Positions 1 to 42,062 of a stretch of DNA of 42,062 bases are shown one piece after another. The stretch covers positions 1 through 42,062 of the forward strand of contig CAIURC010000139.1 in assembly GCA_903901425.1 (NCBI GenBank). The letters are read 5' to 3'. The notes under the pieces were generated by a model. The model saw nothing but the letters and a program-made list of their open reading frames with translations, had not been told where the DNA came from and did not search any database. Positions within the stretch are counted from its first letter, which is position 1; every line of letters begins with the position of its first letter. This DNA comes from an uncultured Spartobacteria bacterium (GTDB lineage Bacteria > Verrucomicrobiota > Verrucomicrobiia > Chthoniobacterales > Chthoniobacteraceae). The position numbers were made by a program, and so were the translations under genes.

Positions 1-353
1 AAGCGGGCCACACGTTTTCGGGCTGGAACACAGCCGCCTACGGGACCGGAGCGAACTACGCGGCGGGAGCGAATTACACGGCGGATGCAGGAATGGTGCT
101 GTACGCGAAGTGGAGCCTGATTCCGACGTACACGGTGAGTTACCAGGCGAACGGTGCGACGGGCGGAACTGCGCCAGCGTCGCAGACAAAGACACAGGGA
201 GTTGCGTTGGCGCTGTCGGGAAACACGGGGAACTTGGTGAAAGCGGGCCACACGTTTTCGGGCTGGAACACAGCCGCCGACGGGACCGGAGCGAACTACG
301 CGGCGGGAGCGAATTACACGGCGGACGCGGCGATGGTGCTGTACGCGAAGTGG
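1..353 (+). repeat. 240-bp tandem repeat coding for InlB B-repeats
   Basis: Bases 1-113 recur at 241-353 with only five mismatches (positions 39, 86, 89, 91 and 92 of the first copy), so the period is 240 bp, one 80-residue protein repeat. The near-identity at DNA level, including silent positions, points to recent duplication or gene conversion. More copies probably lie to the left of the window. Confidence 0.9.
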
Positions 354-1823
354 GGAGTGGACGTTCGGAAAGCACCTAGTTTCAAAAAAGGCCCGGACCA
401 AATAGTCGCTCTGGGTTCTCCGGAGCAAACGGTCCCCGACTGGGCCACGGAGATCCGGTCCGGCGCACCGGAGTCGGAAAACCCAAGACTGATTTTTGTC
501 GTGGGCGTGGATCGTCCGGAGCTTTTCGAGAGGCAGCCGACGGTTTCCGAGACGGGCACTCTGGTTTACAAGCCATCGAGCCGTCAAACCGGACAAGCGC
601 AGGTCACCGTTGCGCTGTATGAATCTGTGGAGGCCGGCGAGACAGTGTTCGCGCAGTCATTCTCGATCAGGGTCTTTTCGCCGAGCGAGCAGTTCGGGGT
701 TTACAACGGACTCGTGCGAGAGCCGGAGGACGGAATAGCCGCTCATGCCAGCAGCGGGATGGTTCGGGTTGCTGTGGGACGAACTGGGGCGTTCAGCGCC
801 ACATTGTGGCTGGGCGGCGCGCGCTACCGGGCCGCAGGAGCGTTGGACAGCAATGGCGTTGCGCGTTTCGGAAAAACCCGGGTTGCAGCCCTGCCCTTGA
901 TGCGCCGGGGTAAAACGCCTTTGAAATGGAGTTTCAGTCTGGATTCTGCGGATCCAGACATCCTTACGGGTTTAGTTACGGAGGCCGGAGTGGAGTTTGT
1001 CCGAATGAATGCGGAACGCGCTCCGTTCACTGCAAAACCCGTCGCGGCGCTGTCCCCGGTCCATGCTCCGCGGATGATGAACGTGCGTGAAGACGTGCTT
1101 GGGCAGTACACGGTGGTTTTTGAAGCAAAGCCGGTCGAGGGTATGCCCGGGATGGACCTGCCTCAGGGAGCGGGCATTGGGTATCTCGTCCTTTCGGGGA
1201 GTGGCGTTGTCAGAATGGCGGGCAGGCTTGCTGACGGGACCCCGGTGAGTGCAGGCAACTCGATCTCAAAGGGTTACGCGTGGCCGTTCTACTGTTACCT
1301 GTACCGGGGAAGAGGATCGGTTGGGGGCGATGTTCGGTTCAGGAACTTGGATACCACGGATGTCGACGGCACGGCGTTGCGGTGGTTCAGGCCTGGTATC
1401 TTGGCTGCGAAGGCGTATCCCAAGGGCTGGGAAAGTGGGCTTGTTTTGGATCTGGTGGGCAGCCGTTATTTTCGGCCGGCCAGGGTTGCGGTTCCGCAGC
1501 CCCAGGCCGGCCGCGCCAGTTCCGGTGAAACCGGCGCAAATGCGCTCTTCACCCTCAAAAACGGGGCGTCTTCCAGCGTGCCCTTCAGCCAGTCGCTCTG
1601 GATACTGCCTTCGCAGAAAGTCGCCCTGATCGGGCCGAATCCGGCAGGATTCCGCATGGCCATCCAGCCTGGGACGGGTCTGTGGTCGGGTCGGTTTCTT
1701 CATCCCGACACCGGACGCCCAACCCCGTTTTGGGGCGTGCTGCTTCAAAAGCAGAGGATCGGCCACGGCTTTTTCCTCGTTCCGGCGGGCTCTGGAGCGG
1801 TGCACGTGGAGCTTCTGGAGTGA
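3..1823 (+). CDS. Secreted/surface protein with InlB-type B-repeats (5' end outside window)
   Basis: The frame is open to the left edge, so the N-terminus and any signal peptide are missing. The visible part starts inside one B-repeat (ending in the MVLYAKW signature), followed by a complete repeat of about 80 residues (YTVSYQANGATGG ... FSGWNTAADGTG ... VLYAKW). This is the Listeria-Bacteroides repeat family (Flg_new/InlB B-repeat), a small beta-grasp-like module found in surface and secreted proteins, often in adhesins. After the repeats come about 490 residues rich in beta-strand-like sequence that I do not recognise. The first part of this, with 'TGTLVYKPSSRQTGQAQVTVAL', resembles Ig/cadherin-like segments of large verrucomicrobial surface proteins. 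There are no obvious catalytic motifs. An extracellular binding or structural role is inference. The gene ends in TGA with no close downstream partner. Confidence 0.75.
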   Translation, partial: AGHTFSGWNTAAYGTGANYAAGANYTADAGMVLYAKWSLIPTYTVSYQANGATGGTAPASQTKTQGVALALSGNTGNLVKAGHTFSGWNTAADGTGANYAAGANYTADAAMVLYAKWGVDVRKAPSFKKGPDQIVALGSPEQTVPDWATEIRSGAPESENPRLIFVVGVDRPELFERQPTVSETGTLVYKPSSRQTGQAQVTVALYESVEAGETVFAQSFSIRVFSPSEQFGVYNGLVREPEDGIAAHASSGMVRVAVGRTGAFSATLWLGGARYRAAGALDSNGVARFGKTRVAALPLMRRGKTPLKWSFSLDSADPDILTGLVTEAGVEFVRMNAERAPFTAKPVAALSPVHAPRMMNVREDVLGQYTVVFEAKPVEGMPGMDLPQGAGIGYLVLSGSGVVRMAGRLADGTPVSAGNSISKGYAWPFYCYLYRGRGSVGGDVRFRNLDTTDVDGTALRWFRPGILAAKAYPKGWESGLVLDLVGSRYFRPARVAVPQPQAGRASSGETGANALFTLKNGASSSVPFSQSLWILPSQKVALIGPNPAGFRMAIQPGTGLWSGRFLHPDTGRPTPFWGVLLQKQRIGHGFFLVPAGSGAVHVELLE

Positions 1824-2134
1824 GAAAACTCGAAGAGGCAGCGTCGAAATTGGGTGTTTCTCGAAGGAGGTCATTGCCAATGGGCGCCCGGTGTTTGGGG
1901 GCTGGGTCATTGCCCGGTCACCTCGCCCAGCAGAAGGAGATGGGCTTTGAATCGGTTTAAAGAGGCTGGCCCGTCCTCAAGGCCGGTCTTAGAAAAGCAG
2001 GCCGGCGCCCTGTGAGCCGGATCGCTCCGGGATGGAGGGGATGCTGGTGTTGCTCCGGCTCCACCCAAAGAGGGGGGTGGCCGGGCTGCCCGGTTCGCCC
2101 TATCAAGACGAGCAGATCAACCGTCTTCCTCCCC
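1824..2134. other. Intergenic gap without a recognised gene
   Basis: 311 bp between the B-repeat protein and the PSCyt protein. The frame of the downstream gene stays open back to a GTG at 2012, but that extension is Arg/Cys/Gly-rich, has no leader character, and lies in front of a good signal peptide starting at 2135. It is therefore treated as untranslated. No strong terminator hairpin was seen. Confidence 0.5.
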
Positions 2135-5100
2135 ATGACCACCCTCCACCAAATCGGAGGCCGCATCCTGCGTGGCCTGATTTTTCCCATCGCCCCCGTT
2201 GCACTCACACTGGGAGCGCCTGGCGCGCACGCGGTTGAATCTGGCCCCGGCAAGGCTCCTGTCAGTTATTTCAACGAGGTTCGGCCTATTTTCCAGGCCA
2301 ACTGTCAGGGATGTCATCAGCCGGCCAAGGCCAAGGGCGGTTACGTGATGACCGACATGAAGAAAATGTTCGCCGGGGGCGACAAGGAAGGGGTTGCGGT
2401 GGTGCCGGGCGACGTTTCCAAGGGCTCCCTTCTCGAACAGATTCTGCCCGTGGACGGTTCCGCAGAGATGCCCAAGAACAAGCCGCCCCTGACAGAGCCC
2501 CAACTGGCTGTGATCCGGCGCTGGATCGCCGAGGGTGCCAAGGACGACACGCCGGCGGACGCCGTAGCCCATTTTGACGCCGAACATCCGCCCGTTTATC
2601 CGCGCCTGCCCGTGGTTGCCTCCATGGATTTCTCCCCGGACGGCCAGTTGCTCGCCGTGTCCGGATTTCATGAAGTTCTCCTTCACAAGGCCGACGGATC
2701 CGGCATCGCCGGCCGGTTGATTGGGATCTCGCAGCGGATCCAGAACGTGCGCTTTTCTCCGGACGGCAAGTGGTTGCTGGTGGTTGGGGGCGACCCAGGC
2801 CGGATGGGAGAGGTTCAGATTTGGGAGGTAGCCACCCAGAAGTTGAAGAACTCAATTCCCGTTGGCTGGGACACGTTGTACGGAGCAAGCTGGTCGCCCG
2901 ACAGCACGCAGATCGCCTTCGGCTGTGCGGACAACACCGTTCGTGTCATCGAAGTCCAGACCGGGAAACAGCTGCTCCAGATGGGCTCCCACAACGAGTG
3001 GGCATTGGAAACCGTGTTCTCGACGAAGGGTGATCATGTGGTGTCTGTGGCCCGGGACATGACCGTCAAACTGTCCGATGTGCCCGGCCAGCGGTTCATC
3101 GATAACGTCACCTCCATCACCCCAGGCGCGCTCCGCGGCGGCTTGGATTCCGTGGACCGCCACCCGAAACAGGACGTGATTGCCGTGGGCGGCGCCGATG
3201 GCAGCCCTCAGCTCTTCCAGATCTTCCGGACCGCCGCCCGTCGGATTGGCGACAACGCCAACCTCATCAAAAAGTACGACGGCATGCTGGGCCGGGTCAG
3301 CGTTGTCCGGTTTTCAAAAGACGGTCGACATTTGGCCGCTGTCAGCGCGCTGGACGGCGCCGGTGAACTCTCCGTCTTTTCCGTGGGCGAAGATTTTACC
3401 GGGTCCAAACAGATCCAGAATTTGCGGGCGAAACCGGCCAAGGACCGGAACCCGCAGGAGACGTCGGAGCTAGCCGCATTTGAAGATACATTCGGATGGC
3501 GGACGGTTCACATGAAGCTGCCCATGGCGCCCTATGCACTCGCGTTTCATCCCGATGGAAGCCGGGTCGCGGTTTCGGGCAGTGACGGCGCGGTGCGCTT
3601 CGTGGACGTGTCTACTGGAATGGTCAGCCGCGAATTTGCGGCGGCACCGGTGCAGAAAGGCGCCAAGCCGCCTGTGGGCCGGACGCTGGTCCGGCGGACG
3701 GCCGAGCCAGCCGTGGCGGAGGGCGAAGTCGCACCGGAACCTGGGCAGATTCAGGCGCTGGAGGTGAGTCCGGCCAAAATCGACATTGCGCGCAGGAACG
3801 ATGCTGTCCAGGTGCTGGTGACTGCGAAGCTGGTGTCTGGCGAGGTGGCGGACGTGACGCGTCTGGCCAAGCTGGAGCTTGGTGAACCGCTGGCAACCAT
3901 GACGCCGCGTGGCCGGTTGGTGCCGGCCCGGGACGGCGAAACCCGGCTGAAGGTCAGCTACGCAGGACGCACCACCGAGGTCCCGGTCAAGGTGGCGGGC
4001 GCCCAGAAACCCTTCGAAGCCGATTTCGTGAGGGACGTGAATCCCGCCATGACCAAGTTGGGGTGCAACCAGGGCGCGTGCCATGGATCCAAGAACGGGA
4101 AGGGTGGATTCAAGCTGTCGCTGCGCGGCTACGACCCATTGTTTGACGTCCGGGCACTCACCGACGAACTCGCTGGCCGCAGGGTCAGCCTTTCTTCGCC
4201 AGACGACAGTCTGATGTTGCTCAAGGCCATTGCCGAGGTCCCGCATGAGGGCGGGCGCCGTTGCGAGAACGGCGATCCGGCCTACCGCATCCTGCGCCAG
4301 TGGATTGCCGAAGGCGCGAAGCTCAAGGAGACCGCCGCCCGGGTGAAGTCGATCGAGGTCCTGCCGATCAACCCTGTGCTGGGCCAGGTCGGGAGCCGGC
4401 TCCAGATGCGCGTTCTTGCCACCTACACCGACGGTGTTCAGCGCGACGTGACGGCTGACGCGTTCCTAGATTCCGGCAACGTGGACGTGTCCACCGTCGA
4501 CGGCGCCGGCTTGGTCCAGACGCTGCGCCGGGGCGAGGCACCGATCCTTGCCCGGTTCGAGGGAAGTTACGCGGCAACCACCGTGACCGTGATGGGTGAC
4601 CGGAAAGGATTTGAATGGAAGGCGCCTGAAACCTGGGGCCGGATCGACGAACTCGCCGCCTCCAAATGGCAGCGGATGAAGATCCAGCCCTCCGAACTCT
4701 GCACAGACGGCGAGTTCCTGCGCCGGGTGACCTTGGATCTGACCGGGCTTCCACCCGGGCCGGAAGAACTCCGGGCATTCCTGAACGATACCCGGCCAAC
4801 GCGTGAGAAGCGCGAGGCTGCGGTGGATCGTCTGATTGGCACCCAGGAGTTTCTGGACCACTGGACCAACAAATGGAGCGACATGCTTCAGGTGAACGCG
4901 AAGTTCCTTGGACGCGAAGGCGCTGACGCGTTTCGGATGTGGATCCGCGGGCAGCTGGAGAAGAACGTGCCATACGACCAGTTTGTGCGCTCGATCCTGA
5001 CGGCGCAGGGGTCGAACTTTGAGAATCCCGCCGCGAGTTATTGGAAAGTGCTGCGCCAGCCAGCGGAGGCGTTGGAAAACACGACCCACCTGTTCCTTGC

Positions 5101-7234
5101 GACCCGGTTCAACTGCAACAAGTGCCATGACCACCCGTTTGAGCGGTGGACCCAAGACCAGTACTACCAGACCGGTGCGTATTTCGCGCAGTTCTCCCTC
5201 GCCGATGACGCGGCCAACAGCAAGGGCCGCAAACTCGGTGGCACCGCTGTGGAAGGCGCGAAACCGTTGTTCGAAAAGGTCGCTGAGAATCCGGCGGGCA
5301 CCTTTGTCCATGACCGGACCGGTGCGGTGACCGAACCGCAGTTCCCGTACCCGGCCAAGGCCGAGGTCGATCCCAAGAGCCCGCGCCGGATCCAGCTTGC
5401 GGCATGGCTGACTTCTCCGGACAACCGGTATTTCGCCTCCAGCTACGCGAACCGCGCCTGGGGCTACTTGCTGGGACGCGGCCTGATCGAGCCGCTGGAC
5501 GACATCCGTGCCGGAAACCCGGCGAGCAACCCGGAGCTTCTGGAGCATCTGACGAAGCGGTTTGTGGAGGGCGGGTTCAACGTCCGGAGCCTGCTCCGGG
5601 AGATCTGCGTGTCGCGCACCTACCAGCTCTCGATCCAGACCAATAAATGGAACGAGGACGACACCACCAATTACTCGCATGCCGTGGCACGGCGGCTTCC
5701 GGCGGAAACGCTGTTCGATGCGGTTTACAAAGTCACGGGGTCATCCAAGGCAGCGCACCGGGCGACCTCGATGGTCGAGAACGAGGGCGAAATGAGCACC
5801 TTCCTCGCCACCCTCGGACGGCCTCTGCGGGAGAGTGCCTGCGAGTGTGAACGCAGCAGCGAGTTGCGGCTCGGCTCCGTCATGGCGTTGCTGAGCGGTC
5901 CGACTATTTCCAGCGCGATCCAAGATCCCAAGAACGCTCTCGCCACGCTGGTGACCCAGCACCAGGACGACGCGAACCTCGTGAACGAACTCTTCCTCCG
6001 GGTGCTCTCCAGAGACGCCACGGCGCGGGAAATTGAGGCTACCCGCAAACTTCTGGGAACAGTCGATGCCGACCACCAGAAGGTCGCTGCGGCATGGGAG
6101 GCCAAGGAAAAGGAACAGGCCCCGGTCATCGCCCGGATGGAGAAGGAGCGGGAGGCGGCCATTGCGAAGGCGACGGCCGAGCTAACTGGATACGAGACGG
6201 CCACCCAATTCTTCCGGGAGGAACGGGAAAAGGTCCGCAAGGAACGTGAGACTCAAGCCGTGCAGGCTGTGAAGGGATACGAGGAAAGCCTCGCGGAACG
6301 CACGGCCGGATGGCTGGCTTCGCAGAAGCCTGCCGCTGACGCGCCGGTTTGGTTGACGCTGAAGCCGAAGGAGGCCAAGGCCACGCTGCCGCAGACCACC
6401 CTGAAAGTGCAGCCCGACAACTCCATCCTCGCCTCCGGCGGCAACAACCGGACGGATTATGTTGTCACGTTCGATACCGATGCACAGGCGATCACCGGCC
6501 TGCTGCTCGAAGTGCTTCCAGACCCGTCTCTGCCTGAGTTCGGTCCGGGCCGTGCGAAGACTGGAAATTTTGTCCTCAACGGCATCACACTCAGGGCGGG
6601 TGCGAAGGGGAAACCGGAGTCGCCTGTCACGCTGAAGGAGGCGTGGGCCAGTTTCTCCCAGGACAAGTACCCGGTGGCAGCTGCGATTGGAGCTGAGGAA
6701 GATGCGAAGGGCTGGGCACTCTCAGGTGGCCTTGGCAGGCGCCAGTTGGCGGCGTTCAAGCTCGAGCAGCCGATCCCAGGCGGACCCGGAACCTCCCTGC
6801 GTGTCACGCTTTCGCATAAGCAGCCTGAAAACACGATTGGAAGGTTCCGGCTTCATGTCACCACGGCGGCGAACCCGCTCAGTGCCGGGCTTCCCGAAGC
6901 CGTCCACGCGGTTCTGAATCAGGACCCTTCGGCCAGAACGGCCGATGGACTCAAACTGGTCGCCGAACATCTTCGGACTGCAGACGCCGAGTACTGGCGC
7001 TTGAAACGTCTGGAGCATGTCGCGAAACAGCCTCTGACCCCGGATCCCAAACACACCGGACTCCAGCAGACGCTGGCCACCGCAAAGGAACCCATCCGGC
7101 TCGATCCGATACTGGTGCAACTCAGGGAAGACATCGAGGCCAGCAAACGCCAGGTGGCAAACAAGCGCCTGACCGTGGTGCAGGACCTCGCATGGGCTCT
7201 GGTCAACAACCCCGCATTTCTGTTCAACCGTTAA
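2135..7234 (+). CDS. Exported multi-domain PSCyt1-WD40-Ig-PSCyt2 (DUF1549)-PSD1 (DUF1553) protein
   Basis: The ATG at 2135 gives a signal peptide (hydrophobic core [16 protein letters not shown], cleavage after AHA) and a 1699-residue protein. Visible order: planctomycete-type cytochrome domain with CQGCH (C57, C60, H61); WD40-like blades with repeated 'FSPDG' (about 160-495); Ig-like domain (about 540-625); a second cysteine motif CNQGACH (C644, C649, H650); another Ig-like domain (about 738-820); PSCyt2/DUF1549 (about 834-1040) with CNKCH (C994, C997, H998); PSD1/DUF1553 (from about 1083). A Glu/Lys/Arg-rich coiled coil (about 1322-1385) and a beta-rich stretch interrupt PSD1 before its usual terminal 'NNPAFLFNR'. 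These families are abundant in PVC bacteria and usually paired with DUF1501 proteins, as here, 13 bp downstream. The biochemical role of the pair is unproven; periplasmic or surface polymer breakdown or redox functions have been suggested. Confidence 0.9.
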
Positions 7235-7247
7235 CCCCACAACACGT

Positions 7248-8717
7248 ATGCTTCATCTCCCAGGCGGTACCTGCAGCGATCTCTGCAACGCAGAACTTAA
7301 AATGTCCCGGCGCGATCTTCTGCGCCTGGGTGGCACCGGAATCATGGGCATGTCCCTCGGGACGATGTTCAAGCTCCAAGCAATGGCCAGCGAGGCAACC
7401 GCCAAGGGCGGTCCGGGCTGGGGCAAGGCCAAGAGCGTGGTCATGATCTATCTCCAGGGCGGCCCCAGCCACATCGATCTCTGGGACCCGAAGGAAAATG
7501 TTCCCGACAACATCCGTTCCGCGTTCAACACCATCCCGACCAAGATTCCCGGGATCCATTACACGGACATCCTGCCGCGGCTCGCCAAGGTGAACGACAA
7601 ATTCACCCAGATCCGTTCCATGGGGTACACCCCCAACGGCCTGTTTAACCACACCGCGGCCATCTACCAGATCATGACCGGCTACACCACCGACAAGGTG
7701 AGTGCCTCCGGACAGCTCGAACCACCGGATGCCAAGGATTTCCCGAACTTCGGATCCAACATTGTCCGGTTGAAACCCAGCAGCGAGCCGATGCTGCCTT
7801 TTGTCATGCTCCCGCGGCCGCTTCAGGAGAGCAACGTGGTGGGCAAGGGCGGCACCGCTGGGTTCCTCGGCAAGGCATTTGATCCCTACACCCTGTACCC
7901 CACCGGTGATGATCTCGACATGTTCAAGATGGACCGGATCAAGGTGGACGACCTCAAGCTCCCTCCCGAGGTGTTTGCGCTTCGGCTTCAGCGCCGGGCT
8001 GAATTGCGGGACCTTATCGAAAGCTCGATGCCGGCCGTCGAAAAAGCCGTCGAGAAGTACAACCTCGACGACTATTACCAGCGTGCGCTGAGCCTGATCG
8101 TTTCTGGGCGCGCCCGGAAAGCGTTCGATCTGAGCGAGGAAACCCACGAAATGCGGGACCGCTATGGCCGGAATACATTCGGCCAGAGCTGTCTCCTTGC
8201 ACGGCGCCTCGTGGAAGCCGGCACCCGCGTGGTGGAGGTGATCTGGCCCAAGGTCGCCAACTCCGACAACCATTCCTGGGACCACCATGTCGGCCTCACC
8301 GACCGGATGAAGACGAAGTCCGGTCCCATGCTGGACCAAGGTCTCGCCGCGTTCATTGAGGACATGGATTCCCGCGGTCTCCTCGAGGAGACGCTTGTGG
8401 TTGCGATTGGCGAGTTTGGGCGTTCCCCGCAGAAGGGGGTGAGCACCTCGGGCAACGGCAACAGCGCCGACGGCCGGGACCACTGGCCTTATTGCTACTC
8501 TGCGCTGGTCGCCGGCGCCGGCACCAAACGGGGTTACGTGCACGGGAAGAGCGACAAGACTGGAAGCAGCCCAGCGGAGGACCCGGTGCATCCGATGGAG
8601 CTTCTGGCCACCATCTACCACGCCTGTGGGATCGACCCGGAAACCATCGTTTTCAACCACCTCAACCAGCCCCGCGAGTTGGTGAAAGCGAAGGCCATTC
8701 CCGCTCTGTTTGCCTGA
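7248..8717 (+). CDS. DUF1501 family exported protein
   Basis: 489 residues, 13 bp after the PSCyt gene and almost certainly co-transcribed with it. Near the N-terminus is a twin-arginine-like leader ([12 protein letters not shown]), so export in a folded state by Tat is likely. An ATG at 7302, directly before SRRDLL, is an alternative start. The core reads like the DUF1501 family, which belongs to the alkaline-phosphatase/sulfatase-like fold group: '[15 protein letters not shown]' near the start, '[11 protein letters not shown]' in the middle, '[10 protein letters not shown]' and '[17 protein letters not shown]' towards the end, with His/Asp residues suited to metal binding. DUF1501 proteins nearly always neighbour DUF1549/DUF1553 proteins in PVC genomes and are thought to work with them. 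The substrate is unknown. Confidence 0.9.
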
Positions 8718-8747
8718 GTCTGGCGGGGCAGATCCCAGCGTGCTCAG

Positions 8748-8768
8748 GTTTCCGGCGAATCCGGAAAC
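8748..8768 (+). terminator. Hairpin downstream of the DUF1501 gene
   Basis: Perfect 8-bp inverted repeat GTTTCCGG / CCGGAAAC with a 5-nt loop (CGAAT), 31 bp after the stop codon. No T-run follows, so it is at best a weak intrinsic terminator or an mRNA 3'-end stabiliser. Confidence 0.35.
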
Positions 8769-8917
8769 TCCCGTAGCTAGGGCCCAGCGTGTCCGGCGTG
8801 AAGCACGGCTCCAGAAGGAGCGTCTGCAGCGTTGGCGCGGGATGCAGCGCAGGCTGGTGAAATTGCGAAACGATCGACGTTCTCTGGGGTTGTGAGCATT
8901 GTAACTGCACGTATCCC

Positions 8918-9925
8918 ATGAACAAACGCCTTAACGCCGTCCTTTTGTTTGCCTCGTTGGTTGGGGCGCATGCCGCCGACCCGACTGCCGCCCCGCAGAA
9001 GCCCGCTGCATCCGCACCGGCTGTGCAGGAAAGCGACCCGGAACGGTTGAAGTACGAGATGCCGCTCAAGCCCGATGAGAATGTGGCCTACGGTTCGCAT
9101 CGGATGCAGAAAATCTATTTCTGGCGGGCCAAGTCCGAGAAACCCACGCCTCTTCTGGTCTATATCCATGGCGGAGGCTGGAGTGGCGGCGACCGTTCTG
9201 TAGTCCGCCATATGCTCCAACCGGCTCTCGAGGCCGGCATTTCTGTTGCGTCGGTCGAGTACCGCACCATCAAGGATTCCACCGCTGACGGGCTGGTGCC
9301 GCCGGTGAAAGGGCCGATGTACGACTGCGCACGTGCTCTTCAGTTCTGCCGGAGCAAGGCCAAGGAATGGAACCTCGACAAAACCAAGGTCGCACTTTCC
9401 GGAGGTTCAGCCGGAGCCTGCACCAGCCTCTGGCTCGCTTTCCATGACGATCTTGCCGACCCGAACAGCAATGATCCGGTGGCCCGGGAGTCAACCCGCG
9501 TGGTTTGTGCCGCGGTCTCCGGCGCCCAGACCACGCTCGATCCCCGCCAGATGCGTGAATGGACGCCAAACAGCAAGTACGGGGCCCATGCGTTTGGAAT
9601 CGCTGCCGACCCGGTGACAAAGGCTTCCTCTTTCCAAGTGTTCTTTGATTCCCGGGAAAAGATCCTGCCCTGGATCCAGCAGTATTCACCCTACGAACTC
9701 GTCTCAAGTGACGACCCGGCAACCGGGCTTTTTTACTCCGCGCCGCCGAACCTCGGGCAGGAGGAAAAAGACCCGACCCACACCGCCAACTTCGGCGTGA
9801 AACTCAAGGAGCATTGCGACGCCAAGCGTGTCTCTTGCGAACTGGTTTATCCGGGTGCGCCGGGCGTGAAACACGCCAACGACAACGATTTCATCAAGGC
9901 CCATCTCCGACCTGAATTGAAGTGA
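8918..9925 (+). CDS. Secreted alpha/beta-hydrolase (esterase/lipase-like)
   Basis: 335 residues with a clear signal peptide (KRLNAVLLFASLVGAHA, cleavage before ADP). The fold signature is that of the BD-FAE/HSL-like esterases: an oxyanion-hole motif HGGGW (from H84), a nucleophile elbow GGSAG with Ser164, and a likely catalytic His319 in 'GVKHANDND'. The predicted role is hydrolysis of carboxyl esters outside the cytoplasm, for example acetyl or feruloyl groups on plant polysaccharides, but substrate specificity cannot be read from the sequence. It lies 200 bp after the DUF1501 gene, behind a hairpin, so it may be its own transcription unit. It converges with the dnaE2 operon. Confidence 0.85.
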   Translation: MNKRLNAVLLFASLVGAHAADPTAAPQKPAASAPAVQESDPERLKYEMPLKPDENVAYGSHRMQKIYFWRAKSEKPTPLLVYIHGGGWSGGDRSVVRHMLQPALEAGISVASVEYRTIKDSTADGLVPPVKGPMYDCARALQFCRSKAKEWNLDKTKVALSGGSAGACTSLWLAFHDDLADPNSNDPVARESTRVVCAAVSGAQTTLDPRQMREWTPNSKYGAHAFGIAADPVTKASSFQVFFDSREKILPWIQQYSPYELVSSDDPATGLFYSAPPNLGQEEKDPTHTANFGVKLKEHCDAKRVSCELVYPGAPGVKHANDNDFIKAHLRPELK

Positions 9926-10055
9926 CCAGTCTGTCCTGAGTGCGCCTTGGCTCAGCTGCGTCGGCGGCGGGATTGCGGAGCCGCGATATGGCCCGCTTCT
10001 TCGGTCCGGATACCACCGCTGGAGCGTGGTTCGCAGGAACAACGGCCGTGCGGCG

Positions 10056-13000
10056 TCAATCCATTCCAATTGCACCGGATCCACCGGAGTTGCCCGCCGG
10101 AGCTGGCACGGTTTTTTCATCCCCACGGGATGGCTGTGGAAACAGCTCCAGAGATTCTGCCCGGACATGGATCACCCCTTTCTGGATCTGGAGCCGGCCC
10201 TGAACCCGGAGAAAGCTGGAGTGCAAAATCAACAACCGGTGCTCTTCAAAGAGGCGGGGTGTCACGATGATGTTGGCAATGCCGGACTCGTCTTCGAGGC
10301 TGAGAAACGCAAATCCCTTGGCCGTGGACGGCCGTTGCCGGCAAATCAGGCAGCCGGCAATTTCGATGCACGCCCCATGTGTCCCGTGACGCAGGTCTGA
10401 GGCGCGCCAGAGCTCGGGAAACCGGGGCCGCAGCAGCTTCATCGGATGCGGGCCGGTGGACAGGCCAAGTCCCTGGTAATCCGCTTCCAGCCGTTCCCCG
10501 GCCTGCATCGGGGTCAGAGGCGACTCCGGGGCTGGCAATGGATCCGGTGCGCGGCTGGCGGCAAATGCAAACAGATCGGGGTCCGGAGGCCGTTCCACCC
10601 GCCAGAGCGCATCCCGTCTGTGGCTCGAAAACGCGCGGAGCACACCGGTGGACGCCAGAACCCGCCATTCCGCACGGTCCAACGGAACACGCCGCCGCAG
10701 GTCTTCAAGGGACAGAAATGGCCGGGTCCGGCGCTCCTCCAGAAGCCGCCGCACATGGGCCGTGTTCATGTTCCGGACCTGACAAAACCCGAGCTGGAGA
10801 GAGTTCTGGGGCGTTACCGTGCAGTGCCACTCGGAGTTTTGAATGCACGGAGGATGGATCCGGACCCCGTGTCTGCGTGCGTCTTGGAGGAGTGTGGCTG
10901 GGGAATAAAATCCCATGGGCTGGTTGTTGAGCAGGCACGCGTAGAACTCGGGTGTCCGGTGGACTTTGAGCCATGCGCTTGCATACGCCAGAATCGCAAA
11001 GCTGATTGCATGCGATTCCGGGAATCCGTACAGGGCAAAGGAACTCATGGCCTGGACCATCCGCTGGATCACCGCGGGCGCTATCCCCTTCGCCGCCATG
11101 CGTTCCTCCAGTCTGGCCGTCACTCGCGCCATGCGCTCGGGGGACCGGTGAAAACTCAGGGCCCGCCGGAGTTCCTCCGCCTCGCTCGCGGTGAAGTCCG
11201 CCATCACCATGGCGATCCGGAGCAGCTGTTCCTGAAACAGCGGCACCCCAAGCGTCCGCTTCAAAATCGGTTCCAGACGCGGGTCGTCGTAGGTCTCGGG
11301 TTCCTGTCCGGAACGGCGGGCGAGGTAGGGGTGCAGAAGATCCCCCTGGATCGGTCCGGGCCGGATGATCGCCACCTCGATGCAGACATCGTAAAAACAC
11401 CGGGGCTGCATCCGGGGCAGCGTGGCCATCTGGGCCCGGCTTTCGACCTGAAACACCCCCACGGTGTCGGCAGCACAGAGCAGGTCGTAGGTGGCAGGAT
11501 CGTCCTTCGGGATGGTGGCAAGATCCACCGCCCGTCCCCGTTCAGCGCAGAGTGCAACGGCATCCTGCAGCACCGACATCATTCCCAGTCCCAGCAGGTC
11601 CACCTTGATGATCCCCAGCGATTCACAGTCCTCCTTGTCCCACTGCGCCACGCTCCGCCCGGGCATGGATGCGTTCTCCAGCGGCACAACCGAACTCAGG
11701 TTTCCCGTGGAAAGAATCATCCCGCCCGAGTGCTGCCCCAAATGCCGCGGCAACCCCTGCAGCTCCTCGTAGAGCTTCAGAAAAACCGGAAACCGCGGAT
11801 GCTGAAACTGCCGCGCACCCGCCCCCCCGGGACCATCCTGTGCCTGAATCTGCATGAACCGTTCCACCAGATCCGGCGGCAGGCACAGCACCCTGCCCAG
11901 TTCCCGTGCCGCGCTTCGTCCCCGGTAGGTGATCACATTGGCCGTCATGGCGGCTCCCTCCCGACCGTGCCGCCGGTAAATTTCCTGAATCACACGTTCC
12001 CGGCGGGAACCGCTGGGCAGGTCGAGATCGATGTCCGGCCAGCTCCTCCGGCCTTCGCTCAGGAACCGTTCAAAAAGCAGGTTGCACTGCACGGCGTCCA
12101 CGGCGGTGATTCCGAGGCAGTAACACACGGCGCTGTTGGCGGCACTTCCCCGGCCCTGGACCAGAATCCCCTCCGACCGGCAGAAGTTCACAATGTCCCA
12201 GACCATCAGGAAATACCCCTCAAACCCCAGCCGGTGGATCAGGTCCAGTTCATGCGCAAGCTGCCGACGCACCGCCTCGGGCACCTGCGCCCCATAGCGT
12301 GTCCGCGCTCCTTCCAGGGTCACCCGGGTCAGATACGCCTTCTGGTCCGCGCCTCCGGGCGGCGAGTAGTCCGGAAACTGGTAGCCCAGATCCTGCAGGG
12401 TAAACTCCAGGCGTTCCGCGATCTGCCGTGTGTTGGCGATTGCCTCCGGCAAATCCGGGAAAAGCGCGGCCATCTGAACGCCCGTCTTCAGGTGCCGCTG
12501 GCTGTTGGGCGAAAGCCGCGTTCCGGCCTCGTCCAGCGTCTGGTGCGCCCGCAGGCAGGTGAACACGTCTAGGATCCGCCGTCCCGAGGGCCGCGCATAC
12601 AGCACCCCGTTGGTCGCCACCACCGGCACCTCCAGTTCCCGGGCAAGGCCCACCAGTGCCGACTCCTCCCGTTCCTCGCCCCGGAGCCGGTGCCGCTGCA
12701 GTTCCACCCCCAGATGCCCTGATCCAAACATCTCCCGGAGATGCCGGAGCCGGTCCCGGGCGGAGTCCGGGCCGGCCGCGCGCAGTGCGGCACGGAGCGG
12801 GCCGTCAGGGCCGCCGGTCAGCGCCACCAGACCCTCGGTGCTGCCTTCAAGGGCCTGCCATGGAATCCGCGCCTTGCCCTTGGGCGCGGCCAGATGAGAT
12901 CGGGACAGCAGCCGGCACAGATTCCGGTACCCGGTGGAACTGGCCACCAGCACCGGAAGCACACTGTCGTCCTCCATCTCCAGCTCGCAGCCTGTCAGCG

Positions 13001-13181
13001 GCCGGATCCCGTGTTCCGCAGCCGCCCGGTGGAACCGCGGGATTCCATAAACACCCTGCCGGTCGCAGAGCGCCATGGCCTTCAGCCCGCGTTCTGCCCC
13101 CGTGGCTGCCAGCGTTTCCGGCGGAGAGGACGCCCGCAGAAAGCTCAGGGCACTGCTCGCATGCAACTCAACGTACTCCAT
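10056..13181 (-). CDS. dnaE2: Error-prone DNA polymerase DnaE2 (ImuC)
   Basis: 1041 residues, the usual length for DnaE2. The start at 13181 gives 'MEYVELHASSALSFL', matching the N-terminus of the PHP domain, although the usual metal-binding HCHS is changed to HASS, as is common in DnaE2. The polymerase core contains 'RGRGSAANSAVCYCLG' and the catalytic Asp motif PDIDLD (D383, D385, D387). Helix-hairpin-helix and OB-fold regions lie near the C-terminus ('GFAFLSLEDESGIANIIV'). DnaE2 performs damage-induced translesion synthesis together with ImuA and ImuB and is the polymerising subunit of the mutasome. It is the last gene of the minus-strand operon, 8 bp after imuB. The frame is open further upstream, but that extension overlaps imuB and is not DnaE-like. 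Confidence 0.95.
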   Translation of the reverse strand: MEYVELHASSALSFLRASSPPETLAATGAERGLKAMALCDRQGVYGIPRFHRAAAEHGIRPLTGCELEMEDDSVLPVLVASSTGYRNLCRLLSRSHLAAPKGKARIPWQALEGSTEGLVALTGGPDGPLRAALRAAGPDSARDRLRHLREMFGSGHLGVELQRHRLRGEEREESALVGLARELEVPVVATNGVLYARPSGRRILDVFTCLRAHQTLDEAGTRLSPNSQRHLKTGVQMAALFPDLPEAIANTRQIAERLEFTLQDLGYQFPDYSPPGGADQKAYLTRVTLEGARTRYGAQVPEAVRRQLAHELDLIHRLGFEGYFLMVWDIVNFCRSEGILVQGRGSAANSAVCYCLGITAVDAVQCNLLFERFLSEGRRSWPDIDLDLPSGSRRERVIQEIYRRHGREGAAMTANVITYRGRSAARELGRVLCLPPDLVERFMQIQAQDGPGGAGARQFQHPRFPVFLKLYEELQGLPRHLGQHSGGMILSTGNLSSVVPLENASMPGRSVAQWDKEDCESLGIIKVDLLGLGMMSVLQDAVALCAERGRAVDLATIPKDDPATYDLLCAADTVGVFQVESRAQMATLPRMQPRCFYDVCIEVAIIRPGPIQGDLLHPYLARRSGQEPETYDDPRLEPILKRTLGVPLFQEQLLRIAMVMADFTASEAEELRRALSFHRSPERMARVTARLEERMAAKGIAPAVIQRMVQAMSSFALYGFPESHAISFAILAYASAWLKVHRTPEFYACLLNNQPMGFYSPATLLQDARRHGVRIHPPCIQNSEWHCTVTPQNSLQLGFCQVRNMNTAHVRRLLEERRTRPFLSLEDLRRRVPLDRAEWRVLASTGVLRAFSSHRRDALWRVERPPDPDLFAFAASRAPDPLPAPESPLTPMQAGERLEADYQGLGLSTGPHPMKLLRPRFPELWRASDLRHGTHGACIEIAGCLICRQRPSTAKGFAFLSLEDESGIANIIVTPRLFEEHRLLILHSSFLRVQGRLQIQKGVIHVRAESLELFPQPSRGDEKTVPAPAGNSGGSGAIGMD

Positions 13182-13189
13182 GCGCCTCC

Positions 13190-14899
13190 TCAGTCGTAGA
13201 TGCCTTCCAGCAGCCATTCCCCGTTCTCCTCGCAGATCCGGCAGAGCTGCCCGCCCGAAAGCTGCACATCCCATTCCCGGCGGCTCCATGCGCGGTCTGT
13301 CCACCAGTCGCCCGACCCACACCACGGACCGCGCAGCGCCGTCACCAGGCCCGCCGCAGCCGCGCTCCGGAGCTCCACGGGCCGGGCTTTGCCGGGATCC
13401 GCCCGGACCTCTACCGGGACCGGGGGCCGGAACCGGCGCAGCACCATGCCGTGCGGGACAGGTGGCGGGGCGGTGGCATCTGATTCCGGGCGTTCCAGAA
13501 AGCCCCACCCGGCATCGGCGGGATTGTTCCAAGCTGCCACCTGGGCTGCCACTTGGGCTGCCAACTGGGATGCAGGAGCTGGGCGCGGCGGGGGGCCATG
13601 GGTTGAGTCCATGGCCTGCGGCTGGAGGCTGGGGGCAGCCAGTGTGAACTGGTCGGGCCGGTGGGTGGGCGCCAGTACCGGCACCCCCACGCGCCCTGCT
13701 CCGAGCACGGCCTCAAGCCGGGCAAGTGTCTCAAAGAACTGGTTCGGGTCGCGGAGACCCCGGTTGAGCAAATCCAGCTGCTGCCGCGGTGGGCGGCTCG
13801 GGAACACCTCCAGCACCAGGCCCGTGACAGGCCGGTCCGTGCGCACCCCCTCCAGATGCGTGTGCAGCACCCGCAACAGCACGTCCGGATCGCTGGAGGC
13901 CGACGGCAGCGAAAAACGCCGGCCACAGGCGGTTTCGTCTTCCAGCCGCAGCGTCAGTTCCAGAGCGGCCACCGACAGCCACAGGTTTTCCACACGGCGC
14001 ACCAAGCCCAGCAGCATCTGCCTCAGCACAAACAGCAGCGGTTCCAGGGTCTCCATCCGGACATCCAGATCCGCCGTTTCCCGGAAACTTTCCGGGGGAT
14101 GACAGCACTGCAGCGGGCGCCATGCCGTGCCCGCAGCCAGATCCCAGAGTGTGCCGGAACCGCCTCGTTCCAACCAGGCGCTCCGGTCCAATCCCGCAAG
14201 GTCGCCCACCCGCCGCAGGCCCCAGAGCCCGAGCAGCGCCAAGACGCCCGGATCCGCCACGTGTTCGAGGGGCAGGTCTGCAAATGCTTCCGCCGTCTCC
14301 ACATTCCAGATCCGCTTGCCATTCAGGCCATGGACAGGATGGACGCTATGGACGCTATGGACGCTATGGACGCTATGGACGCTATGGACGCTATGTGCGG
14401 CCAGCAGCGCGATTCCTGGGTTCGGTCCGAGGCCGGCCACGGCTGCCACGCCCAGTCCATCCAGGTGCGGGAGCACCCTTTCGAGCATCCGCAACGCGCC
14501 GGTTCTGTCCGGGCCAGAACACAGCACCGTGCACGTCCCCGGTGCCGTTTCCTCCACCCAGGGCGATAGCAGGAACGCCGCCTCCCGAAGCACCTCCGAT
14601 GCCCGGGCTTCGGCAGCAATTGACCGCTCCACCCAGCGTAGCCCCGGACAGCGCACCGTCGCTTCCGGAAGGCTCATCCCGGGCCGCACCCCGGCGGCAG
14701 CAGCAAGGGCGTTGCACTCCAAAAGGCGGGGGGGGCGGCCCTCGGTCAGCGCCGCTGGGGTGCCGGCAGTTCCGGCAGTTCTGCCCGCAGCGCTCCCGGC
14801 TGGCGCACAAATCCACTGGGCCTGCCGCAGCGCCGCCTGGAGCCCGAACCACGGCACCCACAGCACCCCGTAATACCCCGTTGTGCCCGGCCCGTTCAT
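13190..14899 (-). CDS. imuB: Y-family polymerase-like mutasome protein ImuB
   Basis: 569 residues. The start at 14899 overlaps the imuA stop by 4 bp (ATGA), and the sequence begins with the ImuB-like 'YYGVLWVPWFGLQAAL'. Catalytic DinB polymerases carry an Asp in this strand; here it is WVPWF, so the protein is predicted to be catalytically inactive, as is known for ImuB, and to act as the adaptor bridging ImuA, DnaE2 and the beta clamp. A possible clamp-binding segment is 'DQFTLAAPS' in the C-terminal half, but the fit to a QLxLF-type motif is weak. At residues about 169-189, between the palm and the helix-hairpin-helix region, there is a run of seven His-Ser/Pro-Val triplets encoded by a 9-bp tandem repeat; this is not a usual ImuB feature. 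Confidence 0.93.
   Translation of the reverse strand: MNGPGTTGYYGVLWVPWFGLQAALRQAQWICAPAGSAAGRTAGTAGTPAALTEGRPPRLLECNALAAAAGVRPGMSLPEATVRCPGLRWVERSIAAEARASEVLREAAFLLSPWVEETAPGTCTVLCSGPDRTGALRMLERVLPHLDGLGVAAVAGLGPNPGIALLAAHSVHSVHSVHSVHSVHSVHPVHGLNGKRIWNVETAEAFADLPLEHVADPGVLALLGLWGLRRVGDLAGLDRSAWLERGGSGTLWDLAAGTAWRPLQCCHPPESFRETADLDVRMETLEPLLFVLRQMLLGLVRRVENLWLSVAALELTLRLEDETACGRRFSLPSASSDPDVLLRVLHTHLEGVRTDRPVTGLVLEVFPSRPPRQQLDLLNRGLRDPNQFFETLARLEAVLGAGRVGVPVLAPTHRPDQFTLAAPSLQPQAMDSTHGPPPRPAPASQLAAQVAAQVAAWNNPADAGWGFLERPESDATAPPPVPHGMVLRRFRPPVPVEVRADPGKARPVELRSAAAAGLVTALRGPWCGSGDWWTDRAWSRREWDVQLSGGQLCRICEENGEWLLEGIYD
14332..14394 (-). repeat. 9-bp tandem repeat inside imuB
   Basis: On the plus strand, six perfect copies of GGACGCTAT (14341-14394) are preceded by one diverged copy (GGACAGGAT, 14332-14340). 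Read on the coding strand the unit is CATAGCGTC, giving His-Ser-Val. The unit is a multiple of three, so slippage changes protein length without breaking the frame. Confidence 0.95.
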
Positions 14900-15678
14900 G
14901 CGCTGGCTGCGCGGTGTCCCCCGCGCAGAAACTCCAGTTGAAACCCCGCCACCAACGCGCTCCGCGGCCGGTCCAGCGCCTCCAGAGTCCACCGCGCAGG
15001 CACGATCCGGAGCCGGTTCCGTGCGCTGGCCACCGCAGGCACCCGGGTGAACACCACCGCCGCCACCGCCGCAGGCTCCAGACCGAGCCGGATCCGGTGC
15101 CAGAGTGCCGGAGACACGTTTCGGAGCCCGGCCTCGCCCCGGAGATCCACCACCAGCAGCGGCAGATTGCCGTCCTTGGCCAGCAGCTCGGTGGCCTGCA
15201 GCGCTTCCAGCCCCCCCCCGCACCGGACCCACAACAGCCTCCGCAACACCCCCGCTGGCAGTCCCCCGGGATCCAGCGCGTCATTGCCATCCACCAGTGC
15301 CGTCCAGCCCACCCCGGCACTCCGCACCAGCAGCTCCACCAGCAACGCCGACCCTCCCGCCCCCGCACAGGTCAGTTCCACCAGGCTGCCCCCGGGCAGC
15401 CCGCCCCCCAGCGCCGCGTCCAACACCGGCACACCCGTCCGAAACCGCCGCGCCCCCCACAGCCCAGGGCCAGTTTCACGGCCGGTTCCTAGACCGGTTG
15501 ATGGACCGGTTGATGGACCGGTTGATGGGTTCCCCGCGGACGCTGCTGTTCCAAGAACATTTTCAGGCGAAGATCCAGAATGCGTTCCAAGGCCAGTTCC
15601 AAGGCCAGTTCCAAGACACGCCGCGCCATGCCGGTGTTCCAGCAGTTCGCGCAGTGCCACAATCTTCGGATGAGCCAT
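14896..15678 (-). CDS. imuA: Mutasome protein ImuA (RecA-like)
   Basis: 260 residues, first gene of the imuA-imuB-dnaE2 operon. The region after residue about 78 ('FRTGVPVLDAALGGGLPGGSLVEL') matches the RecA/SulA-like core of ImuA, with the equivalent of the P-loop region degenerate ('CAGAGGSALL'), as expected for ImuA. ImuA binds ImuB and is required for damage-induced mutagenesis. Between the N-terminal helix (MAHPKIVALRELLEHR) and the core lies a low-complexity linker made of GLGT and PSTG repeats, encoded by two 12-bp tandem repeats. The start codon lies 29 bp from a LexA-type palindrome, so SOS induction is expected. Confidence 0.88.
   Translation of the reverse strand: MAHPKIVALRELLEHRHGAACLGTGLGTGLGTHSGSSPENVLGTAASAGNPSTGPSTGPSTGLGTGRETGPGLWGARRFRTGVPVLDAALGGGLPGGSLVELTCAGAGGSALLVELLVRSAGVGWTALVDGNDALDPGGLPAGVLRRLLWVRCGGGLEALQATELLAKDGNLPLLVVDLRGEAGLRNVSPALWHRIRLGLEPAAVAAVVFTRVPAVASARNRLRIVPARWTLEALDRPRSALVAGFQLEFLRGGHRAASA
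15492..15527 (-). repeat. 12-bp tandem repeat (PSTG) in imuA
   Basis: Three perfect copies of GACCGGTTGATG on the plus strand, with a diverged copy directly to the left (15480-15491). The coding strand reads CCATCAACCGGT, giving Pro-Ser-Thr-Gly. It lies in the linker in front of the RecA-like core. Confidence 0.95.
15585..15615 (-). repeat. 12-bp tandem repeat (GLGT) in imuA
   Basis: Two full copies and one partial copy of TTCCAAGGCCAG on the plus strand. The coding strand gives three Gly-Leu-Gly-Thr units near residues 21-32 of ImuA. The unit differs from that of the second imuA repeat, so the two arrays arose independently. Confidence 0.93.
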
Positions 15679-15706
15679 GAGATCACCCTAGCCTGAAACA
15701 GAGAAG

Positions 15707-15720
15707 TGTTCAAATGAACA
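15707..15720. promoter_or_regulatory. LexA (SOS) operator upstream of imuA
   Basis: TGTTC-AAAT-GAACA: two perfect inverted 5-bp arms around a 4-bp spacer, ending 29 bp before the imuA start codon. The motif TGTTC-N4-GAACA is the LexA-binding site reported for Verrucomicrobia, and imuA-imuB-dnaE2 is a classic SOS operon. The site lies between imuA and the divergent WYL regulator gene (132 bp from its start), so it could affect both. Confidence 0.8.
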
Positions 15721-15851
15721 TTCTTTTTGGCGCTCGAAATCAGGGTTTCCTCCACGCCGGTTTTCTCCCGCCCGCAGCAGGGGATCTCCCAGCGGTTGTC
15801 CCACCCTCTTTTCCCTTGTAAACGGATCCGCCTACAACGCACAGTCCAGGA

Positions 15852-16856
15852 ATGGTCCGCCCCAAGCTTTCCCAGCGCATCCCCAAGACCCCCTCGCGCT
15901 CCCAGATGGCCCGGATGCTCCGGCTCCACAGCCGGCTCGCTTCCAACAATTTCCCCAACTGCCAGAAGCTTTCCTCGGAACTGGAGGTGTCCCCCAAGAC
16001 CATCCAGCGCGACATCGATTTCATGCGGGACCAGCTCGGGATGCCGATCCGGTATGATGAACTCAAGTTCGGCTTTTATTACACCCAGCCCGTCACCAGT
16101 TTCCCAACCATCAAGGTTTCGGAGGGCGAGATCGTCGCGCTCCTCGTCGCCCAGAAGGCGCTTGAACAGTACCGCGGCACCCCGTTCGAGGAACCCCTCC
16201 GGACCGCTTTCAAAAAAATCACCGACGGGCTTCACGACAAGATCCAGTTCAACTGGGCCGACATCGGGGCCACCATCTCGTTCCGCGGCATCGGCAACAG
16301 CAGTGCCGATCTCGAACTCTTCGAATCGCTCAGCCGCGCCGTTCTCGACCAGCACGAGGTTGAGTTCGAGTACCGCAAACTGGAAAGCCGGCGCCACGAG
16401 GTCCGCAGGATCCAGCCCTACCACCTCGCCTGTATCGAGAACCAGTGGTACCTGTTCGGACTCGACCTTGTCCGCCGTCAGCTCCGCACCTTTGCCCTCC
16501 CCCGGATGCGCGCCCTGCGCAACACCCGGAACAAGTTCCAGCGGCCCGCCGATTTCTCGATCCGTGATCATCTGAGCGACAGTTTCGGTGTGTTCAAAGG
16601 CAAGGCCCGGCACAAGGTCCGGATCCGGTTCGATGGCATCGCGGCCCGGCTCGTTTCGGAACGGCAGTGGCATCCCTCCCAGAAAATCCGGCGTCTGCCC
16701 GGGGACGATCTGGAGCTGAGCCTGGTCCTGGGCAGCCTCGAGGAGGTCGAACGCTGGGTCCTGAGCTGGGGCAGACACGCCGAGGTCCTCGAACCCGCCC
16801 AACTCGCGGACCGGATCCGGGATACCGGGGCCGTGCTGGCCAGCCGCCGCCGTTAG
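15852..16856 (+). CDS. WYL-domain transcriptional regulator (DeoR/YafY-like)
   Basis: 334 residues. The N-terminal winged helix-turn-helix is visible around residues 18-75 ('NCQKLSSELEVSPKTIQRDIDFMRDQLGMPI', given here only as a pointer to that segment's key helix VSPKTIQRDIDFM), and a WYL domain around 150-240 contains 'HLACIENQWYLFGLDL' and 'RTFALPRMRAL'. A WCX-like C-terminal domain follows. WYL domains sense ligands, in some cases single-stranded nucleic acid, and some family members (PafBC) control DNA-damage responses. The gene is divergent from the imuA operon, with 173 bp between the start codons including the LexA box. Control of the mutasome is therefore a reasonable but untested idea. 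It starts at an ATG without a strong Shine-Dalgarno site. Confidence 0.88.
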   Translation: MVRPKLSQRIPKTPSRSQMARMLRLHSRLASNNFPNCQKLSSELEVSPKTIQRDIDFMRDQLGMPIRYDELKFGFYYTQPVTSFPTIKVSEGEIVALLVAQKALEQYRGTPFEEPLRTAFKKITDGLHDKIQFNWADIGATISFRGIGNSSADLELFESLSRAVLDQHEVEFEYRKLESRRHEVRRIQPYHLACIENQWYLFGLDLVRRQLRTFALPRMRALRNTRNKFQRPADFSIRDHLSDSFGVFKGKARHKVRIRFDGIAARLVSERQWHPSQKIRRLPGDDLELSLVLGSLEEVERWVLSWGRHAEVLEPAQLADRIRDTGAVLASRRR

Positions 16857-16960
16857 GGCGGTGCACGGGTGGGCCGGGGGGGCACGTCGCACAACCGGAG
16901 GGCGTGCGGGATTCCATGGGGTGCGTGTTTTCCCGGCGGGGACACATCATCCCGGGGTAC

Positions 16961-17026
16961 GCGTTGTCCCGGGGGCGCGTTATCCGGGGGGCGCGTTATC
17001 CGGGGGCGCGGCGCGTTGTCCCGGGG
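16961..17026. repeat. GC-rich 16-18 bp direct repeats in intergenic DNA
   Basis: Four imperfect copies of GCGTTRTCC followed by G/C runs: 16961-16976, 16977-16992, 16993-17010 and 17011-17026. A more diverged CCCGGGG-rich stretch lies just before. The array sits in the 319-bp gap between the WYL gene and the next secreted protein (16857-17175), which otherwise shows no gene. The CCGG-rich units can also pair with each other. No coding frame is convincing. Confidence 0.8.
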
Positions 17027-17175
17027 TAGCCGCAACCCCGGGCTCAGATCCGCATGGCCGATGGCCAAGGCCAGATGACCGGCCCAGGAGCGTTGGGTCG
17101 GAAAGGGTAAAAGAGGCGACATAATTTGCCTAAACGATGCATTTTCTGGTAGGAGCCCTCCGGTTTCTCACCCCC

Positions 17176-19023
17176 ATGCATCATTTCCCCCTCCATCTTC
17201 TCTCCTGGGCATCTGTATTTCTGTTGTCCGCGGTCCCCCTTTCCGCGGTCGAACCGGCACTCCCTGACGTTCCCTCGGCTTTTGAACCCCGCCTTCTGCC
17301 GGGCCAGAAGGGGGTCGTGTTTGCCATGTACAGCCAGCCGGGCACCCGCGAAAAACTCGACCAGCTCATCGCTTCCATGCGCCAGAACTCCCTCGGAAAT
17401 GGCTTTGATCCGGGACCGGCTGTTTACCCGCACAACCAAACGCTGTTTGAAGCCATTGCCGATGCCGGGTGGCCCTCCTTTTCCGTCCCGGGACCGGAAA
17501 TGCAAATCCGGGGCGGACGGAGTGTGCTCGGAGCCGAACAGGCCGCGCTACTCCGCCCGTTTGAGAAGGCCGGCGTCTTTTACGGAATCCAGCTCGGAGA
17601 GTGGGACTACTATTTCCACCGGATGTCCACGGCGAATGCCGAATTCTGGTGGCGCAGCATTTACAAAGAGCAATTTGAACAGTTCCAGCACCTCATGAAG
17701 CCCAAGGGGCTTTTCGGCTATGACCGGATGCCACTCAACCGGCAGGAATGTTACGACACACTTCGGGAATATTTCACCAGCCGCACCCGGGATTTGCTGG
17801 ACCGCGTGATCAGTGTCACCGGCCATTCTCATTATGAGGCCTATGCCGGGGAATGGGGCGCCCGATGCATCGGCCTGGAGCTCGGTGAAAACATCGCGTT
17901 CACCCAGTCGAAACTCGCCTTTGCCCGGGGGGCCGCCCGGCAATCCCAGAAGCCGTGGTCGGTCCAGGTGAGCCCGTGGTTTGCGGGCGCGTGCACCACC
18001 CGGGGCCCGCTCCGGCAGGAGGGCACGGATCCGAGGGATTGGCGGGGTCTGGAGGCCGGCCATTCCCTCAGCTTCTACGAACGGATGTGGCTGCACGCAT
18101 GGTTTGTGGGAGCCGCCATGGTGACGCCCGAAAACAGCCTCGGGATCTTCTTCGAATCCGACAACGACTACAGCCGGCTCACCGAACACGGCCGCAAAGC
18201 GGGCGAGGTGTTCCGGTTCATGCAGTCCCACCACCGCGGTGCCGCTTACACCCCGGTGGCCGTCGTTCTCGACCGGCTGGCCGGGTACAACGCCTACATG
18301 GGAAAACCCTGGGGCATCTTCGAGCCCACTCCGGGCGACCGTCAGATCCAGGATCTCTTCGAACACCAGCTCTATCCGGGCAGCGACCACATCTGGAAGA
18401 AACCCGACCCGGAAAACCCGGAGGCAACCTTCCTCCCCGCCACGCCTTATGGGGAGATATTCGACGTCCAGCTCACCAGCGCCTCCGAGGACATGCTGGG
18501 GTGTTATCCGGCCCTTCTCCTGGCCGGAGACATCACCTTTGACGAAAGTCTCGTCGCGAAACTCGAATCCTCCCTGAAACGCGGCCACCGTGTCTTGTAC
18601 ACTGCCGCGCACCGTCAGGCCCTGGGAGCTGAGACCGTTGCCCGGCTGGCCCAAAACCCAGGATTTGAATGCCTGGAACACCCGGTTCAGCCCGCTACCG
18701 GCCGGCCCGCCCTGATCTCACACGAACGCCTTCAGGAACTGCTCCGCCAGACGCTGCCCGTCACGGTTTCCGGCGCCCCGATCCAGTGGGCCCTCAACCG
18801 GAATGCCACAGGCTGGGTCCTGGAGCTCTCAAATCCCGCGGGTGTCCGGAAAAAGCCGGGCGCACCGGCGGTGATCGACCCGTTGGCGGTTGCCCGCGTA
18901 AAAGTCCAGACCCGGTTTCCGTGTGAGAGCGCCACGGAATGGCGGTCCGGGAAAACCCATCCGATGGCCGAGGAAATCCTCGTCGGCCCGGGTCAGACGG
19001 TCTTTCTCGAAATGGCCCAGTGA
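17176..19023 (+). CDS. Secreted protein of unknown function, possibly glycosidase-like
   Basis: The start at 17176 gives a signal peptide (HHFPLHLLSWASVFLLSAVPLSA, cut near AVEP) and 615 residues; an in-frame ATG at 17137 would put 13 residues ahead of it. I do not recognise the family with certainty. The middle part, with 'AYAGEWGARCIGLELGENI', 'ARGAARQSQKPWSVQVSPW' and 'FFESDNDYSRLTEHGRKAGEVFRF', has the feel of a TIM-barrel glycoside hydrolase (GH42-like proteins common in Verrucomicrobia and Lentisphaerae). It is followed by a segment resembling a trimerisation/Rossmann-like domain ('CYPALLLAGDITFDESLVAKLESSLKRG' region) and a beta-rich C-terminus. Catalytic acids cannot be assigned by eye. 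It is a single-gene unit convergent with the restriction genes. Confidence 0.7.
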   Translation: MHHFPLHLLSWASVFLLSAVPLSAVEPALPDVPSAFEPRLLPGQKGVVFAMYSQPGTREKLDQLIASMRQNSLGNGFDPGPAVYPHNQTLFEAIADAGWPSFSVPGPEMQIRGGRSVLGAEQAALLRPFEKAGVFYGIQLGEWDYYFHRMSTANAEFWWRSIYKEQFEQFQHLMKPKGLFGYDRMPLNRQECYDTLREYFTSRTRDLLDRVISVTGHSHYEAYAGEWGARCIGLELGENIAFTQSKLAFARGAARQSQKPWSVQVSPWFAGACTTRGPLRQEGTDPRDWRGLEAGHSLSFYERMWLHAWFVGAAMVTPENSLGIFFESDNDYSRLTEHGRKAGEVFRFMQSHHRGAAYTPVAVVLDRLAGYNAYMGKPWGIFEPTPGDRQIQDLFEHQLYPGSDHIWKKPDPENPEATFLPATPYGEIFDVQLTSASEDMLGCYPALLLAGDITFDESLVAKLESSLKRGHRVLYTAAHRQALGAETVARLAQNPGFECLEHPVQPATGRPALISHERLQELLRQTLPVTVSGAPIQWALNRNATGWVLELSNPAGVRKKPGAPAVIDPLAVARVKVQTRFPCESATEWRSGKTHPMAEEILVGPGQTVFLEMAQ

Positions 19024-19219
19024 TCCGGGCCTCTGGAGCATGCGGTATGACCCGCTCTCGAATAAAACTGAGCCTCCAAGAGGAAAAAGTTTTTGGCCAT
19101 GAGGCTATAGATCCGTGTCTCAGTCGCCCTTCACTGTCGCTTTAAGACACTAGGACCACTGATGGTAGGTCCTTGATCCCTTTTATATCTAAGCATCCTT
19201 GAATGCGCCTAGTTATCCA

Positions 19220-20416
19220 TTAGGCAGGGTTCTTGCACCGAACATACGATATGAAATCTGCTAGACTCCTAATAATTCCAAGCTGTTCGGTTCTGTAGGT
19301 TGCATGGAGCACCTTTGGAATAACGAGTTGTACCCGTTTTTCCATCATCTCTGATGTCTGTGAAACCGAAATTCCAGGCTCCAAAGTAAAAAGATGTTTT
19401 TGAGGAATTCGATCAGCTTCCGCAAGGATCTGTCGCCAACGATCTTTGGCGCTCGACTTGACTCCAAGCATCACAAGAAGGGACTGATCGAAGATTGGAT
19501 TATGGTACTCGCGTTCCCCGGGGAAGATGAAATCTGGCGAGTTGTTTCGCTCGGTTCTGGCTTGTGGAGTGAACCGGAGGCGGTGGCGTTTGAAAATCTC
19601 TTCAAGGTGATTCTGGAGAGCGTGTCCCATTCGCGACTTTCTTCTATTAAGAACAGAAAGAGAAAACCTAACAAAATCCTCAGTGTTATCAAAGCCCTCC
19701 CTCAACCGTTTCAAAACAATAACATTCTCCAGTGCCTTGAATAATTCTTCTTCCCTCGAGATCCAAGCTGTTAAGGTTTCATCGGGATCTGAATCCCCCG
19801 TTTCGACATGGGATCTTGCAAAAGCAGACATGGCTTTAGTGCTCGGGAACTCTCCGCCGAATGCGCCTAGAACAGTGTCCTCGTCAGAAACGACCACTGG
19901 CAAATCGTCTGCAAACCCAATTTCCTCAAGAACCTTCCGCTCGAGAAAACCTAGATCCTTCCTTACTAGGGATTCATGAGAAAGCGTTCGAAAACTGGGG
20001 CCGGTTGCCTCAAGCTGGAAGAGTTGCCTCACCGCCCGTTCCCATCCCGATTCTTTCTCAAGTAGAAGAGCGTCGAAAGCGCCCTTCCTGTCGCAGACAA
20101 TTACGAGAAGATCTCCCTCACGCACCCTCTCTAAAAATTTCCCTGAATAATAGAATCTCCATTCGGACCGACCTGTCCGCACACTTCCCTTCGCGCGCGC
20201 GTCATAGAAAGTGAAGCTGTCGGAATAATGTTCAGGATCTCTATCGTCAGAAAAGTAATGCCAGCGGATCTTGCCTTTTGTGGTCTGGCTTGTCCCAAAG
20301 AGTTCTTTTAGCGCTGAAACGCCATTGATTTCGTGTTGATTAGAACCATTCTGAGGAAGATCAACCGCTGCCATTTTCTTGTGGGCAACGCTTGAAAATA
20401 TGGAAGCAAGGTTCAT
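19220..20416 (-). CDS. EcoRII-family type II restriction endonuclease
   Basis: 398 residues. The C-terminal third matches the EcoRII catalytic domain: '[18 protein letters not shown]', then '[10 protein letters not shown]' (about residue 294), '[19 protein letters not shown]' (about 315-333), '[11 protein letters not shown]' and '[12 protein letters not shown]'. In this family PDFIFPG and VKSSAKDRW belong to the PD-(D/E)XK-type active site. The N-terminal part probably serves as the effector/DNA-binding domain, as in EcoRII. The gene overlaps the methyltransferase stop by 4 bp (ATGA), so modification is translated first. The expected target is CCWGG or the related CCNGG, inferred from the paired methyltransferase. 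The DNA here is visibly AT-richer than its flanks, suggesting horizontal transfer. Confidence 0.88.
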
Positions 20417-21519
20417 CGCTTAGAATTTTTCCTTTTGGCCCTCTGCCTCCGGGGTGATGTGCCGGATTTTTTACTAAACGCCGATTCCTCCAACACTTCT
20501 TGGAGGATCAGATTCGGGCGATGATCAGCAGGCAAACTCAAGGAGGCGATTACAGAACGAGCGATTGCTGAGACTACGGGAACCACTACTGAATTTCCGA
20601 ACTGGCGGTACGCTTGTGTGTCAGATACAGGAATCCGGAATGTATCCGGATATCCCATCAGTCGGGCGCATTCCCGAGGCGTCAAGCGCCGCGGGATTTC
20701 TCCCGGACCTTGAGCAACAAGAATCTCAGAGCCATCCTTGTAGTAGCGTGCACTCAGAGTCCGGGCAGTGTCGACGCCTGTAACCAAGCCATAGCCAAAG
20801 CCATTGCCAGCCGCTTTGTGTTTCCGAGCGTATTCCTGAAGGTACTGCCATAACTTAACAGTCAATGTGTATTTAGGGTCCACCTTCTCCTCAAGAATGG
20901 AAGAGAGAGTCGGCCCCTTTAAGGGAAAATCGGGAAACTCAAAGTATCTCGGCTCTCTAAATCCGACTAGAAATATGCGTTCCCGGTGCTGAGGCACCAC
21001 CTTCGATGCATCAATGATTTTGTGATAGACCCGGTAGCCGAGAGTTTCTGAAAGGGTGTGCATAATAATCTCGAAGGTCCTTCCCTTGTCATGGCTTTTT
21101 AGATTTTTTACGTTCTCAAGAACAAACGCTTCCGGACGATGGAATTCGAGAATATTGGCTATCTTGAAAAACAAGTTGCCTTGTTTTTCATCTTCGAACC
21201 CATGCTTTCTGCCCAAGCTAACTTTCTTGGATACTCCGGCTATGCTGAACGGTTGGCATGGAAAGCCTCCGCAAAGAATTTCAAAGGGCGGAATATTCGC
21301 CACCTCAACCTCGTGGATGTCTCCATGCGGTTCTTCCCCGTGGTTGGCTTTGTAGGTGATCCGGCTGTGCCTGTCCCAATCACTTGAAAAGACGCAATTA
21401 GCGCCAACACCTTCAAACCCAAGCCGGAATCCTCCGATGCCACAAAATAAATCAATAAAGTTTAACTGTCGTAAATGGGCTTTTTTTGCGACAGACAAGG
21501 ATGTGGTCTCTTTTGGCAT
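20413..21519 (-). CDS. dcm: DNA (cytosine-5) methyltransferase, Dcm/M.EcoRII-like
   Basis: 368 residues with the ordered motifs of C5 methyltransferases: SAM-binding FCGIGG (residues 25-30), catalytic GGFPCQPFS with Cys88, 'LENVKNL', '[11 protein letters not shown]', and '[10 protein letters not shown]' near the end. The target-recognition region contains '[13 protein letters not shown]' and '[16 protein letters not shown]', strikingly like E. coli Dcm, M.EcoRII and M.SsoII. Methylation of the inner C of CCWGG (or CCNGG) is therefore predicted. It protects the host from the overlapping EcoRII-like nuclease downstream. A Vsr repair nuclease lies 321 bp upstream on the same strand, consistent with repair of T:G mismatches formed from deaminated 5-methylcytosine. 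Confidence 0.95.
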
Positions 21520-21840
21520 TTAACGTCGGTCAAGTTCCAGGATTTGAACTCTGTGCATAGGTGCGTCCATGTCCAGAAGGAAGGCATCATCTCCACGTCA
21601 TCAGACGACAGCCAAGAATTGATTTCGGAGCGGGTGCCCGAGATGAACCTCATCGACGGTTCTCATCCAGCCCTCGCGGCATATCTGGCGGGACGAGTGA
21701 GACCTGACCGGAGATCTGCGCGGGTGAGATTGCCTTAGGCTGGTGGGCAGGGGTAACTGCTGATGGGTGGGGCTTCAGTGTTTCGCCAAGCGCCATTGGC
21801 AGCTCGGAAATGCTTTACGGGTGGCATCTATGGGCTTTCG
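21520..21840. other. Gap between dcm and vsr without a recognised gene
   Basis: 321 bp on the upstream side of dcm. It presumably holds the restriction-modification promoter and the vsr 3' end. A 63-codon minus-strand ORF overlaps the dcm start but resembles nothing, in particular not a helix-turn-helix C protein. No tRNA or strong hairpin was found. Confidence 0.45.
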
Positions 21841-22296
21841 TTATGTGTCGGCGTCAAACTTTGAACCTCGCGAAGGGGATGTTTGGGATGGTAGCAGCGG
21901 GCGTAGTTTGACAAGGAGTGTACCGCGGTTCTTGGGTCGGAGCTCATGTTCCCAGATCCGGAGCACGCGCCACCCGGCTGCCCTGAGTGTCCGTCCGACC
22001 AGCTTGTCCCGGCTTCTGTTGGCGTTGAGCTTGAGTTTCCAGAATTCCGCGTTGTTTGCGGGCAGGCGGCCATGGATGGGACAGCCATGCCAGAAACAGC
22101 CGTCGACAAACACTGCCGTCCGGCTTTGTCGAAACACAAAGTCGGGCCGGCCAAACACGGGCCGGTTTCTGCGCCAGCCTGTGATGCCCTCGGCCCGGAA
22201 GACCGAGGCAAGGGCGCACTCGGTGTCCCGGTTGCCGCTGGAGCGGATCGTGGACATTACTTCGGACCGTTTGGCTTTTGAAAAAACGTCTGGCAT
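21841..22296 (-). CDS. vsr: Very-short-patch repair endonuclease (Vsr)
   Basis: 151 residues, the usual length. Family motifs are all present: 'KRSEVMSTIRSSGNRDTE' at the N-terminus, 'GRPDFVF' with the likely catalytic Asp52, and 'FVDGCFWHGCP' (C67, H70, C72), the zinc/active-site segment. Vsr nicks 5' of the T in T:G mismatches that arise when 5-methylcytosine deaminates in a Dcm site, starting repair to C:G. The third zinc-site cysteine, usually in 'WEC', is a His here ('RIWEHEL'). The base composition is like that of the host rather than like the AT-rich restriction pair, so vsr may have a different history. Confidence 0.93.
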   Translation of the reverse strand: MPDVFSKAKRSEVMSTIRSSGNRDTECALASVFRAEGITGWRRNRPVFGRPDFVFRQSRTAVFVDGCFWHGCPIHGRLPANNAEFWKLKLNANRSRDKLVGRTLRAAGWRVLRIWEHELRPKNRGTLLVKLRPLLPSQTSPSRGSKFDADT

Positions 22297-22443
22297 GGGT
22301 GGACCCTGTTATCGACCCGATCGACCCCGGGTGCAAACCCATCGGACCAGTGGCGAGCCCGAGGGGCTGTCCCTTGATAGCGCGGGTGCTCGGGTTTAGT
22401 TTCCCACATCGGCAGCCGTTTTTTGGGGGAGAGGGGAGGCAGG

Positions 22444-22755
22444 ATGCGTTTTTTCAAATCAGACCAATCCAGGAAGGGGTTTTGTGTTTTTGTGGACACG
22501 GTGGGTGACGGGCCGCAGCCGGCGGTCTGGGGTGACCATGCGCCGGTGGTCTATGACACCGAACATGCCACCGAACACGAGGCGCAGCGGGAGATTGCCG
22601 ACCACCAGATTCTCCGGCTCCAGCAGTTTCTGGAAGGGGAACGGGAGTTCGAGGATGCGATCGTGATTCAGGAATACGTGGTGCCCGTCCGCGTAGTGCC
22701 CGGAGGCCGGATTCTCCATTCTCCGGCAGTGGTTTCTGGCGGAGCCGGTGGGTGA
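22444..22755 (+). CDS. Small conserved-looking hypothetical protein
   Basis: 103 residues from ATG 22444, preceded by a purine-rich GGGGAGG stretch (22433-22439) that can act as a ribosome-binding site; the in-frame upstream start at 22423 is less likely. No family is recognised with certainty. The composition (acidic, 'CVFVDTVGDG', 'AQREIADHQILRLQQFLEGE', 'DAIVIQEYVVPVRV') suggests a small soluble alpha/beta protein. The last dozen residues (Gly/Val/Ala-rich) look unnatural and coincide with the start of the overlapping Rpn-like fragment. The 3' end may therefore have been replaced by a rearrangement. It is divergent from vsr. Confidence 0.55.
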   Translation: MRFFKSDQSRKGFCVFVDTVGDGPQPAVWGDHAPVVYDTEHATEHEAQREIADHQILRLQQFLEGEREFEDAIVIQEYVVPVRVVPGGRILHSPAVVSGGAGG

Positions 22756-23197
22756 GTTGTTGTCGGACCCGGTGTGGGAGATTCGAACCCTGGAAATGAT
22801 TTCTGGAGCTGCGCGGGAGCGTTTTTTCTGGGATCTGTGTGCCCGTGAACAGAGCCGGGACGCATTTTTGGCCCGGCTTGCCCGGCTGGAGGCCTGCCCA
22901 AACCTGAAATCCGAATTTATGACGATTGCCGAACAACTCCGTGCAGAGGGAAGCCGTGAAGCTTGGGAAAAAGGCCGCGAAGAGGGTCGGGAAGAGGGAA
23001 GAAACGAGGGAGTATTGGGTGCGAAGCGTGCGGCGGTGCTGCGTGCCCTTGAACTGCGGCACGGGACCGTGCCAAAACGGCTCTCGGAGCGCGTGTTTTC
23101 GGTGGGGTCGGCCGATGCGTTGGACATCCTGCTTGAAGCGGCGATTTGCTGCAGTTCTGTGGCGGAGTTTGAGGGGCGGTTGGCGGAATTGGGTTGA
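22697..23197 (+). pseudogene. C-terminal remnant of an Rpn/PD-(D/E)XK-type putative transposase
   Basis: The frame is open from just after a TAG at 22694 to 23197 and starts abruptly with 'SILRQWFLAEPVGELLSDP'; a GTG at 22748 could start a 149-residue protein. The hallmark is the 'EKGREEGREEGRNEGVLG' run followed by 'RAVLRALELRHG'-like sequence (here AAVLRALELRHGTVP) and a helical end, as at the C-terminus of Rpn/YhgA-like recombination-promoting nucleases and related DUF4351 proteins. The N-terminal nuclease domain is missing and the fragment overlaps the preceding ORF by 8 bp from the GTG, or more if read through. I read it as the tail of a decayed gene. Confidence 0.55.
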
Positions 23198-23217
23198 ACG
23201 GGCCACGCGGCTAGAGC

Positions 23218-23231
23218 CCCTGCCGGCAGGG
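23218..23231. promoter_or_regulatory. 14-bp perfect palindrome CCCTGCCGGCAGGG
   Basis: Perfect inverted repeat 20 bp after the end of the Rpn-like remnant. It could form a short stem in RNA, but no T-run follows; it could also be a protein-binding site. Function unknown. Confidence 0.35.
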
Positions 23232-23412
23232 TAGGCTCCGCGATTCCGGCTAAAGCAGGTTTTACGGGAAATTTACGGAAAAAAGACCGGCTACGAACCA
23301 TCCCGGAGCGGGAACGGTGCAGAGTCCGGTGCCATGAACCGGGTTTTTCCATCCACCTTTGTGAGGCGGCCCGGGGATTTTCTGCTTGGAGATCGGCTCC
23401 TTTCACTGGGGG

Positions 23413-23428
23413 TTAGCCGTTCGGCTAA
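23413..23428. promoter_or_regulatory. Inverted repeat TTAGCCG-TT-CGGCTAA
   Basis: 7-bp perfect arms around a 2-bp centre, 35 bp before the start codon of the small secreted protein. Its position fits an operator or a 5'-leader hairpin. No related site was found by eye elsewhere in the window. Confidence 0.35.
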
Positions 23429-23463
23429 TTGCCGGGCGCCACGAGCCCGCTTAGGTCATCTCC

Positions 23464-23940
23464 ATGACAAGGCAACTCCTCGCAATCTCCCTGTTGAGCG
23501 CATCTTTCCTTCAGGCCGAACCCCCAACGCGCCTGTTGCACCCTCAACCCCTTTTGGAAAAGGCGGGAATCAAAACACCGCTTCAGGAAAACCATCGAAT
23601 CATCCTCACAGTCACGGCGCGGGATGGATCGCCGTTGGAATTGTGTTTCACCACCGGCGCCCCGTTCTTCACGGCGAGTTTGGAGGAGCAGGGCATCAGC
23701 TTTTCAGGCACCTTGGAATCCGTGTCCGGAGACACGGCGATCCTTGGTTACACACTGACTTGGGAAACACCCGTCACCTTGGAAAGACCCGCCATCGGCT
23801 CCGTCACAAACGTGATTTACAAAAAATCCTCTCTCCAAGGAAGCGTCCGCCTCGAGTTGGGCAAGGGGCTGGTCCTTTTCCGTGCCGGAAAGCAGAGCGC
23901 CCATGTTTCAGTCCTTCGTCTGGAGCCTGGGACACCCTGA
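23464..23940 (+). CDS. Small secreted protein of unknown function
   Basis: 158 residues with a clean signal peptide (TRQLLAISLLSASFLQA, cleavage before EPP). The mature part is beta-strand rich ('IILTVTARDGSPLELCFTTG', 'FSGTLESVSGDTAILGYTLTW', 'SVRLELGKGLVLFRAG') and ends with 'HVSVLRLEP', a pattern like the short secretin-associated or beta-sandwich domains in envelope proteins, but no family can be named. It is 250 bp upstream of the cysteine-propeller gene on the same strand, so linkage to that cluster is possible but not shown. Confidence 0.65.
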   Translation: MTRQLLAISLLSASFLQAEPPTRLLHPQPLLEKAGIKTPLQENHRIILTVTARDGSPLELCFTTGAPFFTASLEEQGISFSGTLESVSGDTAILGYTLTWETPVTLERPAIGSVTNVIYKKSSLQGSVRLELGKGLVLFRAGKQSAHVSVLRLEPGTP

Positions 23941-24190
23941 GGGCGTCTCGCAGAATTCGGTCACAGGCTCCTGAACGGAACTGGCGTTTGGAACTGCGGC
24001 TGACGCGCGCGATGAAAGGATGGTTTCGTATGGGGGTGCCGTACAGGCCTCAGGCAGCCGATCGGCCGCAAACGCCCTCAATAATCTTGTCGCTCCACGC
24101 GTGCTGGAGTTACCTCAGTCTAACAGTGCTGTTCCCCCCGGCCTTTCTGAACGCGAGCCCGCCTCGGACTTCCCATTCTCCTGATACCCC

Positions 24191-25786
24191 ATGCTCCGAT
24201 CCCCACTGATCACCTTGTTTCGCGGCGTCCTGCTGATTGCGCTGACCGCCGTTGTCCATGCAGAAAGCCCGTCTGAAGGGACCCACCGGCAGGCGGCGAT
24301 TCTCAAACCGGATCCGCAGCGGGAACTGGTGACATTTGTCGTGGCACCCGACGGGGTGCTCACTGCAGCGCTGGGAGCCGAGCGGCGTGGGCAAATGGGT
24401 GCCGGACTTCTCCGGGTTTATTCGCCGGAACGGGCGTTGATCCGCGAAATCCCGCTCCCGATCATGCCCACCGCGCTGTCCCTGGTTGGTAAATCGGGTT
24501 ATTTGGTGGCGGGGAACGGGAAGCTGCTGCAGGTGTCGCCTGAAGGCCGTGTGACACGGCAGGCGACAATTCTGGAATTGCTTGGGGTCACTGAGGAACA
24601 GGTGCGCAGCGAGGCGCGCCGGGCTGCGGAGGAATCCGTGCAGGCGCAGCGCGAACGCAGCGCGCGCGAGATTGCGGACTTGGAGAGAGCGATTCAGACG
24701 ATGGAATCTGCGGCGGCGCAGACGGACCGCCAGAAGGCCCGGATTGTTTCGAGCAAAAAGATGCTTGAAGAGCGCCGGGCAGAGCTCAAACGCGAGCCGT
24801 CTCTGGATTCCATGATGGACTATTTTGTGTCCAGCCGGACCAAGAGCACGGCTTTGAGCAGCGACGGCAACAGCATCCTGATGACGCTCATGAACCTCCG
24901 GCAATACGAGGTGCTGAAACTCGATCAGGATTTCAGGAATCCGCGCCGGATTTTGGGTGACCTGAAGGGGTGCTGCGGACAAATGGACTTGAATTTGAGT
25001 GGTGGCCGGTTTTTCACCGCAGAGAACACCCGGTTCAAGGTGGGCATTTATGATTTGGAGGGGAAAAAGCAGGGAGAGTTCGGGGAACGCTTTGAAAAGA
25101 ACAACCAGGGTTTTGGCAGTTGCTGCAACCCGATGAACGTCTGGGTGTACGGGAACGGCGATGTGCTGACTGCCGAGTCCAGCATTGGCACCCTGAAACG
25201 GTTCAGTCCGGAGGGCAAACTTCTCGGGGTCATTGGAAGGGCCAGAATCGGCGGCGGCTGCAAGCATGTGGCTATCGGATATGATCCAGTCCGGGACAGG
25301 TACTACGTCCAGTACCAAGACCGGAACCACATTTGTGTGCTGATGCCCGAAGCTGAGGCTGCACCGCTCGTGGCGGAACAGGACCGGCAAATTGCCAAAG
25401 GGGAAGCCATCCTTCAGGGGCTTGCAGGCTCTTGGGTGGTGGAACCGAGGAAAGGCGCCAAGTCCGCTGAGGAGCTGGATGCGCTCTTCCAAAGCCCGCG
25501 TGGCATGACACTCGAAGACCGGATCGCAGGCCCGATCGACAGGCTCCAGGCGTTTATCTTCCAGCCCAACCACAGCCTGACGCTGGGGCGGAAACCGCAG
25601 CGCCAACCCTCCCGCCCGGAGTCGCCCCTGCGCTGGGTGGTGACTGGAACTGAGGGGGACAGCGTCCAACTCGAACTCGAGGAGGCCGACGGAATCGTCA
25701 GATACACCCTCAAACTGAGGAAGCTCACGGAGACAACCGTCCAAATTCAGATCCACGAGTACCTCTGGACGCTCACCAAATCCTGA
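24191..25786 (+). CDS. Exported propeller-like protein with six conserved cysteines (paralogue 1)
   Basis: 531 residues with a signal peptide (ITLFRGVLLIALTAVVHA). After an N-terminal beta region ('FVVAPDGVL', 'LLRVYSPERALIREIPLP') comes a charged coiled coil (about 135-205), then NHL/6-bladed-propeller-like blades ('RFFTAENTRFKVGIYDLEGK', 'VLTAESSIGTLKRFSPEGKL', 'YYVQYQDRNHICVL'). Six cysteines lie in the blades: paired C261-C262 (KGCCGQMD), paired C311-C312 (GSCCNPMNVW), C357 (GGGCKHVAIG) and C382. Such pairs suggest metal or iron-sulfur binding, or disulfides in the periplasm; this is inference. The next gene is a paralogue with all six cysteines kept. First gene of a one-directional block that ends with a cytochrome c protein. 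An exported electron-transfer or sensing role is suggested by context only. Confidence 0.75.
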   Translation: MLRSPLITLFRGVLLIALTAVVHAESPSEGTHRQAAILKPDPQRELVTFVVAPDGVLTAALGAERRGQMGAGLLRVYSPERALIREIPLPIMPTALSLVGKSGYLVAGNGKLLQVSPEGRVTRQATILELLGVTEEQVRSEARRAAEESVQAQRERSAREIADLERAIQTMESAAAQTDRQKARIVSSKKMLEERRAELKREPSLDSMMDYFVSSRTKSTALSSDGNSILMTLMNLRQYEVLKLDQDFRNPRRILGDLKGCCGQMDLNLSGGRFFTAENTRFKVGIYDLEGKKQGEFGERFEKNNQGFGSCCNPMNVWVYGNGDVLTAESSIGTLKRFSPEGKLLGVIGRARIGGGCKHVAIGYDPVRDRYYVQYQDRNHICVLMPEAEAAPLVAEQDRQIAKGEAILQGLAGSWVVEPRKGAKSAEELDALFQSPRGMTLEDRIAGPIDRLQAFIFQPNHSLTLGRKPQRQPSRPESPLRWVVTGTEGDSVQLELEEADGIVRYTLKLRKLTETTVQIQIHEYLWTLTKS

Positions 25787-25886
25787 TTCCATGAGCGTGT
25801 TCCCCGTCCTGAATCCACTGCCGGAAATCCGCCAGCCTTGGGTGCCCCGGGGCCGTGGTCCACGCAGTCTGGCCTCGGTCTGGCGG

Positions 25887-27485
25887 ATGTTTTGGAGGGA
25901 GCTTGCCGGCGCTGCCGTTGCGGTGCTTGCACTGGTTCAGCCCGCGGCTTTCGCCAAGGCGCAGCCCGAGGGCACGCACCGGCAGGCCGCCATTCTCAAA
26001 CCCGACCCGCAGCGGAAGTTGCTGACTTTTGTGGTCGCCCCGGACGGAACCATCACCGCGGCACTTGAAAGGGTCCCCAGTTCGCCTGGGTCGCAGCCTG
26101 CGGCTGGCCTGCTCCGGGTGTACGCACCGGAGCGAGAGTTGATCCGCGAGATCGCGCTGCCGGTGTATCCCGAGGCGCTCTCGCTTTTCGGGGACGCTGG
26201 TTACCTGGTGGCGGGAAGCGGCAAGCTCTTGCATGTTTCACAGGAGGGCAAGGTGCTGCGGGAAGCGCGGATTCTGGACCTGCTGGGCGTCAACGAGCGG
26301 ATGCTCCGGGTGGAAGCGCTCCGGGCGGCGAACGAGGATGTCCGGAGGGATCGGAGCAACGGGGCTCAGGAAATTGCGAGCCTTGAGGAGGCACTGAAGA
26401 AACTGGAGTCGGGGACTCCGCAGACCGACCGGCAGAAAGCCCGGATTGAATCGACCAAAAGGATGCTCGAACAGCGGCGGAGGCAGCTTCGGGAGGCGCC
26501 AACGGCGGAAGAGTTGCTGGAGAGTTATGTGCTTGATCGGACGCAGAGCCCCTCGATGAGCAGCGACGGAAAGAGCATTCTCCTGACGTTGAACCGATAC
26601 CGGCAGTACGAGGTGATCCGGTTAAACGGCGATTTCAGGAATCCCCGCCGGATTCTGGGTGACCTTGAGGGGTGTTGCGGACAAATGGACGTTTTTCTGA
26701 GCCGGAACATGGTGTTCACCGCGGAAAACACGCGGTTCAAGGTGGGCGTCTATGATTTGCAGGGGAAAAAGCAGCGGGAATTTGGCGAAAAACACCGGGA
26801 CGACAACCAAGGATTCGGCAGTTGCTGCAACCCGATGAACGTTTGGGTCTACCCAAACGGGGACGTGCTCACGGCCGAGTCCAGTATCGGCAACCTGAAA
26901 CGGTTCAGCCCGGAGGGCAAACTGCTTGGGGTGATCGGGCGTGCAAGGATCGGTGGCGGCTGCAAACATGTGGCCATCGGATTCGATCCCAGCCGGGACC
27001 GGTACTACGTCCAGTACCAGGACCGGAACCACATCTGCGTGCTGCTCCTGAATGAGGAGGCGTATCCGCTCATCGCCGCGCAGGTCCACGAGATTGCCGA
27101 AGGCGAGGGCCTCATGGGCCGGCTTTCCGGAGAGTGGTCCGTCGAGCCCCGTGCACAGGGCAAAACTCCGGATCAATATGACGCACTGTTTGAGGGGCAC
27201 TTCATCCAGCACGAGGACTGGATTGCCGAAACCATGGACCGAACCCAAACATTCGCGATCCAGCCGACCCACGGGGTCATTCTCGACAAGAAGGCCTCCA
27301 GCAAGAATCCAGCCTACAAAAGCTTTCTGCGCTGGGTAGTCACGGGATTCCAAGGGAACACCATCCAGATTGAACTTGAGGAGGCCGATGGGTACGTGCG
27401 GGTGGCCGGGACGCTCCAAAAGCTCTCAGAAACCGCCCTAGAGTTTCGCATCGAGAATCTTGTCTGGAAACTCACCAAACACTGA
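25887..27485 (+). CDS. Exported propeller-like protein with six conserved cysteines (paralogue 2)
   Basis: Tandem paralogue of the preceding gene: same order of signal peptide, 'GTHRQAAILKPDPQR' start, coiled coil, and blades with GCCGQMD, FGSCCNPMNVWVY, GGGCKHVAIG and HICVL. I chose the ATG at 25887 because it begins a normal signal peptide (FWRELAGAAVAVLALVQPAAFA), giving 532 residues, the same size as paralogue 1. The frame is open from an ATG at 25791, 5 bp after the first gene, which would add 32 residues before the signal. Divergence is greatest in the coiled coil and C-terminus and least around the cysteines, indicating selection on the cysteine core. Function unknown; co-transcription with its neighbours is very likely. 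Confidence 0.75.
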   Translation: MFWRELAGAAVAVLALVQPAAFAKAQPEGTHRQAAILKPDPQRKLLTFVVAPDGTITAALERVPSSPGSQPAAGLLRVYAPERELIREIALPVYPEALSLFGDAGYLVAGSGKLLHVSQEGKVLREARILDLLGVNERMLRVEALRAANEDVRRDRSNGAQEIASLEEALKKLESGTPQTDRQKARIESTKRMLEQRRRQLREAPTAEELLESYVLDRTQSPSMSSDGKSILLTLNRYRQYEVIRLNGDFRNPRRILGDLEGCCGQMDVFLSRNMVFTAENTRFKVGVYDLQGKKQREFGEKHRDDNQGFGSCCNPMNVWVYPNGDVLTAESSIGNLKRFSPEGKLLGVIGRARIGGGCKHVAIGFDPSRDRYYVQYQDRNHICVLLLNEEAYPLIAAQVHEIAEGEGLMGRLSGEWSVEPRAQGKTPDQYDALFEGHFIQHEDWIAETMDRTQTFAIQPTHGVILDKKASSKNPAYKSFLRWVVTGFQGNTIQIELEEADGYVRVAGTLQKLSETALEFRIENLVWKLTKH

Positions 27486-27501
27486 CCGTCCACATTCTCT
27501 C

Positions 27502-28668
27502 ATGAAAAAACTGCTCCTCTTTGCCGGGCTCGCATGGGCCAGCGTCACTGCAATCGCCGCAGAACCGCTCCAGTTGATCGTGATGGATCCTCTCAGCAAG
27601 GATCTCGCCTGTGCCTGTGTCAAAGGCTATGCCCAGCGCAACTACAAGGTCCTTGCCGCTCATCTCCAGGTCCGGACCGGCCTGGATGTCCAAGTGGCCC
27701 ACGGCGAAACCCTCGCCGATGCGCTGAAAAACTCGGGAGGCGCAGCCCATGTGCTGGTTGGCAAGTACAGCGTCCTCCTGAGTGAGGCGAAAAAAAATGG
27801 GCGGACTCTGCGGCCTGTGGCGAGTTTGACGGGCAAGGACGGGTCGACCTTCCAGAAGGGGTTCTTAGTGGTCCGCAAGGATTCTGCCGCCCACCAACTC
27901 GCGGACCTCCAAGGGTTCCGGATGTTTTTCGGCCCCTCTGACTGCGATGAAAAGTCAGTGGCAGTGCAGGCTTTGCTGACTTCCGCCGGAATCCAGACGG
28001 TACCCGAAGTTTCCGCGTCCTGTTCCACGGCGGCAGAGGCTCTGATGAAACTGGCTCCCAGCGAGCGAGCGGCGGCGGTGATTTCGAGTTACGCAGAGCC
28101 GCTGCTATCGGGCTGTGGAACGATCAAGCCGGGCGACCTGCGCATCGTAGCCAAGACTGCCGAAGTCCCCTTCATTACCGCTTTTCTGGATTCCGCGCTG
28201 CCCGCTGAAACGGCCAAACAGATCGAGGACGCTCTGCTCTCCTCAGAATCGGATCCGAAGCTCTTGGAGGCTCTGGAGAGTCTCCTCGGATTCATCGAGC
28301 CCGAACTGCCGCCGGCACCTTCCGTAGCCCCACCGGCAGCCATTTTGGAAAAACCGGCTACGCCCGGAACGCCTCAGGCATGGAACCAGTTCCGCGGTCC
28401 TGCGCGGGATGGCACGGCCGACTGGCTCCCGGAGACTCTTCCCGCTGCCGCCCGCTTCGCGTGGACCGTCCCGCTCCCGTCCGACGGGGTTGGCGGAATC
28501 GCTGCCACACCAGACGCGGTTCTGGTCAGTTGCCGGAACCAGCGGGATTCCGCGGATGTTTTTTTTTGCTCGATGCGCGGACAGGCGAGGAACGCTGGCG
28601 GTTTGAGTATCCTGCCCCTGCCGAGCCCCAGTTGGATTACGGCAATTCGCCGCGGGCAACTCCTCTGA
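27502..28668 (+). CDS. PhnD-like substrate-binding protein, N-terminal part of a frameshifted PhnD-PQQ-propeller fusion
   Basis: Signal peptide (KKLLLFAGLAWASVTAIAA) followed by a periplasmic binding-protein fold of the PhnD/SsuA/transferrin type (about 20-260): 'VQVAHGETLADAL', 'KGFLVVRKDSAAHQLADLQG', 'SSYAEPLL'. It contains cysteines in 'DLACACVKGYA' and 'GPSDCDEKS'. A Pro/Ala linker leads to 'WNQFRGPARDGTADW', the typical entry of a PQQ-type beta-propeller. The frame then leaves the propeller at a run of nine T (28559-28567) and ends about 33 codons later at 28668 in unrelated sequence. The propeller continues at once in another frame (28566-29525). Starts 16 bp after paralogue 2. No ABC permease or ATPase is nearby, so a sensory or scavenging role rather than transport is inferred. 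Confidence 0.75.
   Translation: MKKLLLFAGLAWASVTAIAAEPLQLIVMDPLSKDLACACVKGYAQRNYKVLAAHLQVRTGLDVQVAHGETLADALKNSGGAAHVLVGKYSVLLSEAKKNGRTLRPVASLTGKDGSTFQKGFLVVRKDSAAHQLADLQGFRMFFGPSDCDEKSVAVQALLTSAGIQTVPEVSASCSTAAEALMKLAPSERAAAVISSYAEPLLSGCGTIKPGDLRIVAKTAEVPFITAFLDSALPAETAKQIEDALLSSESDPKLLEALESLLGFIEPELPPAPSVAPPAAILEKPATPGTPQAWNQFRGPARDGTADWLPETLPAAARFAWTVPLPSDGVGGIAATPDAVLVSCRNQRDSADVFFCSMRGQARNAGGLSILPLPSPSWITAIRRGQLL
28559..28567 (+). other. T9 homopolymer at the frameshift point
   Basis: Nine consecutive T in an otherwise GC-rich gene, exactly where the propeller reading switches frame. Ten T (or seven) would restore one continuous frame reading DVFFLLDARTGEERW (or DVFLLDARTG). Compatible with a sequencing or assembly error, a true mutation, phase variation, or transcriptional slippage. 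Confidence 0.9.
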
Positions 28669-29525
28669 TTGCCGAGGGACGGGTTTATCTGCTCGGCGCG
28701 TTTGGCCATTTCCACTGTCTCGACCTTGCCTCCGGAAAGATGCTCTGGTTTGCGCATCTCGCCGAGGAATACCAGACCAAGCCTCCGAAATGGGGGTTCT
28801 CTGGGTCGCCACTTCTCACGGAGTCCGGCATCGTGCTGCAACCGGGCGCCGCCGATGCGTCCGTGGCCGCGTTTGATCCCAAGACCGGCGCGGTGCTCTG
28901 GGAAACCCCGGGCCGCCCCGCTGCGTATTCCAGCGGTACGCTCGCCAAGGTCCGAGGCAGGAACCAGATTATCAGTCTAGACGAAGCGGGACTGGTTGGC
29001 TGGGATGCCGCCACGGGCCGGGAACTCTGGGCGCTCCAACCGCCGAGCACGGGTGATTTCAATGTCCCGACGCCCTTTCTGATTGGCGACCGTCTCTTTG
29101 CCGCCAGCGAAAACAATGGGGCGCGGCTTTACGCATTCAGTCCAGAAGGCGTGCCTGGCGCCAAGCCGGTGGCGATCAACGAACTGCTTTCGCCAGATGC
29201 ACATTCGCCAGTGGTGGCAGGAACCTCCCTGTTTGGATTCGGGCAGGGTGGCGTCCTTGTCTGCCTGAACACCGCCGACCTCAAGACCCGGTGGGCCACA
29301 GAGGATTCCGTGGGTCACTACGCGTCCATGATCAGCGACGGAAAGTCCCGTGTTTTAACAGTGACCGACAAAGGCGGGTTGTATCTCCATGAAGCGGCGT
29401 CTCCGGTGCCGCGCGGGTTCCTGCAGTTGACGACGGAGTCCCGGCATGTGGTTTCGCATCCGGCACTGGTGGGGAACCGGCTGTATCTTCGCTTGGGCGA
29501 GACTCTGGCCTGTCTGGAGTTGTGA
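28566..29525 (+). CDS. PQQ-type beta-propeller, C-terminal part of the frameshifted PhnD-propeller fusion
   Basis: This frame carries the remaining propeller blades: 'LLDARTGEERWRFEY', 'RVYLLGAFGHFHCLDLASGKMLW', 'AAFDPKTGAVLWETPG', 'SLDEAGLVGWDAATGRELW', 'GGLYLHEAASPVPRG', ending in 'LYLRLGETLACLEL'. The repeated 'D..TG...W' signature is that of PQQ-like quinoprotein repeats as found in BamB and in PVC-group outer proteins; no dehydrogenase catalytic residues are evident. There is no signal peptide, and the natural start is that of the upstream ORF. The given start is the first codon after the T9 tract (a TTG). In the same frame an ORF is open from an ATG at 28380, but its first 60 residues are out-of-frame reading of the upstream gene. 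Confidence 0.7.
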   Translation: MLDARTGEERWRFEYPAPAEPQLDYGNSPRATPLIAEGRVYLLGAFGHFHCLDLASGKMLWFAHLAEEYQTKPPKWGFSGSPLLTESGIVLQPGAADASVAAFDPKTGAVLWETPGRPAAYSSGTLAKVRGRNQIISLDEAGLVGWDAATGRELWALQPPSTGDFNVPTPFLIGDRLFAASENNGARLYAFSPEGVPGAKPVAINELLSPDAHSPVVAGTSLFGFGQGGVLVCLNTADLKTRWATEDSVGHYASMISDGKSRVLTVTDKGGLYLHEAASPVPRGFLQLTTESRHVVSHPALVGNRLYLRLGETLACLEL

Positions 29526-29664
29526 ACCGGCCGGGTTGCCGGGCAGTGGTACCGGCGGAGGGCGTATGCCTTCGCGGCCTGGTGTCGGGGGCATCGGAAA
29601 AACCGATCCTAAACAACAAAAACCCCAATTTCACAAAACCCAGTGTCTTGGGTCTAATCGGGCC

Positions 29665-32319
29665 ATGTTCCCCTTTGCAGCATCCCGAGGCCGTCCGACT
29701 CTGGGCGGCCTCCGCCGTGCCTCGGCGATTTCCGTGTATGCGGTTGCGGCGCTTGTGTTCCGCTCCCTCGCATCGTTGGAGGCGTCCGATCCCGCAGAGA
29801 AGGTCGGCCCGTTTTTCGAGTCCCGTTTCCCGTTTGTCCAGACGGCCGTCGAGCTCCCGCCCGTGGCCGGTACCCGTTCGGAGAACAAACAAATTGTGGT
29901 CCGCGGAGTGTTGCTCACCGGCCCCGGTAAATTCTGTGTCCTGTTTGACCAGGAACTCCTCCGGGTCGCAGCGATTTGGCCGACCGTGGCCGGGAAACCG
30001 CCGGTGCAGCTGGCCTCGATGTCCCAAGTGTCCTATGCGGAACCGCATCGGAAAGCAGGGAACACCCTGCCCACGCCTTGTTTTAAGCCGCTGCTAATCA
30101 CCAGTCCAGGGCCGGGAGCTGCAACGGATCCTGCACGGCTTTTTTTGGATCCGCGGCCCACTCCGGCGACCAACGAGTTTGGCCGGGGAGCGATTCCGGG
30201 CGGAATGGGACGATTCGAAGGGGTGGAAATTTTGGGCGGGTCCGCCCGGTTGCAGTACACGGTGGCCGGTGTTTCCATCCGGGAAACGGTGGAGACAGAA
30301 CAGGCAACCGTAGTGCGTCGGTTGGAGGTGGGGGCGCACTCGGAACCGTTGTACTTCGCGCTCGCGGACGGACCCGGGTGGGTTGCGGAGGCAGGGCGCG
30401 CTGTTTTGAACGGGCTGGCGGTGGAGTGTAAGTCGGCCCAGATCCAGTTCGACGATGGAGGTCTGGTGGCTGTTGTCGCGCCCAGTGAAGCGCCTCAGGA
30501 GGTGGAGATTTCGTACGGGCCATCGTCATCCGCCAGCAAAAACGCGCGCTCAAACCATCGCGCCGGAACCAAGCCTGGTTCCCGGTTCTGGCCTCAAACG
30601 CTCGAATCTGCGGGAACCCTGGCCGTGGAGGAACGGCAGGGGCTCGTCTGTGACCGGATCGGGATGCCGGTTGCGAATCCGTGGAACCGCAGGATCCGTC
30701 CCGCAGACATTGCCTTTCTGTCTCCGGACCGCGCCGGGGTGGTGACTTACGATGGCGACGTCTGGATCGTCGAAGGCCTCGCGGATCCAGCGCTGAAGAA
30801 ACTCCGGTGGCGCCGGTTTGCCTCGGGCCTGAACGAGCCGCTTTCGATCGCTGCACCCGGTGGCGTTTTGCAGGTTCATACCCGGAACGGCTTGGTCCGG
30901 TTGGCTGACAGGGACGGAAACGGCGAAGCGGATTGGTACGCAAACTTTTCCGATGCATGGGTTCAGAGTTCCAGCACCCGCGCCTTTCCGCTCGACATGG
31001 CAGTGGGCCCGGATGGCGCCACCTACATCTCCCAGGGCGGCATCGGAAAAGGGACGCCGTTTGCGGGCGCAATCACGAGCATCTCACCCAACGGTGAAAA
31101 GGCCGAGATCCTGTCCACCCGGGCCCGGGAACCCTATCTGGCGTTGCATCCTGAAACCGGGTTGCTGACCTCCACCGATCAGCAGGGGAACTTCATTCCC
31201 TCCTCCGTCTGTTACATGGTCAGGCCCGGTGCAAATTTCGGGTATGGCGAGGACAAGCCGGACCGGCTGACACCGCCCTTGGTCTGGATCCCGCACCACG
31301 AGGACAACTCCAGCGCCTCGCAGGTCTGGCTGGCTGGCCGTGACTTTGGAGCGTTTGCGGGAAAACTTTTGCATCTCTCCTACGGCAGGGGCGTGCCGCT
31401 GTTGGTCTGCCCGGATCTGGATGCGCCTGTCCCGCAGGGCGCCGTAATCCCGCTCGGGCTGTCCACCGGACTCCCCCTGCTTCATGCACGGGTCCACCCG
31501 GAACAGCCCGCCGTGTTTGCCTGCGGTTTCCAGATTTACGATTCCCGCGTCGCCGCCAACTGGGGTCTGGCCAGAATCCGGCTCAGCAACGCGCCTGTCA
31601 CCACGCCCGTGGATGCCCGGTCCACCGCAGACGGGGTTCTGATCACGTTCGCCCAGCCGCTGGACCCTGCTTCGGTGGGCCAGGAGAGCATTTTCGCCGC
31701 GGCATGGAATTACCGGCGCTCGAAGGAGTACGGCAGTGGCAGGTTCACCCAGGCAGGTGCCCCGGGCGCGGACCCTGTCCCAATTGGCCAGGTCCTCCTC
31801 TCCGACGACCGCAGAACGGTGTTCGTCCACCTGCCCGAACTTGCGCCCGTCATGCAGCTCGGAATCTCACACCAGTTCAGGTTTCTGAACGGGGCCGAAG
31901 CCAAGGGGGACGTTTATTTCACCATCCACCAACTCCGGCCCCAGGATTTGCAGGCCTCGGGATTTGCGGGCGCAGACCTTTCCCGGAGCGTGCCTGTGGT
32001 GCGGATGCCCAAGTCCGAGCCGCCCACACGGGACCGGGGCAAGGCGCTGAGCGTTCAGATGGGATGCGTGGCCTGCCATTCCACGGATGGATCCACCGAA
32101 GGCAAGACCGGTCCAACCTGGAAGGGGCTCTTTGGAAAAGACCGATTTTTTGCCGACGGCTCGATGGAGTCCGCCAACGAATACTACATCCGTGCATCGA
32201 TCCTTGAGCCGGAGAAAAAGATCGTTACCGGGTATCATGCCGGAATGGCTAGCTACAAAGGGGTCCTTTCCGAGGACCAGATTGACTCGATCATCCTCTA
32301 CATCCGGTCTCTGCGGTAG
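29665..32319 (+). CDS. Exported propeller protein with C-terminal cytochrome c domain
   Basis: The ATG at 29665 gives 884 residues with an N-terminal hydrophobic leader (ISVYAVAALVFRSLASLEA). The first 300 residues are beta-rich and resemble the DUF6797-type N-terminal domain of PVC cytochromes. The middle is a glucose/sorbosone-dehydrogenase-like propeller ('PLDMAVGPDGATYISQGG', 'RPGANFGYGEDKPDRL'). The last 90 residues form a class I cytochrome c: CVACH (C801, C804, H805) and a distal Met in 'YHAGMASYKGVLSEDQ', very like the haem domain fused to cytochrome oxidase subunit II. This implies one covalent haem c and electron transfer in the periplasm. It is the last gene of the plus-strand block, 139 bp after the PQQ-propeller. 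The natural electron donor is unknown. Confidence 0.85.
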   Translation: MFPFAASRGRPTLGGLRRASAISVYAVAALVFRSLASLEASDPAEKVGPFFESRFPFVQTAVELPPVAGTRSENKQIVVRGVLLTGPGKFCVLFDQELLRVAAIWPTVAGKPPVQLASMSQVSYAEPHRKAGNTLPTPCFKPLLITSPGPGAATDPARLFLDPRPTPATNEFGRGAIPGGMGRFEGVEILGGSARLQYTVAGVSIRETVETEQATVVRRLEVGAHSEPLYFALADGPGWVAEAGRAVLNGLAVECKSAQIQFDDGGLVAVVAPSEAPQEVEISYGPSSSASKNARSNHRAGTKPGSRFWPQTLESAGTLAVEERQGLVCDRIGMPVANPWNRRIRPADIAFLSPDRAGVVTYDGDVWIVEGLADPALKKLRWRRFASGLNEPLSIAAPGGVLQVHTRNGLVRLADRDGNGEADWYANFSDAWVQSSSTRAFPLDMAVGPDGATYISQGGIGKGTPFAGAITSISPNGEKAEILSTRAREPYLALHPETGLLTSTDQQGNFIPSSVCYMVRPGANFGYGEDKPDRLTPPLVWIPHHEDNSSASQVWLAGRDFGAFAGKLLHLSYGRGVPLLVCPDLDAPVPQGAVIPLGLSTGLPLLHARVHPEQPAVFACGFQIYDSRVAANWGLARIRLSNAPVTTPVDARSTADGVLITFAQPLDPASVGQESIFAAAWNYRRSKEYGSGRFTQAGAPGADPVPIGQVLLSDDRRTVFVHLPELAPVMQLGISHQFRFLNGAEAKGDVYFTIHQLRPQDLQASGFAGADLSRSVPVVRMPKSEPPTRDRGKALSVQMGCVACHSTDGSTEGKTGPTWKGLFGKDRFFADGSMESANEYYIRASILEPEKKIVTGYHAGMASYKGVLSEDQIDSIILYIRSLR

Positions 32320-32367
32320 CCGGCACCCGCGACGGTTGCGGCACGGGCAGCCGCCGGATTTTATGGT

Positions 32368-33225
32368 TCAGACCGTCCGCGTAAAAGCCGCCCGGTAGGC
32401 ACGGGGAGGCGTCCGGTGGCGGCGGGCAAAATGGCGGTGAAAACTTGAAAGCGTGGGGAATCCGCTGTTAAACGCGATCTCAGTCACGCTCTGGTCCGTT
32501 TCGCGGAGCAGCCTGCAGGCGTTGTCCAAACGGAGTTCCGTTAGAAAATCCCAGAGGTTGCGACCCGCCGCTTTTTTGAAGAACCGGCTGAACGCAGCGG
32601 GACTCATCGCGGCAGCCGCTGCGATATCAGCCAGCGCGATGGGCTCTGTGAAGTGCGCGAGCAGATAGGAATAGGCCCGGCCCAGACGGGATCCCGCTTC
32701 GGGTGCTGGCAATTCCTGTTTGAGCGAACGCACACGGGAAGCCGGCAGGGAGCCGAGGGTGTCCAGCAACTCCCAGAAAGCGTGCAAACAGACCAGTGGC
32801 GCGGCGCTGCATGCCGGTAGCAACCGTTCCGCAGCCGCCCGCGCGATCTTGCCCGAAAATACAAGGCCTTGAGACGACCTTTGAAGGAGATGGTGTGCGC
32901 GCCTCAGTTCCGGGAGATCCATGGCCGAACTCACAAGCAGATCCGGCGAAAAGTGGACCACCACAGCTTCTGAAAGGGCGCCCGGTTTCCGCAGGGGCGG
33001 TGGATCGCTGTGCCAGAAATGGGGGAGATGCGGGCCAAGCAGGACAAGGTCACCTGATTGAAACGGCTCGATACTGCTTCCGACGAATCTGCGGCCCTGT
33101 CCGGATTGGATGAACGTGAGCTCGCCCTGAGGATGAAAATGCCATGGGGCATCAAAGGCCGGAAGCGACAGGTGCAGAATCTGCAGCGACTGGGCGAGAT
33201 CGATCTTTTCGAACTGGGGCTTCAT
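32368..33225 (-). CDS. AraC-family transcriptional regulator with cupin sensor domain
   Basis: 285 residues. The N-terminal cupin part carries 'WHFHPQGELTFIQSGQGRRFVG' (shown here only by its key residues HFHPQGE) for ligand sensing. The C-terminal double helix-turn-helix (about 185-280) shows 'PIALADIAAAAAMSPAAFSR' and 'SVTEIAFNSGFPTLSSFHRH', then the RTPPRAYR signature. The family commonly activates sugar-use genes. The gene is divergent from the ferritin-like/SDR/esterase operon across 132 bp, so it probably controls that operon and possibly itself. It converges with the cytochrome gene. Confidence 0.9.
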   Translation of the reverse strand: MKPQFEKIDLAQSLQILHLSLPAFDAPWHFHPQGELTFIQSGQGRRFVGSSIEPFQSGDLVLLGPHLPHFWHSDPPPLRKPGALSEAVVVHFSPDLLVSSAMDLPELRRAHHLLQRSSQGLVFSGKIARAAAERLLPACSAAPLVCLHAFWELLDTLGSLPASRVRSLKQELPAPEAGSRLGRAYSYLLAHFTEPIALADIAAAAAMSPAAFSRFFKKAAGRNLWDFLTELRLDNACRLLRETDQSVTEIAFNSGFPTLSSFHRHFARRHRTPPRAYRAAFTRTV

Positions 33226-33227
33226 TG

Positions 33228-33314
33228 TGCGAAATTATTCCGGCGACCGCGATAACCAGAGCGATAGGGCAAACAATTGCACGAAACCGGGCAATCACTG
33301 CGAGGAAATCCGGC
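33228..33314. promoter_or_regulatory. Three imperfect direct repeats in the AraC divergent promoter region
   Basis: TGCGAAATTATTCCGGC (33228-33244), TGCACGAAACCGGGC (33278-33292) and TGCGAGGAAATCCGGC (33299-33314) share a TGC...GAAA/GAAAT...CCGG(G)C pattern in the same orientation. The last two start 21 bp apart, two helical turns, which is how AraC-type regulators often bind direct repeats. The first abuts the regulator start codon. Candidate operator only. Confidence 0.3.
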
Positions 33315-33357
33315 AGCGCCTCAGGCAGACTTCAGACGTTTCCAAACTGCTGATCCC

Positions 33358-34770
33358 ATGAATTCCTCCCATCCTTACCGTGATCTGCCCTCTCTCGCCG
33401 GAATTGCCTCTCTTGAACAGGGGGCTTCAGGCGGGCTGTCGGTGGAGAAGTGTGTCAACCGTCTCAAGCGACTCCACTGGGCGTTCCGGCGGTTGCACGA
33501 GATCTTCATCAAGCGCCTGGTGAGCGAACCGGTCTACGAACTGAAGATGGCGTTCAGCCTGCACGCGCATTACTGCGCAGAACATGCAGCAGCGCTCCGG
33601 GCGCGTGTCGCCGAAATGCGGGAACCGCCCCTCGGATTGGACGTGGTTCCGGATGCAGCGATGGACATTTTCTTCGACGAAATCCAATCGGCACCGGATT
33701 CCGCGGCGTTGCTTCTGGGAGTGTACGGTGTGGCGGTGCCCGCGTTGCACGGGGCGCTGGAACGGCATCTCCGGGAAACGAACCCGGTGGTGGACCATCC
33801 ATCGGTCCGTGTGTGCCGGTTTGCGCGGCTGGAAGTCGAGGAGATGGTGGAGTACGGCGTTCGGTGTCTGGACGTATTGCCCTGCGCAGACCGCGAAATA
33901 ATCCGGCAGAGGCTGGAGCGTTGTCTGGCGCAGGCCGGGGGATTGGACGGGACGCATGAGCGCCTTGCGGGTGTCCCGGAACGGGTGTGGTCAGCGACGC
34001 GGTTTGTGTTTGATCCTGTGCCGCGGCGGGACGAGCGATTCCGGGACCCGTACAATCAGGGGGTGCATGCGGAGGCGTTCCTGTACGACGCGGGGATGCC
34101 GGTGGATGCGAAGCCGTTGATGCTGTACTACAAGCGGCTGCGGGAGATCGATGTGCCGGAGGTGATTGCCGCGATTCTCGCGGAAACCAGCGGCCAGCCG
34201 TGGGGATACACGGTGGATCTCACCCGTCAGTTGTGGGACGAGGCGCGGCACGCGATGATGGGCGAGATCGGGTTCTGGCGCGCAGGGATTTCGTGGGAGG
34301 AATTTGTCCCGATCAATTTCACTTGGTCGATGGCGTTGAACACGCAGCTCAGTGCTCTGGAACGGCACGCCGTTCTCTACTACATCGAACAGGGACTGAT
34401 GCCGAAGACCGGAAAACGGTTCGAGTGGGAGGTCGGCCTCGATTCGGGGGACCCATTTTCCGCGCTTGCTCAGGACTATGACTGGGCAGACGAGGTGCTC
34501 CACGCCCGGATCGGCCGGGACTGGTACGTGAAGCAGATGGGCGACTCCAAACGCGCGACCGCCTATGGAGACGAGTGCTGGGCCCGGGTCCTTATGGACT
34601 GGGAGAAATACAAGTCTGAAGGCCTCACGCAACACGAGAACTGGTGGCCCCGGCTCTACACCCACTGGTGCGCATTGCACGGTCGGGAACCCGATCCTGT
34701 CGCCCTTGCCTATGCCACCGATTACTCGGCCAAACGCGCAGATCTGAAGGAACTCACCGCTTCCGCCTAA
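33358..34770 (+). CDS. Ferritin-like-fold protein of unknown function
   Basis: 470 residues from ATG 33358 (the frame is open from 33277, but that prefix looks non-coding). No signal peptide, so cytoplasmic. Helix-rich throughout, with repeated acid/histidine patterns that suggest a ferritin-like four-helix bundle and a possible di-iron site: 'YELKMAFSLHAHYCAEH' near residue 65, 'LWDEARHAMMGE' (ExxH) in the middle, and 'WADEVLHARIGRDW' (a second ExxH) towards the end. This is inference from the motif pattern; DUF455-like proteins are the nearest thought. It is the first gene of a compact operon with a short-chain dehydrogenase (7 bp gap) and an esterase (overlapping), divergent from an AraC regulator. 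Together they may modify or degrade a small organic compound. Confidence 0.7.
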   Translation: MNSSHPYRDLPSLAGIASLEQGASGGLSVEKCVNRLKRLHWAFRRLHEIFIKRLVSEPVYELKMAFSLHAHYCAEHAAALRARVAEMREPPLGLDVVPDAAMDIFFDEIQSAPDSAALLLGVYGVAVPALHGALERHLRETNPVVDHPSVRVCRFARLEVEEMVEYGVRCLDVLPCADREIIRQRLERCLAQAGGLDGTHERLAGVPERVWSATRFVFDPVPRRDERFRDPYNQGVHAEAFLYDAGMPVDAKPLMLYYKRLREIDVPEVIAAILAETSGQPWGYTVDLTRQLWDEARHAMMGEIGFWRAGISWEEFVPINFTWSMALNTQLSALERHAVLYYIEQGLMPKTGKRFEWEVGLDSGDPFSALAQDYDWADEVLHARIGRDWYVKQMGDSKRATAYGDECWARVLMDWEKYKSEGLTQHENWWPRLYTHWCALHGREPDPVALAYATDYSAKRADLKELTASA

Positions 34771-34777
34771 TACACCC

Positions 34778-35509
34778 ATGAAACTGGAGGGAGCAAGTTG
34801 TGTGGTGACAGGAGCCGCCCGGGGGATCGGGCTGGCCATCAGCCGGGCACTGGTGGAGCGCGGCGCACGCGTCCTGTTGAGTGACGTGGACGCTGAGGCC
34901 TTGCGGGAGGCGGTTCTAAACTTGGGTGAGCGCGCAGCTGGCTGTGTGGGCAATGTGTGTTCACCCGCATCGCTAGAGGCGGTTGCCGAGGCTGCGCGTG
35001 CCCACGGTGGGTCACTCCGGCTCTGGGTCAACAACGCAGGCATGGCCCGGCACCGTCCCGTGGTCGATTACACCGAGTCCGAGATTGATGCGATGCTGGC
35101 TGTGAACCTGAAGGGAACCATTCTGGGCAGCCAGGTCGCACTGCGCGAAATGCGCGCATCCCGGAGCGGCCACATCGTGAATGTCATCTCCACCGCCAGT
35201 CTCCGCGGGATTCCGCGGGAGTCTGTGTACTGCGCCGCAAAGTGGGGGGTGCGCGGATTTACCCAAGGGCTTCGGGAGGAGGCTGCTCCTTACGGAGTCC
35301 GGGTCACGGGCCTTCTCCCGGGCGGCGTGGACACTGCGTTCTGGTCCGGGGCAGTGGACCGGGCCATGCCGGTGCAGGATTTTCTGTCGGCTCAGGATGT
35401 GGCGTTGGCACTGGTTGGGCTGGTGGAAATGCCGGATCATGTGGTACCGCAGGAGCTGGTGGTCCGTTCCATCCGGGACCAAGATTTTGCACATGGAGCC
35501 GATGAATAA
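34778..35509 (+). CDS. Short-chain dehydrogenase/reductase (SDR)
   Basis: 243 residues, a classical SDR: NAD(P)-binding TGAARGIG (residues 11-18), 'NNAG' (about 87-90), catalytic YxxxK as YCAAK (Tyr151, Lys155) with the preceding Ser in 'VISTASLRG'. It probably oxidises or reduces a hydroxyl/keto group with NAD(P)H; the substrate cannot be read. An Asp directly after the second strand ('LLSDVDAEAL') favours NAD(H) over NADP(H). It is 7 bp after the ferritin-like gene and overlaps the esterase gene, so the three are probably translated together. Confidence 0.93.
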   Translation: MKLEGASCVVTGAARGIGLAISRALVERGARVLLSDVDAEALREAVLNLGERAAGCVGNVCSPASLEAVAEAARAHGGSLRLWVNNAGMARHRPVVDYTESEIDAMLAVNLKGTILGSQVALREMRASRSGHIVNVISTASLRGIPRESVYCAAKWGVRGFTQGLREEAAPYGVRVTGLLPGGVDTAFWSGAVDRAMPVQDFLSAQDVALALVGLVEMPDHVVPQELVVRSIRDQDFAHGADE

Positions 35510-36332
35510 TCCGAAAACGTTGTTGGGTCAGCCGGGCAAGTTCCGGACCGTGGAGGTTTCGGATCCGCGTTGGGAACGGGATGGGCTTCGGCAGGTGACA
35601 GTCAAAAGTAGTGCGCTGGGACAGCGTGCGGATATGAGTGTTTTCGCCAGCCAAGGCTGCGGACCCAGTGCGCCGTTGGTGATTCTGTTGCACGGGGTGT
35701 ACGGGAGTCACTGGGCATGGGCCTTGAAGGGCGGGGCACATCTCACGGCACAACGGTTGGTGGATGCAGGCGCGATGCCGCCCATGGTGCTCGCGATGCC
35801 CAGTGACGGCTTGTGGGGCGATGGAAGCGGGTATTTGCCGCACCGGACCCAGGATTTTGAGCGGTGGATTGTGGAAGAGGTGCCGCACGCGGTGCGGCAC
35901 GTTGTGGAGTCTGTGGACGATCAGTCGCCGGTTTTCATCGCGGGCCTTTCCATGGGCGGGATGGGTGCGCTCCGGATTGCAGGCAAGTATCCGGGCCGGT
36001 TTCGAGCCGCCTCCGGACATTCCTCAGCCACGCGGTTCGAGCAACTGCGCGACGCGGTGGAGGAACGGCTGGCCTCCTACACGGCACTTGAGGAAGATTA
36101 CTCGGTGCTCGATGCGCTTTTGCGGAACAGGGACCATTTGCCGCCGATCCGGTTCGATTGCGGGAGAGCGGACTGGCTTCTGGAGCCGAACCGGGACCTG
36201 CACCGGGCATTGGAGGAGGCCGGCGTGCCGCATGTTTATGAGGAGTTCGAGGGTGGGCACGAGTGGTCCTACTGGGAGGCGCACCTTGAGGATACGCTCC
36301 GGTTTTTTGCGAAAGTCCTTCGGGGGCACTGA
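35502..36332 (+). CDS. Esterase D/S-formylglutathione-hydrolase-like alpha/beta-hydrolase
   Basis: 276 residues from ATG 35502, overlapping the SDR stop by 8 bp (an ATG at 35493 would add three residues). No signal peptide. It matches the putative-esterase family (esterase D/antigen 85-like): 'VILLHGVYGSHWAW' near the start, a nucleophile elbow GLSMGG with Ser150, an Asp in 'FDCGRADWLLEPN', and a terminal His in 'FEGGHEWSYW'. It hydrolyses carboxyl esters or thioesters; the substrate is unknown. As the last gene of the AraC-controlled operon, it may open or release the compound that the SDR handles. Confidence 0.88.
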   Translation: MNNPKTLLGQPGKFRTVEVSDPRWERDGLRQVTVKSSALGQRADMSVFASQGCGPSAPLVILLHGVYGSHWAWALKGGAHLTAQRLVDAGAMPPMVLAMPSDGLWGDGSGYLPHRTQDFERWIVEEVPHAVRHVVESVDDQSPVFIAGLSMGGMGALRIAGKYPGRFRAASGHSSATRFEQLRDAVEERLASYTALEEDYSVLDALLRNRDHLPPIRFDCGRADWLLEPNRDLHRALEEAGVPHVYEEFEGGHEWSYWEAHLEDTLRFFAKVLRGH

Positions 36333-36394
36333 AAGCCCGGGTGTCAGGTGCGTCTGGGTAGGAGAGGTCGCCCGTTCCGAATCGATGAAATCCC

Positions 36395-38992
36395 TCAACG
36401 CGCTTCCGTCCTCTTTTTGAGGGCATCGAGTTCTTTCCGGAGCTCGCGGGAGGTGTTTTTGAGCTCCGTGATTTCCGAGCGCAGGGTGGAGAGTTCTTCC
36501 ACGGATTTGCGTCCGGCCCGTATCCGTTCGAGCGCCTTGCGTGCGGCTTCCGATTCCGCGGGGAATCCTGTCCGTTCCGCAAACGGCTCCAAAAGCGGGA
36601 GGGCCTTTGGGTCTTCCAGTCGGCCCAATCCTTCGATTGCAGCGAGGCGGAGCCGGTCCCTTGGATCGGTGAGGTAACCAGCCAGCCGTTCGCGCACCGT
36701 GGTTTTGTCGGTCTCATGACGCTGGAGGGACGCCAGGGTCTCCAGCGCAGCTGCCACGGTCTGGGAAGGCAGGTCCTTGCGGGTGTTGAGCAGTTGGAGC
36801 ACCGAAGCCACATGGGCGGGTTCTTCCTGCGCTTTCATTGTGTGCAGTACGCCCTCGACAATCCGTTCCCGGAATGTGCTGCGGTTCAGGGACTCCGTCA
36901 GAAGCCCACGGGTTTCCGCAGTGTTCCATGGGGCCAACGCACGAATCGCGGTGGCAACGATCCCGGGATTGGACTCAGTCCCAACCGCGGTACGCAGAGC
37001 CGTGAACGCTTCCGGCTCGAGGAACCCTCCGATGGCCTTGATGACAGCGTTCCGGACACGGTCATCCGGATCAGCGGGCACAGCGCGGAGTGCCGAAAGC
37101 GCTTCCGGAGTGCCCGCTTTTTTCAGGGACTCGGCGGCTTTCATTCGGACCGAGTAATGCGCTGCTTTTTCGAGGGTGGCACGGAGGTGGCCAATCGCCT
37201 CGGCATCGGGTTTCTCGGAGAGTTGATCGAGGGCAAGGAGTTGTCCCACGGGGTCGGCGTCGTCCTTCAGTTGCAGCACCAGCATGGGTTTGGCCGGCTT
37301 GAACTGGATTTTTGCCAGAATCTCCATGTTCGGATCCAGGCGCACCAGTTCCGGTGCAGAGGGGAGGGAAAAATGAAAGTCTTCCTCCTTTTCCCGGAGC
37401 CGGACCGTTTTATCTACAACCCCAATTTTGGTCCTGAACCGGACCGTGAGCGGGAGTTCAAAAAGATGGGTGTCCTCGGTGATTTTCTGGGTTTGTTTGA
37501 CGCTGATTTTTGCGGTGCGCGTTTTCTCGTCCCATGCATGGGCAACGTCGAGCTGAGGAGTGCCGATGCCGTAGACCCATTGGTCGAAGAATTTCTCGAG
37601 GCTGCGTCCGGAGAGCTCTTCAAGGACAGCGCGGAATTGGTCTGTGGTGGCCGAACCGTGGGCATGGCGTTCGAGGTAAGTGCGGATGCATTTCCGGTAA
37701 AGATCGGGGCCGAGTTCGGAGCGGAGCATGTGGAGGACCCATGCGCCCTTTGGGTAGGCGAGGTAATCGAACATCTCCTTGGGTTCGTCGAATTTGCGCC
37801 AGACGATGCCGCGGGTTTCGTTTGTTTTTGAAGTGATCTCAAGGGCGGCCCTGTGGAGTGCGGTGAGGAAATCGCCGCGGCCATGGTCTTCGCCCTGCCA
37901 GAGCCAGTCGTAGTAGGTGGCGAATCCTTCGTTCAGCCAGATGTGGCTCCAGTCGCGGCAGGTGACATAATCCCCGAACCATTGGTGGGCGAGTTCATGG
38001 GCCACAAGGCTGTCCCCGTTGAACAGGGTGCCGGTTTCCTTTGAGAACAGGCTGCGATGGTTCAGGGTGGTGAGACTGGTGTTTTCCATGCCGCCCCAGT
38101 GGTAGTCATGGACCGCCACCTGGCCGTACTTGGACCAAGGATAGGGCACCCCGAGTTCCCGTTCAAAAAACTCCAGCATCCGGCGGGTGTTTCGGAACAG
38201 ACTGTTGGCATGGGCAAACTCGTCCGGTGTCGTCCAGAACTCGAGGGGCAGCGCTCCGTGCCGGTCCTCTGTTTTCTTCAGATCCCCGGCCACAAGTGAC
38301 ACGAGGTAGTTCACGTGCGGTTTCTCCTGAAGCCAGTGAAACCTGCGAAGCCCATCCGCGTCACGGGACTCGGAAACCTGGCGGCCGTTCGACAGCGCGA
38401 CCATTCCCTCGGGCAAATGGCACACCACTTCGGTGGTGAGTTTCTCCACCGGATGATCAAAACACGGGAACCAGTACCGCGACTCCGTCGGTTCGCCCTG
38501 TGTCCAGAGGTGCGTGGATGGGTACCCCATCTCCCGGGTCCGGAAATACAGGCCGCGCCGGGGTTCAGCCCGGTACTCGATTCCGACGGTCGCTTCTTTC
38601 CCCGGCGGGATCGGTGGATCAAAAGTGAACACGATCTCCTTTCCCGTCACCTCGTGCCGGAACCCGGGCTCGGATCCCGAGGTGCCCATAATATCCATTT
38701 CAACCGCATCGAGGCGGAGTTCAGAGAGCGGCGCGGCGATGGGCGCGAACCGGATCTGGACGTTTCCTTGGATGGAGCGTTTTTGGAAATCGGGAGTCAG
38801 TTCGAGCTTGAGATGGAGAATGTCCACCCGGCGGTCGGGGGCGTATTTGCGGTAGCCTGGAAGGTCGGGTCGGCTTTCGGGTGCCGCACAGAACCGGCAG
38901 GTGTGCTCGGCGGCCATGGTTTCGCCGCGGAGCGGCAGCAGGAGGGAAAGCGGGGCCAGAAGCACGGACAGCAGGTGCAGGGGAAAACGCAT
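36395..38992 (-). CDS. Exported M1-family metallo-aminopeptidase with HEAT repeats
   Basis: 865 residues with a signal peptide (FPLHLLSVLLAPLSLLLPLRG). It then shows the M1 layout: an N-terminal beta domain, exopeptidase motif GGMEN (300-304), zinc site HELAH (H332, E333, H336) with second-shell Glu355 in 'WLNEGFATYYDW', and a 'YPKGAWVLHML' segment. The role is removal of N-terminal residues from peptides in the periplasm. After residue about 580 come HEAT-like helical repeats ('AIGHLRATLEKAAHYSVRMKAA', 'DPDDRVRNAVIKAIGGFLEPEA', 'DPRDRLRLAAIEGLGRLEDPKA' regions; short cores shown) and a final coiled coil ('LSTLRSEITELKNTSREL'). A 'CRFC' pair sits just after the signal. Convergent with the esterase gene. 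Confidence 0.93.
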   Translation of the reverse strand: MRFPLHLLSVLLAPLSLLLPLRGETMAAEHTCRFCAAPESRPDLPGYRKYAPDRRVDILHLKLELTPDFQKRSIQGNVQIRFAPIAAPLSELRLDAVEMDIMGTSGSEPGFRHEVTGKEIVFTFDPPIPPGKEATVGIEYRAEPRRGLYFRTREMGYPSTHLWTQGEPTESRYWFPCFDHPVEKLTTEVVCHLPEGMVALSNGRQVSESRDADGLRRFHWLQEKPHVNYLVSLVAGDLKKTEDRHGALPLEFWTTPDEFAHANSLFRNTRRMLEFFERELGVPYPWSKYGQVAVHDYHWGGMENTSLTTLNHRSLFSKETGTLFNGDSLVAHELAHQWFGDYVTCRDWSHIWLNEGFATYYDWLWQGEDHGRGDFLTALHRAALEITSKTNETRGIVWRKFDEPKEMFDYLAYPKGAWVLHMLRSELGPDLYRKCIRTYLERHAHGSATTDQFRAVLEELSGRSLEKFFDQWVYGIGTPQLDVAHAWDEKTRTAKISVKQTQKITEDTHLFELPLTVRFRTKIGVVDKTVRLREKEEDFHFSLPSAPELVRLDPNMEILAKIQFKPAKPMLVLQLKDDADPVGQLLALDQLSEKPDAEAIGHLRATLEKAAHYSVRMKAAESLKKAGTPEALSALRAVPADPDDRVRNAVIKAIGGFLEPEAFTALRTAVGTESNPGIVATAIRALAPWNTAETRGLLTESLNRSTFRERIVEGVLHTMKAQEEPAHVASVLQLLNTRKDLPSQTVAAALETLASLQRHETDKTTVRERLAGYLTDPRDRLRLAAIEGLGRLEDPKALPLLEPFAERTGFPAESEAARKALERIRAGRKSVEELSTLRSEITELKNTSRELRKELDALKKRTEAR

Positions 38993-39754
38993 GGCTGGAC
39001 GCTAGCCTGAGTGGTGGCTTTGGGGCAATCGCCTGTTCATGCGGCAGGATGGCAGCGCGCCTAGGGTTCAGCCCACAGTAGTCCACGCAGCGGGAACGCG
39101 TAACGGGAGGGGAGCCGTCTGGGTTTTGCCAGGGAATCGTCGGGCCTGATTCGATTCGAGCAGCGTGCTCGTCTTCTGAAGCCGAATCCTGTAGCACAAA
39201 CGGGGCGTGGCTTTTTTACGAACCAGAATGCGGCGGGCCGTACGGTGTGCAGTGGCGCTTTTGTCTGCAGGCGTCTTTTTTGTTGTTGGGTGGATGGGGT
39301 GGCGATTGAGGAAGCCGCTCGGGAAACCCGCCTCACGGCCTTGCAAGTGGACTTGGTGCGGAAGGAGAATCCGATCCGCTAGCAGCGAATGCTGCTCAAG
39401 CGCAAGCTGCGGCGGGCGTATGAGCGCCAACACGGCTCGGTTCCGGACTGCATTACTCCTGGCTGGCCGCTGGGGCGTTACGTGGACCAGATCGGTGTGA
39501 AGCTCTGGCGAAGGAAGATGCACCCCGCAAGCCTCGGGCTACGGTTGAAGCATCTGCGCGCCACGATAGGGGCTGTCTGAGTAGAACAGGCAGAGGCGGC
39601 GCAGTGGAGGTCTAAGTTGAAGCGGTAGATCAGCGCGCCCCGCGACGATACCGCGCGAGAAAGCTGCGAAAACGGAGGGAGAGACTTTTTTTAAACATTT
39701 GAAATCCGACTCAACGAAAGAAGCAGTCTTCGCGGTGTCTTGTAGCGATCCCTG
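38993..39754. other. 762-bp stretch without a convincing gene
   Basis: Short ORFs occur here (for example plus 39389-39580, Arg/Lys-rich, 63 codons) but none resembles a known family. The frame of the 63-codon ORF continues upstream past a TAG at about 39378-39380 with peptide-like text ('VAIEEAARETRLTALQVDLV'), so a decayed gene is possible. The right end (from about 39685) has a T7-AAA run and less GC. The region separates two zones of different composition. Confidence 0.4.
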
Positions 39755-40495
39755 TCACCCCTGATGGCGCATGCGGAACTGCTTCGGCGTTAGCCCGATG
39801 CGTTTGCGGAAGTGTTGAGTGAAAGCACTTTGATCGCAGAAAGCATGGGCTTGGGCGATATCGATAACTTTTTCGGTGGTTTGAATGAGGGCTTCGGCGG
39901 CGGACTCGATGCGGATGCGGAGCATGAGTTCATAGGGTGTAACGCCAAGGGCTTGGTGGATCTTGCGATACAGGGTGCGCTCAGAGAGGCCGCATTCGCG
40001 AGCGAGTTCGGCGGTGCCGAGGATGCGGCTGGTGTTCTTTTGGATGTGGCTGACGATAAGCGTGACTTCGCTGCTGGACTGATGACGACTGCGTCCTTCA
40101 TCACGGCGAGTAAAGCCCATGAGGCCGATGATCTTGCCTTTCTTGCCTCGTAGCGGAACCTTGGTGGTGAGAAACCAGTTCAGCGTCCGCTGCTCGTCAT
40201 ACCAGACTTCGAGGCGATTGATCAACGGTTTGCCCGTGCGGAAGACGAGGGTGTCATCGGCTCGGTAAGCCTTGGCGGTTTGCTCGGGGTAAAAGTCTTC
40301 GTCGAGTCGGCCAATGACATCGGCCTCGCGTTCGAGTCCCAATCGGGTCCACATCGGCTTGCTGGCGGCGATGAGGCGGCTCTCGCGATCCTTAACAAAG
40401 AAGAAGACGTTGGGCTGCTGATCAAACATGAGCCGGAATGCCTGCGGATCGATCATGCTGGCAAAGAAGGAACTCTGAATGGAGTTGGGTGCCAT
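39755..40495 (-). CDS. PAS-domain AraC-family transcriptional regulator
   Basis: 246 residues. The N-terminal PAS domain (about 15-125) reads 'QPNVFFFVKDRESRLIAASK', 'EDFYPEQTAKAYRADD' and 'GLMGFTRRDEG', as in PAS-AraC regulators of PVC bacteria that sense small molecules. The C-terminal AraC helix-turn-helix shows 'TAELARECGLSERTLYRKI', 'VIDIAQAHAFCDQSAFTQHF' and 'RIGLTPKQFR'. Divergent from the DUF6807-dehydrogenase gene with a short gap (71 bp to its GTG start), so it probably regulates that gene. Confidence 0.92.
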   Translation of the reverse strand: MAPNSIQSSFFASMIDPQAFRLMFDQQPNVFFFVKDRESRLIAASKPMWTRLGLEREADVIGRLDEDFYPEQTAKAYRADDTLVFRTGKPLINRLEVWYDEQRTLNWFLTTKVPLRGKKGKIIGLMGFTRRDEGRSRHQSSSEVTLIVSHIQKNTSRILGTAELARECGLSERTLYRKIHQALGVTPYELMLRIRIESAAEALIQTTEKVIDIAQAHAFCDQSAFTQHFRKRIGLTPKQFRMRHQG

Positions 40496-40566
40496 GGCAG
40501 GATTACAACAACTTTTGGCAGATCTGGGCCATGTATTTTCGGAAGGAAAGGCGTTTTACTATTCGA

Positions 40567-42062
40567 GTGAAATACCCCCGTTTCTTCTCCTTCCTCACTC
40601 TATGCCTTCTCAGCAGCACGGTGGCCTCGGCCCACAATACGGTGCTTACGCTGCGTCAGGATGATGCGAAAAGCACGATCTCGGTCTATCGCGAGAATGT
40701 GGCGGAGCCGATCCTCACGCAGAATGCGCGGCCGGATTTTCGGCCATATCTTCATCCGATTGTTGCACCGGATGGGAAAGGCTTGCTGACGGAGTATAGC
40801 CCGGGCCATCACAAGCATCAGACCGGGCTCTACTGGGGGCTGAAGCAGGTGAATGGGCGCGACTATTTTCACAATCCGGGGGCGGGTTTCTGGCGCAAAG
40901 TGTCGAGCTCGGTGCTCGTCGGCAAAGGCGATTTGGTGAAGTGGACGACAGTTTATCAACTGCTCGATGCCGAGGGCAAGCCGGTGATGAACGAGACACA
41001 GGTGTGGACGATGCGCGATAGCGATGGCTGTTACTACCTGGATCTGGAATGGAAGGGCGAAGGAGTCGTGGACTTGACCATGGCGAAGCAGCCTTACGGT
41101 GGACTCTTCCTTCGCATGCCGTGGAAGCCTGGAATGGAAGGCGGCGTGATGAACAGCGTGAGGCAGGGCAATGGGCGAGCAGAAGCACAGCGCTCGATCT
41201 GGATGGATGTCGGCATGAAAATGGATGGCCGCGATGACCAGGCGCACATCGCGATTTTTGATCATCCGAAGAACGCAGGTTACCCGCAGCCTTGGCGTGT
41301 GGATGGGCAGATGGGCGTGGGACCGTGTCGCGCGATTGCCGGCGATTGGAAGATTGCCAAGGGCAAGTCCGAGACGGTGCGGCACCAGTTCTTTGTCTAC
41401 ACGGGCAAGCTCAACGATGTGGCAATCACAGATGCGTGGAAGGCTTACACGGGGCAGGGTTCTGACTCCGTGATGTGGGGCATCGCCAAGGCGGAAGGCA
41501 AAGCCGCTGGGTTTCTCACGGGAGAGCAAGCCGTCGCGAAGATGACCGTGCCTGAGGGTTTCGAGGCGAAGCTCGCCGCCGTGGAACCGATGATCACACA
41601 GCCGATGGCGTTTTGCTGGGATGATCGCGGGCGGCTTTGGGTCGCCGAAAACCGTGACTATGAAACACGCAGCGCAGGTTTTTCCGCCGATGGCAACAGC
41701 CGCATTCTGATCCTCGAAGACACAAATGGCGACGGGAAGTTCGATGCGCGCCAAGTCTTCCTGGAGGGCATTCCGTTTCCTTCGGCCATCGCCGTGGGCT
41801 TTGATGGGCTGTGGCTCGGCGCACCGCCGAATCTGCTCTTCGTGCCCGACAAGAATCACGACGATAAAGCCGATGGCCCGCTTGAGGTGCGGCTCACCGG
41901 CTGGGGTATTCAGGATCGTCATGAAGTGCTCAACAGCTTCAGTTGGGGACCCGATGGTTGGCTCTATGGTTGCCAGGGTTTCGCCACGCGCTCGATCGTG
42001 GGCAAGCCTGCCGGTGGCGGCAAAATCTTGCGCAAGGGCGATCCGTTCCCCGTCGAGATGCC
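40567..42062 (+). CDS. Secreted DUF6807 (PmoA-like)-PVC membrane-bound dehydrogenase domain protein, 3' end outside window
   Basis: Open from a GTG at 40567 to the right edge (at least 498 codons). The GTG gives a textbook signal peptide (KYPRFFSFLTLCLLSSTVASA); an in-frame ATG at 40531 would add 12 basic residues. Residues about 25-300 resemble the DUF6807/PmoA family: 'RPYLHPIVAPDGKGLLTEYS', 'PGHHKHQTGLYWGLKQVNG', 'QPYGGLFLRMPW'. From about residue 320 the PVC-type 'membrane-bound dehydrogenase' propeller starts: 'VPEGFEAKLAAVEPMITQP', 'WDDRGRLWVAENRDYE', 'ILILEDTNGDGKFDARQVF', 'SFSWGPDGWLYGCQGF'. Such proteins usually continue with HEAT repeats and a cytochrome c domain, which would lie beyond the window. 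Probable role: extracytoplasmic oxidation of a sugar-like compound. Confidence 0.85.
   Translation, partial: MKYPRFFSFLTLCLLSSTVASAHNTVLTLRQDDAKSTISVYRENVAEPILTQNARPDFRPYLHPIVAPDGKGLLTEYSPGHHKHQTGLYWGLKQVNGRDYFHNPGAGFWRKVSSSVLVGKGDLVKWTTVYQLLDAEGKPVMNETQVWTMRDSDGCYYLDLEWKGEGVVDLTMAKQPYGGLFLRMPWKPGMEGGVMNSVRQGNGRAEAQRSIWMDVGMKMDGRDDQAHIAIFDHPKNAGYPQPWRVDGQMGVGPCRAIAGDWKIAKGKSETVRHQFFVYTGKLNDVAITDAWKAYTGQGSDSVMWGIAKAEGKAAGFLTGEQAVAKMTVPEGFEAKLAAVEPMITQPMAFCWDDRGRLWVAENRDYETRSAGFSADGNSRILILEDTNGDGKFDARQVFLEGIPFPSAIAVGFDGLWLGAPPNLLFVPDKNHDDKADGPLEVRLTGWGIQDRHEVLNSFSWGPDGWLYGCQGFATRSIVGKPAGGGKILRKGDPFPVEM

Follow-up and report, generated by a model that had tools for sequence, protein, structure and literature searches.

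The ImuA-ImuB-DnaE2 mutasome carries out error-prone synthesis under SOS control and is needed for damage-induced mutagenesis. It is encoded by genes in this order behind a LexA-type box, and joins the polymerase DnaE2 to ImuB, an inactive homologue of the Y family in which the clamp motif, RecA-NT and ImuB-C follow one another. In published models, the most reduced ImuBs retain the thumb, the little finger and ImuB-C, the palm being dispensable, and the thumb and ImuB-C contact DnaE2 (PMC12926913). The modules of ImuB are separable as genes, as in the split systems composed of an inactive PolY and a standalone ImuB-C (PMC6511836, PMC12926913). A gene governing the mutation rate that contains short tandem repeats is known from Salmonella: in mutL, a 6-bp loss inactivates mismatch repair, and slipped-strand mispairing has been proposed for the change in copy number (PMC2955026). 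More generally, bacterial intragenic minisatellites (VNTRs) consist of perfect in-frame units with lineage-specific copy number and encode low-complexity peptides.

In this work we analysed a window of 42,062 nucleotides, contig 139 of a 5.1-Mb genome in 224 contigs, from a Chthoniobacteraceae-like bacterium of the Verrucomicrobiota. Its mutasome operon shares gene order, inactive Y-family homologue, DnaE2, LexA-type box and the domain order of ImuB with the systems described, and differs from them in that linkers of ImuA and ImuB are lengthened by tandem arrays. As in mutL, the repeats lie inside mutation-rate genes and their copy number would change by slippage, but the units studied here occupy permissive linkers in a complex of an error-prone polymerase, where a functional switch is not to be expected. 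They resemble VNTRs in the three properties given above, but many units across this genome carry one and the same hexamer, ATGGAC, the remainder of the unit being array-specific. We consider it likely that the arrays arose by near-neutral slippage expansion of short arrays in permissive linkers, as part of a process acting on the whole genome. A search of the open-licence literature for tandem repeats or minisatellites in Verrucomicrobia, Chthoniobacter or Akkermansia, or in imuA/imuB, found no relevant paper.

The mutasome operon and its tandem arrays

The three genes of the operon are all on the minus strand, overlapping or closely spaced, with intact frames.

10056..13181, minus strand: dnaE2, error-prone C-family polymerase (NF004225; Pfam PHP, DNA_pol3_alpha, finger, HHH_6)
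13190..14899, minus strand: imuB, inactive Y-family homologue (Pfam IMS; identity to congener ImuBs)
14896..15678, minus strand: imuA, RecA-like (weak matches to NF033429 and RecA; operon position; N-terminal helix of congeners)
15707..15720, no strand assigned: LexA-type SOS box TGTTCAAATGAACA, 28 bp upstream of imuA

DnaE2 was identified strongly (NF004225, 1174 bits), and ImuB by a match to Pfam IMS (29.9 bits) and by 43-47% identity to the ImuBs of three congeners (47% for G003, 43% for G001 and G002). The ATG of imuB at 14899 overlaps the stop of imuA. The match of ImuA to its model was weak and under the cut-off (NF033429, 27 bits); judged from gene order and the alignment with the congeners, its identity is clear. 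By inspection, the GKT Walker A motif is absent from ImuA. When the ImuB alignment was inspected against the catalytic motifs of DinB, VPWFGLQ and SPWVEET were found at the catalytic positions, which are devoid of the catalytic acidic residues. The motif TGTTC-N4-GAACA, presumably the LexA motif of the phylum, occurs seven times in the genome versus once for the reversed control, and another of these copies is located at the beginning of a lexA gene; these predicted sites, before imuA and at lexA, point to LexA control. The locus is an intact mutasome operon of the SOS type, as far as its function can be predicted from sequence.

Four tandem arrays were counted in imuA and imuB at a TRF score of at least 60.

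14332..14395, minus strand: imuB array 1, seven 9-bp units, palm-thumb linker, about residues 169-189
13533..13573, minus strand: imuB array 2 (AAQV), linker from the RecA-NT motif to ImuB-C, about residues 443-456
15492..15528, minus strand: imuA array 1 (PSTG), linker from the N-terminal helix to the RecA core
15584..15615, minus strand: imuA array 2 (GLGT), linker from the N-terminal helix to the RecA core

imuB array 1 is made of six units CATAGCGTC and one unit CATCCTGTC, encoding HSV six times and HPV once; TRF reports it as 6.3 perfect copies of 9 bp (14339-14395), and the proline-variant unit extends it to 14332. On the plus strand its unit reads ATGGACGCT. The other three arrays have 12-bp units, present in 3.4 imperfect copies (86%) in imuB array 2, where the in-frame peptide is AAQVAAQVAA, in 3.1 copies (100%) in imuA array 1, and in 2.7 copies (100%) in imuA array 2. 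The plus-strand unit of the PSTG array, ATGGACCGGTTG, contains the ATGGAC core, which is absent from the GLGT unit. The first-pass annotation had described the HSV/HPV, PSTG and GLGT arrays as three in-frame micro/minisatellites. All three were recovered by TRF at their places and in frame, the AAQV array had been missed, and units of 9 and 12 bp make them minisatellites rather than microsatellites. Four arrays in the 2.5 kb of imuA and imuB compare with a mean of 0.015 after dinucleotide shuffling and 0.02 after codon shuffling, and three or more arrays were never reached in 1000 shuffles of either kind. Within imuB array 1 and both imuA arrays the units do not differ at synonymous positions, and the expansions are therefore recent.

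Since the coding score falls in this part of imuA, we considered whether its start is misannotated, so that the arrays would be upstream of the gene, and rejected this. We accepted the start at 15678, with both imuA arrays inside the protein, because the N-terminal helix that follows it is conserved in the three congeners.

Rfam gave no match within 12500-17500. Elsewhere in the window we observed a type II restriction-modification pair on the minus strand (19220-21519), composed of an EcoRII-C endonuclease (19220-20416, minus) and a C5 cytosine methylase (20413-21519, minus), and a 1699-aa protein (2135-7234, plus strand) that combines cytochrome, WD40 propeller and PSCyt2/PSD1 domains and belongs to the planctomycete-type family of large cytochromes. 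An 18-bp duplication (GGAGCGAACTACACGGCG) is present at 48-84 and again at 288-324, 240 bp apart, within a 607-aa frame having a Listeria-Bacteroides repeat domain.

Linker positions and comparison with relatives

The proposal that the arrays lie in linkers held for those of the first-pass annotation: the imuA arrays separate the conserved N-terminal helix from the RecA-like core, and imuB array 1 follows the last palm helix and precedes the thumb. In 32 of 58 full ImuBs of the class the palm-thumb linker has 22-23 residues; in another 10 it has 25-30 and in the remaining 16 it has 32-82. The long linkers consist for the most part of non-repetitive sequence, and clean 9-bp arrays at this place were found in two of the 58 only, those of the window genome and of G003. 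The linker has been enlarged independently in other ImuBs; a further Opitutaceae ImuB (L019) likewise has a long insert there. The linker between RecA-NT and ImuB-C has 76 residues in the window, versus 29-49 in the other 57 ImuBs and 34 in ImuB of M. smegmatis, for which the borders of these domains have been defined (PMC11791113). An AlphaFold model of ImuB from a three-row alignment had a mean pLDDT of 46 and was too poor to use. Changes in length at the array-bearing linkers would be expected to be tolerated, because the arrays are in linkers, the palm-thumb linker varies or is even the point of a split, and the palm is dispensable in models.

The split was observed in another family of the same order (f8), in which imuB forms two separate genes cut at the palm-thumb junction, in seven genomes of four genera. 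The palm half adjoins imuA and lexA; the half with thumb, little finger and ImuB-C is about 10-15 kb away when both share a contig and is on a different contig in other genomes. Known splits free ImuB-C, whereas this one separates palm from thumb. The loci are L210 (2608-3192, minus, with 3144-3851, minus, and 16773-17747, plus), L211 and L212/L213.

The repeats are lineage-specific, a point that the first-pass annotation had proposed to check. G001 and G002 have array-free ImuA and ImuB linkers of minimal length; G003 has arrays at the same two linkers as the window genome, with different units, VDR/VDG (9 bp, 11 copies, core GTCGAT) in the palm-thumb linker of ImuB and PVPP (12 bp, 7.7 copies) in the linker of ImuA. 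Neither of the two observations that the annotation had named as counter-evidence was made: repeat number is not constant in the relatives, and the repeats are not a fixed domain of ImuB. One genome per species was compared, and the copy-number variation seen is variation between species. Because the ImuB of G003 is the closest of the three, one ancestral array region with turnover would be as possible as two origins, and an array-bearing ancestor shared with G003 may leave a single event.

Arrays across the genome and the ATGGAC-core family

We sampled 792 kb of the same genome, partly made of contigs picked for holding arrays, and found 50 arrays, 20 with a period of 9 and 12 with a period of 12; 31 of the 50 are outside predicted genes. 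The density of about 63 arrays per Mb applies to this enriched sample; of the 650 windows of 2.5 kb in its unbiased part, 32 contained any array. The imuA-imuB region, with four arrays per 2.5 kb, is at the top of 1329 sampled windows, and clusters of three arrays are present at other places in the genome. The operon is extreme in array density, not unique; its four-array peak and the same linkers in G003 leave room for some preference of the arrays for the mutasome. Close by, an array of 3.9 copies of 16 bp, a further instance of this genome-wide occurrence, lies between a WYL-regulator gene and the next gene (16949..17010, no strand assigned). In-frame arrays were also found in genes matching a uracil-DNA glycosylase (APV), a rhodanese (GPN, AMG), a PLP-dependent decarboxylase (GAET) and a phosphoribosyltransferase (GPH), those of the glycosylase and the rhodanese being absent from congeners that have orthologues. 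The glycosylase-superfamily gene (G000:C79; L066, 11516-11568) carries its 9-bp APV array in the N-terminal linker. Uracil-DNA glycosylase has been reported to be under SOS control in Verrucomicrobia (PMC8565304), and a second repair gene is therefore affected by arrays.

Many arrays belong to what we define here as the ATGGAC-core family, in which the hexamer recurs at constant short spacing in at least three to four units. imuB array 1 (9 bp) is a member, as is the PSTG array of imuA (12 bp), which has only about three units; the GLGT and AAQV arrays are outside the family. The four-unit pattern ATGGACNNN matched 119 times in the window genome, 98 times in G002, 61 times in G003 and never in G001; these matches overlap, and separate arrays are several times fewer. 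The same pattern built on the reversed hexamer gave no match in the window genome or the congeners. NNN varies between ATGGACNNN arrays and is often uniform within one, and the core also recurs at 10 bp (L055, L068) and 15 bp (L241), besides the 12 bp of the PSTG array. Across the phylum, ATGGACNNN arrays are distributed patchily, in 20 of 387 genomes and 11 of 198 genera, versus one genome for the reversed hexamer. In other families they are mostly between genes, sometimes with mixed NNN and close inverted partners.

Close inverted ATGGACNNN pairs, separated by roughly 10-40 bp, were observed in several families of the phylum (L170, 11053-11128; L171, 1284-1368; L123, 7857-7956; L125, 308-478; L178, 10234-10354). 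In G140 and G317, of one family, the arrays are within dispersed intergenic elements with conserved flanks, for example GGGACACTG and GCCAGTCAGTCCCC on the two sides and AGCTGCT ahead of the array (L163, 9932-10036 and 12222-12254; L164, 9385-9426; L165-L168). No conserved flanks were found around the arrays of the window genome.

Outside arrays ATGGAC is only 1.11 times as frequent as expected, and an explanation of the DNA-uptake type was rejected on this ground. Viral contigs had no special enrichment, holding 38 ATGGAC stretches and at least 120 of the reversed hexamer; they therefore give no evidence of spread by phages, and the enrichment belongs to the bacterial phylum. Plain slippage has no reason to prefer one hexamer, and the family is unexplained; it may reflect a sequence-specific factor or descent from an old dispersed element. 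It is a tentative and rather doubtful idea that the imuB array is a copy of phylum-wide dispersed minisatellites in which an invariant ATGGAC recurs every 9 bp (also 10, 12 or 15 bp), often in close inverted pairs and between genes. These would be spread or maintained by a trans-acting factor specific for the hexamer, such as a binding protein, a nuclease or a transposase, that would also seed linker-length change in genes such as imuA and imuB.

Origin and consequences of the arrays

The arrays of the operon could have been brought in by a mobile or copied ATGGAC-core element, inserted in imuB and imuA and retained in frame, instead of growing from resident codons. Such an insertion would account for the phylum-wide core in the imuB array, and it has models in the elements with conserved flanks in G140 and G317 and in the close inverted pairs of other families. 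We regard it as unlikely, as the arrays of the window genome are without conserved flanks, each has its own homogeneous NNN, as local expansion gives, and G003 has a different unit with a GTCGAT core at the same site.

The specific link to mutability made by the first-pass annotation found no support. It would make the arrays contingency-type repeats in which slippage alters the linker length of ImuA and ImuB and adjusts induced mutability, a role suggested by four in-frame, lineage-specific arrays in the linkers of one mutasome operon, by their recurrence in G003 at the same two linkers, by the array in the uracil-DNA glycosylase gene and by the 6-bp switch of mutL as a precedent (PMC2955026). 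Translesion slippage by the mutasome polymerase itself, here DnaE2, was suggested in the same annotation as a possible source of change in the arrays. In contingency loci the repeats are concentrated in switched genes, whereas here they are genome-wide, most of the sampled ones lying outside predicted genes and others in unrelated metabolic genes. In addition, 56 of the 58 ImuBs have no clean 9-bp array between palm and thumb, units that are multiples of three give graded changes in length, unlike the on/off switch of mutL, and the affected palm part is dispensable in reduced ImuBs (PMC12926913). The linkers are permissive throughout the class and nothing connects unit number with function, and we judge adaptive tuning to be improbable. 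Selection on the proteins for low-complexity domain spacers (His-Ser-Val, Pro-Ser-Thr-Gly, Gly-Leu-Gly-Thr), to which long linkers at the same sites in several other lineages, including L019, might point, is very improbable, as synonymous positions do not vary between units and congeners have wholly different peptides (HSV versus VDR/VDG).

Slippage expansion in permissive linkers would proceed as follows. Units of 9, 10, 12 or 15 bp would multiply throughout the genome by replication slippage or unequal exchange, in a process that in this genus seems to favour units with a fixed ATGGAC hexamer. The arrays in the linkers from the N-terminal helix to the RecA core of ImuA, from palm to thumb in ImuB and from RecA-NT to ImuB-C would be local products of this process. 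Within imuA and imuB they would persist because each unit is a multiple of three nucleotides long and length change is tolerated at these sites. Mutasome activity is probably affected little or not at all.

For the mutasome, this suggests that the linkers of its accessory proteins ImuA and ImuB accept large changes in length, in line with models that treat the palm of ImuB as spare. A role in evolvability should be claimed for repeats in mutation genes only after they have been weighed against the genome background. The ATGGAC family is the more interesting lead, and the fixed hexamer in otherwise unrelated minisatellites of the Verrucomicrobiota is directly testable.
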